From the NCBI RefSeq assembly GCF_020614395.1, contig NZ_CP085324.1, positions 1,059,564 to 1,123,563 of the forward strand: a DNA stretch of 64,000 nt. The letters are read 5' to 3'. The notes beneath the pieces are model-generated. The model searched no databases. It was not told the DNA's origin and saw only the letters and a list, made by a program, of their open reading frames with translations. Shown here piece by piece: positions 1 through 64,000 of the stretch. The stretch is from Salarchaeum japonicum. Lineage in GTDB: Archaea; Halobacteriota; Halobacteria; Halobacteriales; Halobacteriaceae. How positions within the stretch are numbered: the first letter of the stretch is position 1; the number at the start of each line of letters is the position of its first letter. The position numbers and the translations under genes were made by a program.

Positions 1-435
1 CTGTTCGGCTACGAGTCCGCCGAAGCCCGCATGCTCGTCCCCGGCGAGGACGTGCCGACCGCCGACCTCGACGGCTTCACGGTCGGCGTCACCACCTGTT
101 ACGACCTCCGCTTCCCCGAACTCTACCGCGACCTCGCGGACGCCGGCGTCGATCTCGTGCTCGTCCCGAGCGCGTGGCCCTACCCCCGCGTCGAACATTG
201 GAAGACGCTCCCGCGCGCCCGCGCCATCGAGAACCTCGCGTACGTCGCCACCATCAACGGCAGCGGCAGTTTCGAGGACGCCACGCTTCTCGGGCGCTCC
301 ACCGTCTACGACCCCTGGGGAACCCCGATAGCCACCACCGACGACGACCCCGACATCGTCACCGCCGACGTGTCGAGCGACCACGTCGCGGAGACCCGCG
401 CGGAGTTTCCCGCCCTCCGCGACCGCCGCCGGTAA
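1..435 (+). CDS. Carbon-nitrogen hydrolase (nitrilase superfamily), C-terminal part
   Basis: The reading frame is open from base 1 and ends at TAA 433-435, so only the last 144 residues of an enzyme of usually about 270 are present. The nitrilase elbow TTCYDLRFPE puts the catalytic cysteine at residue 33 of this fragment. Downstream PSAWP and the stretch RARAIENLAYVATING are typical of the family, which hydrolyses amides or nitriles in the cytoplasm. The catalytic Glu and Lys must lie upstream of the window. The substrate cannot be told from this part; omega-amidase-like or other amidase roles are possible. Confidence 0.93.
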   Translation: MFGYESAEARMLVPGEDVPTADLDGFTVGVTTCYDLRFPELYRDLADAGVDLVLVPSAWPYPRVEHWKTLPRARAIENLAYVATINGSGSFEDATLLGRSTVYDPWGTPIATTDDDPDIVTADVSSDHVAETRAEFPALRDRRR

Positions 436-493
436 ACAACCTTATACGGGAGGACGACCAATCATCGCGTGCCGACGCACAGGCGCTTTTCTC

Positions 494-507
494 GCCGACG
501 TGTCGGC
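494..507. terminator. Perfect 6-bp inverted repeat, possible terminator
   Basis: GCCGAC and GTCGGC flank a two-base centre, just after a TTTT run at 487-490. It lies in the 156-base gap between the nitrilase stop and the convergent monooxygenase-fold gene. Archaeal termination depends mainly on T-runs, so the hairpin may be incidental. Confidence 0.25.
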
Positions 508-591
508 ACAGATTGGCGTCCACGTCCGCCACACCGCGTCCACCCCTTTCCCGGCGTCCACCCGCCGGGAACCCCCACCTCCTCCCGCCAC

Positions 592-891
592 TCACACGAC
601 CTCGTAGTGCGCCACGTCCTCCTCCCACCGCGACAGTAACTCCCGGGCCGCCGCGGGCACGTGCGCCGACTCGTACTCCTCACCCGCGAACGCCCGCACC
701 GCGTCGTAGTCCGCGAACCGAATCACCGTCACGAACTCCACCTCGCCGTCCAGCGACCGCCGCAACACCTCGCCGCCGAGACAGCCCTCGATACCGGATT
801 CCGCGTCCGGAAGCACCTCCTCGGTCACGAACGCCTCGTACTCGTCTGCCGACGCCGGCTCCGTGTACCCGTACCAGACACGCGCAATCAT
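592..891 (-). CDS. Small dimeric alpha/beta-barrel (antibiotic biosynthesis monooxygenase-like) protein
   Basis: A 99-residue protein starting MIARVWYGYTEP. It has the layout of the ferredoxin-like ABM/EthD fold: a first strand rich in aromatic residues, then a helix (YEAFVTEEVLPDAE), then strands EVEFVTVIRFADYDAVRAFAG, and a conserved-looking YESAHVPAAAREL segment near the C-terminus. Members are heme-degrading or quinol monooxygenases or simply structural. The start at 891 is chosen because the protein begins with the first beta strand; a longer reading upstream adds low-complexity sequence that does not look coding. The exact substrate is unknown. Confidence 0.75.
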   Translation of the reverse strand: MIARVWYGYTEPASADEYEAFVTEEVLPDAESGIEGCLGGEVLRRSLDGEVEFVTVIRFADYDAVRAFAGEEYESAHVPAAARELLSRWEEDVAHYEVV

Positions 892-991
892 ACCCCCGCC
901 TACGAACCCGGGGCTTGTCGAACCAGCGAAATAGAAGGCGCGATTCGATACGGCCTGCCGGTGGAGCGCTCGACGGAACCGACTCGGGTAG

Positions 992-1429
992 TCACTCGCT
1001 CTCGTCCCACCCAGTCGGGGTTCCCGGCATAGTCTCGAAACTGACCCCGTCCGTGCCGAACGATACGTACAGTGGGTCGTGTGGGTCGCGCCACGTGTAG
1101 GTCGCGGACGGCCCGTTCTCGACACGCACACTGACGGTGTACGTGCCGCCCCACGTGATTTTATTCTGTGCGGTCGGGTTCCAGTGTTCGGCGGGCGGGA
1201 TTGCGCGTGTGGCGTCTATCTGGACGTAGTCACTGTCCGTGGGGCCGACGGTGAGCGTAACGCGCCGCGTCGTATCGGTGTCGTTCGTAATGTACACGTC
1301 CGTTGCGCCCGACCCGCCCATCTCGATACAGCCCGTCCCCGAGACGAGTGCTATCGACGCGACACTGCCGAGAACTGTTCGTCGAGCGAACCGGGGTTCC
1401 GCGCGCGGTTCCGAATCGTTCGGGTTCAT
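992..1429 (-). CDS. Putative Tat-exported lipoprotein, unknown function
   Basis: 145 residues. The N-terminus has a twin-arginine pattern (FARRTVLGS, residues 14-22), a hydrophobic stretch, and a lipobox ending in Cys34 (VSGTGC), so it is probably exported folded and lipid-anchored on the outer face of the membrane. The mature part looks like a small beta sandwich (TDVYITNDTDTTRRVTLTV and later TYTVSVRVENG), resembling haloarchaeal Ig-like lipoproteins. No catalytic motif was found. It sits alone between two unrelated genes, so context gives no function. Confidence 0.8.
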   Translation of the reverse strand: MNPNDSEPRAEPRFARRTVLGSVASIALVSGTGCIEMGGSGATDVYITNDTDTTRRVTLTVGPTDSDYVQIDATRAIPPAEHWNPTAQNKITWGGTYTVSVRVENGPSATYTWRDPHDPLYVSFGTDGVSFETMPGTPTGWDESE

Positions 1430-1528
1430 CCTATCGGAACCACACTCCCCATAGTTTCTAACGCGTTTCCGTAGCTTAAAATTCGTTTTGAGCGTCCCGC
1501 GGCCGCTCCCTGTTCCCAGTACAGCCCG

Positions 1529-2089
1529 CTACGACCGTATTTCGTCCCACACGCCCCACGCGATGAACACGTAGAGAACCAGGAGACCGCCGAGGAAGAA
1601 CATGGCGAACGGGGCGGTGAACACGCCGCTCCCGCTCGGTGACGCGGAGAGTTCCGCGGTTCTGAAGAACACGTACCCCGTGGACAGAACGAGGACAGTA
1701 AACGAACTCAGAACGCGCTTCACGAGCTCTACGAGACTGTTCTTTCGGTCTTCAGTCCCGACGAAGACTGCGATCGGTTCGTCAGCGGGCGCGTACACGT
1801 TCATCTCGCGCCCCTTCTCGGAGTATTCGGTGCCCGCGACCCGCACAACACCCGTGTCTTCGAGGTTCGACAGATGGTACGAGATCGTCTGCAGCGAGAA
1901 GCCCGTCCGCTCCTGGAGCTCGCTGGGTGTGGCTGGCTCCGAGTAGATACTGGAGAGTATTGTTCGCGCCGTGTCTGAACCGAGCGCATCGAGCACCTCA
2001 CTCGTCTCGTCGTCATCGACGCCGAAAACCCGTAGCTCCCCTTCCTGCTGGGCGTCGACATCGTCGTTCGAGGACGGAAGGAGGGACAT
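1529..2089 (-). CDS. Membrane-anchored winged-helix transcription regulator (ArsR-like)
   Basis: 186 residues. Residues about 35-100 form a winged helix: ALGSDTARTILSSIYSEPATPSEL, then the recognition helix region LQTISYHLSNLEDTGVV and a wing with TEYSEKGREMNVYAP. Two hydrophobic helices follow near the C-terminus (SFTVLVLSTGYVFF and FAMFFLGGLLVLYVFIAWGV), so the DNA-binding domain is probably tethered to the inner membrane face. This arrangement is common in haloarchaeal HTH proteins. The start at 2089 (MSLLPSSND) is preferred over one 12 codons upstream. Its target genes are unknown. Confidence 0.85.
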   Translation of the reverse strand: MSLLPSSNDDVDAQQEGELRVFGVDDDETSEVLDALGSDTARTILSSIYSEPATPSELQERTGFSLQTISYHLSNLEDTGVVRVAGTEYSEKGREMNVYAPADEPIAVFVGTEDRKNSLVELVKRVLSSFTVLVLSTGYVFFRTAELSASPSGSGVFTAPFAMFFLGGLLVLYVFIAWGVWDEIRS

Positions 2090-2182
2090 ACTCGAAGTGT
2101 ATCTACCGTCTCGGCACTCCCCCAAATATATCCCCCGTATCCCACTCAGCCGAGAAGCCGATAGCCCTGACGCACGAGGCGC

Positions 2183-3700
2183 TCAGTCGTCCTCGGTTTT
2201 GATGTCCGCTGAGAGCCCCTGGGCCATCTCGATGTCCTTGCTGTTGTTGAGCGTCCAGGCGGTGCGTTCGGTGACGGCTTCGATGACTTCGCGGGCGCTC
2301 GGGTAGCCGTTCCCGGACTTCTTCACGCCGCCGAACGGGAGGTGGACTTCCGCGCCGATACACGGAAGATTGCCGTAGGCGAGGCCGACTTCGGCGTTGT
2401 CCCGGAAGTAGTTGATCTGCCGGTAGTCCTCGCTGATGACCGCGCCGGCCAATCCGTACGGCGTGTCGTTGTGGATTTCGACGGCGCGCTCGATGTCGCC
2501 CGAGTATTCCATGAGGGCGACGTGCGGGCCGAACACTTCCTCTCGGATGCACCGGAGGTCGTCGGCGTAGTCGATTTCGTAGACGAACGGCCCGACCCAG
2601 TTCCCGTCCTCGTGGCCGTCGGGAATCTCGTCGGCGTCGAGGTCTGCGCGGTCGACGAGGACGTTCGCGCCCTCCTCGCGCGCGAGCTCGTTCCCCGCCG
2701 TGATCTTCTCGACGTGCTCGGGTTCGATGGCGGGCCCCATGAACGTCGAGTCGTCGAGCGGGTCGCCGACCGCGACCTGTTTCGCCTTCTCCACGAAGCG
2801 TTCCTTGAACTCGTCGTAGACGTCCTCGTGGACGACGAGGCGCTCCGAGGAGACGCAGCGCTGGCCGGTGGTCTTGAACGAACTCATCACCGCGGAGTGG
2901 ACGGCGACGTCGAGGTCTGCCTTCTCCGTGATGACGATGCCGTTCTTCCCGCCCATCTCGCAGGCGGCGAGTTTGCCGGGTTCGCCGCCGACCTTGGAGG
3001 CGATTTCGTGACCGACTTCCGCGGAGCCGGTGAAGAGCACGGTGTCGATGCCGTCGTCGTCCACGATGCGCGCGCCGGCGTCACCGAAGCCCTGCACCAT
3101 GTTGAACACGCCGTCGGGGATGCCGGCGTCCTCGAACATCTCCGCGATAATCTGGCCGCACCACGGCGTCTGCTCCGCGGGCTTCCAGACGACCGTGTTC
3201 CCCTCGACGAGGCTGACGGCCATGTGCCAGAACGGGATGGCGACCGGGAAGTTCCACGGCGTGATACATCCCACGGTGCCGCGGGGTTTCCGCCGCATGT
3301 AGGCGTCCTTCGACGGGATCTCGGAGGGAACCACGTCGCCGTGGGGGTGGCGGGCGTTCCCGGCCGCCCACTCGACCATGTGCCACGCCTCGGTCACGTC
3401 CGCCTTCCCCTCCGAAATCTCCTTCCCGCACTCCTTCGTGACGACCTCGCCGAGTTCCTCGTGGCGGTCGCGGAGCTCGTGGTAGATGTCCCAGAGGTAC
3501 TCCGCGCGGTCGATGTAGGAGAGCGCCTGCCACTCCTCTTCGGCGTTGTTTGCGGCGTCGATTGCGGCGTCCACGTCCGCGTCCGTGCCGCGTTCGAACT
3601 CGCCGAGCGTCTCGCCGGTCGCGGGGTTCGTGCTCTCGAACGTCTCCGAGCCGTCGCCCGAAACCCACTCGCCGTCGATGTAGTGCTTGTAGGTACTCAT
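2183..3700 (-). CDS. NAD(P)-dependent aldehyde dehydrogenase
   Basis: 505 residues, the normal length for the ALDH superfamily. Visible landmarks are TPWNFP (Asn150, oxyanion hole), FTGSAEVG (NAD-binding loop, about 223-230), the general base Glu248 in ACEMGGKNG, and the nucleophile Cys282 in TTGQRCVSSE, with EEVFGP and PFGGVKKSGNG nearer the C-terminus. It oxidises an aldehyde to a carboxylic acid in the cytosol. The general sequence is closest in style to aminoadipate-semialdehyde/betaine-aldehyde type enzymes, but the substrate is not clear. The start at 3700 has a TATA-like TATCTTTTTA about 30 bases upstream on the minus strand, suggesting a leaderless mRNA. Confidence 0.95.
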   Translation of the reverse strand: MSTYKHYIDGEWVSGDGSETFESTNPATGETLGEFERGTDADVDAAIDAANNAEEEWQALSYIDRAEYLWDIYHELRDRHEELGEVVTKECGKEISEGKADVTEAWHMVEWAAGNARHPHGDVVPSEIPSKDAYMRRKPRGTVGCITPWNFPVAIPFWHMAVSLVEGNTVVWKPAEQTPWCGQIIAEMFEDAGIPDGVFNMVQGFGDAGARIVDDDGIDTVLFTGSAEVGHEIASKVGGEPGKLAACEMGGKNGIVITEKADLDVAVHSAVMSSFKTTGQRCVSSERLVVHEDVYDEFKERFVEKAKQVAVGDPLDDSTFMGPAIEPEHVEKITAGNELAREEGANVLVDRADLDADEIPDGHEDGNWVGPFVYEIDYADDLRCIREEVFGPHVALMEYSGDIERAVEIHNDTPYGLAGAVISEDYRQINYFRDNAEVGLAYGNLPCIGAEVHLPFGGVKKSGNGYPSAREVIEAVTERTAWTLNNSKDIEMAQGLSADIKTEDD

Positions 3701-3780
3701 CTCGGCAAAACCTGCGCGGTCTGGGAGTAAAAAGATAGGGACTTCTGCGTGGAACTGGCCGTTTCGACGAGGGACCCAGT

Positions 3781-4233
3781 ATGGAACTCTCCGCATTTGT
3801 CCGCACGATCGCATCCGTGCTCACCGGACTCGGTGCCGTCCTCATCGTCCACCGCATCAAGCAGAACAGCCGTCAGTTCCGGCGGGACTTCGAGGACGAG
3901 CTCACGCGTGAGTACCGCGAACTCACGAAGGAGATGCCGGTGGAGATGCTTCTCGACGAGTCGAAGCCGCTGACCGAATCGGAGTTAAACCTCCTCTACA
4001 ACTACGTGGACTTAACGAACGAACAGGTGTGGTTACGCCGAGAGGGGCGCGTTTCGCGGGAGACCTGGCTGAACTGGCGGGATGGGATCCGGTCGAACTT
4101 TCGACGGGAGAACTTCCGGCGGGGATGGGCGGTGATCTACTGGCGGACCGGAGAGGGGACGTTCGAGGATCTCGCGACGTTCTTCGAACGGGATTCCCCC
4201 GGTGACCCATACGACCCGTATCAGACGGCGTGA
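3781..4233 (+). CDS. Small membrane-anchored protein of unknown function
   Basis: 150 residues. One hydrophobic segment near the N-terminus (FVRTIASVLTGLGAVLIVH, residues 6-24) is followed by a charged domain rich in Arg, Glu and Trp (ESELNLLYNYVDLTNEQVW, later YWRTGEGTFEDLATFFERD). This suggests a single-pass anchor with a cytosolic helical domain. It diverges from the aldehyde dehydrogenase gene and runs into the kinase gene tail to tail with one base between the stops. Codon use is less G+C-rich than in its neighbours. I do not recognise a family. Confidence 0.7.
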   Translation: MELSAFVRTIASVLTGLGAVLIVHRIKQNSRQFRRDFEDELTREYRELTKEMPVEMLLDESKPLTESELNLLYNYVDLTNEQVWLRREGRVSRETWLNWRDGIRSNFRRENFRRGWAVIYWRTGEGTFEDLATFFERDSPGDPYDPYQTA

Positions 4234-4234
4234 A

Positions 4235-5032
4235 TTACGCGGCGGCCGACTCGATTTCGCCCTTGAGCGCGCCGGCGTCGAAGTCGTGGTCGGGCCGGAT
4301 GTTCACGAAGTCGAGGAACTCCCAGGCGTCGAGGAGGTCGGTGGCGTCGTAGTGCTCGCACGCGGCGGCGACGGCGACGCTCGCGCCGACGAGCGGTTCG
4401 AGCACGGCGAGCGCGCACGCGAGGTCGTAGGCGCGCGCCGCGGCCTCCCGGCCCTCGCGGACGTTCGTCGCGTCGATGAAGTAGAGGTCGCCGTCGGAGA
4501 CGAGGACGTTCTCCCCGCGGAGGTCGCCGTGCGCGACACCGTGGTCGTGCATCGCGCGGAGGCCCGCGAACAGCTCGGGCGCGTACGCCTCGATGTTCGC
4601 CGGGGGGAGGTCGTCGAGCGGCGTGAACTCGGGGAGGTATTCGAGGACGAGCACGCCCATGTCGTCGAACTCGAACACGTCCACGGGTTCCGGGACGTTC
4701 AGTCCGGAGTCCCGCATGCGTTCGGTGGCGTCGTACTCGTAGGCGGCCATCGCGTACGCGTCCTCGAACTGCTCGAAAAAGCCCTCGGTGCCCGAGGAGA
4801 ACACGCCGAGGTTCCGCATTCCCGTGAACAGCGCGTGCACGGTCGCGTTCTGGGGCGTGACGACCTTCACGAAGTACTCGTCGTTCACCACGAACGGCGT
4901 CGAGAACCAGTTCTCCGCGTCGAGGAACGCCACGCGCACCGGCGACTCGCCGTAGCGCTCGCCGAGCTCGCGGGCGAGGGCTTCCAGCCGGTTCCAGGGA
5001 ACCGTGCCGCGGACGAACCGCCGAACGCTCAT
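4235..5032 (-). CDS. RIO/Bud32-like protein kinase
   Basis: 265 residues, a compact kinase fold. The ATP lobe includes the Lys strand in NDEYFVKVV, a Glu-containing helix, and hinge-like VLVLEYLPEFTPLDD. The catalytic loop HGDLRGENVLV and the metal-binding FIDATN segment fit RIO and Bud32-type atypical kinases rather than eukaryotic-type Ser/Thr kinases. It could phosphorylate a protein or a small molecule. The start at 5032 gives MSVRRFVRGTVPWN; the upstream sequence in this frame is antisense to another gene. There is no Kae1 partner nearby, so a Bud32/KEOPS role is not supported. Confidence 0.82.
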   Translation of the reverse strand: MSVRRFVRGTVPWNRLEALARELGERYGESPVRVAFLDAENWFSTPFVVNDEYFVKVVTPQNATVHALFTGMRNLGVFSSGTEGFFEQFEDAYAMAAYEYDATERMRDSGLNVPEPVDVFEFDDMGVLVLEYLPEFTPLDDLPPANIEAYAPELFAGLRAMHDHGVAHGDLRGENVLVSDGDLYFIDATNVREGREAAARAYDLACALAVLEPLVGASVAVAAACEHYDATDLLDAWEFLDFVNIRPDHDFDAGALKGEIESAAA

Positions 5033-5088
5033 ACCGATACCTGGCTCGCGCGCCCCATATGCTTCCCGCCTCGCCGGGCCGTCCGGTG

Positions 5089-5119
5089 TGTTTATACTCT
5101 TGGTGGCAAATTTTGACGC
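5089..5119 (+). promoter_or_regulatory. Leaderless-type promoter of the acyl-CoA dehydrogenase gene
   Basis: TTTATACT at 5091-5098 is centred about 26 bases before the ATG at 5120. This is the expected spacing for an archaeal TATA box driving a transcript with almost no leader. Confidence 0.6.
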
Positions 5120-6262
5120 ATGGATTTCAGCGTCCCCGACGAACACCGGATGATTCGGGACACCGTCCGCGAGTTCTGCGAGGAGGAAATCGAACCCATC
5201 GCGCAGGACATCGAGGACGACCACCGGTTCCCCGCCGAAATCTTCGACGCGCTCGCCGACCTCGACATGCTCGGCGTCCCCGTCTCCGAGGACTACGGCG
5301 GGCTCGGCGCGGACTACCTCACGTATTCGCTCGTCGCGGAGGAACTCGGCCGCGTCTCCGGCTCCATCGGTCTCTCGTACGTCGCGCACACCAGCCTCGC
5401 CTCCAAACCCATCGAGCTGTTCGGCACCGACGAGCAGAAGGAGCGCTGGCTCCGCCCGCTCGCCGAGGGCGACTACCTCGGGTCGTGGGCGCTCACGGAA
5501 CCCGGGAGCGGGAGCGACGCGAGCGACATGGACACCACCGCCGAACGCGACGGCGACGGCTACCGCATCAACGGCACGAAGCAGTTCATCACGAACGCCT
5601 CCGTCGCCGGGTCGGTGCTCGTGAAGGCCGTCACCGACCCCGACGCGGGCTACGACGGCATCTCCACGTTCATCGTCGACCCCGACGAGGACGACGGCTT
5701 CGAGGTCACGACCGAGTGGGAGAAGATGGGACTGAACGCCTCCCCGACCTGCGAAATCGTCTTCGACGACCTCTACGTCCCCGAGAACCGCCTGCTCGGC
5801 GCGGAGGGCGAGGGCTGGAAACAGACGATGAAGACGCTCGACGGCGGCCGCATCAGTATCGCCGCGCTCTCCACGGGCCTCGCGGAGGGCGCGTACCAGG
5901 CCGCGCACTCCTACGCGCAGGAGCGCGAGCAGTTCGGCAAACCCATCTCGAAGTTCGACGCCATCCGCGACAAAATCGTCAACATGTACCGGCGCACCGA
6001 ACGCGCCCGCCTCCTCACGCACAAGGCCGCCACCGAGTACGACAAGGGCGAGAGCGTGAGCACGGAGTCCGCGCTCGCGAAACTCGACGCCTCGGAGGCC
6101 GCGCGGAAGAACGCCGAGGACGCCGTCCAGACCCTCGGCGGCTACGGCTACACCACCGACTTCGCCCCCCAGCGCTTCTACCGGGACGCCAAACTCATGG
6201 AAATCGGGGAAGGAACGAGCGAAATCCAGCACATGGTTCTGGGCCGCGAACTCGGCCTCTGA
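5120..6262 (+). CDS. Acyl-CoA dehydrogenase
   Basis: 380 residues, full length for the family. The N-terminal helical domain starts MDFSVPDEHRMIRDTVREF. The flavin/substrate signature GSWALTEPGSGSDAS lies near residues 122-136, and the C-terminal helical domain carries QTLGGYGYTTD and IGEGTSEIQHMV, where Glu364 matches the usual catalytic base position. It oxidises an acyl-CoA to the 2-enoyl-CoA with FAD and passes electrons to ETF. An enoyl-CoA hydratase gene occurs 8 kb away but not in the same operon. The last 48 coding bases are part of a 50-base duplication that recurs 103 bases downstream. Confidence 0.96.
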   Translation: MDFSVPDEHRMIRDTVREFCEEEIEPIAQDIEDDHRFPAEIFDALADLDMLGVPVSEDYGGLGADYLTYSLVAEELGRVSGSIGLSYVAHTSLASKPIELFGTDEQKERWLRPLAEGDYLGSWALTEPGSGSDASDMDTTAERDGDGYRINGTKQFITNASVAGSVLVKAVTDPDAGYDGISTFIVDPDEDDGFEVTTEWEKMGLNASPTCEIVFDDLYVPENRLLGAEGEGWKQTMKTLDGGRISIAALSTGLAEGAYQAAHSYAQEREQFGKPISKFDAIRDKIVNMYRRTERARLLTHKAATEYDKGESVSTESALAKLDASEAARKNAEDAVQTLGGYGYTTDFAPQRFYRDAKLMEIGEGTSEIQHMVLGRELGL

Positions 6263-6264
6263 CC
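6215..6264 (+). repeat. Copy 1 of the 3'-end duplication (gene end)
   Basis: The last 48 coding bases of the acyl-CoA dehydrogenase, including the TGA, plus two more bases. They match 6318-6367 at 49 of 50 positions; the single difference is A6233 versus G6336. Confidence 0.95.
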
Positions 6265-6317
6265 TGGTGGACTCTGCAAGGGCGAGCGAACAGAGTGAGC
6301 GAGGGCTTGCGAGCGGG

Positions 6318-6367
6318 ACGAGCGAAATCCAGCACGTGGTTCTGGGCCGCGAACTCGGCCTCTGACC
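6318..6367 (+). repeat. Copy 2 of the acyl-CoA dehydrogenase 3' end, detached
   Basis: A second copy of the gene end lies outside any gene, offset by exactly 103 bases. The 53-base spacer 6265-6317 contains CGAGCGAACAGAGTGAGCGA, flanked by GCAAG and CTTGC. The copy has no start codon and ends beside the stop of the next, convergent gene. It looks like a scar of tandem duplication or element insertion at the gene end. Confidence 0.93.
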
Positions 6368-7987
6368 CTAGAAGCCGACCGCGTGACCGTCTTTTCTCGG
6401 GTCTGAGCCGCCGACGAGGGTGCCGTCGTCGTCCCGCCAGACGACCTGGCCGCCGCCCCAGTGACCGCCGGCGTCGAAGAACGTGTCTTCGTCCACGACG
6501 CGGTGGCCGCGGCCTTCGAGGTTCGTCACCACGTCGTCGGGAATCCGGGTGGTTTCGAGCGCGACCCGGTTGTCCGCGAGCCAGCGGAACCGCGGCGCGT
6601 CCAGCGCGGCCTGCGGGTTCAGTTTCGCACGGAGGTTCGCGACGACCTGGAGGTGGCCCTGCGGTTGCATCGACCCGCCCATCACGCCCCAGGACGCGCG
6701 GAACTCGCCGTCCTCGCGGAGCATCGCGGGAATGATGGTGTGGAACGGGCGCTTGCCGGGTTCGAGGCTGTTCGCGTGGGCGGAGTCGAGGCTGAACGAG
6801 TGGCCGCGGTTCTGGAGCGCGAACCCGCCCGTGGTGAGCGCGCTCCCGAAGTTCATGTAGATGGAGTTGATGAAGGAGACGGCGTTCCCGTCGCCGTCCA
6901 CGACGGTGAGGTAGACGGTGTCGGCGTGGTCGCCCGCCTTCGCGTCGCGGACGCTCGCGCGGTGGCCGATTTCGCGGGCGCGTTCCGCCGCGTACGACTC
7001 CGAGAGCATCGTCTCCAGCGGCACGTCGTAGGTGTCGGGGTCGGTGATGTGCTCGTAGCCGTCGGCGAACGCTATCTTGACGGCCTCGATGAGGTGGTGG
7101 AGGCGGTCGGGGTTCGTCGGGTCGTCGGGGAGGTCGAACTCGCTCGCGACGTTCAGCGCTTCGAGCGCGACCGTCCCCTGGCCGTTCGGCGGGTGTTCGA
7201 GGACTTCCAGGCCGCCGTACTCGGTGCTGATGGGGTCGGTCCACTCCGGGCTGTACGCTTCGAGGTCGGAGACGGCGAGTTCGCCGCCGTGTTCGCGCAC
7301 GGTCTCCACGACCCCCTCGCCGATGGGGCCGCCGTAGAACGCGTCGATGCCCTCCGACTGGATTCGTTCGAGGGTGTCCGCGAACGCGGGGTTTCGGAGG
7401 GTGTCCCCGGCCTCGTACGGGTCGTCGTCCCCGTCGAGGAAGGTCTCGGCCGTCTCGTCGTACTCGCGGATTCGGGGGGCGGCCTGCGCGAACTGGCGGG
7501 CGACGAACTCGCTCACGGGCACGCCCTCCCGTGCGTACTCGACCGCGGGTTCGAGGAGCGCGCCGAGGCTCCGGGTGCCGTAGCGTTCCGCGAGCGCGTC
7601 CCAGCCCGCGAGCGCGCCCGGAACCGTGACCGGAAGCCCGCCGTCGGTCGGCATCGCCGGGTCGCCGCTCTCGTCGGTCGCGTCCGTGCGTTCGCGGTAC
7701 GTCTCGATGTCCGCGCCGTCGGGTGCGGGGCCGCTCGCGTTCAAGGCCTCGTACTCGTCGTCGAACTGCGTGAGCGCGAACGCGTCCCCGCCGATACCCG
7801 TCATGTGTGGCTCCACGACGTTCAACACGGCCGCGGTCGCGACCGCCGCGTCCGCCGCGTTCCCGCCGTCTCGGAGGACGGAAAGGCCTGCCTGCGCGGC
7901 GACCGGATGGCTCGTCGCGACCATCCCGTTTCGCGCGTGTACGGCCGACCGCCGCGACTCGAACGCCCAGGGGTACTCGAAGTCCAT
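6368..7987 (-). CDS. Gamma-glutamyltransferase-family Ntn hydrolase
   Basis: 539 residues. Family features include the N-terminal HPVAAQAGLSVLRDGGNAADAAVA, and HMTGIGGDAF, characteristic of GGT-like enzymes. The self-cleavage site and nucleophile should be the Thr in HADTVYLTVVDGDGNAV, followed by SFINSIYMNFGSALTTGG. The C-terminus holds WGVMGGSMQPQGHLQVVAN. No signal peptide is present, so this is likely a cytoplasmic member, which may be an acylase or transferase acting on gamma-glutamyl or other N-acyl substrates. It is transcribed away from the aldo/keto reductase gene from a 97-base gap. Confidence 0.92.
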   Translation of the reverse strand: MDFEYPWAFESRRSAVHARNGMVATSHPVAAQAGLSVLRDGGNAADAAVATAAVLNVVEPHMTGIGGDAFALTQFDDEYEALNASGPAPDGADIETYRERTDATDESGDPAMPTDGGLPVTVPGALAGWDALAERYGTRSLGALLEPAVEYAREGVPVSEFVARQFAQAAPRIREYDETAETFLDGDDDPYEAGDTLRNPAFADTLERIQSEGIDAFYGGPIGEGVVETVREHGGELAVSDLEAYSPEWTDPISTEYGGLEVLEHPPNGQGTVALEALNVASEFDLPDDPTNPDRLHHLIEAVKIAFADGYEHITDPDTYDVPLETMLSESYAAERAREIGHRASVRDAKAGDHADTVYLTVVDGDGNAVSFINSIYMNFGSALTTGGFALQNRGHSFSLDSAHANSLEPGKRPFHTIIPAMLREDGEFRASWGVMGGSMQPQGHLQVVANLRAKLNPQAALDAPRFRWLADNRVALETTRIPDDVVTNLEGRGHRVVDEDTFFDAGGHWGGGQVVWRDDDGTLVGGSDPRKDGHAVGF

Positions 7988-8084
7988 ACCGGCCTCTCGA
8001 CGCTCGCCCCCAAAAGTCCACGCGCGACGGACGCGCTTGCCGGGACGCGGAAGGCTTCTTGACGACGGCGCGAGACACTCGCCT

Positions 8085-9062
8085 ATGGAGTACACGACCC
8101 TCGGCGACACTGGCATGGAGGTCAGCCGCATCTGCCTCGGATGCATGAGCTTCGGCACCCCGGAGTGGCGCGAGTGGGTGCTCGACGAGGACGAGAGCCG
8201 GGAGATAATCGAACGCGCAATCGACCTCGGCATCAACTTCTTCGACACCGCGAACATGTACTCGAACGGCGAGTCCGAACGCGTGCTCGGGGACGTCCTC
8301 TCCGAGTACGACCGGGATTCGCAGGTCGTCGCCACGAAGGCGTTCTTCCAGATGGACGACGACAACCCGAACGCGGGCGGCCTCAGCCGGAAAGCCATCG
8401 AGCAGGAACTCGCGAACTCCCTCGACCGACTGGGGATGGACACTATCGACCTCTACCAGATTCACCGCTGGGACTACGACACGCCAATCGAGCAGACGCT
8501 GCGCGCGCTCGACGACGCCGTCCGCCGCAACCAGGTGCGGTACATCGGCGCGTCCTCGATGTGGACGCATCAGTTCGCGGACGCGCTCCACGCGAGCGAC
8601 AGCCTCGACCTCGAACGGTTCGCGACCATGCAGAACCACTACAACCTCGCGTACCGCGAGGAGGAACGCGAGATGCTCCCCTACACCCAGAAGGAAGGCG
8701 TCGGCGTGCTCCCGTGGAGTCCGCTCGCGCGCGGCTTCCTCACCCGCCCCCACGAGGACATCGACGCCACCCGCCGCGGCGAGACGGAAGAACACATGTA
8801 CGAACACCCCTACCGGGAGGGCGGCGGCCTCGAAATCAACGAACGCGTCGAAGAACTCGCCGACGAGAAGGACGTGACGATGGCGCAAATCAGCCTCGCG
8901 TGGGTGCTCCACAAGGACTGGGTGGACGCTCCCATCGTCGGCACCACGAGCGTCGAACACCTCGAAGACGCCGTCGAAGCCCTCGACATCGAACTCAGCG
9001 ACTCCGACATCGACTACCTCGAAGAACCCTACCAGCCCGTGCCCGTCAGCGGCCACCAGTAA
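8085..9062 (+). CDS. Aldo/keto reductase
   Basis: 325 residues with the complete (beta/alpha)8 AKR pattern. FFDTANMYSNGESERVLG contains the catalytic Asp and Tyr, the Lys lies in VVATKAFF, and the His in LYQIHRWDYDTPIEQT. The C-terminal NADPH-binding region includes WSPLARGFLTRP and PIVGTTSVEHLEDAV. It should reduce aldehydes or ketones with NADPH in the cytosol. The start at 8085 gives the usual MEYTTLGDTGMEVS opening. It shares a short divergent promoter region with the gamma-glutamyltransferase-like gene. The physiological substrate is unknown. Confidence 0.95.
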   Translation: MEYTTLGDTGMEVSRICLGCMSFGTPEWREWVLDEDESREIIERAIDLGINFFDTANMYSNGESERVLGDVLSEYDRDSQVVATKAFFQMDDDNPNAGGLSRKAIEQELANSLDRLGMDTIDLYQIHRWDYDTPIEQTLRALDDAVRRNQVRYIGASSMWTHQFADALHASDSLDLERFATMQNHYNLAYREEEREMLPYTQKEGVGVLPWSPLARGFLTRPHEDIDATRRGETEEHMYEHPYREGGGLEINERVEELADEKDVTMAQISLAWVLHKDWVDAPIVGTTSVEHLEDAVEALDIELSDSDIDYLEEPYQPVPVSGHQ

Positions 9063-9071
9063 CGAAACGAG

Positions 9072-9125
9072 CGGTGGCGGTACGGTGGCGGTACGGTCAC
9101 GGTGCGGTCGCGGCGCGGTCGCGGC
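9072..9125. repeat. Two short 11-base tandem repeats
   Basis: CGGTGGCGGTA occurs twice in tandem at 9072-9093, and GCGGTCGCGGC twice in tandem at 9104-9125. They lie directly after the aldo/keto reductase stop and before the two-hairpin element. Confidence 0.85.
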
Positions 9126-9150
9126 GCGGAGATTTCGATTCGGTGTTCTT

Positions 9151-9236
9151 CCGGTCGCCGGCGGCGACCGGTCTTTTTGGTCCAGATTTTTGCGGGGAGT
9201 GGGTCGCCGCCGGCGACCCCGACCCGGAAAAAGGTG
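9151..9236. repeat. Two-hairpin T-run intergenic element, copy A
   Basis: The first hairpin has perfect 9-base arms (9151-9159 and 9163-9171). Next come a TTTTT run, TCCAGATTTTTGC at 9181-9193, a second hairpin with 8-base arms (9201-9208 and 9212-9219), and an AAAAAGGTGGGC segment. That segment, read from the minus strand, is a T-run just after the glutamate dehydrogenase stop. The same arrangement recurs near 17.5 kb and 30.8 kb. It probably acts at least as a terminator for converging transcripts. Confidence 0.75.
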
Positions 9237-9241
9237 GGCGT

Positions 9242-10498
9242 TTAGGGCCAGTTCCCGTTGCCCGTGTACGCGTCTACGACGCGTTGGATGGCGACGACGT
9301 AGGCGGCGGTGCGGAGGCTGGGGAGGTCGAGGGTTTCGTAGGCGTGGGTGAGTTCGTCGAAGGCGTCGGTGATGACGCGTTCGAGTTCGTCGTTGACGCG
9401 GTTTTCGGTCCAGGAGAAGCGCTGGCGGTTCTGCACCCATTCGAAGTAGCTGACTGTGACGCCGCCGGCGTTCGCGAGGATGTCGGGGACGACGGTGATG
9501 TCCGAGTCCTGGAGGACATCGTCGGCGTCGGGGGTGAGGGGGCCGTTCGCGGCTTCGACGATGACGTCGGCCTGTACGTCGCGGGCGATGTCTTCGTCGA
9601 TGGCGTTTTCGAGGGCGGCGGGGACGAGGAGGTCGACATCGAGCGTGAGGAGGTCGCGGTTGGTGAGTTCCTCGGCGTCGTCGTAGCCGGTGACGTGCCC
9701 GGAGTCGTTCTTGAACTCCTTGACGGCGACGGGGTCGAGCCCCTCGGGGTCGTGGATTGCGCCGCTTGAGTCGCTGACGGCGACGACGGACGCGCCCTGT
9801 TCGTCGAGGAGTTTCGCGGCGATCCAGCCGGCGTTCCCGTAGCCCTGGACGGCGACGGTCGCGCCGTCGAGGTCCGTATCGAGGTAGTCGAAGACCTCGC
9901 GTGCGGCGAACATCACCGAGCGACCGGTGGCTTCGACGCGGCCCTCGCTCCCGCCGTTCTCGATGGATTTTCCGGTGATAACGCCGGGTTCAGTGGTGTT
10001 TTCGAGTTTCTCGTAGGTGTCCTTTATCCAGTTCATCTCGCGCTGGCCGGTGTTCACGTCGGGCGCGGGGATGTCCTTGTCAGCGCCGATGAACGGCCGG
10101 ACTTCCTTCGCGAACGACCGCGTGAGGCGTTCGAGTTCGTCCGCGGAGTGCTCGCTGGGGTCGACGACGATGCCGCCCTTCCCGCCGCCGTAGGGGATGT
10201 CGACGACGGCGCACTTGTACACCATCCATCCGGAGAGGGCTTTCACTTCGTCGCGGGTGACGCCGGGGTGGTAGCGGATGCCGCCCTTGTAGGGGCCGCG
10301 GTCGCCGTTGAACTGGGAGCGGTAGGCGCGGAAGGACTCGATGCTGCCGTCGTCCATGTCGACGGTGAGGTTCGTCTCCAGCACGCGCTCGGGGTTCTTG
10401 AGTCGTTCGAGCACGTCGTCGCCGACGCCGTCGGGGAGGAAACCGGCGGCGTCCTCGATTTGCTCCTGCAGGTTCTCGAACGGATTGGACTCGCTCAT
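9242..10498 (-). CDS. gdh: Glutamate dehydrogenase
   Basis: 418 residues, the normal length of the hexameric small-type enzyme. [19 protein letters not shown] (around residue 71) binds glutamate. PYGGGKGGI places the catalytic-region Lys at 107, and [10 protein letters not shown] follows. The Rossmann segment [17 protein letters not shown] binds the nucleotide. It interconverts glutamate and 2-oxoglutarate plus ammonium. Cofactor choice cannot be read reliably. It lies 70 bases downstream of the CitE-like gene on the same strand but has its own promoter. Haloarchaea often carry several paralogues, so this may be one of a set. Confidence 0.96.
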
Positions 10499-10532
10499 CG
10501 ACTGAACGAACCCCTCCGCTCCGAATAAACGT
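10499..10532 (-). promoter_or_regulatory. Promoter of the glutamate dehydrogenase gene
   Basis: On the minus strand GTTTATTC (10523-10530) is centred about 28 bases before the ATG at 10498, consistent with a leaderless mRNA. Confidence 0.55.
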
Positions 10533-10568
10533 GATGGCTTCGGTATGGTAACATGAGATATTAGGTGT

Positions 10569-11414
10569 TTAATTATCTGCGTCGGCGCGGGCGACGATGC
10601 GCTCAGCCTGCGCGACCAGCGGCGCGTCCACCATCTCGCCGTCCACGCGGAACACGCCCCGCCCCGACTCGTCCGCGTCCGCCTTCGCCGCGAGCACGCG
10701 CTCCGCCCACTCCACGTCCGCGGGATCGGGGCGGAACGCGTCGTGAATCGGCGCGACCTGCGCGGGGTGGACGGCCATCTTCCCGTCGTAGCCGAGGCCG
10801 GCCGCGAACGCCGTTTCCTCGCGCAAGCCGTCGCCGTCCTCGATGTCCGTGTAGACGGTGTCGATGGCGTCCACGTCGGCGGCCGCCGCGGCGAGGACGA
10901 CGTGCTCGCGCGCGTGCAGCACCTCCGTCCCCTCGTCGGTTCGGGTCGCGCCGATGTCCGCGGAGAGGTCTTCCGCGCCGAACGCCACCGCCTCGGTCGC
11001 GTCCGCCGCCGCCACCTCCTGCGCGTTCAGCACGCCCTCGGCGGACTCCACGAGCGCGAACACGGCCGCGTCCACGTCGTGTTCGCCCAGTAGGCGTTCG
11101 AGCGTCCGCACGTCGTCCGCGGACGCGGCCTTCGGGAGCATCACGGCATCGACGTGGTCGGACGCGGGCGCGAGCGCCGCCACGTCGTCGTCCGCCGCGA
11201 CCCCGACGGGGTTCACGCGCACGCACACCTCGCAATCGGGGCGGAACGCCGGCGACGTCAGCACGTCCGATACCGTCGCGCGCGCCACGCCCTTCTTGTC
11301 CGGCGCGACAGCGTCTTCGAGGTCGAACACGAGCACGTCAGCGCCCGACTCGGGGGCCTTCCGCATCATCCCCGGCTGGTCGCCGGGCGTGAACAGGAGA
11401 CTGCGTCGAACCAT
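10569..11414 (-). CDS. HpcH/HpaI aldolase family, CitE-like CoA-ester lyase or thioesterase
   Basis: 281 residues beginning [17 protein letters not shown]. Family landmarks are [15 protein letters not shown] (metal-binding Asp/Glu region), [39 protein letters not shown] and [15 protein letters not shown], ending with [16 protein letters not shown]. This subgroup acts on malyl-CoA, methylmalyl-CoA or citramalyl-CoA. In haloarchaea short CitE paralogues include malyl-CoA thioesterase of the methylaspartate cycle; that assignment is inference from neighbourhood (glutamate dehydrogenase and a MaoC hydratase close by). The start at 11414 is preferred because it begins at the first beta strand. Confidence 0.88.
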
Positions 11415-11438
11415 ACCGCGAAAAAACACCGACGCGGC

Positions 11439-12767
11439 TTAGGTGTCGCGGCGGGCGAACAGCGCCACCGCGAGCGCGGCAATCACCGCGGCCGCCACGC
11501 CGAACCCGGGCGTACTCCCGCTGGACTCGGTCGTCTCAGTCGTCGTCTCTGTCTCCGTGATGGCCGCCGTCGTTCCCTCGGTCGTGGGGTCGTCGGCGTT
11601 CACGGTCGTGGTCGTCGTCTCCGTCGAGTTCGCGGCGGTCTCGGTCACCGCGAGCGCCGCGACGGCCGACCCGCCGCTCGACTGGTGGTTCACGTCCACG
11701 GGCACCTCGTACGTCCCCGCGGGGCCGTTCGCCACGTCCTCGTACACGACGACCAGCTGGTCGCCGAGCGAGAGGTCGTAGTTCCCGCCGAGGCCCACGG
11801 TCACGACCTGGCCGTCCCCGCCGACGCTCACGCTACTCACGTCGTCGGAGACGTTCACGTCCACGGTCGTCCCCGCGCTGTCGTTCCCGCGGTCGATACC
11901 GATCTTCACGACGTCGTTCTGCCCGACGGTACTCGCGTCAACGCCCGTCCCGCGGTAGTCTATCTGGAAGCCCGTCCAGGACGACCCGTCGTTCGCGCTC
12001 CCGACGACCGCCATCGCACCGTGCGTCACGCTCGCGTTCGGCGCGGCCGGCATCGACACGACCGACGCCTGCCGCGCACCCGACGCGTCCTCCGCCGTCG
12101 TCGTACTCGTGGTAGTCGGTTCCGCCGTGGTGGTCGGCTCCGCGGTCGTGGTCGGCTCCGCCGTGGTGGTCTGCGTCGTCGTGTCGTCACTCGTCGTCGT
12201 CGTTGTCGTGGTCGTCGTGGTGGTCGTTGTCGTGGTCGTCGTGGTGGTCGTGTCGGACTCGATGGTCAGCGTCGCGGACGTTTCGCCGCCGCTCGACTGG
12301 TAGTTCACGTCGAGACCGACCGTGTACGTCCCGGCGCTCGGGTTCTGCACGTCCTCGTACACGACGACGACCTCGTCGCCCTCGCCGATGTTGTAGTTCC
12401 CGCCGAGGCCGACGGTGAGCGTCTCGCCGTTGCTGTCGGCGCTCACGCTACTGAGGTCGTTCGAGACGTCCACGTCGATGGTGTCTCCCGCGGCGTCGTC
12501 CCCGCGGTCGATGCCGATCGTCGCCACGTCGTTCTGGCCGACGTCACTCACGTCCGTCTGTTCGTACGTGATTTCGAGGCCGGTCCACGACGACCCCGCC
12601 GCGCCGCCGTCCACGGTGGCGGTGACGGTGTGCGTCGCGGTCGCGTCCGGCGTGTTCGGGTCGGCGATGACCGACCCGTTGGTCGCCGCGACGGCCGCGC
12701 CGGCGATGAGGCCGACGGCGAGCAACGCCGCGAGAAGAGCGCTCGTGCGCGTCGAGAGTGAGGGCAT
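11439..12767 (-). CDS. PGF-CTERM surface protein with duplicated domain and poly-Thr linker
   Basis: 442 residues. A Sec-type signal peptide (SALLAALLAVGLIAGAAVAA) is followed by two copies of one domain at about 58-165 and 262-370; both hold SSWTG, VGQNDV, IGIDRG, VGLGGNY, VVVYEDV and QSSGG. Between them lies a run of 20 Thr (173-192) and TTTAEP repeats, likely heavily O-glycosylated. The C-terminus has a Thr-rich spacer, the PGFG tripartite sorting signal (420-423), a membrane helix and basic residues. Archaeosortase A would cleave and lipid-attach it at the cell surface. Function is unknown; adhesion or cell-envelope roles are possible. Confidence 0.9.
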   Translation of the reverse strand: MPSLSTRTSALLAALLAVGLIAGAAVAATNGSVIADPNTPDATATHTVTATVDGGAAGSSWTGLEITYEQTDVSDVGQNDVATIGIDRGDDAAGDTIDVDVSNDLSSVSADSNGETLTVGLGGNYNIGEGDEVVVVYEDVQNPSAGTYTVGLDVNYQSSGGETSATLTIESDTTTTTTTTTTTTTTTTTTTTSDDTTTQTTTAEPTTTAEPTTTAEPTTTSTTTAEDASGARQASVVSMPAAPNASVTHGAMAVVGSANDGSSWTGFQIDYRGTGVDASTVGQNDVVKIGIDRGNDSAGTTVDVNVSDDVSSVSVGGDGQVVTVGLGGNYDLSLGDQLVVVYEDVANGPAGTYEVPVDVNHQSSGGSAVAALAVTETAANSTETTTTTVNADDPTTEGTTAAITETETTTETTESSGSTPGFGVAAAVIAALAVALFARRDT

Positions 12768-12857
12768 ATCTGTTACATTATGGCTCTCTGACACCGAAAA
12801 GGGTGGTGGCCGTTCGAACCGGCGGGGTTTTTCTCCCCGACTCGCGACCACCCCGGT

Positions 12858-13313
12858 ATGCCCGGGAAGTACTACGAGGAGTTCGCGGTCGGCGAGACCA
12901 TCGAACACCGGAAGTCCCGCACCGTCAGCGAGTCCGACAACCAGCGGTTCTGCGACATGACGATGAACCAGCAACCCCTCCACCTCGACGCCGAGTTCGC
13001 CGGCGACACCGAGTTCGGCGAACGCCTCGTCAACGGCCTCTACACGATGAGCCTCGCCGTCGGCCTCACGATTCCGGATACGACGGACGGCACCATCGTC
13101 GCGAACCTCTCCTACGACAACGTCGAACACCCCACGCCCGTGTTCCACGGCGACACCATCACCGCCCGCAGCACCGTCACGGACAAACGCGAGACCAGCG
13201 ACGGCGAACGCGGCGTCGTCACGATGCACGTCGAAGCCCTGAATCAGAACGACGAGGTCGTCTGCGAGTTCGACCGCACCGCGCTCTCCCTCAAGAAAGA
13301 ACACGCCGAGTAA
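12858..13313 (+). CDS. MaoC-family (hotdog) hydratase
   Basis: 151 residues, one hotdog domain. The MaoC signature is seen as NQQPLHLDAEFA (catalytic Asp/His region, residues about 37-48) followed by FGERLVNGLYTMSLAVGL. The family hydrates 2-enoyl-CoAs; in haloarchaea relatives include mesaconyl-CoA hydratase. The gene is divergent from the surface protein and close to the CitE-like gene, which fits a CoA-ester pathway but does not prove it. A TTTTT-containing TATA-like box lies about 28 bases before the ATG. A general (R)-enoyl-CoA hydratase role is an alternative. Confidence 0.9.
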   Translation: MPGKYYEEFAVGETIEHRKSRTVSESDNQRFCDMTMNQQPLHLDAEFAGDTEFGERLVNGLYTMSLAVGLTIPDTTDGTIVANLSYDNVEHPTPVFHGDTITARSTVTDKRETSDGERGVVTMHVEALNQNDEVVCEFDRTALSLKKEHAE

Positions 13314-13331
13314 TCGCCGTCGAGCAGGAGT

Positions 13332-13643
13332 TTAGTTGTCGTCTTCGCGCCAGGTGTGCTCGCACTCCGTGCACACGAAAAAGCGCGTCTCGGACTCGTC
13401 CGCGCTCCGAATCTGCTGCATGTACCAGTACGCCTCGTCGTTCCCGCACTCGGGACAGCGCGCTTCCGTGGTCGGGAGGCCGGCGTTCTCGCCGTCCGTC
13501 TCGATGATGTCGCTCGCCTCCTGTTCCTCGGAGAGCACGTAGTTCGCGTCGGGGTCTTTCGGCTGTTTGTGCCCGCAGGAGTCACACACCCAGAGGTCGT
13601 CCTCCGCGTGCATCATCGAACCGCAGTCGTCGCAGAATTCCAT
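13332..13643 (-). CDS. tfs: Transcription factor S (TFIIS/Rpb9-like cleavage factor)
   Basis: 103 residues. The N-terminal zinc ribbon uses Cys4, Cys7, Cys20 and Cys23, and the C-terminal TFIIS-type ribbon uses Cys63, Cys66, Cys91 and Cys94. The invariant acidic pair Asp82-Glu83 sits in QIRSADES, the loop that enters the RNA polymerase secondary channel and stimulates transcript cleavage. It rescues arrested polymerase. The length and layout match archaeal TFS exactly. The gene converges on the MaoC gene with 18 bases between stops. Confidence 0.96.
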   Translation of the reverse strand: MEFCDDCGSMMHAEDDLWVCDSCGHKQPKDPDANYVLSEEQEASDIIETDGENAGLPTTEARCPECGNDEAYWYMQQIRSADESETRFFVCTECEHTWREDDN

Positions 13644-13681
13644 GCCCGCCCTAGCGAGCGTCGTCAGTTAAGCCCCCCGAC

Positions 13682-13939
13682 TTAGCCCTCCCCCTCGGAC
13701 TGCCCGGGTTCCCCGACCGCCTCCGTCGGGAGGTTGTTTCGAATCTCGGCGTCGAGCATGCTCGGGTCGTCGAACACGTCCTCGTCGGAGCGCTCCACCA
13801 CGTCCCCGAGCGGCTCCTCGCCGTCCGCGTACTGGAGGACGTACCCGTCGAGTTCGGAGACGGCGTCCCCGTGCGTCATCGGATACGGTAGGTCGGCGAG
13901 CGCGTCGTCGAGCTCGTTCAACTTGATACGCGTTACCAT
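13682..13939 (-). CDS. Small conserved haloarchaeal protein (DUF5789-like)
   Basis: 85 residues, very acidic, starting MVTRIKLNELDDALADLPYPM. The middle contains YVLQYADGEEPLGDVVERS, and the C-terminus is disordered (QSEGEG). It resembles a family of short haloarchaeal proteins that I recall as DUF5789; this is from memory, not a search. No catalytic residues or membrane segments are visible. It follows the enoyl-CoA hydratase gene by 31 bases and precedes TFS on the same strand, so it may be co-transcribed with them. Confidence 0.75.
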   Translation of the reverse strand: MVTRIKLNELDDALADLPYPMTHGDAVSELDGYVLQYADGEEPLGDVVERSDEDVFDDPSMLDAEIRNNLPTEAVGEPGQSEGEG

Positions 13940-13970
13940 ACTGGGGCGTCGCGGGCCTCCGCCTTAGTTC

Positions 13971-14741
13971 TTAGTCGAAATCGGGGTCGCGGTCTTCGAG
14001 GAACGCCGCCATGCCCTCGCGCTGGTCGGACGTGCCGAACAGGCCCGCCCACGTGCGGCGCTCGAAGTCGAGGCCGGCGTCGAGCGTGGTGCGGTGGCTC
14101 TCGTTGATGGCTTCCTTCGCGGCGGCAAGCGCGAACTGGGGTTGCGCCGCGAGGTCGCGCGCGAGGCTGTGCGCGTGGTCGCGAAGCTCGTCGTGCGCGA
14201 TGACGTCGCCGACGAGGCCTTCCTCGTAGGCGTCGGTGGCGTCGATGCGGTCGCCGAAGTAAATCATGCGGCGCGCGGTCTCGTCGCCGACGAGCCGGGG
14301 GAGGCGCTGGGTGCCGCCCCAGCCCGGAATCACGCCGAGGTCGATTTCGGTCTGTCCGAGCACGGCGCGCTCGGACGCGACGCGGAGGTCGCAGGCGAGC
14401 GCGAGTTCGAGGCCACCGCCGAACGCGTAGCCGTTGATGGCCGCGACGACGGGCGCGGGGAACTCCTCGATGGCGCGCGTGAGGTCGTGGCCCTTCCGCG
14501 CGTACGCCTCCGCCTCGGCGGCCCCGATGTCCGACATGTACTCGATGTCCGCGCCCGCGACGAACGCCTTCTCGCCCGCGCCCGTGAGCACGACGGCGCG
14601 GGCGTCCCGGCGCGCGGCGTCCGCGAACGCGTCCGCGAGCGCGTCCAGCGTCGCCGCGTCAACGCTGTTCAGGCTCTCCGGACGCGTCACCGTCACCGTC
14701 GCCACGCCCTCCGAGACGTCGAGTTCGACGAGGTCGCTCAT
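13971..14741 (-). CDS. Enoyl-CoA hydratase/isomerase (crotonase family)
   Basis: 256 residues, full length. The two oxyanion-hole segments are KAFVAGADIEYMSDI and GYAFGGGLELALACDLRVAS. The region LGQTEIDLGVIPGWGGTQRLPRLVG carries the second catalytic Glu position typical of hydratases. It hydrates trans-2-enoyl-CoA in beta-oxidation or related pathways. The start at 14741 (MSDLVELDVSEG) fits the family; a longer reading adds 51 codons that run into the divergent gene. It heads a possible operon with the small acidic protein and TFS. Confidence 0.95.
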   Translation of the reverse strand: MSDLVELDVSEGVATVTVTRPESLNSVDAATLDALADAFADAARRDARAVVLTGAGEKAFVAGADIEYMSDIGAAEAEAYARKGHDLTRAIEEFPAPVVAAINGYAFGGGLELALACDLRVASERAVLGQTEIDLGVIPGWGGTQRLPRLVGDETARRMIYFGDRIDATDAYEEGLVGDVIAHDELRDHAHSLARDLAAQPQFALAAAKEAINESHRTTLDAGLDFERRTWAGLFGTSDQREGMAAFLEDRDPDFD

Positions 14742-14826
14742 ACCTCGGAACACGGCGACGGACTGCATAACGGTTGGGTTCGGGGCTTTCAGAAGGCCGA
14801 AATACCCCCGCGGCGAGATACCGGGT

Positions 14827-15306
14827 ATGAGTCTCTCCGAGGAGGCCCGCGAGCGCCTCGCCGACATCGTGGAACTCCAGCCCACGAAGAACAAGACGCT
14901 CCAGGAGCGCTGGGGGATGGAGTCGGGGAGCGAGGTTCACCAGTTCCTCGAAGGCGAACTCAAGGACTACTACTACCGCGACGAGGACAGCCTCATCCGC
15001 GCGACCGCGGAGGCGCGCGCCCTCGTCACCGGCGAGGACGTCGGGGAGGACGACCCGCTCCGCGTCCACCTCAGCGACCTCGAACAACAGATCCTGGAAG
15101 TGCTCGCCGGCCCCGACGAGCGCTCGCAGAGCGTCGTCAGCGTCCTCCACGACCTCGAAAACGAGTTCGACGAGGCGTTCGACACGGGCGAGGTGCGGCG
15201 CGCGCTCCGCACGCTCGAACGCAAGGGCGTCGCCGACCTCATCTATCGAACCGTGCCGACGTTCCGCCTCGCCGTCCCCCGGGACGCCGTCGAACTCGCC
15301 GACTAA
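14827..15306 (+). CDS. Conserved haloarchaeal winged-helix-like protein (DUF5797-like)
   Basis: 159 residues. The N-terminus (SEEARERLADIVELQPTKNK, then LQERWGMESGSEVHQFLE) and the C-terminus (GEVRRALRTLERKGVADL) both look like helix-turn-helix units, the latter with a possible wing IYRTVPTFRLAVPRD. It may be a DNA-binding protein. I recall such haloarchaeal proteins as DUF5797, from memory only. It ends with a four-base overlap against the convergent nuclease-like gene. Confidence 0.75.
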   Translation: MSLSEEARERLADIVELQPTKNKTLQERWGMESGSEVHQFLEGELKDYYYRDEDSLIRATAEARALVTGEDVGEDDPLRVHLSDLEQQILEVLAGPDERSQSVVSVLHDLENEFDEAFDTGEVRRALRTLERKGVADLIYRTVPTFRLAVPRDAVELAD

Positions 15307-16292
15307 CCCCGTCGCTCGCGTTCTCTCCGGTCGTCCAGCACGCGCTTCACTGTCTGCCCCGGCCCGCCTTCGATGGGCCAGCCCCGCTGTCGCCACTGCG
15401 GGGGTTCGGGCGAGAACTCGGGACACGACCCCGCGCACTCGCCCGCGGTCTGCTCGCGTCCCTTCGCGCGACAGTACGGCACGTAGCCGTCGCCCGCCCG
15501 CCGGAGGTCGAAGTGCCGGCAGTCGGGCCGCATCGTGTCCACGTACGACCGCCAGCCGCGCTCGTACGCGCGCTCCGCGAGCCACGACCGGAGCTTCGCC
15601 TTCCGCTCCGCCGGGACGTACTCGAACTCGCAGGCGTCGCTCCCCCGGTCGAGAATTCTGGTGCCCGGTCGCGCGGGGTCGAGCGCTCGCGGATGCCAGC
15701 GCACGTCCAGGTCGCCGTCCTCGAACACGAGGATGCCCGCTTCGACCGGCATCTCCTCGTAGAGGGCGCGGTCGCCCGACTCCGTGGCGACCCAGACCTC
15801 GTCCGCGAGCCCGAGCGCAACGTCGCGCTCCAGTTGGTCGGAGAGAGCGCGCGCCGCCGACGCGTCCAGGTCGGGCTTGTTCTCCACCGCGACGATGCGC
15901 TCCACCCAGTCCGGGTACGCGTGTTTCCGGCGGAGTTCGATGCGGCCGCCGCGCTTTCGCTTTTCCAGCACGCCGCGGGCCGCGCCGCGGTGGATGGTCT
16001 CGCGGACGTACCGCCACGGCACCTCGCCCTCCGGGAGCGCGTCCCGGTAGTACTGCCAGTCCGCGGGAGCGTGCCGACACACGAACAGGAGGTTCGGGTC
16101 GAGGCGCGTCCCGCCGAACCGGGCGCGCGCCGCGAACCCCTCCGGGTCGACTTCGAGAATCAGCGTGTCCCAGCGCCGCCGCTGCGTCCCGAGCTGGCGC
16201 GCGACGAAGAACTCGGTGTCCCGGTCGTCGAGCGGCCAGTCGGCTTCGAGCGCCGCGCAGACGCGGAGTTCGAAACTGAACTCCGCTGGCAC
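15303..16292 (-). CDS. Putative PD-(D/E)xK-like nuclease with C-terminal cysteine cluster (DUF5787-like)
   Basis: 329 residues, GTG start. Asp42 and Glu47 in WDTLILEV, then Pro127-Asp128 and Glu137-x-Lys139 in PDWVERIVAVENKPD, fit the core of the restriction-endonuclease-like fold. Near the C-terminus Cys258, Cys274, Cys286 and Cys290 form a cluster that could hold zinc or an iron-sulphur centre, as in Cas4/AddB-type nucleases. The gene starts one base before the stop of the Nudix gene, so the two are surely co-transcribed. I recall the family as DUF5787 of Halobacteria; the nuclease reading is inference from motifs. Confidence 0.78.
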   Translation of the reverse strand: MPAEFSFELRVCAALEADWPLDDRDTEFFVARQLGTQRRRWDTLILEVDPEGFAARARFGGTRLDPNLLFVCRHAPADWQYYRDALPEGEVPWRYVRETIHRGAARGVLEKRKRGGRIELRRKHAYPDWVERIVAVENKPDLDASAARALSDQLERDVALGLADEVWVATESGDRALYEEMPVEAGILVFEDGDLDVRWHPRALDPARPGTRILDRGSDACEFEYVPAERKAKLRSWLAERAYERGWRSYVDTMRPDCRHFDLRRAGDGYVPYCRAKGREQTAGECAGSCPEFSPEPPQWRQRGWPIEGGPGQTVKRVLDDRRERERRG

Positions 16293-16293
16293 G

Positions 16294-16770
16294 CTACCCC
16301 TCCTGTTCGACGCCCGCCTCGCCGTCCGCGTCCGCGTCGGCGTCCTCGGCGAGCGCGTCGTCGATGAACTCGTGGGCGTCCCGGAGGATGTCCCGCGGGC
16401 CGTCCTGCGTGATGGTGTTCACCGCCTGCTCGTAGTCGCGCCACTGGAGGTCTGAGTGTTCGCTGGACAGTTCTGCCGAGGCCTCGTACGACTTCGCGAT
16501 GAAGAGGTGGACGGTCTTGTGGATGCGGTCGCCGCCCGCCTCGAACACGTAGTCGTAGTCGTCGCGGAAACCGTCGAGGAGTCTGAAGTCCTCGATACCG
16601 GCTTCCTCCTGAACCTCACGGATAGCCGTCTGCTGGAGTTCTTCGTCCCCCTCGACGCCGCCCTTGGGAAACTCCCAATCGCCGGGCCGGCTCTTGAGGA
16701 GGAGGTATTCGCGCCGGCCTCGCGTATCCCGAAAGAGGATCGCACCGGCGCTGGTTGCTTCAACCGTCAT
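16294..16770 (-). CDS. Nudix hydrolase, Ap4A/nucleotide-cleaning type
   Basis: 158 residues. The Nudix box GGVEGDEELQQTAIREVQEE(AGI) spans residues 37-59 and has every key residue (G, E, REx2EE, G). The upstream strand YLLLKSRPGDWEFPKGG is like bis(5'-nucleosyl)-tetraphosphatases, which cleave dinucleoside polyphosphates with Mg2+. The tail DALAEDADADADGEAG is acidic and probably disordered. It is the first gene of a two-gene operon with the nuclease-like protein, and is divergent from the S10-like gene. Confidence 0.93.
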   Translation of the reverse strand: MTVEATSAGAILFRDTRGRREYLLLKSRPGDWEFPKGGVEGDEELQQTAIREVQEEAGIEDFRLLDGFRDDYDYVFEAGGDRIHKTVHLFIAKSYEASAELSSEHSDLQWRDYEQAVNTITQDGPRDILRDAHEFIDDALAEDADADADGEAGVEQEG

Positions 16771-16895
16771 TACGTTATGTTACTTGTCTCCGGGTTAAGT
16801 GAATGTCGGACCCGCGCGACCCCGTGGCACGCGAGGGCGAAGGCACACGACTTTTCACGGTGGACTGCATCGTACCGTATTACCCAGTTCCAGCC

Positions 16896-17231
16896 ATGAC
16901 CTTCGTAACCAAGCTCACGTTCACGAGCGGGGACCGAGACACCCTCGAACGGGTCGTCCGGGACATCCGCGACAACGTACGACGAAAAGGCGCAGAGATC
17001 AAGGGCCCGCACTCGGACACGCCCGAGAACTACTACGTCTCTCAGTACAAATCCCTCGACGGGGACGAGTCAGACCAGTACGGCGCGTGGAACTACACCG
17101 TCTACCAGCGCCGCCTCGAAATCCACGGCCACGACGACCTCGCGCGCCGCGTGATGGAACGCGACCTCCCCGCAAGCATCCGCATGGAAGCGGACATCGA
17201 ACGCGTTCAAGCGGTCGGCTCCACGGCATAA
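16896..17231 (+). CDS. S10-like (uS10/mL48 family) protein
   Basis: 111 residues. The fold of ribosomal protein uS10 is visible: strand MTFVTKLTFTSGDRDTLERVVRDI, the Lys/His-rich loop RRKGAEIKGPHSDTPENYYV, then YTVYQRRLEIHGHDDLARRVMERDLPASIRMEADIERV. The canonical rpsJ gene of archaea follows tef1a; here it stands alone, so this is probably the haloarchaeal uS10 paralogue. Whether it joins the ribosome is unknown. Confidence 0.85.
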   Translation: MTFVTKLTFTSGDRDTLERVVRDIRDNVRRKGAEIKGPHSDTPENYYVSQYKSLDGDESDQYGAWNYTVYQRRLEIHGHDDLARRVMERDLPASIRMEADIERVQAVGSTA

Positions 17232-17249
17232 CTTCTCACGACGCCCCGA

Positions 17250-17263
17250 CCCCACACGTGGGG
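17250..17263. terminator. Perfect CCCCAC/GTGGGG inverted repeat after the S10-like gene
   Basis: The palindrome begins 19 bases after the S10-like stop and could form a short stem. No T-run follows at once. The rest of the gap to 17430 holds no recognisable gene. Confidence 0.35.
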
Positions 17264-17429
17264 AGGGTGCGGCCAACCGAATCCGATAGCACCGCGAACA
17301 GACACCAGAGCGACGCCTCCGACAGCGCCGCTGTAACGGAGACGGCGGGCGGTTTCGACGATAGCGTTCGGACGAACGACCGAGTTCTCCGGACCGCGTT
17401 CGTCCGGTTCACTCGCAGCTTCGCCGAGA

Positions 17430-17524
17430 TATTTTTATTGCCAGAACGCGGAGCGCTCTCGCCCTTTTTAGTCGAGGTTTTTGCGGCGAGCGGGTCGCGG
17501 AAGGCGACCCCGAGCCGTAAAAAG
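17430..17524. repeat. Two-hairpin T-run intergenic element, copy B
   Basis: ATTTTTATTG, a GAGCGCTC palindrome, then CTTTTTAGTCGAGGTTTTTGC. A hairpin GGGTCGC/GCGACCC follows (17492-17498 and 17504-17510), and GTAAAAAG lies just after the OsmC gene stop as read from the minus strand. The order of parts matches copies at 9.2 kb and 30.8 kb; the first hairpin is weaker here. Confidence 0.7.
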
Positions 17525-17528
17525 TCCG

Positions 17529-17927
17529 TTAGAAGGCGTTCGCTTCCGCCGTGATGTCCGCGTGCAGTTCCTCGCGGAGGGCGGAGTGGACGTGACAGAT
17601 GTCCTCGCCGCGCGCGACGATGTCGTCGAGGTCGTCCTCGGGGACGTCGGCTTCGACCTTGATGTGGAAGCGGATGGCTTCGAGGTCGTCGTCGTCGTCC
17701 AGGTCGGCTTCGGCGTCGATTTCGATTTTGCCGAGGTCGTCGTAGTCGCGCTGCTGGCCGCCGACGCGGAACGCGGGAATGTAGCAGGACGCGTAGTCCG
17801 CGACGAGGGTGGCGTTGGGGTTCGGGCCCTCCTGGTCGGTGGCGTCGATGGTGAGTTCGAAGTCGCCGATTCGGGAGCGCGTGACGAAGCCCTCCTCCGA
17901 GGTGCTGGTGATGTCGATGTCCGTCAT
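17529..17927 (-). CDS. OsmC/Ohr-family protein
   Basis: 132 residues. The two conserved cysteine contexts of the family are present: ADYASCYIPAFRVGG (N-terminal peroxidatic position) and ARGEDICHVHSAL. Between them lies the strand EAIRFHIKVEADVPEDDL. The family reduces organic hydroperoxides or acts as redox-active thiol proteins in the cytosol. The gene stands alone, read away from the MBL-fold gene region on the same strand with 78 bases between. A general stress role is likely, but the substrate is not shown. Confidence 0.9.
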   Translation of the reverse strand: MTDIDITSTSEEGFVTRSRIGDFELTIDATDQEGPNPNATLVADYASCYIPAFRVGGQQRDYDDLGKIEIDAEADLDDDDDLEAIRFHIKVEADVPEDDLDDIVARGEDICHVHSALREELHADITAEANAF

Positions 17928-18005
17928 TGCGTTCGAGTGGTCGCCCGGAAAATAGGTAAGCGTTGTCCCTTCGGTACGCGTGGCCTCGACTCGGGCGCGC
18001 GACCG

Positions 18006-18716
18006 TCAGAGGGGGAAGGTCTCGTCGCCGTCGAGCACGTGGACTTCGGCGTCGCTCCCGGTGGCTTTGACTTCCTTCACGAAGTCGTCGGTGTCGATTT
18101 CGATGGGCGGGAAGCTATCGTAGTGCATCGGGAACGCGTGGTCGACGTCGAGCCAGTCCACGGCGACGGCGGCCTGCCAGGGCCCCATGGTGAAGTGGTC
18201 GCCGGCGGGGACGGCGGCGGCGTCGGGTTCGAGGTAGGGCGCGATGACGTCCTTCATCTCGGAGTGCAGGCTGGTGTCGCCGGCGTGGTAGAACGTCGTG
18301 GAGTCCTCGTCGGCGACCTGCGTGGGTTTCGTGTCCGAAATCACGAACCCGGCGGGCATCCCGCCGGTCGCGCCGTAGTCGGTGTCGATGCCGTTCGAGT
18401 GGTCGGCGCGAACCATCGTGACGAAGGCGTCGCCGGCCTCGAACGTGCCGCCGAGGTTCATGCCGGTGCCGTCCTCGACGCCGTACTCGTCGGTGAGGTA
18501 GCTGATGATTTCGGGCGTCGAGACGAAGTGCGCGCCGCGGAAGCGATCCGAGTCGGCGATGTGGTCTGCGTGGCCGTGCGTCACGAGGACGTAGTCGGGG
18601 TTGAGTTCCTCGGGGTCGGTGTCCGTCTTCGGGTTGTCGAAGAACGGGTCGATGAGGAGGCTCGTGTCGCCGACTTCGACGCCCCAGGTCGCGTGGCCGT
18701 ACCAGGTGAGTTCCAT
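18006..18716 (-). CDS. Metal-dependent hydrolase, MBL fold (UPF0173-like)
   Basis: 236 residues starting [24 protein letters not shown]. The metal motif [13 protein letters not shown] gives the HxHxDH signature, followed by GMNLGGTF and [12 protein letters not shown] carrying further ligands, and [11 protein letters not shown] near the C-terminus. This subgroup is a conserved archaeal and bacterial family of hydrolases with unknown substrate. It is divergent from the FAH-family gene. The start at 18716 is favoured since the first beta strand begins at once. Confidence 0.93.
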
Positions 18717-18815
18717 TGCGGCCGTCGATACGGACGTGCGACCCATAAATCGTACCGCCGACGCTCGGTCTTCTGTTTCCACAACGCTTACGCCCCGCGT
18801 CTCGAACGCGTAGGT

Positions 18816-19544
18816 ATGCATCACGTCCGATTCCGCGATCCCGCGGGCGCAGTCAGAGACGGCGAGTACCACGGCGACGAAGTGTCCTTCGGCGGCCGAA
18901 CCTACGACATCGACGACGTGGAGGTTCTCCCGCCGACCGACCCGACGAAGGTCGTCTGCGTCGGTCGGAACTACGCGAAGCACGCCGAGGAGCGCGGTGA
19001 GGACGTCCCCGACCGCCCCCTGCTCTTTCTGAAGCCGCCGAACGCCGTCACCGGCCCGGGCGCGACCGTCACTCTCCCCGAGGGCAAGTACTGCGAGCAC
19101 GAGGCCGAACTCGCCGTCGTCATCGGGAAGGAGGCGAAGAACGTGGACGCAGAGAACGCAGAGGAGTACATCGCGGGCTACACCGTCGCGGACGACGTGT
19201 CGAACCGCGACGACCAGGACGCGGAGAAGAACTGGGTTCGCGGGAAGGCGTTCGACGGCGCGTGCCCGCTCGGCCCCGTCCTCGCCGACCCCGAACACCT
19301 CCCCGAGGACGCCTCGATTTCGCTCCGCGTGAACGGCGAGACCCGCCAGGACTCCAGCATCGAGCACTTCATCTTCGAGATTCCCGAGCTCGTCGAGGAG
19401 ATCACGAGCTACCTCACGCTCGAACCCGGCGACGTAGTCATCACGGGGACGCCCGAGGGCGTGAACGAACTCACCGACGGCGACCGCGTGGAGGTCGAAA
19501 TCGAGGGCGTCGGCACCCTCGAACACACCGTCGAGCGCGCCTGA
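18816..19544 (+). CDS. Fumarylacetoacetate hydrolase (FAH)-family protein
   Basis: 242 residues. The family core is clear: [30 protein letters not shown], the metal-binding [45 protein letters not shown], and [11 protein letters not shown] near the C-terminus. Members cleave or decarboxylate 2-oxo acids such as acylpyruvates, oxaloacetate or homoprotocatechuate intermediates. The start at 18816 gives [11 protein letters not shown]. It ends one base from the convergent membrane-protein gene. The specific substrate cannot be stated. Confidence 0.94.
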
Positions 19545-19545
19545 G

Positions 19546-19914
19546 CTAGATTCCGGGGACGCCGAACGCGTCGAACTCGTCCTCGAACGCGCCGAAGGAT
19601 TCCGCGAACGCGAGCACGACGACGAGCGTGAGCCACGCGACGAGCGTGATGAGCGCGGCGTTCACCCAGCCGCCGGGGTAGCGGTGTTTGACGACCCAGA
19701 GGTAGGCGAGGAAGACGAGGATGGGGCCGAGGAGGGGAATCCAGCCGAGGAACGTCGCGGTTATCGCCCAGACGATTGCGCCGACCAGCGCGGTGACGAC
19801 GGCGTGACTGTAGTCGTCAACGCCGGCGACGACGCGCCCGCCGACGTAGATGCCGAACCCGCCGACGAGGAGGCTGACGACGAACAGGACGAGACCGCTC
19901 GTGAGTGGTGCCAT
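19546..19914 (-). CDS. Integral membrane protein, four predicted helices
   Basis: 122 residues. Hydrophobic segments are at about 5-28 ([21 protein letters not shown]), 38-55 ([16 protein letters not shown]), 57-72 ([16 protein letters not shown]) and 85-105. It looks like the small haloarchaeal membrane proteins with a YVGGRVVAG motif after the first helix. No enzymatic motif. It is followed 25 bases upstream by another membrane protein gene on the same strand, so the two may be co-transcribed. Confidence 0.8.
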
Positions 19915-19939
19915 ATGCGGTCGAAGGACGGCCGACTAC

Positions 19940-20395
19940 TTAAACGAGGTTGCCGGCGAGCGCGGCGGCGTCGAGCAGGAGAAGGACGCCGACGAGCGCG
20001 GCGGCGAGGAGGAACGGCCGCGCGTTCTCCGCGGGCGTGCGAACCTTCCCGGAGTCGGCGGCGTCCGTCAGCCGGGAGACGCCGACTTCGACGAGGCCGG
20101 TGAGGACGAACCAGAGGACGACCATCGTGAGGACGAGGTGGCTGTTCGGGTCGTCCGGGAACCGGCTGGTGTAGTCGAGGACGCTCCAGAGGCCGATGCC
20201 GGAGAGGAGCATCAGCGCGCTGGAGACGCGGTTGATGGTGCTGAGCTTCCCGGCGACGGCGGCGAGCACGCCCGGGGAGGCGTCGCCGGCGCGGCCGAGC
20301 GGGAGAACGGCGTACGCCGCGAACAGGACGCTTCCCGTCCAGAGCGAGGCGAACACCAGGTGGAACGCGTACAAGGCTGTCTCGGTGAGTGCCAT
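19940..20395 (-). CDS. Membrane protein, CopD/DUF2269-like
   Basis: 151 residues with four hydrophobic helices: YAFHLVFASLWTGSVLFAAY, SSALMLLSGIGLWSVLDY, LVLTMVVLWFVLTGLVEVG and FLLAAALVGVLLLLDAAAL. The HLVFASLWTGSVLF start resembles the CopD-like and DUF2269 membrane families, where a helix-1 His and a Trp-Gly pair are common. The role is unknown; copper or heme-related transport is only a guess from the fold class. Two in-frame ATGs (20395 and 20401) are possible starts. Confidence 0.75.
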   Translation of the reverse strand: MALTETALYAFHLVFASLWTGSVLFAAYAVLPLGRAGDASPGVLAAVAGKLSTINRVSSALMLLSGIGLWSVLDYTSRFPDDPNSHLVLTMVVLWFVLTGLVEVGVSRLTDAADSGKVRTPAENARPFLLAAALVGVLLLLDAAALAGNLV

Positions 20396-20466
20396 ACCCA
20401 TCCTGGGGGCGGCGGCGACTTGAAACCCGCCGGGACTGACTTTGCGCGGGCGTCCGAACCACGGGT

Positions 20467-21429
20467 ATGGTCGCGCGAATCGTGGTTGACGACGACCCGA
20501 AGTACGACCCGAGCGCGTTCGAGCGCGCCGTCCCGGACGCCGCCGTCGCCGTGGGAGACCTCGACACCGCGGCGGGCCTCCGGGCGCACGCCGACGCGGA
20601 CGTGTGGGTGACGCCGAGCACCGCGCCCGTCACCGCGGACGTGCTCGCGGACGCGAGCGTTCGACTGATAGCGCAACCGAGCATCGGCGTGGACAACGTG
20701 GACGTGGCGGCCGCGGCGGCGCGCGGCGTGACGGTGGTGCACGCCGCGGACTACTGCGTGGACGAGGTGGCGACGCACGCCCTCAGCCTCCTGCTCGCGT
20801 GCGTTCGAAGCGTCCCCGCCTACGACGCGAGCGTCCGCGACGGCGAGTGGGACTGGCGGGTCGGCGCGCCCATCCACCGGCTCGCGGGCGCGACCGTCGG
20901 CCTCGTCTCCTTCGGCCCCATCGCCCGCGCGTTCCGCGACCGCCTCCGCGGGTTCGACGCCGACGTGCTCGCCTACGACCCCTACGTGGACGCCGACGTG
21001 ATGGCGCGCGAGAACGCGGAGAAAGTCACGTTCGAGGAGCTCACCGCGCGCGCCGACCACGTCAGCGTGCACGCGCCCCTCACGGACGAGACGCGCGGCC
21101 TCGTCGGCCGGGACGCCCTCGCCCGCCTCCGGGACGACGCGGTGGTCGTGAACGTCGGCCGCGGCGGCGTCGTGGACGAAGCCGCGCTGGTGGACGCGCT
21201 CGAATCCGGCGACATCGCCGCCGCCGGCCTCGACGTGTTCGAGACCGAACCCCTCCCCGCGGAGTCCGCGCTCCGCGACCGGGACGACGTGGTGTTGACG
21301 CCGCACGCCGGCTGGTACTCCGCGGAAGCGATGGCCGACGCGAACGAGTCCGTCGCCGCGGACGTGCGGCGGTTCCTCGACGGCGAGACGCCCGCGGGAC
21401 GCGTCGACCCGGACGCCGACTGGCTGTAG
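20467..21429 (+). CDS. D-isomer-specific 2-hydroxyacid dehydrogenase (CtBP-like)
   Basis: 320 residues with the two-domain formate/glycerate dehydrogenase fold. IGVDNVDVAAAAARGV and DEVATHALSLLLACVRSV belong to the catalytic domain. The NAD-binding part has LAGATVGLVSFGPIARAFRDRL, where the usual GxGxxG is changed to SFGPIA. The active-site set includes NVGRGGVVDEAALVDAL (Arg), FETEPLP (Glu) and TPHAGWYS (His). A paralogue lies at 27758-28714. The altered Rossmann loop suggests a C-terminal-binding-protein-like subgroup; the substrate is unknown. Confidence 0.9.
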   Translation: MVARIVVDDDPKYDPSAFERAVPDAAVAVGDLDTAAGLRAHADADVWVTPSTAPVTADVLADASVRLIAQPSIGVDNVDVAAAAARGVTVVHAADYCVDEVATHALSLLLACVRSVPAYDASVRDGEWDWRVGAPIHRLAGATVGLVSFGPIARAFRDRLRGFDADVLAYDPYVDADVMARENAEKVTFEELTARADHVSVHAPLTDETRGLVGRDALARLRDDAVVVNVGRGGVVDEAALVDALESGDIAAAGLDVFETEPLPAESALRDRDDVVLTPHAGWYSAEAMADANESVAADVRRFLDGETPAGRVDPDADWL

Positions 21430-21464
21430 GGAGGCTTAAGGCCGCCCGGGCGCTCGGTTCACCC
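21430..21464 (+). promoter_or_regulatory. TATA-like box of hisC
   Basis: CTTAAG at 21435-21440 is centred about 27 bases before the ATG at 21465, so hisC may have its own leaderless transcript despite only 35 bases separating it from the gene before. Confidence 0.45.
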
Positions 21465-22583
21465 ATGCACCCACGGGACCTCTCCGACCACGTCGAGTAC
21501 CAGGCGGGTCGGGGAATCGAGGAGGTCGCGCGCGAGCTCGGCCGCGACCCCTCGGAGTTCGTGAAGCTCGCGTCGAACGAGAACATGTTCGGCCCAAGCC
21601 CGCTCGGAGCGGAGGCCGTCCGCGAGACCGCGACCGACGTTCACCACTACCCGACCGCCGACCACGCCGACCTCGTCGCGCGCATCGCCGACGAGTGGGA
21701 CGTGACGGACGACCAGGTCTGGCTCGCGAACGGCGGGGACGGCGCGCTCGACTACCTCGCGCGCGCCACCCTCGAACCCGGCGACGACGTGCTCGTGCCC
21801 GACCCCGGGTTCTCGTACTACGGGATGACCGCGCGCTTCCACCACGGCGGCGTTTCGACCTATCCGGTCGAGCGCGACGACGGCTTCTCGCTCACCGCGG
21901 ACGCCGTCCTCGACGCCTACGACGGCGAGCGCGTCGTCTTCCTCACCAGCCCCCACAACCCCAGCGGCGGCCGGTTCACGCTCGACGCCGTCGAGGAAAT
22001 CGCGGAGGAGACGGACGAGGAGACGCTGGTGGTCGTGGACGAGGCGTACGGCGAGTTCACGGACGCGCCGACCGCAATCGACCTCGTGCGAACCCGGGAC
22101 GGCGTCGCCGGGTCGAACCCGGCGGCCAGTCGCGCGAAGCGCGACGACGTCGTGGTTCTGCGGACGTTCTCGAAGGCGTACGGGCTCGCGGGCCTCCGCC
22201 TCGGGTACGCGGTAGTGCCCGAGGCGTGGGCGGACGCGTACCGGCGCGTGAACACGCCGTTCGCCGCGAACCTCGTCGCGTGTCGCGCCGGGCTGGCCGC
22301 GCTGGAGGACGACGAGCACGTCGAGCGGACGGTCGAGACCGCGGCGTGGGCGCGCGAGTACATGACCGAGCACATCGACGCGCGCGTGTTCGAGAGTCAC
22401 GGGAACTTCGTGCTCGTCGAAGTCGGGGACGCCGCGGCGGTCGCGGACGCCCTGAAGCGCCGCGGCGTCATCGTCCGCGACTGCACGAGCTTCGGGCTGG
22501 ACGACTGCATCCGCATCACGTGCGGCACGAAGGAGGAGACCGAGACCGTCGTCGCGGAGCTGAACGAGGTGCTCGCGGAGTGA
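21465..22583 (+). CDS. hisC: Histidinol-phosphate aminotransferase
   Basis: 372 residues, a fold-type I PLP enzyme. Family landmarks are VKLASNENMFGPSP near residue 30, NGGDGALDYLAR, SPHNPSGG, VVDEAYGEF and the PLP-lysine segment TFSKAYGLAGLRLGYAV. The C-terminus ends with RDCTSFGLDDCIRITCGT, which is typical of HisC. It converts imidazole-acetol phosphate to histidinol phosphate in histidine synthesis. Other his genes are not nearby, which is usual in haloarchaea. The stop TGA overlaps the GTG start of the next gene. Confidence 0.95.
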   Translation: MHPRDLSDHVEYQAGRGIEEVARELGRDPSEFVKLASNENMFGPSPLGAEAVRETATDVHHYPTADHADLVARIADEWDVTDDQVWLANGGDGALDYLARATLEPGDDVLVPDPGFSYYGMTARFHHGGVSTYPVERDDGFSLTADAVLDAYDGERVVFLTSPHNPSGGRFTLDAVEEIAEETDEETLVVVDEAYGEFTDAPTAIDLVRTRDGVAGSNPAASRAKRDDVVVLRTFSKAYGLAGLRLGYAVVPEAWADAYRRVNTPFAANLVACRAGLAALEDDEHVERTVETAAWAREYMTEHIDARVFESHGNFVLVEVGDAAAVADALKRRGVIVRDCTSFGLDDCIRITCGTKEETETVVAELNEVLAE

Positions 22584-23086
22584 GAGTCGCGGTTACGGGT
22601 ACGCCGGGGACGGGGAAGACGACGGCCACCGACCTCGTGGACGCCGACCTCGACGTGATTCACCTGAACGACGAAATACGCGAGCGCGGCCTCTACACCG
22701 AACGCGACGAGGAACGGGACAGTCTCGTCGTGGACGTGGACGCCGCCCGCGAGTGGCTGGACGGCCGGGACGACGTGCTCGTGGACAGCCACCTCGCGCA
22801 CTACTTCGACGCCGACATCTGCATCGTCCTGCGCTGTCACCCGCGCGAACTCGACCAGCGGCTCCGCGAGCGCGGCGAACCCGAACCGAAAGCCAGGGAG
22901 AACGCTGAATCCGAAGCGCTCGACGTGATTCTCGCCGAGGCGGTCTCCGAGTTCGGGGAGAACCGCGTCTACGAGATAGACACGTCGAACCGGCCGCCCG
23001 AAGAAGTCGCGGGCGACATCGAAGCCGTCATCGCGGGCGACCGCGACCCGAGCGCGGGCCGCGTGGACTTCACTGACTACCTATGA
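22580..23086 (+). CDS. AK6/Fap7-type adenylate kinase
   Basis: 168 residues, GTG start overlapping the hisC stop by four bases (GTGA). The P-loop GTPGTGKT spans residues 7-14, followed by IHLNDEIRERGL, VDSHLAHYF and CIVLRCHPRELDQRLRERG, which are characteristic of the AK6 family rather than canonical adenylate kinase. Such proteins have nucleotide kinase activity and, in eukaryotes, function in small-subunit ribosome maturation. It is translationally coupled on both sides. Confidence 0.92.
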   Translation: MRVAVTGTPGTGKTTATDLVDADLDVIHLNDEIRERGLYTERDEERDSLVVDVDAAREWLDGRDDVLVDSHLAHYFDADICIVLRCHPRELDQRLRERGEPEPKARENAESEALDVILAEAVSEFGENRVYEIDTSNRPPEEVAGDIEAVIAGDRDPSAGRVDFTDYL

Positions 23087-23691
23087 CGCTCGATCAGTAC
23101 CGCTCGCTCGCCTCGCGCATCCTCCGCCCGTTCGTCCGCCTCTCGGTCAGACTGAACCTCACTCCGGACGGCATCAGCGTCGCCGCGTTCGCGCTCGCCG
23201 TGCTCGCCGCCGGCGCGTTCTATCGGGCCGGCCCCGGCCCCGACTGGTGGTACGGCGTCGGCGCGCTCCTCGTCCTCCTCAACGGGATGCTCGACCTGCT
23301 CGACGGAGCCGTCGCGCGCGAACTCGACACGGACAGCCCCGCCGGCGACCTCCTCGACCACGTCCTCGACCGCTACGCCGACATCGTCATCCTCGCCGGC
23401 CTCGCCGCCGGCATCGAACAGTACGCGCTCGGGTTCGCCGCCGTCACCGGCGTCCTGATGACCTCGTACCTCGGCACGCAGACCGAGGCCGTCGGCCTCG
23501 AACGCCAGTACGGCGGCCTCCTCGGGCGCGCCGACCGCCTCGCGCTCGTCTGCCTCACCGGCGGCATCTCGGTCGTCGTCCCCGTCGTCGCGGACGTGAG
23601 CGTCGTCGCGTGGCTGCTCGGCCTGTTCGCCGTCGTCGGCCACCTCACCGCCCTCCAGCGATTCCTCGGCGCGTGGCGAGACCTCCAGTAA
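23083..23691 (+). CDS. CDP-alcohol phosphatidyltransferase, probably archaetidyl-polar-head enzyme
   Basis: 202 residues, several membrane helices. The full family signature is seen: Asp71, Asp74-Gly75, Ala78-Arg79, Gly88, Asp92 and Asp96 in the segment starting LDLLDGAVAREL and ending DHVLDRY. It transfers a polar head group or its phosphate onto CDP-archaeol in the membrane. In archaea, members make archaetidylinositol phosphate, archaetidylglycerol phosphate or archaetidylserine; this one is closest in style to the inositol or glycerol types, not settled. The ATG overlaps the stop of the adenylate kinase gene. Confidence 0.92.
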   Translation: MTLDQYRSLASRILRPFVRLSVRLNLTPDGISVAAFALAVLAAGAFYRAGPGPDWWYGVGALLVLLNGMLDLLDGAVARELDTDSPAGDLLDHVLDRYADIVILAGLAAGIEQYALGFAAVTGVLMTSYLGTQTEAVGLERQYGGLLGRADRLALVCLTGGISVVVPVVADVSVVAWLLGLFAVVGHLTALQRFLGAWRDLQ

Positions 23692-23703
23692 CCGGCGGCG
23701 TGC

Positions 23704-23734
23704 GTTTTAAGCCGCTCCCGGAGCTAGATTCTCT
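23704..23734 (+). promoter_or_regulatory. TATA-like box of the MBF1 gene
   Basis: TTTTAAG at 23705-23711 is centred about 27 bases before the ATG at 23735, the spacing of a leaderless promoter. Confidence 0.5.
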
Positions 23735-24256
23735 ATGGTTCAATGCGAGATGTGTGGCGCGGAGACGGCGTCCCCCAAGACCATCAAGGTCGAGGGCGCG
23801 GAACTCGACGTCTGTGACGACTGCGCCGACTTCGGCACCGAAGTGAAGACCCAGTCGTCGTCCGCTACGTCCACCAAGTACTCCACGTCCTCCAGCAGTT
23901 CCTCGGGCGGCTCCAGCGGCTCCAGCGGCTCCTCCGGCGGGTCGTCGAACACGCGCCGCCGCGACATGTTCGACGAGATGGAGGAGGTCGCGTCGGACTA
24001 CGACGACCGAATCCGGAACGCCCGCGAGTCCGCCGGCCTCAGCCAGGAGGAACTCGCGAAGGAAATCAGCGAGAAAGCCAGTCTGGTGCGGAAGCTCGAA
24101 CGCGGTGCGATGCTCCCGAGCGACAGCGTCCAGAAGAAACTCGAAAAACGCCTCTCCATCACGCTCACCGAGTCGTCGAGCGGCGACGACGACTGGGAGT
24201 CCGAGAGCGGGGGCTCCGGCCTCACCCTCGGCGACATGGTCAAACGGAAGGACTAA
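23735..24256 (+). CDS. Multiprotein bridging factor 1 homologue (aMBF1)
   Basis: 173 residues. A zinc ribbon uses Cys4, Cys7, Cys27 and Cys30. Next comes a flexible linker of Ser, Gly and Thr (SSGGSSGSSGSSGGSS), then a Cro/C1-type helix-turn-helix: IRNARESAGLSQEELAKEIS and SLVRKLERGAMLPSD. This is the archaeal MBF1 layout, a ribosome-associated or transcription-related factor. The Ser/Gly linker is longer and more repetitive than the usual acidic one. The stop overlaps by four bases with the end of the convergent DHH-fusion gene. Confidence 0.94.
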   Translation: MVQCEMCGAETASPKTIKVEGAELDVCDDCADFGTEVKTQSSSATSTKYSTSSSSSSGGSSGSSGSSGGSSNTRRRDMFDEMEEVASDYDDRIRNARESAGLSQEELAKEISEKASLVRKLERGAMLPSDSVQKKLEKRLSITLTESSSGDDDWESESGGSGLTLGDMVKRKD

Positions 24257-25707
24257 CCGCCGTTCTGCGCGCTCGTCTCCTGCTCGACACCCATCGCGTC
24301 GAACAGTTTTCGCTTCACCGCCTCCTCCGTCAGCGTGAGGAGGGTTTCGCGGTTCTCCTCCGAGGACTCGATGCCCGTGAAGATGCCGAGCGGAATCTCC
24401 GCGGACGCCTGCGTCGAGTGCCCCGCGGCCTCCCCGATGTCCGTGAACGCGTCCTGCAGCACCTTCCCGATGTTCAACCGGATGTCCTTCGAGCGCGCCG
24501 CGAGGTAGATGGTGTCGTCCACGATACCGAACACCGCCGTCGTCGTGATGCCCTCCAGGTTGAGGAGTTGCTGGGCGGCCTGCGCGAGCGCGTCCCTATC
24601 CCGAATGAACCCCGCGTCGCTGACGAGGTGGCTCCCCCGAACCTCGCGGTTCGTGATGGCTTCCGCGAGCACGTCCAGGGTCTCCGGACTCATGTTCGGG
24701 GATTCGACCTGTTCGAGCGTGTCGTGGTCGGCGAACGGATACAGGTAGGCCGCCGCGGTGAGGTCCGCGGGCGTCGTGTCCCGCCGGAAGTCGAGCGTCT
24801 CGGTTCGAATCCCGTACAACAGTGCGGTGGCGACCGCCTGGTCGACGCTCAGGTCGAACTCCTGGATGTACTTCGTGAGAATCGTCGATGTCGAGGAGAC
24901 GTTCGGCCGCACGTCCACGAACTCCGCTTCGACCTCGCCCTCCGTCTCGTAGTGGTCGATGTAGATGTCCACGTCCGCATCGACCTGCAGTTCGCCCGCC
25001 TTCGCGGGGTCGATGAGCGCGACCGTGTCGTACTCAGAGATGTCCACGCTGTCGTACGGCGTGAGTTCGAGTTCGAGCAAGTTCACGAACGCCCGGTTCT
25101 CCTGGTGGCCGATGTCGCCGAAGTAGAGGATGTCCGCTTCCGCGCCGAGGTGTTCCGCGATAGACCGCAGCGCCGCCGCGGACGCGATGGAGTCCGGGTC
25201 GGGGTTGTCGTGCGTCAGAATCGCGAGCTTGCTCGTCGACGCCGTGATGACGTCCGCGAGCTGGCGGGCCTTGTACTCCAGTTCGCCGGATTCGAGCGCG
25301 CGGAGCGCCGCGTCCGCGATGACGTTCGACGGATTGATGACCACGTCCGCGCCCAACTGCGTGAGCTCGTCCGCCGTCACCGGGTCGCTCGCCCGCGCGA
25401 CCACGAACTGGTCTTCGTTCCGGTCGCGGATGTTCTCCACCGCGGCCTCGTTCGCCTCGATGTCCGAGGACATGATGAGCACCACGTCCCGGTCGTCCAC
25501 GAGCTCCGCGACCCCGTCGTCCCGGATGTCGGCGGCTTGCGCGTTCAAATCCTGGTCGCGCAACGCCTCCACGCGCGACTCGTCCTTGTCCACGATGAGC
25601 ACGTCCTTCCCCCGCTCGACGAGCTCCTCCGCGACGGAGTGCCCGACGCTCCCGCAGCCGAGAATCGCGTACGTGGACATCGACGAAATCGTAGCCCGGC
25701 TACTCAT
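24253..25707 (-). CDS. TrkA-N (Rossmann) domain fused to DHH-DHHA1 phosphoesterase
   Basis: 484 residues. Residues about 12-130 form a TrkA-N/RCK NAD-binding domain (YAILGCGSVGHSVAEELVERG, then VLIVDKDESRVEAL). A DHH-type phosphoesterase follows (ILTHDNPDPDSIASAAAL, YFGDIGHQENRAF, VALIDPAKAGEL, YIDHYETEGE), with a C-terminal DHHA1 part (AAGHSTQASAEIPLG). Such proteins may cleave cyclic or short oligonucleotides and sense NAD or nucleotide ligands. Two starts are possible: ATG 25707, which fits a leaderless promoter with TAAGTA about 26 bases upstream, and ATG 25680. Confidence 0.88.
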   Translation of the reverse strand: MSSRATISSMSTYAILGCGSVGHSVAEELVERGKDVLIVDKDESRVEALRDQDLNAQAADIRDDGVAELVDDRDVVLIMSSDIEANEAAVENIRDRNEDQFVVARASDPVTADELTQLGADVVINPSNVIADAALRALESGELEYKARQLADVITASTSKLAILTHDNPDPDSIASAAALRSIAEHLGAEADILYFGDIGHQENRAFVNLLELELTPYDSVDISEYDTVALIDPAKAGELQVDADVDIYIDHYETEGEVEAEFVDVRPNVSSTSTILTKYIQEFDLSVDQAVATALLYGIRTETLDFRRDTTPADLTAAAYLYPFADHDTLEQVESPNMSPETLDVLAEAITNREVRGSHLVSDAGFIRDRDALAQAAQQLLNLEGITTTAVFGIVDDTIYLAARSKDIRLNIGKVLQDAFTDIGEAAGHSTQASAEIPLGIFTGIESSEENRETLLTLTEEAVKRKLFDAMGVEQETSAQNGG

Positions 25708-25823
25708 GTACGAACGCGTACCCCCCGGCCGTACTTAGTCCTCCCGACAGCCCCCGAGAACCACCCACACGCGACCCCCAGAAGGAAACCTATTTTACCG
25801 TCCCGCGGATACGAGGAATCACA

Positions 25824-25897
25824 GGGCCGGTAGCTCAGTTCGGCAGAGCGTCTGACTCTTAATCAGACGGTCGCGTGTTCAAATCGCGCCCGGCCCG
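25824..25897 (+). tRNA. tRNA-Lys (anticodon CUU)
   Basis: A 74-base cloverleaf. The acceptor arms 25824-25830 and 25890-25896 pair completely. The anticodon stem TCTGA/TCAGA encloses the loop with CTT at 25858-25860. The T-arm GCGTG/CGCGC has one G-U pair and the loop TTCAAAT. The discriminator is G. CCA is not encoded. No intron is seen. Confidence 0.97.
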
Positions 25898-26075
25898 CTT
25901 CTCCCGCGAACCACGCTGGCGAGCACCGCGTGGGTGTGCGGCTTATTACCCCACGCGTCCTATGAGTCCGGGATGGCTCGCGGGGCCGTATTGTTGTGTG
26001 AGTGTCTCGTTTTCCCGTCAGTGGTTCCGGAAACCCGAAAAGCCATTTTGGTTCGGGCGCTGTTTGTAGACGTTC

Positions 26076-27761
26076 GTGGTATCTCTCTCGGGAGTCGTCG
26101 TGTTGGTGTGCGTGCTCGCGGGAGGCGTGGGGTCGCTCGGTCTCGCGTGGTTCCTGCGCCGGCATCGCGGGCAGGGCGGCGCGTCCTGGTTCATGGTGAC
26201 GCTGGCCGCGCAGGGGGTGGCGGCGCTCGGGTACGGCATGGGGTTGGTGGTGTTCGAGTCGGCCTGGCGGGCGTTCACGGAGGCGTGGTTCCTCGCGGCG
26301 TTCATCTGGGTGGGGCCGTTCTTCCTGGCGTTCGCGCTCGAATACACGGGGCGGAGCGCGGTGCTGTGGACGTGGGCGTTCCGGGGGTTGCTGGCGGCGA
26401 CGGCGGCGGGGTCGGCGCTCGCGTTGACGCAGCCGCTACACGGGTGGTTGTGGCGGGAGTTCCGGGTGGTGGAGACGCTGGGGGTCGCGGGCGCGCTCTA
26501 CGAGATTCAGCCCGCGGGGTACGCGGCGATAGTGGTGTGTCTGGTGGCGGTCGGGGTCGCCGTCCTGTTGCTGGTGGAGGCGATGCTGGCGTACGGCCCG
26601 CTCTACCGCCGGGAGACGGTGGCGGTCGCGCTCAGCACGGTGCCGCCCGCGCTCGGGTTCGTGCAGTGGATAACGGGCACGGGGCCGTGGCCGGCGCTGA
26701 ACCTCCTGGTGGTGTTGCTGGTGGCGCACGTGGCGTTCGACGCGTACGCGTTCGTCGGGACGCACATGTTCGAGACGAACCCGGTGACGCGGCGCGCCGC
26801 GGAGCGCAACGCCCTCGACGACCTCGACGAACCCGTGCTGGTGTTGGACGCGGGCGACCGCGTGGTGGACGCGAACGCTCGCGCACGCACCGTGTTCGAC
26901 GTGCCGCCCGCGAGCGACCTCCCGGTGCCGTTCACGGGCGTGACGGGCCAGTCGCTCGACGCGGTGCGGGACGCGGGCGAACTCTCCACGGCGGGGGCGG
27001 CGGGCGGCGTGTTCGCGGTGTCGTACACGCCGCTCACGGACTCCCGCGGCGCGTCCGTCGGCGGCACCGTCATCCTCTACGACATCTCGGACGAACGCCA
27101 GCGCGAACAGGAACTCACCGTCCTGAACCGCGTGCTCCGGCACAACCTCCGGAACAAGATGACGATAATCCGAGGGCACGCGCAGTCGATGCGCGCGGAA
27201 CTCGACGACGAACGCCTCGAATCCCAGGCGGACGCCATCGTGTCGTCGAGCGACGGCCTGCTCGCGGTCGCGGAGACCGCGCACGAGTTCCGGCGCGTCC
27301 GCGAGCGCGACCGCGAGTGGGAGTCCGTAGACGCCGCGGCGACCGCCGCGGACGCCCGCGAGGACGTGCTGGCCGACTGGCCGGACGCCCGCGTCGAGGT
27401 CGCGGCGGTCACGGACGACCCGGTCGTCAGAACCGACCGCGCGGTGCTCGGACTGCTCCTGTCGAACCTCGTCGAGAACGCCGTCTCGCACGCCGACGAC
27501 GACCCCAGCGCGGTCGTTCGCGTTCGCGACACCGAGGACGGCCGGGTGGCGGTCGAGGTGCGGGACGACAACGCCCGGATTTCGGACGCCGAACTCGCGC
27601 CGCTGCGCGCGGGCACCGAAACCCCGCTCAGTCACGGGAGCGGCGTCGGCCTCTGGGTCGTGACGTGGTGCGCGGACGCGCTCGGCGCGTCGCTCGACTT
27701 CGCGTACGACGACGGGAACGTCGTCACCGTCACGCTCCCCGACCGCCGCGACGCGACCTAG
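26076..27761 (+). CDS. Sensor histidine kinase with N-terminal 7TM and PAS domains
   Basis: 561 residues. The GTG at 26076 is the first usable start because an in-frame TAG lies at 26067. About seven hydrophobic helices fill residues 3-225, then a PAS domain (DDLDEPVLVLDAGDRVVDAN, about 247-340). The HisKA H-box has the phosphorylated His356 in VLNRVLRHNLRNKMTIIRGH. The ATPase domain includes LLLSNLVENAVSHAD, a degenerate DDNARIS and SHGSGVGLWVV. It probably senses a membrane or extracellular signal and phosphorylates a response regulator encoded elsewhere. It overlaps its convergent neighbour by four bases. Confidence 0.93.
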   Translation: MVSLSGVVVLVCVLAGGVGSLGLAWFLRRHRGQGGASWFMVTLAAQGVAALGYGMGLVVFESAWRAFTEAWFLAAFIWVGPFFLAFALEYTGRSAVLWTWAFRGLLAATAAGSALALTQPLHGWLWREFRVVETLGVAGALYEIQPAGYAAIVVCLVAVGVAVLLLVEAMLAYGPLYRRETVAVALSTVPPALGFVQWITGTGPWPALNLLVVLLVAHVAFDAYAFVGTHMFETNPVTRRAAERNALDDLDEPVLVLDAGDRVVDANARARTVFDVPPASDLPVPFTGVTGQSLDAVRDAGELSTAGAAGGVFAVSYTPLTDSRGASVGGTVILYDISDERQREQELTVLNRVLRHNLRNKMTIIRGHAQSMRAELDDERLESQADAIVSSSDGLLAVAETAHEFRRVRERDREWESVDAAATAADAREDVLADWPDARVEVAAVTDDPVVRTDRAVLGLLLSNLVENAVSHADDDPSAVVRVRDTEDGRVAVEVRDDNARISDAELAPLRAGTETPLSHGSGVGLWVVTWCADALGASLDFAYDDGNVVTVTLPDRRDAT

Positions 27762-28714
27762 GCCGGGTCGTTCAGCGCCGTGTCGGGACGACCGCCCTCG
27801 TAGACGGTGCGGACGTGCTCGGCTGTGGCGAGGCTGACGGCGCGCGCCGCTTCCGCCGTGAGGCCGGCGTTGTGCTGGGTGAACACCGCGCGCTCCCGAT
27901 CGAGGAGCGGGTCGTCCGCGGTCGGCGGCTCCGTCTCGTACACGTCCACGCCAGCGCCCGCGATGTCGCCGGATTCGAGCGCGTCCACCAGCGCGGCTTC
28001 GTCCACGACGCCGCCCCGCGCGGTGTTCACGAGCACACCGTCGTCGGGGAGCAGTCGGAGTTCCTCGCGACCGACGACGTGCCGAGTGTCCTCGGTGAGC
28101 GGGACGTGCACGCTCGCGTCGTCCGCCGCCTCGAACACCGCCCGAACCGACTCCACGAGTTCGACGTGCTCCGGGAGAACGCCGGGGTCGACGTAGGGGT
28201 CGTAGGCGACGCAGGAGACACCGAACCCGGTGAGGAGGGCTGCGAACCGACGACCGGCGTTCCCCGCACCGACCAGACCGACCGTCCGCCCCGAGAGTTC
28301 GTGGCCCTCGAAGTCGTGGCGTCGCCAGTCCGCCTGGCGGGTCGCGGCGTCCGCGCGCACGACCTGGCGCTTCGCGGCGAGCAGGAGCGTGAGCGCGTGC
28401 TCCGCGACGGCGTTCGTGTTCTTCCCGGGCGTGTTCGCCACGAGCACGCCGTTCCGGGTCGCCGCGTCGATGTCGACGTGGTCGACGCCCGCGCCGTGCT
28501 TCACCACCACGCGCAGGGAGTCCGCGGCGTCGAAGAAGTCGGCGGTCAGCGGAACCGTGCGCGTGATGACCGCGTCGAACCGGCCGGCGTCGGCGACCAG
28601 CGCGGCCTCGTCCGCGTACTCGCTGATGGAGACGAAGGACGCGAAGTCGCTGAGTTCGTCGGGGCCGCTCGGGTCGATGGTCGCCGGCAGGAGCACCGTC
28701 CACGTCTCGGACAT
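27758..28714 (-). CDS. D-isomer-specific 2-hydroxyacid dehydrogenase
   Basis: 318 residues. Catalytic-domain features are VVVKHGAGVDHVDIDAATRNGV and NTNAVAEHALTLLLAAKR. The NAD-binding motif is LSGRTVGLVGAGNAGRRFA. The catalytic residues fall in VNTARGGVVDEAALVDAL (Arg), YETEPPTADDP (Glu) and FTQHNAGLTAEA (His). It is a paralogue of the gene at 20467, but unlike that one its Rossmann loop is regular (GAGNAG). It should reduce a 2-oxo acid or oxidise a D-hydroxy acid (phosphoglycerate or hydroxypyruvate type); the substrate is open. Confidence 0.93.
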   Translation of the reverse strand: MSETWTVLLPATIDPSGPDELSDFASFVSISEYADEAALVADAGRFDAVITRTVPLTADFFDAADSLRVVVKHGAGVDHVDIDAATRNGVLVANTPGKNTNAVAEHALTLLLAAKRQVVRADAATRQADWRRHDFEGHELSGRTVGLVGAGNAGRRFAALLTGFGVSCVAYDPYVDPGVLPEHVELVESVRAVFEAADDASVHVPLTEDTRHVVGREELRLLPDDGVLVNTARGGVVDEAALVDALESGDIAGAGVDVYETEPPTADDPLLDRERAVFTQHNAGLTAEAARAVSLATAEHVRTVYEGGRPDTALNDPA

Positions 28715-28775
28715 ACGCTCTCCCTCGGGCCGTACCGCAAAAACGCTCCGCTTTCCGCGAAAAACCGAACCGGGG

Positions 28776-28952
28776 TCAGTAGAGTCGTTCGACGAGCCAG
28801 TACGCGCCGCCGCCCAGGACGGCCCCGGCGAACAGGCCGACGAGGAGGAGCGGCCAGAAGCTCCCCGGGAGGAGTACCGGGACGGCCGCGACTATCGTTA
28901 GGAACACCATGATACCTGCGGGGACGGCGAATCCGCTTTCGTCCGTGACCAT
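28776..28952 (-). CDS. Very small two-helix membrane protein
   Basis: 58 residues beginning MVTDESGFAVPAGIMVFL. Two hydrophobic stretches (GIMVFLTIVAAVPVLLPG and LLLVGLFAGAVLGGGAYWLV) suggest a hairpin in the membrane. The start at 28952 is inferred because a longer frame adds a run that overlaps the divergent gene region and reads as non-coding. The function is unknown; many such proteins occur in haloarchaea. Confidence 0.65.
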   Translation of the reverse strand: MVTDESGFAVPAGIMVFLTIVAAVPVLLPGSFWPLLLVGLFAGAVLGGGAYWLVERLY

Positions 28953-29034
28953 ACGCCACGATTCGGACGGCGGGTATTTTTCTTTGCGGGTTCTGTTCGG
29001 TTCGTTCTTCACCCTGGGACGCACACCGTCGCGT

Positions 29035-29442
29035 ATGAGTCTCGACTCGCTCCCGCCGCGGCCGCTCACGGTTCCGGAGGGACGCGCCCTGCACCGCTCC
29101 GAATCGTTCCGTATGGCCGCGCCCGCGTCCGCGTCCTCGAAACGCGGCCGGGACACGCGACTGGTGTCCGCGCTCGTGCTCGTCACCGGCGACACCGTCT
29201 ACGGCGTCGGGTACGACGTGGAACAGGAGGGCTGGCAGACCGTCTTCCGCGAATCCTACGGCACCGTCGGGGAGGCGGACGACCTCGCGGCCGAGGCGAA
29301 CGACGACCTCCGCGAGTGGGTCGGCCACCGCGAGGAGTCCTTCGGCGAGGTCGAGGAGGGAATCGAAGCGACCGAGGAGGAGAGCGAGCGCGCCCGCCTC
29401 CTGTTCGAACAGTACGACGAACTCGCAGACGAGGGTCAGTAG
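29035..29442 (+). CDS. Unknown protein with GGDTVYG-like beta domain
   Basis: 135 residues, MSLDSLPPRPLTVPEGRALH. The middle VSALVLVTGDTVYGVGYDVEQEGWQTVFRE could be a beta-hairpin-rich domain. The C-terminal half is acidic and helical (EADDLAAEANDDLREWVGHREES). No motif that I recognise. The start at 29035 is supported by a normal codon pattern from there on; the region before it contains Thr/Phe-rich sequence unlike coding DNA. It overlaps by seven bases with the convergent kinase gene. Confidence 0.65.
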   Translation: MSLDSLPPRPLTVPEGRALHRSESFRMAAPASASSKRGRDTRLVSALVLVTGDTVYGVGYDVEQEGWQTVFRESYGTVGEADDLAAEANDDLREWVGHREESFGEVEEGIEATEEESERARLLFEQYDELADEGQ

Positions 29443-29960
29443 AGCGCGTCGATGACGCGTTCGCGCGTCTGCGCCGTACTGCCCGAGTTGTCGATGACCG
29501 TGCAGGAGTCCTCTATCGGCTCGAACTCCTCCTTGTAGAGTTTGTACACGTCGAAGTCCGCGTCGCTCGCGTCGTCCGTGCGCGCGGCGATGCGCTCTCG
29601 CACCACGTCCTCGTCGCACTCCACGCGCACGAGGCGGAACCGCGCGTCGTGGTCGGCGGCGAGGTCGCGTGCGCGCTCCCGGTGCATCGCGCGCTTGAAG
29701 GTTCCGTCCACCACGACGGATTCGCCGCGCGCGAGGCGGGTGGCTGCCCGCGAGAACAGTTCGTCGTACACTCGGCGGAGTTCCGCTTCCGTGTAGTCGG
29801 GGTCGTCCACCACGTCCCCGCGGACGATGTCGGTCCGCAGGAGGTCGGGGTCGCCGTCCACGCGCTCCCGTATCGTCTCGGCCACCGTCGTCTTCCCGAC
29901 GCCGGGGAGTCCGCACACGACCACCAACTCGGGTCTGCCGCCGTCCGCTCGCGCACTCAT
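29436..29960 (-). CDS. P-loop kinase-like NTPase (AAA_33 type)
   Basis: 174 residues. The Walker A motif is VVCGLPGVGKTTVAETI, followed by LLRTDIVRGDVVDDPDYTEAE, a strand with VVVDGTFKRAMHRERARDL, and RLVRVECDEDVVRERIAAR. This order is characteristic of the small P-loop kinases that act on nucleosides, polynucleotide ends or amino sugars. The real substrate cannot be named. It is 32 bases downstream of the DUF502 membrane gene on the same strand. Confidence 0.85.
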   Translation of the reverse strand: MSARADGGRPELVVVCGLPGVGKTTVAETIRERVDGDPDLLRTDIVRGDVVDDPDYTEAELRRVYDELFSRAATRLARGESVVVDGTFKRAMHRERARDLAADHDARFRLVRVECDEDVVRERIAARTDDASDADFDVYKLYKEEFEPIEDSCTVIDNSGSTAQTRERVIDALY

Positions 29961-29992
29961 CGTACGAGTACGTGGAGGGGCCGACCGATTAA

Positions 29993-30664
29993 TCAAGGTG
30001 TGGAAACGTCCTCGTCGCCGAGTTCGTCCTCGCTGAGTTGAATCACGGACTCATCCTCGTCCTCCGTCATTCCCGTCGTCATCAACAGCCGGATGGCGGC
30101 GCGCACGCTCAACTCGGACTCGTGCGCCTGGCTCTCCGGCACGAGGATGAGCGACCCCTGCGTCGGGTTCGGACTCCCCGGCACGAACACGTTGTACGCC
30201 TCCTCGCCCGCCACGTCCTCGACGCCCGCGGGACTGTCACCGGTCTTCAGGCCGAGGCGGTAGACGCCGTCCTGCGGCCACTCCACGTACACGACGGACT
30301 CGAAGTCCGAACTCCGCGTCGTCACCGACGACACCATCCCCCGGATGCTCCCGTAGATGGTGCGGAACACGGGGATGAACGTCACCACCCGGCCCGTCCG
30401 CCCGAACACGCGCTTTCCGACCGACCACTGCGCGACCGCCCCGACGACGGTGACGCCCACGACGAACAGCACCAGCGCGAGCAGTTGCGCGAGCAGGAGG
30501 TTGTTCGCGGTGAACGTCGCGAGCCGCGACCCCTCGATGAGCGGCGCGAGGAATCCGGTCACCCACGAGAACACGAACTGAAGGATGACGAGCGTCACGA
30601 GCAACGGCGCGACCAGTATCAACCCTGCCAGGAAGTCGCTCTTCAACGAGGTCTTGATTCGCAT
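29993..30664 (-). CDS. DUF502-family membrane protein
   Basis: 223 residues. Two membrane helices are seen: FLAGLILVAPLLVTLVILQF and LLAQLLALVLFVVGVTVVGA. The family core follows: FIPVFRTIYGSIRGMVSSV, a strand VVYVEWPQDGVYRLGLKTG and NVFVPGSPNPTQGSLILVPE. The C-terminus is acidic. The family is widespread, and its function is not established; roles in membrane integrity have been proposed. It may form a transcription unit with the P-loop kinase gene. Confidence 0.92.
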   Translation of the reverse strand: MRIKTSLKSDFLAGLILVAPLLVTLVILQFVFSWVTGFLAPLIEGSRLATFTANNLLLAQLLALVLFVVGVTVVGAVAQWSVGKRVFGRTGRVVTFIPVFRTIYGSIRGMVSSVTTRSSDFESVVYVEWPQDGVYRLGLKTGDSPAGVEDVAGEEAYNVFVPGSPNPTQGSLILVPESQAHESELSVRAAIRLLMTTGMTEDEDESVIQLSEDELGDEDVSTP

Positions 30665-30804
30665 ACTCGAACCCCGTCCGCACCCAGAATAAACGTAGGG
30701 GACGCAGACCGAACCACCACGAACACATCGTATCCCCGCGGTCGTGAAGCTGGAGCGGAGACGGTCACAGAGAGAAACGGTAGCGGGCGGGAAATTGGAT
30801 AGTA

Positions 30805-30893
30805 CCGCGAGCGCCGTCGGCGCTCGCGGCCTTTTTCCCTCCAGGTTTTTGCAAGCGGGGGTTCGCGGAGCGAACCCTCCGCAGTAAAAAGGT
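30805..30893. repeat. Two-hairpin T-run intergenic element, copy C
   Basis: The first hairpin has perfect 11-base arms (30805-30815 and 30819-30829), followed by CTTTTT and TCCAGGTTTTTGC. The second hairpin GGGTTCGC/GCGAACCC (30859-30866 and 30870-30877) is followed by AGTAAAAAGGTGGGC. The last part is, from the minus strand, a T-run a few bases after the phoU stop. It matches copy A in order, spacing and much of its sequence. Confidence 0.8.
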
Positions 30894-30896
30894 GGG

Positions 30897-31577
30897 CTAG
30901 TAGATGAGTTCGTCGTCGTTCTCGACCATGTAGAGGGTGCGGGCGGAGATGTTGACGGCGTGGTCGCCGATGCGTTCGAGGTCGCGGATGGTGAGGAGCA
31001 TGCGGGAGACGTCCTGCATGAGGCTCTCGATTTCGTCTTCGGTGGTGTCGTCTTCGACTTCGGTTTCGATGAGGTCGCGGACGACGGTCTGGCTGGCGTC
31101 CTCGCACATGGCGTCGATGTCGTCGTCGCGGTCGGCGATGGCGAAGCAGGCGTCGGCGTCCTCGTTCGCGTAGGCGTCCATGGCGTCCTCGACCATATCG
31201 ACGGTCTCCTGGCCGATGGCGTGGATGTTGACCTCGGGGAACATCTCGTGTTCGGCGTCGAGGGTGTACTCGCCGAGGTTGACGGCGAGGTCGGCGATGC
31301 GTTCGAGGTCGGTGATGATTTTGAACGAGGACGCGATGAGACGGAGGTCGCCCGCCACGGGCTGTTGGAGCGCGAACAGATTGATGCAGTCCTGTTCGAG
31401 GTCGAGGTAGAGGTCGTTCACCTCGTCGTCGCCCGCGATGACGTCCTTCGCGAGTTCCTCGTCGGACTGCTGCATGGATTCGAGCGCCATGCGCAGGCGG
31501 TCGGTGACGACTTCACTCATGTAGAGCACGTCGTTGCGTAACGCTTCGAGTTTCTCTTGATAGGATTCTCGTGGCAT
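30897..31577 (-). CDS. phoU: Phosphate signalling/uptake regulator PhoU
   Basis: 226 residues, two three-helix-bundle repeats. The metal-binding signatures appear as ITDLERIADLAVNLGE in the first repeat and IRDLERIGDHAVNISART in the second. It modulates the Pst transporter and its signalling in response to phosphate. It is the last gene of the pst operon, six bases after pstB. Confidence 0.96.
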   Translation of the reverse strand: MPRESYQEKLEALRNDVLYMSEVVTDRLRMALESMQQSDEELAKDVIAGDDEVNDLYLDLEQDCINLFALQQPVAGDLRLIASSFKIITDLERIADLAVNLGEYTLDAEHEMFPEVNIHAIGQETVDMVEDAMDAYANEDADACFAIADRDDDIDAMCEDASQTVVRDLIETEVEDDTTEDEIESLMQDVSRMLLTIRDLERIGDHAVNISARTLYMVENDDELIY

Positions 31578-31583
31578 ACTGTG

Positions 31584-32465
31584 TTACCCGAACTTGCCCG
31601 TAATGTAGTCTTCGACGCGCTGGCTCTCGGGGTTCTCGAAGATCTGGTCGGTGTCGCCGTACTCGACGAGCTCGCCGCCCGTGAGGAAGACCGCCGTCTG
31701 GTCGCTGATGCGCGCCGCTTGCTGCATGCTGTGCGTGACGACGACGACCGTGTAGTCCTCCGCCAGGTCTTCGATGAGGTCTTCGATTTTGGCGGTGGCG
31801 ATGGGGTCGAGGGCGCTCGCCGGCTCGTCCATCAGAATCACTTCGGGGTCGACGGCGAGACAGCGCGCGATGCAGAGGCGCTGTTGTTGGCCGCCCGACA
31901 GCCCCAGCGCGTTGTCGTCGAGGCGGTCGCTCACTTCGTCCCAGAGCGCGGCCTGCCGGAGCGCGCGTTCGACGAGTTCGTCCTCGGTTTCGTCGTCGCC
32001 GCGACCGAGGAGCCGGGAGAGCAGTCCGGTGTCGATGTCGCCGTGTTTGCGGGGGCCGTAGCTGACGTTGTCCCGAATCGACTTCGGGAAGGGGTTCGGT
32101 TGCTGGAACACCATCCCCACCCGTTTGCGGAGTTCCACCAGATTGACCCCGTCCTGGTAGATCTCTTCCCCGTCGAGCTCCACGGAGCCGTCCACGCGCG
32201 CGCTCTTGATGCGGTCGTTCATGCGGTTGAGACACCGGAGGAACGTCGATTTCCCGCACCCCGACGGCCCGATGAGCGCCGTCACGGATTTCTCGGGAAT
32301 GTCGAGGTCGATGTTCTTGAGCGCGTGCTCCTCCCCGTAGTGGACGTTCACGTCGGTCGCGGAGATCTTCGCGTCCCCCTCGAACTCGTAGTTCGTCCAC
32401 GCGGAGTCGATGCGTTCTTCGCTCTCGCCGGCGGTGCGTTCGGATTCGGTGTGTTGCGTGCTCAT
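31584..32465 (-). CDS. pstB: Phosphate ABC transporter ATP-binding protein
   Basis: 293 residues. Walker [10 protein letters not shown], the Q-loop in [14 protein letters not shown], signature [16 protein letters not shown] and Walker [14 protein letters not shown] are all present. [12 protein letters not shown] is characteristic of PstB. It drives phosphate import by PstA/PstC. An N-terminal extension of about 35 acidic residues ([19 protein letters not shown]) is specific to halophiles. The ATG at 32465 overlaps the stop of pstA by four bases. Confidence 0.97.
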
Positions 32466-34075
32466 GCTTCGAGTTTCTTCCGGAAGTAGATTCGTGAGGC
32501 GATGCCGATGGCGTAGAAGCCGAGGACGACGAGCAGGAGGACGAGCGCGGTCGCCCACGCGAAGCCCTCACCCATCTGTCCGACGCCGGCGCTGATGCTG
32601 GCGAACAGCTGGTAGGGGAGCGCGCTCGACGGTTCGAGGAGCGCGCCCGTGTTCAGGATGTCCACGAACGGGAACGAGGACGTGAAGGAGAACGACCCGA
32701 GGACGTTCGCGCCGTTCGTCGGGAACGGCTCGCCCGTCATGACGAGCAGGATGGGCGCGGTCTCGCCGGCGATGCGGCCGACGCCGAGGATGACGCCCGT
32801 GATGACGCCCGGCATCGCCGCGGGTAACACGACGCTCTTGATGGTCTGCCACTGGGAGACGCCGAGCGCGGCGCTCGCGTCACGGTACTCGTCCGGGACA
32901 TTCAGCAAGGCCTCGCGGCTCGTGATGACGACGAGCGGGAGGAGCATGAACCCGAGGACGAGCATGCCCGCGAGCAGGCTGTTCGTGTTCCCGAGGCGGG
33001 GCACGAGAAACGCCAGCCCGAACAGGCCGTACACGATGCTGGGCGTGCTCCAGAGGCCGTTCGTCGAGACTTCGACGAGCTGAGTGAACCGGCCCTGCTC
33101 GGCGTACTCGGTGAGGAACACCGCGGTGCCGACGCCGAGCGGGACGGAGAGCAGGACGGACCCGATGACGAGCCAGACGGTGCCGACGATGGCGGGCGCG
33201 ATGCCGTTCACGGCGTTCGTGAGCGCGACGCCCTCCATCACGAACGGCCAGTAGAACCAGACGATGGGGCCGCTGAAGATGACGTACTGGTCGAGGAGGG
33301 GAACGTGGAACCAGAACCACGGCCCCCAGTAGAGGCCGTACTGGATGCTCCGCGTCATCGGCTCGAACCCGCGGACGACGATGAGGCCGACGATGACGAC
33401 GAGGAGCGCTATCATCGCGGCGGCGTTCGCGCCGACGAGGAAGTTCGCGCCGCGCTCCCGGCCGCGCGCCCCGAACCCGCTGTACGCCTGCGCGCTCACC
33501 CAGGCGAGGGCGAGGCCGGCGACGCCGACGAGGACGGGAACGACGGTGTTCGGCGTGAACACGGCGGAGGACTCGATGGGCGTCCACCGCCACCCAGGGC
33601 CGATGACATCGAGGAGGACGACGAGCGCGACGAACCCCGCGAACCCGCCGCCGGCGACGGCGAGCCCCACGTCCTCGCGCGGGTAGGCGACGAGCGCGAC
33701 CGCGACGGCCGCGCCGACGAGCGCGCCGACCGGCCAGAGCGTCGCGAACCCGAGGGTCTGTGCGGCGACCAGGCCGCCGGTGACGAGGCCGAGCAGGCCG
33801 AACCCGGCGACGACGGAGACGCCGGCGGTCGTGTTCGGCGTCGTGTCGATGGCGTCGAGGCGGGACGCGACGCCGACCGCGGCGAGCGCGAGCGCGCCGA
33901 CGAGCAGGCCGCCCGCGAGCCAGTCGGAGAGCGCGACGCCCGCGAGGTCGGTGGTGACGGGAACGACCTGCGCGAACGCGAGGATGCTCGCGGCGAGCGC
34001 GAGCGCGCCCGCAGTGACGCCGACGCCCGCGGCGTACTCGGCGCGCGACGATTCGGACTGAACGAGCGAACTCAC
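32462..34075 (-). CDS. pstA: Phosphate ABC transporter permease PstA with long N-terminal extension
   Basis: 537 residues, far longer than the usual about 290. The C-terminal third holds the permease core: [37 protein letters not shown] and the EAA-type loop [28 protein letters not shown]. The first about 230 residues add about six more hydrophobic segments (for example [15 protein letters not shown] and [16 protein letters not shown]). It starts with GTG, overlapping the stop of pstC (GTGA). It forms the membrane channel with PstC. Confidence 0.95.
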
Positions 34076-35205
34076 TCCTGACCACCCAGTTTCCGGTTCA
34101 TGCGTGCTTCGATGTACTGCGAGCCGATGCTGAGCGCGAGCACCGTCACGAACAGGACGACGCCCGCGGCGAACAGCGCGCTCATCTGACTCCCCGTCGC
34201 GATGCCGTACTGGCTCGCGATGAGCGACGTGAGCGTGATGGTGCTCCCGAACACGTCGTAGAGCGGGTCGGGGAGCTCGGTGAGGTTCGCGAGGATGACC
34301 GTCGCGGCCATCGTCTCACCGACCGCGCGCCCGACGCCGAGGAGAATCGCGGCGGAGACCCCGGAGAGCGACGCGGGAAGGGTGACGCTCGTCGTGGTCT
34401 GCCAGCTCGTCGCGCCGAGCGCGAGCGACCCGTCCTTCATCTCGCCGGGCACGCTCGCGATGGCGTCCTCCGCGACGGACACCACGGTCGGGAGCGCCAT
34501 CACGCCGATGACGAACCCGACGACGACGAGACTCCCGAACGTCGGGAGGCTGAACTCGTCCATCATGAAGCCGCTGAGGACGATGAAGCCGATGAAACCG
34601 TACACGATGGAGGGGATGCCGGCGAGCGTCTCCACGCTCGGCTTCAGGATTTCGCGCGCCCACCCGGGAGCCATCTCGCTGATGAACAACGCGCCGGCGA
34701 CGCCGAGCGGTCCGGCGACGGCGGTCGCGATGAGGGTCGTGACGAACGTCCCCCAGAGCATCGGCGCGAGCGCGTACAACTGCTGGCTCGGCGTCCAGAA
34801 CGGCGACGACGTGTCCGTGAACATGCGGAGGCCGGGCACGTCGAACGACACGCCGAACAGCGAGACGTGGTGGCTCATCAGGCCGAACGCCTCCCGCGAG
34901 CGCAGGAAGAGGTAGACCATGATGAGGCCGAGCACGAGAACGGTGCAGGCGGTCGCGACGAACGCGAGGTAGCGCGCGGTCGCGCCGGGATAGCGGAACG
35001 CGCCGAACGCGTTCGCGGCGACGAACCCGACGAGGGGAACCCACGCGAGCGTGTTCCCGAGCGTGAACGCCGCGAGGAACGCGACGAGGAACAGGGTTCC
35101 CAGTCCGCCGACGACCTTCGTCCCGCGGTCGAGGCGAACCACCCAGTCCGCGGCGGCGCGCGCGGCGTCCTGAACGCGGTTCGTGGCCGACTCTGCGACG
35201 CTCAT
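34072..35205 (-). CDS. pstC: Phosphate ABC transporter permease PstC
   Basis: 377 residues. The core is visible as FISEMAPGWAREILKPSVETLAGIPS (read in parts) and the cytoplasmic coupling loop MKDGSLALGATSWQTTTSVTLPASLSG (in parts). About 75 N-terminal residues (VQDAARAAADWVVRLDRG and two extra helices) precede the standard first helix LAFVATACTVLVLGLIMVY. It works with PstA to pass phosphate. The ATG overlaps the stop of pstS (ATGA), so translation of the four genes is probably coupled. Confidence 0.96.
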   Translation of the reverse strand: MSVAESATNRVQDAARAAADWVVRLDRGTKVVGGLGTLFLVAFLAAFTLGNTLAWVPLVGFVAANAFGAFRYPGATARYLAFVATACTVLVLGLIMVYLFLRSREAFGLMSHHVSLFGVSFDVPGLRMFTDTSSPFWTPSQQLYALAPMLWGTFVTTLIATAVAGPLGVAGALFISEMAPGWAREILKPSVETLAGIPSIVYGFIGFIVLSGFMMDEFSLPTFGSLVVVGFVIGVMALPTVVSVAEDAIASVPGEMKDGSLALGATSWQTTTSVTLPASLSGVSAAILLGVGRAVGETMAATVILANLTELPDPLYDVFGSTITLTSLIASQYGIATGSQMSALFAAGVVLFVTVLALSIGSQYIEARMNRKLGGQE

Positions 35206-36290
35206 ACTGTGTCGGGGAGTTTCGCGAGTTCTTCGTCCTGTCGCTCCTGCGTGAGCGCGGAGTACCCGACCGGCTTCACGAAGTTCTCCTGGCCGTAGTC
35301 GCTGAGAATCATCCGGAGGAACGCCGCCTCCATCTCCGACGTGCCCTCGTACGTGTAACAGTGGAGGTCGCGGGAGAGGGGATAGTTCGGGTCGGAGAGG
35401 TTCTCGCCGGGCACGTACTCGGTGCCCTCGAACGTGAGCGAGATGGCGGGCACGGAGTCGTCGACGAACGCGAGCGCCATGTACGCGATGGCGTTCCCGG
35501 AGCGCGCGACGATGTCCCGCACCTGCTGGTTCTGGCCCTTGCGCACGTCGATGCCGGGCATCGGCGCGTTCGGGTCGCCGTAGAGATTCGTGCGGAACGC
35601 AGTGTCGGTTCCGGAGCCCTCGGCGCGCCCGATGCACTGGATTTGCTTCGACGGGCCGTCGTAGTCGGGGACGTCACGCCAGTCGGTGATGTCGCCCTTG
35701 TAGATGGCGCGCAGGGTCTCCGCGGTCATGTGGGTGACGCCCGCGTCGTACACCTCCTGACTGATGACGATGGGTTGGGCGTCCACGCCGACGACGTGGT
35801 TCTCGAACTTCGACAGCTCCTCCTCGCTCGCCTCCGGGAGTTCGGCGGAGACGGGCGCGCTCGAATTCCCGATGTCGACGCGGCCCGCTTTCAGGTTCTC
35901 CAGGCCCGTACCGGAGTGACTGAGGTTCACCTTCACCTCGAACGGCGGAACGCCGCCGTCGGCGGGGCCGAACCCGTAGAGGCCCGCCCAGTAGTCCGCG
36001 AGGTGGGCGTCGGTGTCGATATCGTACTGCTCGGGACCCCAGTACTCCTCGTCGTCGGGGGCGGCGTTCGACCCCCAGTACGAGGACGCGCGGTTCGCGA
36101 TGGGGAACACGGTGGACGACCCGCCGGCGCGCAGGAGCGGGACGCTCCCGCCGCCTCCGTCGCCGCCGCCGTCGGTGTCGCCGCCGCTCCCGGGCGGTGT
36201 CGGACTGGTGCTGATACAACCGGCGAGTGCGGCGAGCGCCGACCCCCCCGCAGCGAGGGCGAGACGGCGTGTCGCACGCCTTTCAGACAT
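35202..36290 (-). CDS. pstS: Phosphate-binding lipoprotein PstS
   Basis: 362 residues from the ATG at 36290 (a GTG one codon earlier is less likely). A twin-arginine-like start (ATRRLALAAGG) ends in a lipobox with Cys25 (ALAGC), then a Gly/Asp-rich linker. Binding-protein features are LLRAGGSSTVFPIANRA and SGTGLENLKAGRVDIGNSSAP, then CIGRAEGSGTDTAF. It captures phosphate outside the membrane and is the first gene of the pst operon. Confidence 0.97.
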   Translation of the reverse strand: MSERRATRRLALAAGGSALAALAGCISTSPTPPGSGGDTDGGGDGGGGSVPLLRAGGSSTVFPIANRASSYWGSNAAPDDEEYWGPEQYDIDTDAHLADYWAGLYGFGPADGGVPPFEVKVNLSHSGTGLENLKAGRVDIGNSSAPVSAELPEASEEELSKFENHVVGVDAQPIVISQEVYDAGVTHMTAETLRAIYKGDITDWRDVPDYDGPSKQIQCIGRAEGSGTDTAFRTNLYGDPNAPMPGIDVRKGQNQQVRDIVARSGNAIAYMALAFVDDSVPAISLTFEGTEYVPGENLSDPNYPLSRDLHCYTYEGTSEMEAAFLRMILSDYGQENFVKPVGYSALTQERQDEELAKLPDTV

Positions 36291-36505
36291 CACCCGGACG
36301 TACCCGAGACGGGGGTAAATACTCTACTATTACAACTATATAGTAGAATATACATCGTGGTATATCCGCTCTATTCGGGCGCGGTTTCGGACGGTGTATC
36401 GCGATATATGTGGGTTGTACGGGCCGCTAAGGCGATATCGGGGCGCACACGAACCATCAATATATAGACCGAAGATAATTTATTGTGTAGCGCGTAGCGG
36501 TGGGT
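36291..36505. promoter_or_regulatory. Divergent pstS / AbrB-PhoU control region
   Basis: This AT-rich 215-base gap stands out in a G+C-rich window. For pstS, TATTTA on the minus strand (36316-36321) is about 28 bases before the ATG; just upstream is a perfect 8-base inverted repeat TCTACTAT/ATAGTAGA (36323-36330 and 36340-36347). For the AbrB-PhoU gene, ATAATTTATT lies about 27 bases before the ATG. Two further palindromes are TATCGCGATA (36397-36406) and CGATATCG (36433-36440). These are good candidates for phosphate-dependent operator sites. Confidence 0.65.
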
Positions 36506-37510
36506 ATGGAACGACGGAAGGTGCAGGTGACGGGCGGGTCGACGTTCACGGTCTCCATCCCCAAGGACTGGGCGCGCGAGAACGACATCGAAGCCGGCGA
36601 CGAGATGGTGTTCCACGAGGACGGCCGGAGCCTCCTCGTCCAACCGGTCGGGAGCGAAGACCCCGTCCGGGGGACGTTCGACATCAGCGGCCTCGACGGC
36701 GACCACCTGATGCGAACCGTGATGACGATGTACGTCTCCGGGTTCGACGTCCTCGAACTCGAATCCGACCGCATCACCGCCGACCAGCGCCGCGTCATCC
36801 GGAACGCCACCCAGAGCCTCGTCGGCCTCGAAGTCCTCGAAGAGACCGGCGACCGCGTCGTCATCCAGGACCTCCTCGATTCGAGCGAACTCTCCATCCA
36901 CAACGCCGTCCGCCGCATGCGCCTCATCTCCACGTCGATGCTGGACGACGCCGTCACCGCCATCGTCGAGAACGACGACGACCTCGCGCGGGACGTGACC
37001 GAACGCGACGACGACGTCGACCGCCTCTGGTTCGTCGTCTCCCGCATCTTCCGCGGCGCGCTCCGCTCCCCCGAAGCCGCCACCGAAATCGGCGTCTCCC
37101 GCGAAGTCTGCTTCGACTACCATTCGAGCGCGCGCCAGCTCGAACGCATCGCCGACCACGCGACCAAGATGGCGAACGTCGCGCTCGACATGGACGAGGA
37201 CATCCCGGAGGAAGTCGCCGACGCGCTCGACGAACTCCACGAGGAAGCAATCGGCATCGTGGACGTGGCGATGGACGCGCTCGTCACCGACGACACCGGC
37301 GAAGCCACCGACCTCGCGAACGAAGCGCGCGAACGCATCCCCCACATCGACGACCTCACGCGCGCCGTGGACGAACACCTCCGCGACCTCGACCCCCGGA
37401 ACGCACAACAGCTCAGCCTCGTCGTGGACTCCCTCTCCCGGTGCGCCGACTACGGCGGGAACATCGCGGAAACCGCACTCCAGAAAGCAGCGCCCACGCC
37501 GGGCGTTTAG
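36506..37510 (+). CDS. AbrB-PhoU fusion, phosphate uptake regulator
   Basis: 334 residues from the ATG at 36506. Residues 1-46 form a SpoVT/AbrB DNA-binding domain (RRKVQVTGGSTFTVSIPKDW, then IEAGDEMVFHEDG). A PhoU-like helical domain follows, with SARQLERIADHATKMANVAL and SLSRCADYGGNIAETAL holding metal-binding residues. In haloarchaea such fusions are proposed regulators of pst genes. Its divergent arrangement opposite pstS supports autoregulation and control of the operon. It overlaps by four bases with the ferredoxin gene stop. Confidence 0.93.
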   Translation: MERRKVQVTGGSTFTVSIPKDWARENDIEAGDEMVFHEDGRSLLVQPVGSEDPVRGTFDISGLDGDHLMRTVMTMYVSGFDVLELESDRITADQRRVIRNATQSLVGLEVLEETGDRVVIQDLLDSSELSIHNAVRRMRLISTSMLDDAVTAIVENDDDLARDVTERDDDVDRLWFVVSRIFRGALRSPEAATEIGVSREVCFDYHSSARQLERIADHATKMANVALDMDEDIPEEVADALDELHEEAIGIVDVAMDALVTDDTGEATDLANEARERIPHIDDLTRAVDEHLRDLDPRNAQQLSLVVDSLSRCADYGGNIAETALQKAAPTPGV

Positions 37511-37839
37511 TCGTCGCCCGCCGTCACCGGCCCGCTCGGCTCCGGCGCTTCCTCCTCGATGCTCGGCGGGTACTGCCCGCGGTCGAGCACGAGGTCGGAC
37601 TGCGGGCGCGCCATGCACGTCAGCGCGTACTCCTCCGCCTCCTCCTCGGTGAACCCGCGCGCGGCGGGCTGTGCGACCTCGCCCTCGATAATCTTCGCCG
37701 AGCACGCCAGGCACATCCCGACCCGACACGAGTACTCCTGCGCGATACCCTCACGGAAACACGCCTTCAAGATGGTCTCCTTCTCGGAGACCTCGATGGT
37801 CTCGTCGCGGCCGGCGAACTCGACCGTGTACGTCGTCAT
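37507..37839 (-). CDS. 2Fe-2S plant-type ferredoxin
   Basis: 110 residues. The cluster ligands are Cys38, Cys43, Cys46 (SCRVGMCLACSAKI) and Cys75 (LTCMARPQ), the plant-type pattern C-x4-C-x2-C-x28-C. It lacks the extra N-terminal domain of the abundant 129-residue haloarchaeal ferredoxin, and has an acidic, Pro-rich tail instead. It is a one-electron carrier in the cytosol. It is divergent from a geranylgeranyl-reductase-family gene through a mirror-symmetric promoter, which suggests it is that enzyme's electron donor. Confidence 0.95.
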   Translation of the reverse strand: MTTYTVEFAGRDETIEVSEKETILKACFREGIAQEYSCRVGMCLACSAKIIEGEVAQPAARGFTEEEAEEYALTCMARPQSDLVLDRGQYPPSIEEEAPEPSGPVTAGDD

Positions 37840-37948
37840 ACACCCTCGTTCTGCGACGACGGGTAAAACTCTTTATTCCGCGGTGTCCCCGCGCAGGCGA
37901 CGGATTAAGGAGTAAAGAGTTTTCCCGCCCGCCTTCAATCGGGCGAGT
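37840..37948. promoter_or_regulatory. Mirror-symmetric divergent promoter, ferredoxin / geranylgeranyl reductase
   Basis: AAAACTCTTTA at 37865-37875 and its exact reverse complement TAAAGAGTTTT at 37913-37923 face each other across 37 bases. Each is separated from its own start codon (37839 and 37949) by exactly 25 bases. Thus both genes carry the same TATA-region sequence at the same distance and should be expressed in step. Both transcripts would be nearly leaderless. Confidence 0.8.
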
Positions 37949-39319
37949 ATGACTACCCACGAGTACGACGCGGTCGTCGTCGGAGCCGGCACCTCCGGCT
38001 GTTACGCCGCCGCGACGATAGCGCAGGCGGGCTACGAGGTCGCTATCGTCGAGCGGAAGACCGAGCAGGAGGCCGGTCACATCGCGTGCGGGGACGCCCT
38101 CAAGGGCGCGGCGAACTTCCCGGACGCCATCCCGAAGTCGAAACTCGAACCCGCCATCACCAACACCGAGGTCGACCACGGCCGCTTCGAGATTCCCCAG
38201 GAGGACACCGTCCTCGAAATCCCCGTTCCCGGCGAACTCGCGGTCGTGGACCGCTGGAAGTACGGCCAGTGCGTCATCGGCGGCGCGGAAGACCGCGGCG
38301 TGGACTTCCACTACAACGTCGTCGTCACCGACGTGCTCCAGGACGACGACGGCACCGTTACTGGCGTCCGCGGGAAGCACAAGGGCGACGTTCACCAGTT
38401 CGACGCCGACATCGTCGTGGACGGCGCGGGGTCGCTCAGCGTCCTCCAGGACAACGCGGACTTCGACGGCACGCACTTCGACACGAACGTCAACTACAGC
38501 CAGTTCTGTAGCGGCTACCGCGAAATCGTCGAGGTCGAGGAGGAAGTCGAGTGGAAGGACGCGCTCGTCTTCAAGCCGACCAAGCGCGCCGCCGGCTACC
38601 TCTGGTACTTCCCGCGCACCGGCACCGAAATCAACGCCGGCCTCGGCTTCCAGATGACCGAGGAGCCGATGCAGATGATAGACGACCTCAAACGCGACCT
38701 CCGGAACCGCCCCGAGTTCGCGGGCGCGACGGTCAAGGACAAACTCGGCGCGGCGCTCCCCACCCGACGGCCCTACGACTCCGCCGTCGCGAACGGCTTC
38801 ATCGCCGTCGGCGACGCCGCCGGCCTCGTCAACCCCACCACCGGCGGCGGCATCGCCGGCGCGGCCTACTCCGGGAAGTACGCGGGCGAACAAGCTATCA
38901 CGGCCATCGAGGAAGGCGACGTGAGCGAGGAGAACCTCTGGCGGTACAACGAACGCGTCATGGATCACTTCGGCGCGCGCTACGCCGGCCTCGACGTCTA
39001 CAACATCCTCTCCACCGCCGTGGACGTGGACAACCTCATGGGCCTCCTCGCCAGCCTCCCCATGGGTAAACTCAGCGAAGCCATCTACGCCGGGAGCGCC
39101 GAACTCAGCCTCGGCGTCAAGGTGCAGACCGCCATCAAGAGCTTCGGGAACTGGGGCACCATCTACAACCTCTACCAGACCAAGAACCAGGCCGACCGCC
39201 TCCTCGACCACTACGAGTCCTACCCCGACAGCCCTCACGCCCTCGACACCTGGCAAGACCGCCGCGACGACATCATGACCGACGTGTACGACGTCACCGG
39301 CGCAGACCCCAAGTACTGA
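37949..39319 (+). CDS. Geranylgeranyl reductase-family flavoprotein
   Basis: 456 residues. The FAD motif YDAVVVGAGTSGCYAAATIA is followed by AIVERKTEQEAGHIACGD, then VVDGAGSLSVLQ. LWYFPRTGTEINAGLGF resembles the YxWxFP motif of the family, and the second FAD region is FIAVGDAAGLVNPTTGGGIAGA. In archaea, members saturate the isoprenoid chains of archaeol lipids or of quinones at the membrane. The neighbouring ferredoxin probably supplies the electrons. The C-terminal 60 residues are extra compared with short family members. Substrate is inferred only. Confidence 0.92.
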   Translation: MTTHEYDAVVVGAGTSGCYAAATIAQAGYEVAIVERKTEQEAGHIACGDALKGAANFPDAIPKSKLEPAITNTEVDHGRFEIPQEDTVLEIPVPGELAVVDRWKYGQCVIGGAEDRGVDFHYNVVVTDVLQDDDGTVTGVRGKHKGDVHQFDADIVVDGAGSLSVLQDNADFDGTHFDTNVNYSQFCSGYREIVEVEEEVEWKDALVFKPTKRAAGYLWYFPRTGTEINAGLGFQMTEEPMQMIDDLKRDLRNRPEFAGATVKDKLGAALPTRRPYDSAVANGFIAVGDAAGLVNPTTGGGIAGAAYSGKYAGEQAITAIEEGDVSEENLWRYNERVMDHFGARYAGLDVYNILSTAVDVDNLMGLLASLPMGKLSEAIYAGSAELSLGVKVQTAIKSFGNWGTIYNLYQTKNQADRLLDHYESYPDSPHALDTWQDRRDDIMTDVYDVTGADPKY

Positions 39320-39325
39320 ACGTAC

Positions 39326-39362
39326 CTTTTACTCTGCGCTCGCTTCGCTCGCTCGGTAAAAG
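39326..39362. terminator. Inverted repeat CTTTTAC / GTAAAAG, likely terminator
   Basis: Perfect 7-base arms (39326-39332 and 39356-39362) enclose a loop with CTCGCTTCGCTCGCTC. It begins seven bases after the reductase stop. T-rich sequence on each strand suits termination of the converging transcripts. The rest of the 193-base gap holds an AT-rich patch with TTATCTGATAA and a 14-base direct repeat CGCGCGCGGAACTC (39437-39450 and 39471-39484). Confidence 0.55.
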
Positions 39363-39512
39363 CTACGACACTCGCTTATCTGATAAATGTTCAAATAGGA
39401 TAGCGAGGCCAACGTGTGGCATCACGTAACCGTCGTCGCGCGCGGAACTCGCGAAACCCCGCCGGCCGTCCGCGCGCGGAACTCCGAGGCCGTCGTGAAC
39501 GCCCCTATCGAG

Positions 39513-40793
39513 CTACGGCTCGTTCTCCGCGATGGAGAGAATCGAGTCCGCGAGCACGTCGATACCGATGGGGATGCTGGCTTCGTCCACGTCGAACGTC
39601 GCGGTGTGGTGGCCGCCGGGGTGGTCGGTGCCGACCGCGAGGTAGCACGCGAGGCCGCCGTTGTCCTGGACCTCCTGCATCAGGAAGGTCGCGTCCTCGC
39701 TCCCGCCGAGCTTGTCGCTCTCGACGGGGCTGTCCACGCCGTCGGTCGCGCTCGCCACGTCGTAGACGATGTCCGCGAGCGCGCGGTCGCTCGCGGCGCT
39801 CGGCGCTTCCCCCTCGGTGTGGATGTCCACGTCCACGTCGTGCATCTCGGCCGCGCTCCGGAGCACGCGGTGCGCGTGGTCTTTCATGTAGTCCTTGAGC
39901 TCCGTCGTCTCGCCCCGGACTTCGCCCTCGACGAAGGACTCCTCGGGGATGACGTTCGTCGCGGTGCCGCCGCCGACGAGCCCGGCGTTCACGCGGGTCT
40001 CTCCCTCCGAGTGCCGGGGGATGCCGTAGAGGTTCTGGATGGCCGCCGCCATCGCCTGCACGGTGTTCCGGCCCGCCTCGGGTTTCGCGCCGGCGTGCGC
40101 GGGTTCCCCTTCGTACTCCGCGAGGAAGTGCGACACCGCGAGGAAGCCGTCGATGCCCGCGACGACCTCGCCCGTCGGGTGGTCGAGGCCGACGTGCACG
40201 GCGAGCAGGTAGTCCACGTCGTCGAGGTGGCCGGAGCGCGCCATCGCGCGCCCGCCGCCGACGCGCTCCTCTGCCGGCTGGAAGAACACCTTGAACGTGC
40301 CCTCGAAGTCGCTCTCCTTGACGCGTTCGAGCACGCCGATGCCGAACGTCGCGTGCGCGTCGTGGCCGCAGGCGTGCATCGCGCCCTCGTTCTCCGAGCG
40401 GAAGCCCTCGCGGGCGGGGACGTGGTCGTCGTCGTCGGACTCCGCCTGCGGGAGGCCGTCGATGTCCACGCGCAGGCCGACCGTCGGGCCCTCGCCCGTC
40501 CGGAGCACGGCGACCGCGCCCGTGAAGCCGCCGCGGAGGTCTTCGAGCACGTCGGGGTCTGCGCCCGCGTCGAGCGCGCGGTCGTACCAGTCGTCCAGCA
40601 CGTCGTCGTCCGGGACGGCCATCCGTTCGTCCGTGTTCAGCGCGTCCGGGCCGACGTGGAGTTCGTCCACGCCGATGCGCTCGACTTCCTCGACGATGCG
40701 CGCGGTCGTGTAGAACTCGCGCCACGCGGGTTCCGGGTGCCGGTGGAGGTCGCGTCGGAGCGCCACGAGGCGGTCGTGCGTCGATTTGCTCAT
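39513..40793 (-). CDS. M20-family metal-dependent amidohydrolase
   Basis: 426 residues. Family landmarks are LRRDLHRHPEPAWREFYT at the start, GLRVDIDGLP, the metal ligands in HACGHDAHATFGIGV, the catalytic/metal Glu pair in FFQPAEERVGGG, and later VGTDHPGGHHTATFDVDE. This arrangement is typical of the aminoacylase/IAA-amide and AbgB-type hydrolases, which split N-acyl amino acids in the cytosol. An NhaC transporter gene starts 110 bases away, divergently; the two may be unrelated. Confidence 0.93.
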   Translation of the reverse strand: MSKSTHDRLVALRRDLHRHPEPAWREFYTTARIVEEVERIGVDELHVGPDALNTDERMAVPDDDVLDDWYDRALDAGADPDVLEDLRGGFTGAVAVLRTGEGPTVGLRVDIDGLPQAESDDDDHVPAREGFRSENEGAMHACGHDAHATFGIGVLERVKESDFEGTFKVFFQPAEERVGGGRAMARSGHLDDVDYLLAVHVGLDHPTGEVVAGIDGFLAVSHFLAEYEGEPAHAGAKPEAGRNTVQAMAAAIQNLYGIPRHSEGETRVNAGLVGGGTATNVIPEESFVEGEVRGETTELKDYMKDHAHRVLRSAAEMHDVDVDIHTEGEAPSAASDRALADIVYDVASATDGVDSPVESDKLGGSEDATFLMQEVQDNGGLACYLAVGTDHPGGHHTATFDVDEASIPIGIDVLADSILSIAENEP

Positions 40794-40903
40794 GCCCGGA
40801 GCGACGACGCGGGCGGGTTTAGTTGCGTCGCCGCCGGAAACCTTGACGATGCCCCGAACTATATGTGGGCAGATACCAATCAGCAGTCACGAGGGAGAGA
40901 TGA

Positions 40904-42466
40904 ATGTCAAGTCCAGATGATGTAGACGACGTACAGACCGAACTCAACGAAGCCGAGGACGCGCGCACCGCGCCGACCCTGGAGTTCTACGGGGGGCGGG
41001 CGGCGAGCGCGATTCCGCTCGGCCTGTTCGTGGTGTGGGCGGTCGTCCAGAGCGGCCTGTTCGGCATCGGCGACACGACCGGCCTGGTGCTCGGGATGCT
41101 GGTCTCGCTCGTCGTCGGGATGTTCTTCGTGAAGGGCGACTGGAAGCACTACGCGAACGCCATCTTCGAGGGGATGACAGAACGGGTCGCCGCGACGGCC
41201 ATCGTCGCGTGGCTCTGGGCGGGCATGTTCGCGCAGCTCCTCCAGGACGGCGGGTTCGTGAACGGCCTCATCTGGGTCGCGAACGCGGTTCCCGTCTCGG
41301 AAGCCGTACTCCCGACCCTCCTGCCGGCGCTGACGTTCGTGCTCGCGGCGCTGCTCGCGACCGGTATCGGAACCGGGTACGGAACCACGATCACGTTCGT
41401 CACGACGTTCTTCCCGGCGACCGTGCTGCTCGGCGCGAACCCCGTCCTGATGTTCGGCGCGATTCTCTCCGGCGCGGTGTTCGGGGACAACCTCGCGCCC
41501 GTCAGCGACACCACAATCGTGAGCGCCGTCACGCAGGACGCCGACATCGGGGGCGTCGTCGCCTCCCGGTTGAAGTACGCGTTCGTCGCCGCCGCGCTCG
41601 CCATCGTCGGCTACCTCATCGCCGGCCAGCTGATGGCGACCTACCAGCCCACCGGCGACGGCCTCCCCTCGGGGAACGTCGTCGGCCTCGTCCACCTCGT
41701 CTCGATGGGACTCGTCATCTGGACGGCCGTGAACGGCCGGCACATCGTCGAAGCCATCTCGTGGGGCATCATCGCCGCCATCGTCTTCAACGTCGGCCTC
41801 GGCCTCGCGCCCGCGAGCAGCATCGTCCAGTTCGTCGCGCCGACCACCGCGCCGTTCGCGGACGCGTTCACCGCGCTCCCCATCGTCACCATCGCCGGCC
41901 CCGAAACGCCCGCCGCGGGCGTCTACGGCAGCCTCTACACGGGCGCGGCCGGGTTCTTCCCGCTCATCGTCCTCACGCTCCTCATCGTCGCCGCCGCCCG
42001 CATCATGATTCAGGGCGGCGGCTTCGAGGCCGTGCAGGACTTCCTGCTCTCCACCGTCGCGACGAAAGTCCGGCGCGCGGAGACCACGATGGTGCTCGGC
42101 ACCGCCGGCGTGAACGCCATGATCACCATCAACACCGCCGCGGAAATCGCCATCGCGCCGTACGTCGCGCGCATCGGCGAGCAGTTCAACATCAACGGCT
42201 ACCGCCGCGCGAACATCCTCGACGCGAACACGAGCGCGCTCGGGTACATCTTCCCCTGGGCGGGCGGCGTGCTCGCCGGGTACAGCCAGATGCCCGCGCT
42301 GGTCGAGGAGTACGGCGTCGAGTCGATGCTCGTCAACCCCGTGGACGTCTGGCCGTTCGTCTTCCACGGCTGGCTGCTGTTCTTCGTGTTCCTCGCCGCC
42401 GCCCTCACCGGGTACGGCCTGGAGTACGCTACCGACCGTGAGGCCGAGGAGGTGGCGCGCGTATGA
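40904..42466 (+). CDS. nhaC: Na+/H+ antiporter, NhaC family
   Basis: 520 residues, about 12 hydrophobic segments. The family signature FGDNLAPVSDTTIVSAV is exact, and TGIGTGYGTTITFVTTFFP and NAMITINTAAEIAIAPYV are also in keeping. NhaC proteins exchange sodium for protons, or amino acids in some cases, across the membrane. The start is preceded by a purine-rich GAGGGAGAG stretch that could pair with 16S rRNA, so this is one of the few genes with a plausible leader; ACTATATG lies about 40 bases upstream. It overlaps the next gene (ATGA). Confidence 0.92.
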   Translation: MSSPDDVDDVQTELNEAEDARTAPTLEFYGGRAASAIPLGLFVVWAVVQSGLFGIGDTTGLVLGMLVSLVVGMFFVKGDWKHYANAIFEGMTERVAATAIVAWLWAGMFAQLLQDGGFVNGLIWVANAVPVSEAVLPTLLPALTFVLAALLATGIGTGYGTTITFVTTFFPATVLLGANPVLMFGAILSGAVFGDNLAPVSDTTIVSAVTQDADIGGVVASRLKYAFVAAALAIVGYLIAGQLMATYQPTGDGLPSGNVVGLVHLVSMGLVIWTAVNGRHIVEAISWGIIAAIVFNVGLGLAPASSIVQFVAPTTAPFADAFTALPIVTIAGPETPAAGVYGSLYTGAAGFFPLIVLTLLIVAAARIMIQGGGFEAVQDFLLSTVATKVRRAETTMVLGTAGVNAMITINTAAEIAIAPYVARIGEQFNINGYRRANILDANTSALGYIFPWAGGVLAGYSQMPALVEEYGVESMLVNPVDVWPFVFHGWLLFFVFLAAALTGYGLEYATDREAEEVARV

Positions 42467-42726
42467 ACCTCGACGCGTTCTTCGCGGGCGTCGGGTTCCG
42501 CACCGCGACACCGAGTTTCGACGCCGGCGACGAGTTCGTCGTCGTCGTCACCGGCCGCGAGGGCGACACGCCCGTCGTCCGCATCGGTGACTCCGTGCTT
42601 CGCGTGCCGGACGCGCCCCGCGACAGCGTCCGCACGAAAGTCCGCGTCCGCGTGGAGTCCTTCGACGACGCCGACCACACCGGCACCGCGACCTACCTCG
42701 AAACCGTCGGGGAGACCGCGTACTGA
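42463..42726 (+). CDS. Small beta-rich protein, possibly TRAM/OB-like
   Basis: 87 residues. GDEFVVVVTGREGDTPVVRIGDS and TKVRVRVESFDDADHTGTATYLE look like alternating beta strands, somewhat like the OB-fold TRAM domain found in many small haloarchaeal proteins. No RNA-binding motif can be proven. The ATG overlaps the nhaC stop by four bases, so it is co-translated with the antiporter. I cannot assign a function. Confidence 0.7.
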   Translation: MNLDAFFAGVGFRTATPSFDAGDEFVVVVTGREGDTPVVRIGDSVLRVPDAPRDSVRTKVRVRVESFDDADHTGTATYLETVGETAY

Positions 42727-42765
42727 CTCGGCACGTTCTTCATTCTTCGCGCCGCGCTGGTTCGT

Positions 42766-43959
42766 ATGGTCGATTACCGCCCCCTCCCCGACGACCGCAC
42801 GGAGGAGTTCCGGGCGTTCGTCACGTACGCCTTCCGCCCCGAATCGGGGCCGCACGACCCCGACGCGGACGACGACCCTCCCGAGCCCGCGCAGGTCGGC
42901 GACCCGTACGGCGTCTTCGACGGCGACGACCTGCTCGCGGTCTGCCGGCACTACTGGTTCACGGCGCGCGTCCGCGGCGACACCCATCCGATGGCCGGTC
43001 TCTCGGCGGTCGCGACGCCGCCCGAGAACCGCCGGCGCGGTCTCGTCCGCGACATGCTCGCGGAATCCCTCCGCGAGTACCGCGACCGCGACACCTACCT
43101 GAGCGCGCTCTGGCCGTTCAAACACCCGTTCTACGCGCAGTTCGGCTGGGCGACCATCACCGAACACGTCGTCCACGAGTGCCCGCCGGACGCGCTCGCG
43201 TTCGCCCGGGACGCCGAACTCCCCGGCACCTGGAGTCGCCTCGACGCCGACGACTGGAGCCGGCTCCCGGACGTGCTGGCCGCGCACGGCGAGCGCTACG
43301 AACTCACGCTCGACCGCACCGAAGAGTGGTGGCGAAAACGCGTCTTCCGCGGCTGGGACACCGACCCCTACGTCTACTGCTGGCGGGACGCCACCGGAAC
43401 CGACCGCGCGTACGTCGTCTACCGCGTCGAGTCGGACGACGGGAAGACGCTCACCGTCCAGGACGCCGCGTGGACGGACTACGACGCCTACCTCGCCGTC
43501 CTCGGCTTTCTCTCCGACCACGACTCACAGGTCGAAACCGTCCGCCTCCGCACCGCCACCGACTCCCCGCTCCTCGACGTCGTGGACGACCCCGGCGAGG
43601 TCGAGACCACCGTCTCCGCCGGCCCGATGGCCCGACTCGTGGACGTGTCCGCCGCGCTCACCGCGTTCGACTACCCGCCCGTGGACGCCGACCTCACGGT
43701 CTCCGTCAGCGACGACCTCGCGGACTGGAACGACGACACATTCCGCCTCACCGTCACCGACGGTACACCCGAAATCGAACGCACGACCGCGGACGCCGAC
43801 CTCGCGCTCGACGTCGGTACGCTCACCCAGCTCGCCGTCGGCCACCGAACCGCCCCCGATCTCGCACGCACCCGCGACCTCCGCGCGGACGACGACACTT
43901 TCGACACGCTCCGCGACCTCTTCCCGGAAACCACCACCTTCCTCCGCGAGGGCTTCTAG
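42766..43959 (+). CDS. Eis-like GNAT N-acetyltransferase
   Basis: 397 residues, the length of Eis-type enzymes with two GNAT-like domains and a C-terminal SCP2-like domain. The acetyl-CoA loop is [22 protein letters not shown] (in parts), followed by [20 protein letters not shown], a typical Eis segment. The C-terminal part contains the hydrophobic/beta pattern [21 protein letters not shown]. It acetylates amino groups on small molecules or proteins. It overlaps the thiC stop by four bases, convergently. Confidence 0.9.
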
Positions 43960-45413
43960 TCCGCCGACTCGTCGGTCGAGGACTCCGCCGGCGTGAACGT
44001 GACGCCGCCGATTTCCACCTCGTCCGGAACCCCCGCTGCGTCGTGCGACCCCACGGGTGGACGGTTCACGTCGGCCGCCGCCGAGGCGTCCAGGTCGGTG
44101 TCGTCGTCGAGTCGAGTCATGTCGCCGTCGGCGTCGCGGGCGTCCTGGTCTATCCGCATCGAGCAGAAGTCGACGCCGCACATCGAGCAGAACCGCGCGT
44201 CCTTGTAGTTGTCCCCGGGGAGCGTCTGGTCGTGGTACTCGCGGGCGCGGTCGGGGTCGAGCGCGAGCGAGAACTGCCGCCGCCAGTCGAACTCGTAGCG
44301 CGCCTCCGAGAGCGCGTCGTCCCAGTCGCGCGCGCCCGGCCGGTCGTTCGCCACGTCCGCGGCGTGCGCGGCGATGCGGTACGCCGCCAATCCGTCCCGA
44401 ACGTCCTCGCGTTCCGGGAGCCCGAGGTGTTCTTTCGGGGTGACGTAGCACAGCATCGCCGCGCCCGCTCTCCCCGCTTCGGCCGCGCCGATCGCGCTCG
44501 TGATGTGGTCGTAGCCGGGCGCGATGTCGGTGACGAGCGGGCCGAGGACGTAGAACGGCGCGCCGTCGCAGACGTCCTGTTGGCGTTCGACGTTGTCGGC
44601 GATTTCGTTCATCGGGACGTGGCCCGGCCCCTCCACCATCACCTGGACGCCGTGGTCTCTGGCCGTCCGCGTGAGTTCGCCGAGCGTGTCGAGTTCCGCG
44701 AACTGGGCGTCGTCGCTCGCGTCCGCGAGACAGCCCGGTCGGAGGCCGTCCCCGAGCGAGAACGTGACGTCGTGTTTAGCGAATATCTCACAGATGTCCT
44801 CGAACGTCGCGTACAGCGGGTTCTGCATGGCGTTCTCCTCCATCCACTGCGCGAGTATCGACCCGCCCCGGGAGACGATACCCGTTTTCCGGTCGTCGGT
44901 CAGCGGGAGGTGTTCCATCAGGACGCCGGCGTGAATCGTCATGTAGTCGACGCCCTGTCGGGCCTGTTTTTCGATGACGTCGAGGAGGAGTTCGTGCGTG
45001 ATGTCGGCGGGGTCGTCGACGCGCGCGACGGCCTCGTACAGCGGAACCGTGCCGACCGGAACCGGCGAGTGCGCGACGTTCGCCTCCCGTATCGCGTCGA
45101 GGTTCGGTCCGGTGGAGAGGTCCATCACGGTGTCGGCCCCGTAGTGAACCGCCGCGTGCAGTTTTTCGAGTTCGCCGTCCCGGTCGCTCGTCTCCTCGCT
45201 GTTCCCGATGTTGGCGTTGACTTTCGTGGCGAACTCGCGTCCGATGACCATCGGGTCGAGCGCGTCGTGGGCCGTATTGTTCGGGATGACGGCCTGGCCG
45301 TCGGCGACCTGCTCTCTGACGAACTCGGGGTCTCGGTTCTCGCGTTCGGCGACCCGTTCCATCGCGTCGGTCACGTCGCCGTTTCGAGCGCGCTGGAGTT
45401 GCGTCCGAACCAT
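43956..45413 (-). CDS. thiC: Phosphomethylpyrimidine synthase (ThiC)
   Basis: 485 residues. The radical-SAM cluster motif [12 protein letters not shown] (CxxCx4C) is near the C-terminus. Family signatures include [42 protein letters not shown] and [23 protein letters not shown] (in parts). It makes the pyrimidine unit of thiamine from aminoimidazole ribotide. It adds an unusual acidic C-terminal tail of about 60 residues after the cluster motif. A candidate operator overlaps its promoter. Confidence 0.97.
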
Positions 45414-45426
45414 GAATAACTAGGTT

Positions 45427-45443
45427 ATACCACCAAGTGATAT
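45427..45443 (-). promoter_or_regulatory. Candidate thiamine-regulator operator overlapping the thiC promoter
   Basis: The imperfect palindrome ATACCAC-CAA-GTGATAT (6 of 7 pairs) lies 14-30 bases upstream of the thiC ATG and contains the probable TATA box (AATATCA on the minus strand). A repressor bound there would block TBP. ThiN-domain regulators are known to repress thiC and thi4 in haloarchaea; that this is their site is inference. Confidence 0.45.
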
Positions 45444-45529
45444 TACTTCCGGCTTCCGCCAGTACGCTCACCACGCATCCAGCAAAACCCTGTTCCGGCG
45501 AGCGAACGACAGTGAGAAAGGGGAGTCAG

Positions 45530-45546
45530 TCAGCGCGACGCGCTGA
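45530..45546. terminator. Hairpin and T-run after the uridine phosphorylase gene
   Basis: TCAGCGC-GAC-GCGCTGA is a perfect 7-base inverted repeat. On the minus strand CTTTTTCGTCC lies between it and the udp stop at 45579, about 20 bases after the stop. The arrangement recalls part of the two-hairpin T-run elements elsewhere in the window. Confidence 0.5.
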
Positions 45547-45578
45547 CGTTGGACGAAAAAGCGCTCGCTGTGCTCGCG

Positions 45579-46400
45579 TCAGTCGAGGCTCATTCCCGCG
45601 TGCCAGCGGTCGACGCCTTCCTCTTCTTTCTTCTCGTCCATCTTCGCGAGGAGTTTCACGGCGAGGCTCGCGGTCTCGGACGCGCGGTACTCGCCCTCGG
45701 TTCGGAACTCGCCCGTAACGCGGTTCGCGTAGACGGAGCAGACCGCGCCCGCGCGGAGGCCGTAGACGTTCGCGATGGTGAGGATGGCGGACGCCTCCAT
45801 CTCGATGTTCTTCACGTTCGCCGCTTCGAGTTCCGCGATGAGGTCTTCGCTCCCGGCCGCGCGATACCCGCCGAACCCGGGACGGCCCTGGCCCGTGTAG
45901 AAGCCGTCGGCGCTCATCGACACGCCGACGTGGTAGTCGTGGTCGAGGCGCTCCGCGGCCGCGACGAGCGCGCTCACGACCTCGTCGTGCGCGACCGCCG
46001 GATAGTCCTCGCGGACGTACTCGTCGCTCGTCCCCTCCTGGCGAACCGCGCCCGTGGAGATGACGAGGTCGCCCACGTCCATGTCCGCGGAGAGCGCGCC
46101 GCACGACCCGACGCGGATGAACGTGTCCGCGCCGACCCGCGCGAGCTCCTCCACCGCGATGGCCGCGGACGGACTCCCGATCCCCGTCGAGGTCACCGAG
46201 ATGGGCGCGCCGTCGTACGTTCCGGTGAGCGTGCGGTACTCGCGGTGGTACGCCTTCTCCTCGTAGTCGTCCCAGAACTCCGAAATCTTCTCCACCCGCT
46301 CGGGGTCGCCGGGCAGGAGCACGGTATTCGCGACGTCTCCCTCCGCGAGTTCCACGTGGTACTGGACCTCCTCGTTCGGGTCCTCCGAATCACCGGGCAT
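45579..46400 (-). CDS. udp: Uridine phosphorylase
   Basis: 273 residues from MPGDSEDPNEEVQYHVEL. Key segments are VLLPGDPERVEKIS (phosphate binding), TSTGIGSPSAAIAVEEL, IRVGSCGALSADM and VKNIEMEASAILTIANVYGLRAGAV (in parts), with the nucleobase Met-Glu pair in EMEAS. It splits uridine and phosphate into uracil and ribose-1-phosphate. It lies downstream of the cytidine deaminase and nucleoside importer on the same strand, which together form a salvage route. Confidence 0.95.
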   Translation of the reverse strand: MPGDSEDPNEEVQYHVELAEGDVANTVLLPGDPERVEKISEFWDDYEEKAYHREYRTLTGTYDGAPISVTSTGIGSPSAAIAVEELARVGADTFIRVGSCGALSADMDVGDLVISTGAVRQEGTSDEYVREDYPAVAHDEVVSALVAAAERLDHDYHVGVSMSADGFYTGQGRPGFGGYRAAGSEDLIAELEAANVKNIEMEASAILTIANVYGLRAGAVCSVYANRVTGEFRTEGEYRASETASLAVKLLAKMDEKKEEEGVDRWHAGMSLD

Positions 46401-46492
46401 ACCGACCGGTCGGCGGGCGGCGCACAAGGGTCTTCCCGTTCGATGCCGGAACGCCAAGGCGTCCGACTCGGCGAACGCTCAACCGCGACGGC

Positions 46493-46876
46493 TCAGTCGA
46501 GCATTCCCCGCGTGATGGTGTTCGGGATGAGGTCGCCGAGTTCGTAGACGCCGCCGTCGTCGCCGTCAACGGCGACCGGGAAGTCGTCGTCACAGAACTC
46601 CGCGAGCGTCTGCCGACACATCCCGCAGGGCGTCACGCCGTCGCGGGCGGCGGAGGAGACGGCGAGGCGCTCGAACGCCGTGTGGCCGTCCGCGACGGCC
46701 TGCGAGATGGCGACCTCCTCCGCGTGCATGCTGTTGCTGTAGTTCGCGTTCTCAATATTACAGCCCGTGTAGACGGTGCCGTCCGCGGTCTCGATGGCCG
46801 CCCCGACCTTGTACTCGGAGTAGGGAACGTACGCGTTCTCGTAGGCGTCGCGCGCGGCCCGCATCAAGTCGTCCAT
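46493..46876 (-). CDS. cdd: Cytidine deaminase
   Basis: 127 residues, normal for the tetrameric type. The zinc and proton-shuttle motif His51-Ala-Glu53 (MHAEEVAI) and Cys84/Cys87 (VTPCGMCRQTL) are complete, and the substrate segment YTGCNIENANYSNSM is typical. It converts cytidine to uridine in the cytosol, feeding uridine phosphorylase encoded 92 bases downstream. It follows the importer permease gene by 39 bases. Confidence 0.97.
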   Translation of the reverse strand: MDDLMRAARDAYENAYVPYSEYKVGAAIETADGTVYTGCNIENANYSNSMHAEEVAISQAVADGHTAFERLAVSSAARDGVTPCGMCRQTLAEFCDDDFPVAVDGDDGGVYELGDLIPNTITRGMLD

Positions 46877-46915
46877 ACGGGGCGGTCGCGCGCTGGCGGA
46901 AAAGGTGGTTCGCTT

Positions 46916-47965
46916 CTACCGGGAGTCCTCGCCGGAGTCGTAGTGCTCGCCGGCGGCCGCGGGGATGCGGGTGCGGCCGACGAACACGAGCACGACGATG
47001 ACCGTCGCGTACGGAATCGTCTGCACGAGCTCCGACGGGATGGCGATACCAGCCTGCTGGAGGCCGATCTGGAGCGAGTCCAGCCCGGAGAACAGCAGGG
47101 TCGCGACGAGCGTCCCCAGGGGGTTGTAGTTCCCGAAGAGGTAGGTGGCGATGGCGATGAAGCCCTTGCCGTTCACCATCGTCGCGCCGCCCGCGGTGAA
47201 CGCGCCGACGTGTCCGAGGGAGAGCGCCGCGCCCCCGATGCCGGCGAGCACGCCCGAAATGAGGACGCTCGCGTACCGGACGCGGTCGACGCTCACGCCC
47301 GCGGTGTCGAGCGCGCTCGGGTTCTCCCCGCTCGCCTCGACCCAGCGACCGAACTGGGTGCGGTTGAGCACGTACCAGCACGCGGGGACGGCGACGAACA
47401 TCATGTAGACGATGATGTTCGCGGAGAACACAACGTCCCCGAAGTAGGGAATCGTGGAGAGCACGGGAATCGTGATGTCGCCGAGCGTGGACACCTGGAC
47501 GTTCTTCGTGCCGAACAGCACGATGGACGCGAACGGCGCGATGCCGAGCGCGACCAGCCAGACGGCCAATCCGGCGATGATCTGGTCGGCTTCGAACTCG
47601 ATGCAGACGACGGCGAACAACAACGCGAGCAGGGTGCTCGCGAGCACGCCGACGAGGAACGCCACCCAAATCGAAGGAATGGGGCCGACGCTCGTGCCGG
47701 TGCCGAGGAGTTTCGCGGCGGCGACGCCGGCGAACGCGGAGACGATGAGCAGGCCTTCGAGGCCGATGTTGATGACGCCGGACTTCTCCGCGAAGATGCC
47801 GCCGAGCGCGGCGAGCGTGATAGGGACGGCGAGGCGGAGCGCGGCCTCCGCGGTGCCGGTGTCGGTGACGAGGCCGAACAGGGAGTCCGGGAACGCGACG
47901 CCGAGCACGACGAGCGCGGCGAACACGCCGACCGCGGCGCGGAGCGCGTTACGCACGCTGCTCAC
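46916..47965 (-). CDS. Nucleoside ABC importer permease (second)
   Basis: 349 residues, about eight to ten membrane helices. PITLAALGGIFAEKSGVINIGLEGLL (in parts) and NRTQFGRWVEASGENPSALDTAGV are the conserved YufQ-type segments of BMP-linked permeases. The GTG at 47965 falls within the end of the preceding permease gene (17 bases of overlap), so translation is coupled. With the first permease it forms the channel for nucleosides. Confidence 0.92.
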   Translation of the reverse strand: MSSVRNALRAAVGVFAALVVLGVAFPDSLFGLVTDTGTAEAALRLAVPITLAALGGIFAEKSGVINIGLEGLLIVSAFAGVAAAKLLGTGTSVGPIPSIWVAFLVGVLASTLLALLFAVVCIEFEADQIIAGLAVWLVALGIAPFASIVLFGTKNVQVSTLGDITIPVLSTIPYFGDVVFSANIIVYMMFVAVPACWYVLNRTQFGRWVEASGENPSALDTAGVSVDRVRYASVLISGVLAGIGGAALSLGHVGAFTAGGATMVNGKGFIAIATYLFGNYNPLGTLVATLLFSGLDSLQIGLQQAGIAIPSELVQTIPYATVIVVLVFVGRTRIPAAAGEHYDSGEDSR

Positions 47966-49148
47966 CCCCGAGGCCGAGATAGCGCTTCCCGATGAGCCGG
48001 AAGAACTCCGGCATCGCGACGAACAGGATGATGAGGCCGCGGAGCACGTCCACGAGCTCCACCGGCACGTCCGTGGAGAAGTCCACGGCGATGGTTCCGG
48101 ATTTCAGGACGCCGAAGAGGAACGCGGCCGCGCCGACCCCGATGGGGTTGTTCCCCGCGAGGATGCTGACGGTGATGCCGTCGAACCCGAGCGAGGGGAG
48201 GCCGGTGAGGAACCGTCCCTTCACCATCAGCACCCAGACCGCGCCGCCGACGCCGGCGAGCGCGCCCGAGAGCGCCATGCTCAGGACGGTGGTTCGCTTC
48301 GCGTCCACGCCGCTGTACGCGGCGGCCTGCTCCTGGAGGCCGCTGGTGCGGATGTCGTAGCCGAACGAGGTCTTCGCGAGCAAGTAGGCGACGCCCGTGA
48401 TGAACGCGAGCGCGCCGACCAGCGCGACGAGGCTGAACGCGTCCCGCGCCTCGAACCCGATGAATGGGACGTTCGGTATCTTCGCCGCCGCCGGGATGAC
48501 GGCAGTCTGCACGAGCTGACTCGACTCCGGCATGAGGAACGTGGAGACGAGGACGTACGCGACGTTCGACGCGATGAAGTTCAGCATGATGGTCGTGATG
48601 ACTTCGTTCGCGCCACCGTACGCCTTCAGCGCGCCCGGAAGCGCGCCGTAGAGGCCGCCGGCGACCGCGCCCGCGAGCAGGCCGAGCGGCACGAGGAAGA
48701 CGGTGCCGAGGACGCCGGACGGCGCGATTGCGCCCGCCCAGATGGTGGCGACTGCGGCGGCGAGCGCGCCGAACACGAGCTGGCCCTGCACACCGATGTT
48801 GAACAGGCCCGCGCGGAACGACACCGCGACGGCGAGGCCCGTGAAGACGAGGAGCGTGGTCTGCTGGAGCGCGATGGCGATGCGGTAGTTCGTCGGCGAC
48901 CAGCCGCCCTGTTCGGGGTGGCCGAGCGCGCCGAGGAACAGCTCGGTGAAGACGTTGATGGGGTCGTAGCAGACGCCGACGCCGAGCACGCTGAACGCGG
49001 GGGACGCGCAGGTCGCGACGATGCCGGAGACGAACACGACGAGCGCGCCGACGAGGATGGAGAGCGCGAGCGCGGCGGCGCTCACCGCGATGCGCTCCTT
49101 CGCGGACGCGTCCACGAGCCGTTCGAGCGCCTGTCGGAACTTACTCAT
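47949..49148 (-). CDS. Nucleoside ABC importer permease (first)
   Basis: 399 residues with about nine helices. AVSFRAGLFNIGVQGQLVFGALA (in parts) and GALPGALKAYGGANEVITTIMLNFIA (in parts) are diagnostic for the YufP-like family. FLMPESSQLVQTAVIPAAAKIPN lies in an external loop. Its ATG overlaps the ATPase gene by eight bases and its end overlaps the next permease, so the set is one operon. Confidence 0.93.
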   Translation of the reverse strand: MSKFRQALERLVDASAKERIAVSAAALALSILVGALVVFVSGIVATCASPAFSVLGVGVCYDPINVFTELFLGALGHPEQGGWSPTNYRIAIALQQTTLLVFTGLAVAVSFRAGLFNIGVQGQLVFGALAAAVATIWAGAIAPSGVLGTVFLVPLGLLAGAVAGGLYGALPGALKAYGGANEVITTIMLNFIASNVAYVLVSTFLMPESSQLVQTAVIPAAAKIPNVPFIGFEARDAFSLVALVGALAFITGVAYLLAKTSFGYDIRTSGLQEQAAAYSGVDAKRTTVLSMALSGALAGVGGAVWVLMVKGRFLTGLPSLGFDGITVSILAGNNPIGVGAAAFLFGVLKSGTIAVDFSTDVPVELVDVLRGLIILFVAMPEFFRLIGKRYLGLGGEQRA

Positions 49149-50670
49149 CGAACCCCTCCGGGTACTCGCCGGCCATCAGCAGGCCGAGTTCTTCCTCCGT
49201 CACGGTCTCCGGTTCGACGACGGCGACGAACTCGCCCTCGTACATCACCGCGAGGCGGTCGGAGAGGCTCCGCACCTCGTCGAGTTTCGAGGAGACGAGG
49301 AGGACGGCGTCCCCGCTCGCGCGGCGGTCGAGGAGTTCGTCGTGGATGAACTCGGTCGCGCCCACGTCCACGCCCCGCGTGGGGTGGGTGGCGACGACGA
49401 CGCTCGGGTCGCGTTCGAGTTCGCGGCCGACGATGAACTTCTGCTGGTTCCCGCCCGAAAATGAGGCGGCGTCCGCGTCCGCGTCGGCGGGCCGCACGTC
49501 GTACGTGTCCACGATGTCCTCGGCGTGGTCGCGCGCGGTCCGCCAGTCGAGCACGCCCCGACTGGCGTACGGCGGGCCGTGTTGCGCGCCGAGGATGCCG
49601 TTCTCCACGAGGTCGAAGTCCATCACGAGGCCGCGCGCGTGGCGGTCTTCGGGGATGTAGGCGAGGCCGGCGTCGATGTGGTCGCGGCGGGACGCGGTCG
49701 TCACGTCCTCGTCGTGGAGGGTGACGGTGCCGGCGTCGGGTTCGCGGAGGCCCGTGATGGCTTCGACGAGTTCGGCCTGGCCGTTCCCGTCCACGCCCGC
49801 GATGCCGAGGATTTCGCCCTCCCTGAGTTCGAAGTCCACGTCGTTCACGCGCGCCACGCCGTCCGCGTCGGTGACGGTGACGCCGTCCGCGGCGAGCGAC
49901 ACCGCGCCCGGCGTCGCCTCCGACTTCTCCACCTCGAACAGCACGTCCCGGCCGACCATCCGCTCCGCGAGGTCTTCCCGGGTCGTATCGGTCGCGTCCA
50001 CGGTTCCGACGTTCACGCCGTCCCGGAGGACGGTGATGTCGTCCGCGACGGCCATCGCCTCGCCGAGTTTGTGCGTGATGAACAGCACGGTCTTCCCCTC
50101 CGCGGTGAGTTCCTCGAACACCGCGAACAGGTCTTCGACCTCCTGCGGCGTGAGAACCGCGGGGGGTTCGTCGAGCACGAGCGTGTCCGCGCCCCGGTAG
50201 AGGGCTTTCAGAATCTCGACGCGCTGTTTCTCCCCGACGCTGATGTCCTCGACGCGGGCGTCCGGGTTCACGTCGAACCCGTAGCGCTCGGAGAGGTCGC
50301 GGACGGCCTCGCGGGCCGCCTCGGCGTCCGTCCGCAGGCCGAACCACGTCGTCGGTTCGTCCCCGAGCACGACGTTCTCCGCGACCGTCATCGTGTCCAC
50401 GAGCATGAAGTGCTGGTGAATCATCCCGATGCCGGCGTCGATGGCGTCCCGCGGACTGTCGAACTCGCGGGCCGCGCCGTCGATTTCGATAGTGCCCTCG
50501 TCGGCGTCGTACAGGCCGTAGAGGACGTTCATCAGCGTCGTCTTCCCCGCGCCGTTCTCCCCGAGCAGGGCGTGAACCGACCCGGACTCGACGGAGAGCG
50601 ACACGGCGTCGTTCGCGACGACGCCGGGGAACCGTTTGGTAACGTCCGTCAGCGTGATTGCGTCTGACAT
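49141..50670 (-). CDS. Nucleoside ABC importer ATPase, two ABC domains
   Basis: 509 residues with two tandem ABC domains, as in YufO and sugar importers. The first has Walker A GENGAGKTTLMNVLYG, signature SVGEKQRVEILKALYRG and Walker B TLVLDEPPAVLTPQE. The second has GVDGNGQAELVEAITGL and the signature-region SFSGGNQQKFIVGREL. It powers import of nucleosides bound by the neighbouring lipoprotein. It starts 19 bases after that gene's stop. Confidence 0.95.
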   Translation of the reverse strand: MSDAITLTDVTKRFPGVVANDAVSLSVESGSVHALLGENGAGKTTLMNVLYGLYDADEGTIEIDGAAREFDSPRDAIDAGIGMIHQHFMLVDTMTVAENVVLGDEPTTWFGLRTDAEAAREAVRDLSERYGFDVNPDARVEDISVGEKQRVEILKALYRGADTLVLDEPPAVLTPQEVEDLFAVFEELTAEGKTVLFITHKLGEAMAVADDITVLRDGVNVGTVDATDTTREDLAERMVGRDVLFEVEKSEATPGAVSLAADGVTVTDADGVARVNDVDFELREGEILGIAGVDGNGQAELVEAITGLREPDAGTVTLHDEDVTTASRRDHIDAGLAYIPEDRHARGLVMDFDLVENGILGAQHGPPYASRGVLDWRTARDHAEDIVDTYDVRPADADADAASFSGGNQQKFIVGRELERDPSVVVATHPTRGVDVGATEFIHDELLDRRASGDAVLLVSSKLDEVRSLSDRLAVMYEGEFVAVVEPETVTEEELGLLMAGEYPEGFDE

Positions 50671-50689
50671 TAAAGCGGGGATGAGGGTG

Positions 50690-51757
50690 TTACTGGGGTT
50701 CCGAGGGGACGGTGATGTCGCCCGCGATAATCTGGTCTCGGGCGTCCGCGACGCTCGACTTCACGTCCTCGGGAATCTGGCCGCCTATCTGGTCGCCGTA
50801 GACGGCTTCGACGCCGTTGTCGCTCAGGCCGAAGGTCGCCTGCTCACCGCCCTGGAAGTTGTCGTTCACGACGCTCTCCACGGCGGTGTAGACCGCGGTG
50901 TCCACGCGCTTGACCATGCTCGCGAGGATGACGTTCGCGAAGGACTCCTGCGTGACGGACTGGTCTTTGTCCACGCCGATGGCGAACTTCCCCATGTCCT
51001 GTGCCGCGCGGAACACGCCGACGCCGGTCGCGCCCGAGGCGTGGTAGACGATGTCCGCGCCGTTGTTGTACATCGAGCGCGCCTGCTCCTGGCCCGCCGC
51101 GGGGTCGTTGAAGGAGCCGACGTAGGACGTGATGACCTCGATGGAGTCGTCGTGGTGGTGGACGCCCGCCTCGAAGCCCGCCTGGAACTTCTGGATGAGC
51201 GGCGTCTCCGTCCCGCCGACGAACCCGACGGTGTTCGTGTCAGCGGTCGTGTTGCCCGCGCCCGCGGAGAAGTCCCGCGTGGTGAGCATGCCCGCCATGT
51301 AGCCGACGAGGAACGACCCCTCGTGCTCGCGGAACCCGTAGCTCGCGACGTTCGACTCGTCCACGACGGAGTCCACGATGGCCCAGTTCTGGTCGGGGAA
51401 CTCGGTGGCGTTCGTGGAGAGCGCGTCCGCCTGCGCGTACCCGATGCAGGCGACGAGGTCGAAGTCGCCGGACTGCGCGTACTGGCGCTGGGTCGGCTGG
51501 AAGTCCGAGTTCGTCTCGGTCTGGGACTCCTCGTACGTGATGTCGAGTTCGTCCGCGGCGCGCTGGATGCCGGTCTGCGCCTGGTCGTTGAACGACCCGT
51601 CACCGATGCCGCCCGTGGCGTACACGATGCCGATGTTCGCCGCGGCCTCGTCGCCCCCGCCGCCGCTCGAACAGCCCGCGAGGCCGGTGAGACCCGCGGC
51701 TCCGAGCGCACCTGAGAGTTTGAGGAACTGCCGCCGCCGTTCGTCGGTATCCACCAT
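50690..51757 (-). CDS. BMP-family nucleoside-binding lipoprotein
   Basis: 355 residues. A twin-arginine signal (ERRRQFLKLSGALG) ends in a lipobox with Cys29 (GLAGCSS), then a Gly linker. The BMP fold shows NIGIVYATGGIGDGSFNDQA, ACIGYAQADALSTNA, VGFVGGTETPLIQKFQAGFE and IVYHASGATGVGVF. Bacterial relatives bind purine and pyrimidine nucleosides outside the cell. The start at 51757 is chosen to place RRR near the N-terminus; a TATA-like ATTTATG lies about 31 bases upstream. Confidence 0.95.
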   Translation of the reverse strand: MVDTDERRRQFLKLSGALGAAGLTGLAGCSSGGGGDEAAANIGIVYATGGIGDGSFNDQAQTGIQRAADELDITYEESQTETNSDFQPTQRQYAQSGDFDLVACIGYAQADALSTNATEFPDQNWAIVDSVVDESNVASYGFREHEGSFLVGYMAGMLTTRDFSAGAGNTTADTNTVGFVGGTETPLIQKFQAGFEAGVHHHDDSIEVITSYVGSFNDPAAGQEQARSMYNNGADIVYHASGATGVGVFRAAQDMGKFAIGVDKDQSVTQESFANVILASMVKRVDTAVYTAVESVVNDNFQGGEQATFGLSDNGVEAVYGDQIGGQIPEDVKSSVADARDQIIAGDITVPSEPQ

Positions 51758-51838
51758 AATCGAGTACAGAAATACCGTGTACTCGCATAAATGCGTCGTT
51801 CGAATGCGGAACTTGTTCACATACGTGTGTACGATGTG

Positions 51839-53182
51839 TTATGTGTTCGCCACCGCGCCCTCCACGAGTTCCGTCACGTCACCCACCAGGGCGTCCACGT
51901 CGTCCGCTTCCGCGTACACTCGGACGTAGGGTTCGGTGCCGGACGGCCGGACGAGCGTCCACGACCCGTCCGGGAACTCCGCGCGCACGCCGTACTCGGT
52001 GTCGATGTCGGCGTCGGGGAACGCGTCCGGAATCGTGGTTTCGAGCGCGTCCATCGCGGCCGCCTTCCGCTCGTCCGGACAGTCCACGCTCACCTTCCGG
52101 TACGGGCGCTCCGTCACCGGGTCGCGCAGCGCGTCCAACCCCTCCGCGGCCGCGAGACGGGACAGGACGGCCGCGCTCGCCACGCCGTCTATCCAGCCGC
52201 CGAACCCGGGGTGGATGTGCTTCCACGGCTCCGCCGCGTACACCACGTCGCCGCCCGCGGCCTCCGCCGCCGCGATGCCCTCGTGGAGCGCGCCCAGTCG
52301 AACCCGCTCGACGCGACCGCCGGCCGCCCGGACGCGCTCGTCGATGCGCGCCGACGCGTTCGGCGTCGTCACCACCACGGGGTCGAGCGCGCCGCTCTCC
52401 CGGACGTAGCGCTCCGCCAGAATCGCCAGCACGGTGTCCTCGTGCACGACCTCGCCCGACTCGTCCACGACGACGATGCGGTCGGCGTCGCCGTCGTGCG
52501 CGATGCCGAACGCGCAGTCGGAGTCCGCGACGAAGTTCGTGAGGTCGCCGAGCGTCTCCGGCGTCGGCTTGCTCGGCCGCCCCGGGAAGTGGCCGTCCAC
52601 GTTCGCGTTCAGCGCGACGACCTCCGCGCCGAGCGACTCAAGGACGTGCGGCGTCGCCACGCTCCCCATCCCGTTCCCGCAGTCCACGGCGACCCGGAGA
52701 CCGTCGAGGCCCGCGCCGAACTCGCGGGCGTACGCCGCCACCGCCGTCCGGTAGTCGTCCAGCACGCCGACGTGTTCCGCCTCCCCCCACGCGTCCCACG
52801 CGGCCGGCGGTTCCTCCGCGGCGACCCGCTCCTCGATGACCGCCTCCTGGTCGGCGTCGTACTCGCTCGCGTCGTCGAACAGCTTGATGCCGTTGTCCTC
52901 CGGGGGGTTGTGCGACGCGGTGAGCATCACGCCGCGGCGGCCGCGCGACGCGAACGCCAGCGCCGGCGTCGGCACCACGCCCACCCGGCGCACGTCCGCG
53001 CCCGCGCTCCGCAGACCGGCGGCCATCGCGTCCGCGAGCGCGCCACCGGTCTCGCGGCCGTCCCGTCCGAGCACGAACTCGCCGCCGTCCGCGCCCGCGG
53101 CCCGTCCGACCGCGAGCGCCAACTCGGGCGTCACGCGCTCCGTCGCGCTCCCGCGAATCCCAGCCGTCCCGAACAAATCCAT
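51839..53182 (-). CDS. Phosphosugar mutase (phosphoglucomutase/phosphopentomutase-like)
   Basis: 447 residues, alpha-D-phosphohexomutase superfamily. The phosphoserine Ser90 is in TASHNPPEDNG, the metal site is DGDADR (230-235) and the phosphate-binding loop is RPSGTEPYVRVY. The sugar-specificity loop, usually GExSGH, is instead AEPWKH (317-322). With a nucleoside importer, deaminase and phosphorylase beside it, a role on ribose phosphates (phosphopentomutase) is plausible. Phosphoglucosamine or phosphomannose activity remains possible. Confidence 0.9.
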   Translation of the reverse strand: MDLFGTAGIRGSATERVTPELALAVGRAAGADGGEFVLGRDGRETGGALADAMAAGLRSAGADVRRVGVVPTPALAFASRGRRGVMLTASHNPPEDNGIKLFDDASEYDADQEAVIEERVAAEEPPAAWDAWGEAEHVGVLDDYRTAVAAYAREFGAGLDGLRVAVDCGNGMGSVATPHVLESLGAEVVALNANVDGHFPGRPSKPTPETLGDLTNFVADSDCAFGIAHDGDADRIVVVDESGEVVHEDTVLAILAERYVRESGALDPVVVTTPNASARIDERVRAAGGRVERVRLGALHEGIAAAEAAGGDVVYAAEPWKHIHPGFGGWIDGVASAAVLSRLAAAEGLDALRDPVTERPYRKVSVDCPDERKAAAMDALETTIPDAFPDADIDTEYGVRAEFPDGSWTLVRPSGTEPYVRVYAEADDVDALVGDVTELVEGAVANT

Positions 53183-53231
53183 ACCGGGGAGAACACGAGC
53201 GGACGGCTTTACGGCTACGGTCGAACGCCGC

Positions 53232-53702
53232 CTAGATCTCGATGCCGCTCGGGATGAGGCTGTGGCGGCGGAGGAGGTCGCCGTCCGTGTTGTAGACGAG
53301 GAAGGTGTCCTTCTCGTAGGTGGCGACGTGCTCGCCGCCGCGGTGGATGTGAACGCGGTAGCGCTTCTCCGTGTCCGAGACGCGGCCGTACTCGCGGGCG
53401 GCGCGGATGAACTGGAGGACGTCGTCGGCGTCCTCGTTGAGTTCGAGCACGAAGTCGCCCGTGAGGCGGTGGGTGACGGCGACCACGCCGGTCGCGTCCG
53501 AGTCGTCCACGTCGCCCTGCAGGCGGAACGCCACGTCGATTTCGTCGCCGGCGAGCAGGTCGCCGTCGGCGTCCGTGAGGCGGTCTTCGAGCGCGGCGCT
53601 CCCCGTGAAGTCGATGGTGACGGTGGGGCGCTCCGGGGGTGCGTCGTCGTCCTCGACCCAGTCGATGTCGGTCACGTCCAGGGTGAACTCCTGTCTCCTC
53701 AT
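53232..53702 (-). CDS. Conserved haloarchaeal beta-rich protein (DUF5793-like)
   Basis: 156 residues from the ATG at 53702 (a GTG two codons earlier is in frame). It appears to consist mainly of beta strands: EFTLDVTDIDWVE, RPTVTIDFTG, DEIDVAFRLQG and GVVAVTHRLTGDFVLEL, then VHIHRGGEHVATYEKDTFLVY. I recall similar proteins as DUF5793 of Halobacteria, from memory. No catalytic motif or export signal. It lies 49 bases upstream of the mutase gene on the same strand. Confidence 0.75.
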   Translation of the reverse strand: MRRQEFTLDVTDIDWVEDDDAPPERPTVTIDFTGSAALEDRLTDADGDLLAGDEIDVAFRLQGDVDDSDATGVVAVTHRLTGDFVLELNEDADDVLQFIRAAREYGRVSDTEKRYRVHIHRGGEHVATYEKDTFLVYNTDGDLLRRHSLIPSGIEI

Positions 53703-53776
53703 TTGCACTATGTCGTACGCTACGTGTTCACACGGCTTGAACGTGACGCCGAACCCGCCCGCGGGCGTCGACAGGA

Positions 53777-53807
53777 TTTAAGCGCGGTGACGCCCAACCC
53801 TGAGTGA
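53777..53807 (+). promoter_or_regulatory. TATA-like box of the GspE-type operon
   Basis: TTTAAG at 53777-53782 is centred about 28 bases before the ATG at 53808, consistent with a leaderless transcript for the three-gene operon. Confidence 0.5.
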
Positions 53808-55472
53808 ATGTCGAGTGAACTCTTCGACGGACTCTCCGACTCCCTCTCGACGCAAGCCGCCGACCTCAAGTGGCGTCTCCAGCGGCTCACGGACGTCCTG
53901 CGCGGCACGCACGTCTCCGTCGAAGACTACCGCCCGAGCGAACACGACCCCCTCGTGGACTTCGACGGCATCGACGGCTTCGAGGAGGTCGAACGCTACT
54001 GGGTGAACGCGCCCTACGCCTTCATCAGCATCAACTACAACGACGACGACAACGAACACCGGTACGCCGTCGTCGAACCCAGCCTCGACGACTTCGAACG
54101 CGACCTCCTCGACCAGTTGTTCGAGGACATCCGCGACACCCTCATCTTCAGCGCGCGCTACGACGCCGACGACCCCGAACACGTCCTCCGCGAACAGATG
54201 CGCGACCTCGTCTCCGAGTACGGCGTCGTCGTCGAAACCGAGAGCTTCCACCGCCTCTTCTACTACCTCTACCGGGCGTTCGAGGGCTACGAGAAGATAG
54301 ACCCCCTGATGCAGGACAACCACATCGAGGACGTGTCCTGCGACGGCTACGACATCCCCATCTTCGTCTACCACGACGAGTACAGCGACATCCAGACCAC
54401 GGTCGAGTTCTCCGAGGACGAACTCGACTCCTTCGTCGTCCGGCTCGCCCAGCAATCGGGAAGACACATCAGTATCGGCGACCCCGTCACCGAAACCACG
54501 CTCCCGGACGGCTCCCGGGCGGAACTCGCGCTCGGCCAGGAAGTGACGCCGCGCGGGAGCGCGTTCACTATCCGCCAGTACGACGAGGAACCGTTCACGC
54601 CAGCGCGCCTCATCGACTTCAACACGTTCGACCTAGACCAGATGGCGTACCTCTGGCTCGCCATCGAGTCCAACAAGTCCCTCATCTTCGCCGGCGGCAC
54701 GGCGTCCGGGAAGACCACGTCGATGAACGCCATCTCGATGTTCGTCCCGCCGCGCTCGAAAGTCCTCACCATCGAGGACACGCGCGAACTCACGCTCTAC
54801 CACGACAACTGGCTCTCCAGCGTCACCCGCGAATCCCTCGGGGAGGGCGACGACATCACGATGTACGACCTCCTGCGCTCGGCGCTCCGCCACCGCCCCG
54901 AGTACATCATCGTCGGCGAGGTTCGCGGGGAGGAGGCGATGACGCTCTTCCAGGCGATGAACACCGGGCACACCACGTACTCCACGATGCACGCGGACAG
55001 CGTGCAGACCGTCATCAACCGCCTTGAGAACGAACCCATCAACGTCCCGCGCGCGATGATTCAGAGCCTCGACATCCTCTGCGTGCAGACCCTGACCTAC
55101 GTCGGGGAGAACCGCGTGCGCCGGAACCGCACCATCGCGGAAATCGAGGGTATCGACCAACGTACGGGCGACCTCGACTACTCCACGGCGTTCGAGTGGC
55201 GGGCGGGCGACGACAGCTTCCAGCAGTTCGACAGCATCGTCCTCGACGAAATCCGGGACGAACGCGGGTGGTCGCGCGGCGAACTCCTCCGCGAACTCCG
55301 GAACCGGAAGAAAGTCCTCCAGTACCTCGTGGAGAGCGGCGTCACCGACTACCGGCAGTTCACCGCGCTCGTCAACGAGTACTACGCGCACCCCGAGCGC
55401 ACCGTCTCCCGCATCGAAGGCCGCGTCGACGCGGACATCACAGACGCCGACGTGGTCGCGGACGAGGGATGA
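53808..55472 (+). CDS. GspE/PilB-type secretion and pilus ATPase
   Basis: 554 residues. Walker A GGTASGKT is at 296-303, the Asp-box-like TIEDTRELTLYHDNW follows, and Walker B is EYIIVGEVRGEEAM near 365-378, with the His-box NTGHTTYSTMHADS. An acidic N-terminal domain of about 130 residues precedes it. It is the hexameric motor that powers assembly of type IV-like pili. It is paired with a TadC/FlaJ membrane protein, with no pilin gene seen nearby. The stop overlaps the next start (ATGA). Confidence 0.95.
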   Translation: MSSELFDGLSDSLSTQAADLKWRLQRLTDVLRGTHVSVEDYRPSEHDPLVDFDGIDGFEEVERYWVNAPYAFISINYNDDDNEHRYAVVEPSLDDFERDLLDQLFEDIRDTLIFSARYDADDPEHVLREQMRDLVSEYGVVVETESFHRLFYYLYRAFEGYEKIDPLMQDNHIEDVSCDGYDIPIFVYHDEYSDIQTTVEFSEDELDSFVVRLAQQSGRHISIGDPVTETTLPDGSRAELALGQEVTPRGSAFTIRQYDEEPFTPARLIDFNTFDLDQMAYLWLAIESNKSLIFAGGTASGKTTSMNAISMFVPPRSKVLTIEDTRELTLYHDNWLSSVTRESLGEGDDITMYDLLRSALRHRPEYIIVGEVRGEEAMTLFQAMNTGHTTYSTMHADSVQTVINRLENEPINVPRAMIQSLDILCVQTLTYVGENRVRRNRTIAEIEGIDQRTGDLDYSTAFEWRAGDDSFQQFDSIVLDEIRDERGWSRGELLRELRNRKKVLQYLVESGVTDYRQFTALVNEYYAHPERTVSRIEGRVDADITDADVVADEG

Positions 55473-57544
55473 TTCTCGAACTCCTCCCGCTGTTCGTCAT
55501 CCTGCTCGGCCTCGGCGTGCTCGCGCTCGCACCCGTCGTCCCCCGCATCGACCGCGTGCTCACCCGCCTTGCGCTCGCCGCGTTCGGGTCGTACGCCCGC
55601 CAGCGCGAACGCGTCAACACCCGACAGGTGCAGACCCTGCACGGCGCGCACGTCGACACCACGTACCGCGTGTACGCCGCGAAGACGTTCCTCTACGCGA
55701 CCATCGCGGCACTCGTCGCGAGCCTCCTCACCGTCTACATCGTCGCCGGCGTCCTCATCCTCCTGCTCGCGCCGAGCGGCGAAGCGCTCCGCGCACGCCT
55801 CCCCGCCACCGTCGCCTCGCTCGCCGGAAGCGGCAGTCTCTCCGTCCTCCAAGTGTTCGTCGTGTTCCTGTTGAGCGCCGCGACCGTCGGCGTCGCCGTC
55901 GCGCTCGCCACCTACCGACTCCGGTGGTCGATGCTCTCCTATCGCGCGAGCGAACGCCGCCGCCGCATCGACGCCACGCTCGAACGGAACGTCGCGTTCA
56001 TGTACGCGCTCTCCCGGAGCGGGATGGCGTTCCCCGAAATCCTCCGCATCCTCGCGCGCAACCGGGACGTGTACGGCGAGACCGCGACCGAGATATCGGT
56101 CGCCGTGAAGGACATCGACCTGTTCGGCGCGGACGTCATCGGCGCGATGCGACGCATGGCGAACCGCACCCCGAGCGACGAGTTCAGCGAGTTCTGCGAG
56201 AACCTCGTCAGCGTCCTCCAGAGCGGACAGAGCCTCCCGAACTTCCTCCGGGACGAGTACGAGTACTACAAGGAGGAGTCCGAATCCCAGCAACAGCAGT
56301 TCCTCGAACTCCTCGCGACGCTCGCGGAAGGCTACGTCACCGTGTTCGTCGCCGGCCCGCTCTTCCTCATCACCATCCTCGTCATCGTCGGCCTGGTCTC
56401 CGGCGGCATGCTCCCCGTCCTCCGCGCCGTCGCCTACATCGTCCTCCCGCTCGCCACGCTCGGGTTCGTCGTCTACCTCGACAGCGTCACCGAGGACTCC
56501 CACATCACGCGCGGCGACCGCGGCGACCGCGACGACGTTCGCTTCCAGGACATCCCGCGACGGGGCGAAACCACGGTCGCGGACGGCGGCCAGCACGACA
56601 ACGTCGCCCGCCTCGCCATCCACCGCCGCCTCGAACCCATCAAGTACCGCCTCCGGAACCCGATCGAGCAAGTCCGCTCGAACCCCGAATCCCTCCTCCT
56701 GGTCACGATACCGCTCGCGCTCCTCTACGTCGGCGCGGACGCCTGGTTCGCGTACACCGCGGGCGACTTCGGCCTGCGCGCCATCGACGACCCCCTGATT
56801 CTCGCGTCCATCGGCGTGCTCGCCACCTACGCCGGCGTCTACGAACTCGAAAGCCGCCGCATCAAGAACATCGAGGCCGCCATCCCCGACCTCCTCGAAC
56901 GCCTCGCGAGCACGAACGAAGCCGGGATGCCGATCGTCGCGAGTTTCGGCCGCGTCGTCGGCAGCCAACTCGGCTCGCTCTCCGAGGAACTGAAGAAGAC
57001 GTGGACGGACATCACGTGGAACGGCCGCGTCGAACCCGCGCTGGAGCGCTTCGAGAACCGCCTCCAGACCACGACCGTGACCCGCGTCGTCACGCTCATC
57101 ACGAACGCGATGAACGCCAGCGGCGACATCGGCCCCGTCCTCCGCATCGCCGCCGACGAGGCGAAAGCGACCCAGCGCCTCCGCCGCGAACGCCGGAACG
57201 AACTCCTCACCTACCTCGTCGTCATCTACCTCGCGTTCTTCGTCTTCCTCACCATCGTCGTCGCGCTCGACACGATGTTCATCCCGAGTCTCCCCTCGGG
57301 CGAACTGTTCTCCGTCAGTTCGCCCGCCGGCGGGTCGGTGACCGGCATCGGCAACCTCGGAATCGGCGGCGCGAACGTCGATAAGGACGCGTACAGCCTC
57401 GTGTTCTTCCACACGTGCGCCATCCAGGCCGTCTGCTCGGGGTTCGTCGCCGGACAGATGGGTGAGGGGAGCGTGAAAGCCGGCGCGAAACACGCGACCG
57501 CGATGCTCACAATCGCCTACCTCGTCTTCCTCGCGTTCGCATGA
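55469..57544 (+). CDS. Type II/IV pilus membrane platform protein, two T2SSF domains
   Basis: 691 residues from the ATG at 55469. Two T2SSF (TadC/FlaJ/PilC-like) units are visible: ATLERNVAFMYALSRSGMAF in the first and AIPDLLERLASTNEAGMPIV in the second, each with flanking membrane helices. A charged loop of about 60 residues (ITRGDRGDRDDVRFQDIP) lies between them. It anchors the ATPase at the membrane. Its duplicated form fits archaeal PilC-type proteins. It overlaps by four bases with the methyltransferase gene. Confidence 0.94.
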   Translation: MILELLPLFVILLGLGVLALAPVVPRIDRVLTRLALAAFGSYARQRERVNTRQVQTLHGAHVDTTYRVYAAKTFLYATIAALVASLLTVYIVAGVLILLLAPSGEALRARLPATVASLAGSGSLSVLQVFVVFLLSAATVGVAVALATYRLRWSMLSYRASERRRRIDATLERNVAFMYALSRSGMAFPEILRILARNRDVYGETATEISVAVKDIDLFGADVIGAMRRMANRTPSDEFSEFCENLVSVLQSGQSLPNFLRDEYEYYKEESESQQQQFLELLATLAEGYVTVFVAGPLFLITILVIVGLVSGGMLPVLRAVAYIVLPLATLGFVVYLDSVTEDSHITRGDRGDRDDVRFQDIPRRGETTVADGGQHDNVARLAIHRRLEPIKYRLRNPIEQVRSNPESLLLVTIPLALLYVGADAWFAYTAGDFGLRAIDDPLILASIGVLATYAGVYELESRRIKNIEAAIPDLLERLASTNEAGMPIVASFGRVVGSQLGSLSEELKKTWTDITWNGRVEPALERFENRLQTTTVTRVVTLITNAMNASGDIGPVLRIAADEAKATQRLRRERRNELLTYLVVIYLAFFVFLTIVVALDTMFIPSLPSGELFSVSSPAGGSVTGIGNLGIGGANVDKDAYSLVFFHTCAIQAVCSGFVAGQMGEGSVKAGAKHATAMLTIAYLVFLAFA

Positions 57545-58167
57545 CCCGGAACGTCCACGAGACCTACGACCGCATCGCCCGCCACTTCTCCCAGACCCGC
57601 GAATACGCGTGGCCGGAAGTCGAGGACTTCGTCGGCGACGCGAACGCGACGCGCGCGCTCGACATCGGGTGCGGGAACGGCCGGCACACGGAGTTGCTCG
57701 CCGCGCACGCGGACGCCGCCGTCGGCGTGGACGCGAGCCGCGGCCTGCTCGACGAAGCCGTCGCTCGCGCAGACGACCGGGACTTCGACGCGGCGTTCGT
57801 CCAGGGCGACGCCGCCCGCCTCCCCGTCCGCGAAGACAGGTTCGACCTCGCGGTGTACGTCGCGACCATCCACCACCTGCCGACGCGGGACGCCCGCCGC
57901 GCGAGCCTCGACGAACTCGCCCGCACCCTCACCGCTGACGGGCGGGCGCTCGTGAGCGCGTGGAGCACCGCGCACTCGAAGTTCGACCGAACCGACGGCT
58001 TCGACACCACCGTGGACTGGACGCTCCCCGGCGGCGACACCGTCCCCCGGTTCTACCACATCTACGCGCCCGACGAGTTCCGCGCCGACATCGACGCCTC
58101 CGCGCTCGAACTCGTGGACTTCGAACTGTCGAGCGGGAACTGCTACGCGACCGTCACGAAGGGCTGA
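57541..58167 (+). CDS. SAM-dependent methyltransferase, Trm9/ALKBH8-like
   Basis: 208 residues. The opening VHETYDRIARHFSQTREYAWPEV matches the characteristic start of Trm9/ALKBH8-type tRNA wobble-uridine methyltransferases, then the SAM loop ALDIGCGNGRHTELL and AVGVDASRGLL, with IHHLPTRDARRASLDELAR. It is therefore a good candidate for modifying tRNA, but it could use other substrates. It is the third gene of the pilus ATPase operon by a four-base overlap, which is an unexpected pairing. Confidence 0.88.
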   Translation: MTRNVHETYDRIARHFSQTREYAWPEVEDFVGDANATRALDIGCGNGRHTELLAAHADAAVGVDASRGLLDEAVARADDRDFDAAFVQGDAARLPVREDRFDLAVYVATIHHLPTRDARRASLDELARTLTADGRALVSAWSTAHSKFDRTDGFDTTVDWTLPGGDTVPRFYHIYAPDEFRADIDASALELVDFELSSGNCYATVTKG

Positions 58168-58334
58168 CAGTCCGGACTACCCACTCGCCGCGCGGCGTCC
58201 GAACGTTCACCAGTCCGCGCGACGACACACTACGCCAACACCACCCCCTGCCCCCGGCATCCCGTTTGAACCCTCCCGCGAAAGGAAACATCAATAAACG
58301 ACCCACGGATAGACCCACTCGCGCACCGATGTTG

Positions 58335-58353
58335 CGCAAACCGCGGGTTTGCG
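58335..58353. promoter_or_regulatory. Perfect palindrome upstream of tRNA-Gly
   Basis: CGCAAACC-GCG-GGTTTGCG has perfect 8-base arms and ends 22 bases before the mature tRNA 5' end. It follows an AT-rich patch CATCAATAAACG that could be the tRNA promoter, so it may lie in the 5' leader. Confidence 0.5.
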
Positions 58354-58375
58354 ATGCATGGTGTGGCCGACGCGA

Positions 58376-58446
58376 GCACCGATGGTCTAGTGGCAGGACC
58401 TGAGCCTTCCAAGCTCATGGCCCGGGTTCAAATCCCGGTCGGTGCA
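58376..58446 (+). tRNA. tRNA-Gly (anticodon UCC)
   Basis: 71 bases. The acceptor GCACCGA pairs completely with TCGGTGC. The anticodon stem TGAGC/GCTCA encloses a loop with TCC at 58408-58410. The T-loop TTCAAAT is flanked by CCGGG and CCCGG. The discriminator is A. CCA is not encoded. No intron. A degenerate copy of its 3' part follows 103 bases downstream. Confidence 0.97.
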
Positions 58447-58523
58447 TTTCTATCGAACGAAGTGAGCGTGAATGCGCAGGGAGTTGAGCAAGCGAGTCGC
58501 AGCGCCCGACGGGCGACCGTCTC

Positions 58524-58549
58524 GCCCAGTTCAAATCCCGGGCGGTGCA
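58524..58549 (+). repeat. Degenerate copy of the tRNA-Gly 3' end (att-like)
   Basis: GCCCAGTTCAAATCCCGGGC followed by GGTGCA resembles the T-arm and acceptor end of tRNA-Gly (58420-58446) with one base missing and two or so changes. Its 3' end is exactly 103 bases after the tRNA 3' end. Such partial copies mark integration sites of mobile elements. The spacer holds CGAACGAAGTGAGCG. Confidence 0.75.
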
Positions 58550-58620
58550 GTCTTCGGGGGACGAACTGCCGAGCGAGTGCTAACGTGGTTTCTATGTGGC
58601 TGGGTTCTCTGGTGGGCGGT

Positions 58621-58893
58621 ATGTCCGAGTTCGAGTCAGACGTGGAGACGGCGCGTTCGCTTCTCGACCGCGAGGGATTGGACGGGTTCTTCGTCGGTGT
58701 GGTGGATGACGAGGAGTTGGATTACGTGTTGTCCCACGAGTTCGAGGACGCGGAGACGACGGGGATGCGGGCGTTGAGTCTGTTGGCGGCGCACGTGGAG
58801 TCCTTCTCGACGCAGGCCGGGGTGCCGGCGGAGCAGGTGGCGGAGGACGTGGTTCGGTTGCTGGACGCGCAACCGCGGGAGGAGCAGGACTAG
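58621..58893 (+). CDS. Small acidic protein of unknown function
   Basis: 90 residues, MSEFESDVETARSLLDREGL. It looks helical throughout (ESFSTQAGVPAEQVAEDVVRLLD). Codon choice is unusual for the window, with many TTG and GAT codons. A longer start at 58594 would add MWLGSLVGG. It lies directly after the degenerate tRNA copy and ends with a four-base overlap on the convergent lipoprotein gene. No family recognised. Confidence 0.65.
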   Translation: MSEFESDVETARSLLDREGLDGFFVGVVDDEELDYVLSHEFEDAETTGMRALSLLAAHVESFSTQAGVPAEQVAEDVVRLLDAQPREEQD

Positions 58894-59375
58894 CAGTCTA
58901 CTTTCGTGCAGTTGTCGTTCCGCCAGATACGCCAGTCGCCGTCGTGGGTGCGGAGGCCCACCGTTTCGGTGGTCTGTCGGGGTGTGCCGTCGTCGCTGGC
59001 GATTGTGAGCGCGACGTCGACGGCGGCCGCGCCGTCGGTTCGCTCGACGACTTCGACGCCGTCTATCGTCACCTCCTGGGTGGGGACGGACTCCTCGGTC
59101 ACGGGGAGGTTCGAACTCGGGGTTTCGGGGTGGGCGAGCGCGTTCGCGCGCTCGACGTTCCCGGCGATGAGCGCCTCGTAGAACGCGCGCGCCACCGCGT
59201 CAGGCGTGTTCTCCGCGTCCGCGTCGGAAGCGGACGCCGTGGTCGTCGCTTCGGTGGTGGTTTCGGCGGCGGTCGTGTCGGTCACGCTCGGCGCGTCACT
59301 CGTGCTGTCCGAACAGCCGGCGAGGCCGGTCGCCAGGGTGCCGGCCGCGGCGGCGAGAACGGTTCTGCGGCGCAT
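58890..59375 (-). CDS. Putative Tat lipoprotein with NTF2-like domain
   Basis: 161 residues. MRRRTVLAAAAGTLATGLAGC gives a twin-arginine signal with lipobox Cys21. A Thr/Ala/Asp linker (TTAAETTTEATTTASASD) leads to a domain like DUF4878/NTF2 (AVARAFYEALIAGNVERANALA, then VGLRTHDGDWRIW). Two Cys at the C-terminus (NCTKVDC) could form a disulphide. It would sit on the outer face of the membrane. The function is not known. Confidence 0.8.
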   Translation of the reverse strand: MRRRTVLAAAAGTLATGLAGCSDSTSDAPSVTDTTAAETTTEATTTASASDADAENTPDAVARAFYEALIAGNVERANALAHPETPSSNLPVTEESVPTQEVTIDGVEVVERTDGAAAVDVALTIASDDGTPRQTTETVGLRTHDGDWRIWRNDNCTKVDC

Positions 59376-59415
59376 GGCCGGAACTCAAGCCACGCGTCCG
59401 TAAATGTACTGAACG

Positions 59416-59844
59416 CTAGTCGCAGCGCTGGTCGATGATGCGGTCGATGATGTCGCCGGTGGAGAGGAGTTCGTCGTCGTGCTGGGGGTCGCGGGGGGAC
59501 GCGCGTTCGACGGTGCAGTCGATGCCGCGAGAGTCGAGTTCGGCCTGAATTCCTTCGGGGTCGTGGTGTTGGTCGTAGCCGAGCGCGATGACGTCCGGGT
59601 CGATGTCCTCGATGGGCGCGAAGATGTCGGACTCGTGGCCGACGCGGGCGTGGTCGACGACGTCGAGCGCGGCGACCACGTCGCGGCGCTGTTCGTTCGA
59701 GAGGACGGGTTTCTCCTTGTGCCCGACGTTCTCGCGGCGCGCGATGATGACGTGGAGTTCGTCGCCCATGCCGGCGGCGTCCGTGAGGTAGTGGACGTGA
59801 CCGGGGTGGATGATGTCGAACGTGCCCTGCGCGACGACCTTCAT
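59416..59844 (-). CDS. ribL: FAD synthase, archaeal RibL type
   Basis: 142 residues. The nucleotidyltransferase HxGH motif is in [21 protein letters not shown], followed by [19 protein letters not shown] and [19 protein letters not shown]. The length and order match archaeal RibL, which makes FAD from FMN with ATP or CTP. The distal motif is near [17 protein letters not shown]. The related glycerol-3-phosphate cytidylyltransferases are the alternative. The ATG overlaps the stop of the JAMM gene (ATGA). Confidence 0.92.
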
Positions 59845-60320
59845 AATTCCTCGTCGATGTCCGCTTGCGTGAAGTCGAAGAACGATTCGGGGTCGGGGAG
59901 GTCGACGTCGAACACGTCGAGCGACCGCGGTTCGCCCTCGCGGTCGAACGACCGCCAGCAGTCGGACTCGTAGGGCGCGCCCATGATGACGTGAACGGGC
60001 CACTTCCCGAACATCGAGCGGTCGGCGGCGCTCGGTTCGAGCACGCCGTTCGGGTGGGAGTGAATGCTCCCGATGGTGTGGGAGTCGTTCGGGACGAGGT
60101 TCGACTGGAGGGTCGCCTGCACGGGACTGGATTCGGTGCCGGGGACGACGAGCACGTCCGTGACGATGTCGCCGTCGGCGTCCACGCCGAGGTCGCTCGC
60201 GGGCGTGCCGCGCAGCACGCCGAGGTACTCGTCGGGGTGCGTGTCGGCGGCCGCCGACAGCGCGAACGAGAGCGTGTCGGCCGCGATGCCGACGACCTCC
60301 CGCCGCGAACGGAACAACAT
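59841..60320 (-). CDS. JAMM/MPN metalloprotease-like protein
   Basis: 159 residues. The JAMM motif [14 protein letters not shown] (HxHPx5PSxxD) is complete in [20 protein letters not shown], and the upstream Glu lies in [11 protein letters not shown]. Such proteins remove ubiquitin-like SAMP modifiers or process other conjugates in haloarchaea. Compared with short SAMP-specific enzymes it has an extra C-terminal segment, ending [11 protein letters not shown]. It is divergent from the RecJ-like gene and coupled to the ribL gene. Confidence 0.9.
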
Positions 60321-60384
60321 ACGAGGTAGTCGCGGCGCGGCGACTCTAAGGGTTGCGATACCCCCGAGTCGGCCTTTCGGGAGA

Positions 60385-60415
60385 GTTAAAAGCCACGACA
60401 CCCACCTGTGTCCTA
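60385..60415 (+). promoter_or_regulatory. TATA-like box of the RecJ-like gene
   Basis: TTAAAAG at 60386-60392 is centred about 27 bases before the ATG at 60416, the spacing of a leaderless promoter. Confidence 0.55.
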
Positions 60416-62299
60416 ATGAGTGACTCTCGTTCTGACGACCGCTCGGTCGTCTATCGGCTCTCCCCCGACTGTACGTCGGACGCCATCGAGGTCGGCGAAC
60501 GCTACCACGCCCGCGTGAACGGCGTGGTCGAGTACGGCGTGTTCGTCGACGTCTCCAAGCACGTCTCCGGCCTCGTCCACGAATCCGACATGCCCGAGGA
60601 CGCGTCCTACGACGTGGGCGACGACCTCGTCGTCGAACTCGCGGCCGTCCGCGACAACGGCGACCTTTCCTTCGAACCCGTCGCGGGCGACGACTTCGAG
60701 ACGGTCGAGCGCTCCGTCCAGTACGACGTTGCGGCGGTCGAAACCCTCGCCGACCGCGTCGGCGACACCGTCCACCTCGAAGGCGAGGTCGCGCAGGTGA
60801 AGCAGACCGGCGGCCCCACCATCTTCCGCGTGCGCGACGAGACCGGAATCGCGCCCTGCACCGCCTTCGAGGAGGCGGGCGTCCGCGCGTACCCCGAGGT
60901 CGACCTCGAAGACGTCGTGCACGTCACCGGCGAAGTCGAGACCCGCGAGGGGAGCGTGCAAGTCGAAATCGAGGACATCGACGTATTGGACGACCCCGCG
61001 GCGACCGACCTCCGCGACCGTCTCGCCGCCGCCGTCGCCGAGCGCGCGGAACCCGTCGAGACCGAACCGCTCGTCGAGTGGCCGGCGCTCTCCGGCCTCC
61101 GCAACGACCTCCGCGAGGTCGCGCGCCAACTCCGGAAGACCGTCCTCGAATCCCGTCCCATCCGGATGCGCCACCACGCGGACGGCGACGGAATGTGCGC
61201 GAGCGTCCCCGTCCAGCTCGCCCTGGAGCAGTTCATCGACGCCACCCATCAGGACGACGACGCGAAACGCCACCTCCTCAAGCGCCTCCCGAGCAAGGCG
61301 CCGTACTACGAGATGGAGGACGCGACCCGCGACCTCAACTTCGGGCTCGAAGACCAGGCACGACACGGCCAGAAACTCCCGCTCCTACTCATGCTCGACA
61401 ACGGCAGCACCGAGGAGGACACGCCCGCGTACGAGGCGCTCGACCACTACGACATCCCCATTCTCGTCGTCGACCACCACCACCCCGACCCGGAGGCCGT
61501 CGACCCGTTCGTGGACGCGCACGTCAACCCCTATCTGCACGGCGAGGACTACCGCATCACCACGGGCATGATGTGCGTCGAGCTTGCGCGCATGATTTCG
61601 CCCGAACTCGACGGCGAACTCGACCACGTCCCCGCCGTCGCCGGGCTCTCCGACCGCTCGAAGGCGGACGCCATGTCGGACTACCTCGCGCTCGCCCGGG
61701 ACGCCGGCTACGACGAGGAGTTCCTGCACGACATCAGCGAAGCCCTCGACTACGAGGCGTACATGCTCCGGTACGACTCCGGCGCGACCCTCGTGAACGA
61801 CGTGCTGAACGTCGGCGGCGACGAGGAACGCCACCGCGACCTCGTGCCGTTCCTCGCGGAGAAAGCGGAGACGGCGGTCGACCGCCAGCTGGACGCGGCG
61901 ATGCCGCACGTCGAACACCGCACGGTCGCGAACGACGCGAACCTCTACACCATCGACGTGGAGGAACACGCCCACCGCTTCCAGTACCCCGCGCCCGGGA
62001 AGACCACGGGCGAGATTCACGACGAGAAGGTCGTGGAGACGGGCGAACCCGTCATCACCATCGGCGTCGGCCCCGACTTCGCCGTCCTCCGCTCCGACGG
62101 CGTGCGCCTCGACATCCCCCAGATGGTGTCCGACCTGAACGACGAACTCCCCGGCGCGGGCGTCTCCGGCGGCGGCCACCTCGTCGTCGGCTCTATTCGG
62201 TTCGTGCCCGGGATGCGCGAGCAAGTGCTGGACGCTCTCATCGAGAAGATGGCGGACGCGGAGCTCGACGAGGAACTCCGTTCCGCCCCGACCCGGTGA
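60416..62299 (+). CDS. RecJ-like DHH phosphoesterase with S1 and OB domains
   Basis: 627 residues. An S1 RNA-binding domain occupies about 24-88 (GERYHARVNGVVEYGVFVDV), then a nucleic-acid-binding OB domain at about 115-192. The DHH part has MRHHADGDGMCASVP (250-264), LMLDNGSTEED (326-335) and VVDHHHPDPEAVD (351-363). The C-terminal DHHA1-like GAGVSGGGHLVVGSIRF follows. Such archaeal proteins act as single-strand exonucleases in DNA or RNA turnover; some are linked to the replisome. Its 3' end overlaps by 62 bases with the convergent phospholipase-like gene. Confidence 0.93.
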   Translation: MSDSRSDDRSVVYRLSPDCTSDAIEVGERYHARVNGVVEYGVFVDVSKHVSGLVHESDMPEDASYDVGDDLVVELAAVRDNGDLSFEPVAGDDFETVERSVQYDVAAVETLADRVGDTVHLEGEVAQVKQTGGPTIFRVRDETGIAPCTAFEEAGVRAYPEVDLEDVVHVTGEVETREGSVQVEIEDIDVLDDPAATDLRDRLAAAVAERAEPVETEPLVEWPALSGLRNDLREVARQLRKTVLESRPIRMRHHADGDGMCASVPVQLALEQFIDATHQDDDAKRHLLKRLPSKAPYYEMEDATRDLNFGLEDQARHGQKLPLLLMLDNGSTEEDTPAYEALDHYDIPILVVDHHHPDPEAVDPFVDAHVNPYLHGEDYRITTGMMCVELARMISPELDGELDHVPAVAGLSDRSKADAMSDYLALARDAGYDEEFLHDISEALDYEAYMLRYDSGATLVNDVLNVGGDEERHRDLVPFLAEKAETAVDRQLDAAMPHVEHRTVANDANLYTIDVEEHAHRFQYPAPGKTTGEIHDEKVVETGEPVITIGVGPDFAVLRSDGVRLDIPQMVSDLNDELPGAGVSGGGHLVVGSIRFVPGMREQVLDALIEKMADAELDEELRSAPTR

Positions 62300-63815
62300 A
62301 CGACACCCGACGCCACAGCACGCCCATCGCTCCGAGCACGACGATGAGGGTGACCGCGAGCAATTCGAGCGGGAGTCGCCACACGCCGCCCCGCCAGTCC
62401 GCGCGGAACACGCCGGCGTAGTAGTCCGCCACCCGCTCGCCACGGAGGACGACCATCACTTCTCTGTTGTTCGTGACGGACTCGTGGTTCCAGTTCAGAC
62501 TCCCGACGAGCGCCGCGTCCTCGGTGACGACGCCCTTCACGTGGAGGTGGTCGAAGCGCGAGCGCGGGTCGACGACGCGCGCACGCAACGACAGTCCCTC
62601 CTCGCGCGCCGTCTCTCGGAGTCGCTCCGCGAGCGCCCGGTTCTCCTCGCGGACGTACCACGCGCCGCCGAGCAGAACGTGGGTGCGGACGCCGCGCCGG
62701 GCGGCGTCGAGCGTCGCGTTCAGGAAGCGGTCGTCGTCGATGCGCACCTGCTGGACGAGCAGGCGGTCGGACGCGTTCCGCACCACGCCGAGCGTCGTGG
62801 CGTGGCCGTCCTCGGGCGTGACGAACACCGACGCGTCTGCGATGCCGTTCCACGCGTCGAAGTCGCTCCGATAGCTGGCGGTCGCGGGCGCGCCGTCCTG
62901 GAACGTCGCGTTCGCGCGGTACTCGCGCCACGGAATCCCGTCCCGCCACGTGCTGTCCGCGCGATGAACGGCGGCCAGGCGGTCGGCGAGCCCGGGGTCG
63001 CGGAGGACGACGCCCCAGCCGCGGGTGGCGTGCCCGCCGACGCCGCCGGGTTTCCAGTTCTCGGAGGTGACGAGCGCGCGGTCGTCCGCGACGGCGTACT
63101 TCGCGTGGTGGTAGGCGTACCGCGACCGCGGGCCGTCGAGCACCCGAACCCCGACCCCCGAAGCGGCGAGCCGGTCGAGCACGCGCGCCGACGCGTCGGT
63201 GACGCCGCCGACCGGCCCGCCCTCCACGAGCACGCGGACGGTGACGCCGCGGTCGGCGGCGGCCGCGAGCACGCGAGCGACCCGCGGGGAGGAGAACGTG
63301 TAGCCCGCGAGGAGCACGCGCTCTTCCGCGCCCCGGAGCGCCGCCAGCACGCGCTCCGGGGCGTCCGGGAGCGCGAACGCCGACACCGGCACGTCGCTCG
63401 CGCTCGCCGTCGCGAAGGCCGTCGCGCCGAGCGGCCGCCAGCCGCCGTCCGCGAACACCTCGCTCTCCGGCGCGTTCTCGTACGTCAGCCTGTCCACCAC
63501 CGTCCCGTTCCGTCGGAGAACGAGGGGCTCCCCGCCGTTCGCCAACCGCGGGAACCCCGGCACTCGAACGACGGGGGCGTCCGTGAGGTTCCGGGCGAGC
63601 GCGGGGTCGCCCGCGAGCGCGACCCGCCCCGAGACGGTTCTCCCTGGGAGTCTGACGGTGTCTTCGCCGTCCGAGAGCGTGTACGCTCCCAGTCGGGTGT
63701 TCTCGGGGACGGTGAGCGTGACGTACTCGCCGCGGTCGCCGTCCGTCGCCGGGTTCGGGACGACGCCCGCGAACGACACCGAGAGCACGAGGGCGAGGGC
63801 GAGCGCGCGGAACAC
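62238..63815 (-). CDS. Exported phospholipase D-family protein with N-terminal lamin-tail-like domain
   Basis: 525 residues if the GTG at 63815 is used; that start gives a signal peptide at once (FRALALALVLSVSFAGVV). An N-terminal domain (GEYVTLTVPENTRLGAYTLS, then LANGGEPLVLRRNGTVVDRL) resembles a lamin-tail fold. Two HKD motifs follow: HHAKYAVADDRALVTSENW and HLHVKGVVTEDAALVGSLNW. A C-terminal helix (LELLAVTLIVVLGAMGVLW) and a basic tail suggest anchoring to the outer membrane face. It is probably a nuclease or phospholipase; the start is not certain. Confidence 0.9.
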   Translation of the reverse strand: MFRALALALVLSVSFAGVVPNPATDGDRGEYVTLTVPENTRLGAYTLSDGEDTVRLPGRTVSGRVALAGDPALARNLTDAPVVRVPGFPRLANGGEPLVLRRNGTVVDRLTYENAPESEVFADGGWRPLGATAFATASASDVPVSAFALPDAPERVLAALRGAEERVLLAGYTFSSPRVARVLAAAADRGVTVRVLVEGGPVGGVTDASARVLDRLAASGVGVRVLDGPRSRYAYHHAKYAVADDRALVTSENWKPGGVGGHATRGWGVVLRDPGLADRLAAVHRADSTWRDGIPWREYRANATFQDGAPATASYRSDFDAWNGIADASVFVTPEDGHATTLGVVRNASDRLLVQQVRIDDDRFLNATLDAARRGVRTHVLLGGAWYVREENRALAERLRETAREEGLSLRARVVDPRSRFDHLHVKGVVTEDAALVGSLNWNHESVTNNREVMVVLRGERVADYYAGVFRADWRGGVWRLPLELLAVTLIVVLGAMGVLWRRVSFTGSGRNGVPRRAPRPPSSR

Positions 63816-63882
63816 GACCCGTCTGGCCGCGGCTTCCGGTATGAACCCTCGGGGTTTTTGCGGTCGCGTTCGTCGAACCCCG

Positions 63883-64000
63883 CATGGACCTCGTAGAGAC
63901 GCTTCGTCTCGCAAGCTACGCCGCCGGCGCGCTCGGCGGCGCGTTGCTGTTCGTCGAAACGTTCCAGCTCCCGAGCTACGTCGAGTACGACACGGACTTC
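63883..64000 (+). CDS. Unknown protein, N-terminus only
   Basis: The ATG at 63883 opens MDLVETLRLASYAAGALGG and the frame stays open to the end of the window (39 residues). One hydrophobic helix (LRLASYAAGALGGALLFVE) is followed by FQLPSYVEYDTDF. GTTTTTGCGG about 30 bases upstream could be the TATA region. It is divergent from the phospholipase-like gene. The function cannot be told from this part. Confidence 0.6.

Follow-up and report, generated by a model that had tools for sequence, protein, structure and literature searches.

The window (the whole 64,000-nucleotide stretch of Salarchaeum japonicum DNA that was analysed) contains a ferredoxin gene and a gene of the geranylgeranyl reductase (GGR) family, whose enzymes saturate membrane isoprenoids. 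The two genes are oriented divergently across an intergenic gap of 109 bp; they and the elements between them are as follows.

37507..37839, minus strand: plant-type [2Fe-2S] ferredoxin of 110 aa, with the motif CX4CX2CX28C (C37, C42, C45 and C74), assigned on the basis of PF00111
37840..37864, minus strand: start-proximal promoter region of the ferredoxin gene (25 nt), with AA at -11/-10 and T at -1; positions -13..-10 and -1 are kept in 78 relatives
37865..37875, minus strand: core promoter element of the ferredoxin gene, TAAAGAGTTTT, with the BRE AAA at -35..-33 and the TATA-like TTTT at -29..-26; the exact 11-mer is present in 43 of 78 relatives
37884..37902, no strand: 19-bp palindrome TGTCCCCGCGCAGGCGACG of the form TGTC-N11-GACR, a putative operator; 8 bp separate it from the ferredoxin core and 10 bp from that of the GGR gene
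37913..37923, plus strand: core promoter element of the GGR-family gene, TAAAGAGTTTT; AAAGAGTTTT or AAAACGTTTT is present 24-26 nt from the ATG in 62 of 80 relatives
37924..37948, plus strand: start-proximal promoter region of the GGR-family gene (25 nt), with AT at -11/-10 and T at -1
37949..39319, plus strand: GGR-superfamily flavoprotein of 456 aa, of the Sulfolobus type (clade A), with Cys47 and the YxWxFP motif, assigned on the basis of TIGR02032, the PDB and an AlphaFold model

The ferredoxin scored 51.7 bits against PF00111 (Fer2; cut-off 21), and the four cysteine residues at positions 37, 42, 45 and 74 are nearly invariant in the alignment of its relatives. Its scores against the TIGR02008 subfamily (56.7 bits; cut-off 81) and the main haloarchaeal ferredoxin family, NF041393 (51 bits; cut-off 150), were below the cut-offs. 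The main ferredoxin (HVO_2995/OE_4217R; PDB 1doi and 1e0z) has the same plant-type 2Fe-2S fold, but it serves as the 2-oxoacid ferredoxin, has a longer N terminus and is encoded by a separate gene elsewhere. The dedicated 2Fe-2S ferredoxin proposed in a preliminary description of this locus is thus distinct from the main ferredoxin.

The score of the enzyme against the geranylgeranyl reductase superfamily model TIGR02032 was 229.9 bits (cut-off 158.8). It was below the cut-offs of the DGGGPL reductase equivalog NF041080 (249.5 bits; cut-off 580), the haloarchaeal lipid GGR NF041385 (63 bits; cut-off 700), the menaquinone reductase MenJ NF045655 (48 bits; cut-off 700) and Pfam GGR_cat; a different gene scores 786 against NF041385. 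Residues 5-445 were aligned, practically over the full length, with Sulfolobus acidocaldarius GGR (SaGGR; PDB 4opt/3atq) at an E value of 3e-41 and about 25% identity. Cys47, the essential catalytic residue of SaGGR, and the cavity motif Y217-x-W219-x-F221-P222 are invariant in the alignment of relatives; the leading P of PxxYxWxFP is absent. In the AlphaFold model (pLDDT 78.8), the three-domain fold of SaGGR including the helical C-terminal domain is predicted, and the best structural matches were 4opu to 3atq (TM 0.78). SaGGR has no nearby ferredoxin gene, according to a 2024 review on GGR paralogues (PMC10821996). The preliminary description is to be corrected in that the enzyme is not the annotated lipid GGR; it is a different, universal paralogue of the Sulfolobus type.

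The annotated lipid GGR (NF041385, the haloarchaeal digeranylgeranylglycerophospholipid reductase) belongs to the same superfamily and occurs in the same organisms, as a separate paralogue (G000:C1:998520-999746). This protein and its relatives lack Cys47 and the FP of YxWxFP. It is missing in 9 of 39 genomes, eight of which have two Sulfolobus-type copies each at E < 1e-60. In the six of these eight that were examined (G001, G007, G002, G014, G022 and G036; with G019, also without NF041385), one copy belongs to clade A and the other to clade B. In the ninth genome (G021), copy B is full, while copy A is truncated, lies at a contig end and adjoins the ferredoxin gene. Copy B and the window enzyme share 54-57% identity. 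Since an adjoining ferredoxin was seen beside neither the NF041385 gene nor copy B, both were ruled out as its partner; the ferredoxin linkage is specific to clade A. It should be added that no clade match was obtained by sequence for the GGR knocked out in H. volcanii. In the 2024 review, the SaGGR-like paralogue of this species is Hvo_1396, distinct from the deleted GGR (PMC10821996). The haloarchaeal enzymes HlGGR, HsGGR and Hv1GGR (52-53 kDa with tag), which were not obtained in quantity for assay (PMC6309074), are probably of this Sulfolobus type, judging from their size.

The ferredoxin and the clade A enzyme are both present in 294 of 294 haloarchaeal genomes from 78 genera, and the ferredoxin orthologue was found in 33 of 33 Halobacteria as compared with none of 164 other Halobacteriota. 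When GTDB genomes were searched, 80 loci were obtained, or 79 once a near-duplicate was removed. The ferredoxin gene lies within 4 kb of the reductase gene, in the divergent orientation, in 58 of the 79 loci (PhoU in 3 and PstS in 2). All 19 named genomes without an adjacent ferredoxin gene encode it elsewhere, with 68-79% identity, and the separated genes are mostly 17-90 kb apart in the subset for which both coordinates were available. In five genomes (G061, G099, G017, G019 and G101) the genes are about 17-26 kb apart in opposite orientation, with the promoter element at one or both of them, which suggests that an ancestral divergent pair was split. In one strain of Natronorubrum bangense, the chromosome and a plasmid each carry the pair with the same intergenic region.

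An M20-family amidohydrolase gene (window 39513-40793, minus strand) is convergent to the reductase gene and is near it in 52 of the 79 loci, almost the frequency of the ferredoxin; no functional link between this amidohydrolase and the reductase is evident. Given such a neighbour, adjacency by itself is weak evidence. In the neighbourhoods of the relatives, no menaquinone or lipid genes recur beside the pair; the M20 peptidase alone recurs. The region 36500-37510 of the window (plus strand) encodes a protein in which a PhoU domain is combined with a DNA-binding domain of the MazE/AbrB type at the N terminus. It lies beside a pst phosphate transporter operon and may be a direct phosphate regulator.

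Between the two genes, AAAACTCTTTA occupies 37865-37875 on the plus strand, and its exact reverse complement occupies 37913-37923. The window contains no other copy (shuffled sequences gave an expectation of 0), and the inverted 11-bp arms are perfect, with 37 bp between them. The spacers, 37840-37864 and 37924-37948, are exactly 25 nt each, up to the ATG at 37839 (minus strand) and the ATG at 37949 (plus strand). These coordinates and distances confirm that both genes carry the same core-promoter sequence at the same position. Haloarchaeal leaderless promoters consist of a TTWT box, a BRE and a WW element (Babski et al. 2016, PMC4983044), and both genes have a BRE and a TTWT-type TATA box at the default distance from the ATG and a WW near -10. 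By this likeness, the transcript would be expected to start at the ATG for this pair too. However, the BRE region is AAAGAG here and CGAAA there, and the exact sequence here is private to the pair.

The whole 2.34-Mb genome was reassembled from pieces, 2176 genes were called in a run seeded with known genes, and 1355 upstream regions were profiled. The AT content of these regions peaks at -34/-33, -29..-26, -11/-10 and -1. Since the peaks fall at the same BRE/TATA positions, the 25-nt spacing is the default of leaderless genes; in other words, the equal distance noted in the preliminary description is exact at both genes and nothing special. TAAAGAGTTTT, and even the shorter AAAGAGTTTT, has only two occurrences in the 2.34 Mb, both strands included, precisely at these two genes. 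An identical 11-mer at -36..-26 is shared by 16 of 917,335 promoter pairs of this genome (1.7e-5). Among 325 divergent promoter pairs, the ferredoxin-GGR pair alone shows an 11/11 match, with the runner-up at 9/11. The upstream regions of nuoA, of the complex I operon, have a class-wide core promoter, ATCAAC-N2-TTATA, in contrast with TAAAGAGTTTT.

A class-wide search for AAAGAGTTTT-N24-26-ATG gave matches in 234 of 294 genomes, usually at one or two sites per genome, and the reversed control gave very few. Those matches which could be checked against gene positions corresponded to the ferredoxin or the GGR of the pair in 76 of 79 cases; at the level of genera, the element was found in 62 of 78. 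In genomes with separated genes, 13 of 19 ferredoxin genes and 19 of 21 reductase genes retain AAAGAGTTTT or the variant AAAACGTTTT 24-26 nt from the ATG; the counts on the reductase side, here and in the list above, are somewhat favourable because start codons there were partly picked with the motif in view. In the upstream alignment of relatives, the information content is limited to -37..-25 and -13..-10 (ferredoxin), plus -1. The gene pair and its promoter elements are conserved across Halobacteria, also after separation of the two genes. The mirror image itself, exact in the window, is rarely kept: identical 11-mers are on both sides in only 5 of 59 adjacent loci, and the reductase side has AAAACGTTTT in many Natrialbales. 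The conserved feature is the AAA-N2-GTTTT element belonging to each gene.

The preliminary description was incomplete in that it overlooked the central palindrome. In the alignment of twelve intergenic regions, a comparison it had proposed, three blocks are conserved: the ferredoxin core, the palindrome and the reductase core. The general pattern of the palindrome, located between the two promoters, is [TC]GTC-N11-GAC[AG]. When all spacings of [TC]GTC-N-GAC were scanned, enrichment was observed at N11 only, and the N11 form is present in 28 of 78 ferredoxin upstream regions (0.6 expected) and 17 of 80 reductase upstream regions (0.8 expected); the strict pattern detects it in a minority of loci only. 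The distance from the palindrome to the ferredoxin core is mostly 8-10 bp among the relatives. Furthermore, the palindrome is present at seven separated genes, at a distance of 9-11 bp from the core, where about 0.04 would be expected; both genes of Haloprofundus marisrubri are among the seven. PWM matches elsewhere in the S. japonicum genome, at the nuoA operon and the NF041385 GGR promoter, were conserved at neither site in 30 relatives each. These matches were treated as chance for this reason, and a palindrome regulon including them was set aside. A dimeric regulator would be the natural reading of such a palindrome.

Several explanations other than a functional pair have to be weighed. 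The perfect arms, 37 bp apart in the window, might be regarded as a single operator, in the form of a long inverted repeat or hairpin whose two arms would be bound together. This reading was rejected because the spacing varies widely in relatives, with intergenic gaps from 60 to >1500 bp, and because each arm persists alone in separated genes; we give it hardly any weight. Coincidence would agree with the default spacing, and so would an ordinary leaderless promoter that was duplicated locally in inverted orientation, but this explanation is very improbable in view of the few promoter pairs with an 11/11 match and the recurrence of the element throughout the class, nearly always at these two genes. 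Even in distant relatives, the element is conserved at both genes.

Shared expression without electron transfer deserves more attention, even if we consider it rather doubtful. Two constitutive housekeeping genes might need the same TBP/TFB pair and therefore keep the same core promoter, while the ferredoxin serves other partners. The position of the element exactly at the general BRE/TATA site and its fit to the haloarchaeal TTWT box (PMC4983044) are consistent with this, as are the class-wide core promoters kept by other core genes such as nuoA and the nearly equal conservation of the M20 peptidase nearby. However, the 11-mer is private to two genes and not common to housekeeping genes, the palindrome is common to both genes also when they are separated, and the adjoining gene encodes a GGR of a type dependent on a low-potential donor. 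The flavoprotein might also be some other oxidoreductase of the GGR/FixC superfamily, for example of the ferredoxin-quinone type, paired with its ferredoxin and not reducing prenyl chains. Its scores below the NF041080, NF041385, MenJ and Pfam GGR_cat cut-offs would fit this, and the haloarchaeal candidates tried earlier yielded no assay (PMC6309074). The retention of Cys47, of YxWxFP and, in the predicted model, of the full SaGGR fold with its C-terminal domain makes this alternative unlikely.

The explanation we favour, and consider reasonably likely, is a co-regulated, dedicated donor-reductase pair behind a compact bidirectional promoter. The ferredoxin is probably the GGR-family enzyme's own electron donor, because these universal neighbour genes share a promoter sequence used nowhere else in the genome. 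The 109-bp gap would act as the bidirectional promoter, with one leaderless-type core per gene, and a dimeric transcription factor on the palindrome might set the expression of both genes together. The plant-type ferredoxin would pass electrons to the FAD of the Sulfolobus-type enzyme, which in turn would hydrogenate isoprenoid double bonds through Cys47. The best candidates for its substrate seem to be menaquinone at its terminal prenyl unit, with MK-8(VIII-H2) as the product, the α-isoprene of dolichol phosphate, and archaeol chains. Against the donor-pair reading are the low frequency of mirror identity, the detection of the palindrome in a minority of loci, the poor conservation of its other matches in the genome, the M20 gene as an equally frequent kind of neighbour with no evident link, and the score of the enzyme below the NF041080 cut-off; in addition, the main ferredoxin could be an alternative donor.

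The nearest precedent is the GGR of Methanosarcina acetivorans, which works in Escherichia coli with the neighbouring ferredoxin (Isobe et al. 2014, reviewed in PMC9385802). In both cases a GGR-family enzyme is encoded beside a ferredoxin, and the neighbourhood is likewise conserved here (the 58 loci above). In M. acetivorans, however, the ferredoxin gene is downstream of the GGR gene, whereas here a plant-type 2Fe-2S ferredoxin gene is divergent and shares a bidirectional promoter. Electron transfer in the M. acetivorans pair is backed by activity in E. coli; in the haloarchaeal pair it is predicted. GGR-ferredoxin pairs are thus already known. In the survey of their synteny, Halobacteriales were the exception, in which synteny was reported absent (PMC9385802); the pair is found here nonetheless. 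The consulted parts of the 2024 review do not report the pair of this ferredoxin and the clade A enzyme (PMC10821996).

In the H. volcanii GGR knock-out, the α unit of dolichol phosphate is still partly saturated, as described in the same review (PMC10821996), and haloarchaea typically contain MK-8(VIII-H2) (PMC3035229; PMC5437934). There is therefore room for a further reductase, for which the universal clade A gene is a good candidate, with menaquinone and dolichol phosphate as candidate substrates on an equal footing. More tentatively, the two genes might have formed a private regulon ever since the class arose, one that has a promoter sequence and a palindrome-binding regulator to itself and couples the dedicated plant-type ferredoxin to the universal Sulfolobus-type prenyl reductase for an unassigned saturation, such as one yielding MK-8(VIII-H2) or α-saturated dolichol phosphate. 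Most archaeal geranylgeranyl reductases lack a known electron donor, and this pair offers concrete candidates for both donor and enzyme. Every sampled haloarchaeon has the ferredoxin and the Sulfolobus-type GGR, tied together by gene order, promoter sequence and the palindrome. In a host open to genetic work, they are candidates for a saturation step, as yet unassigned, on menaquinone, dolichol phosphate or archaeol.
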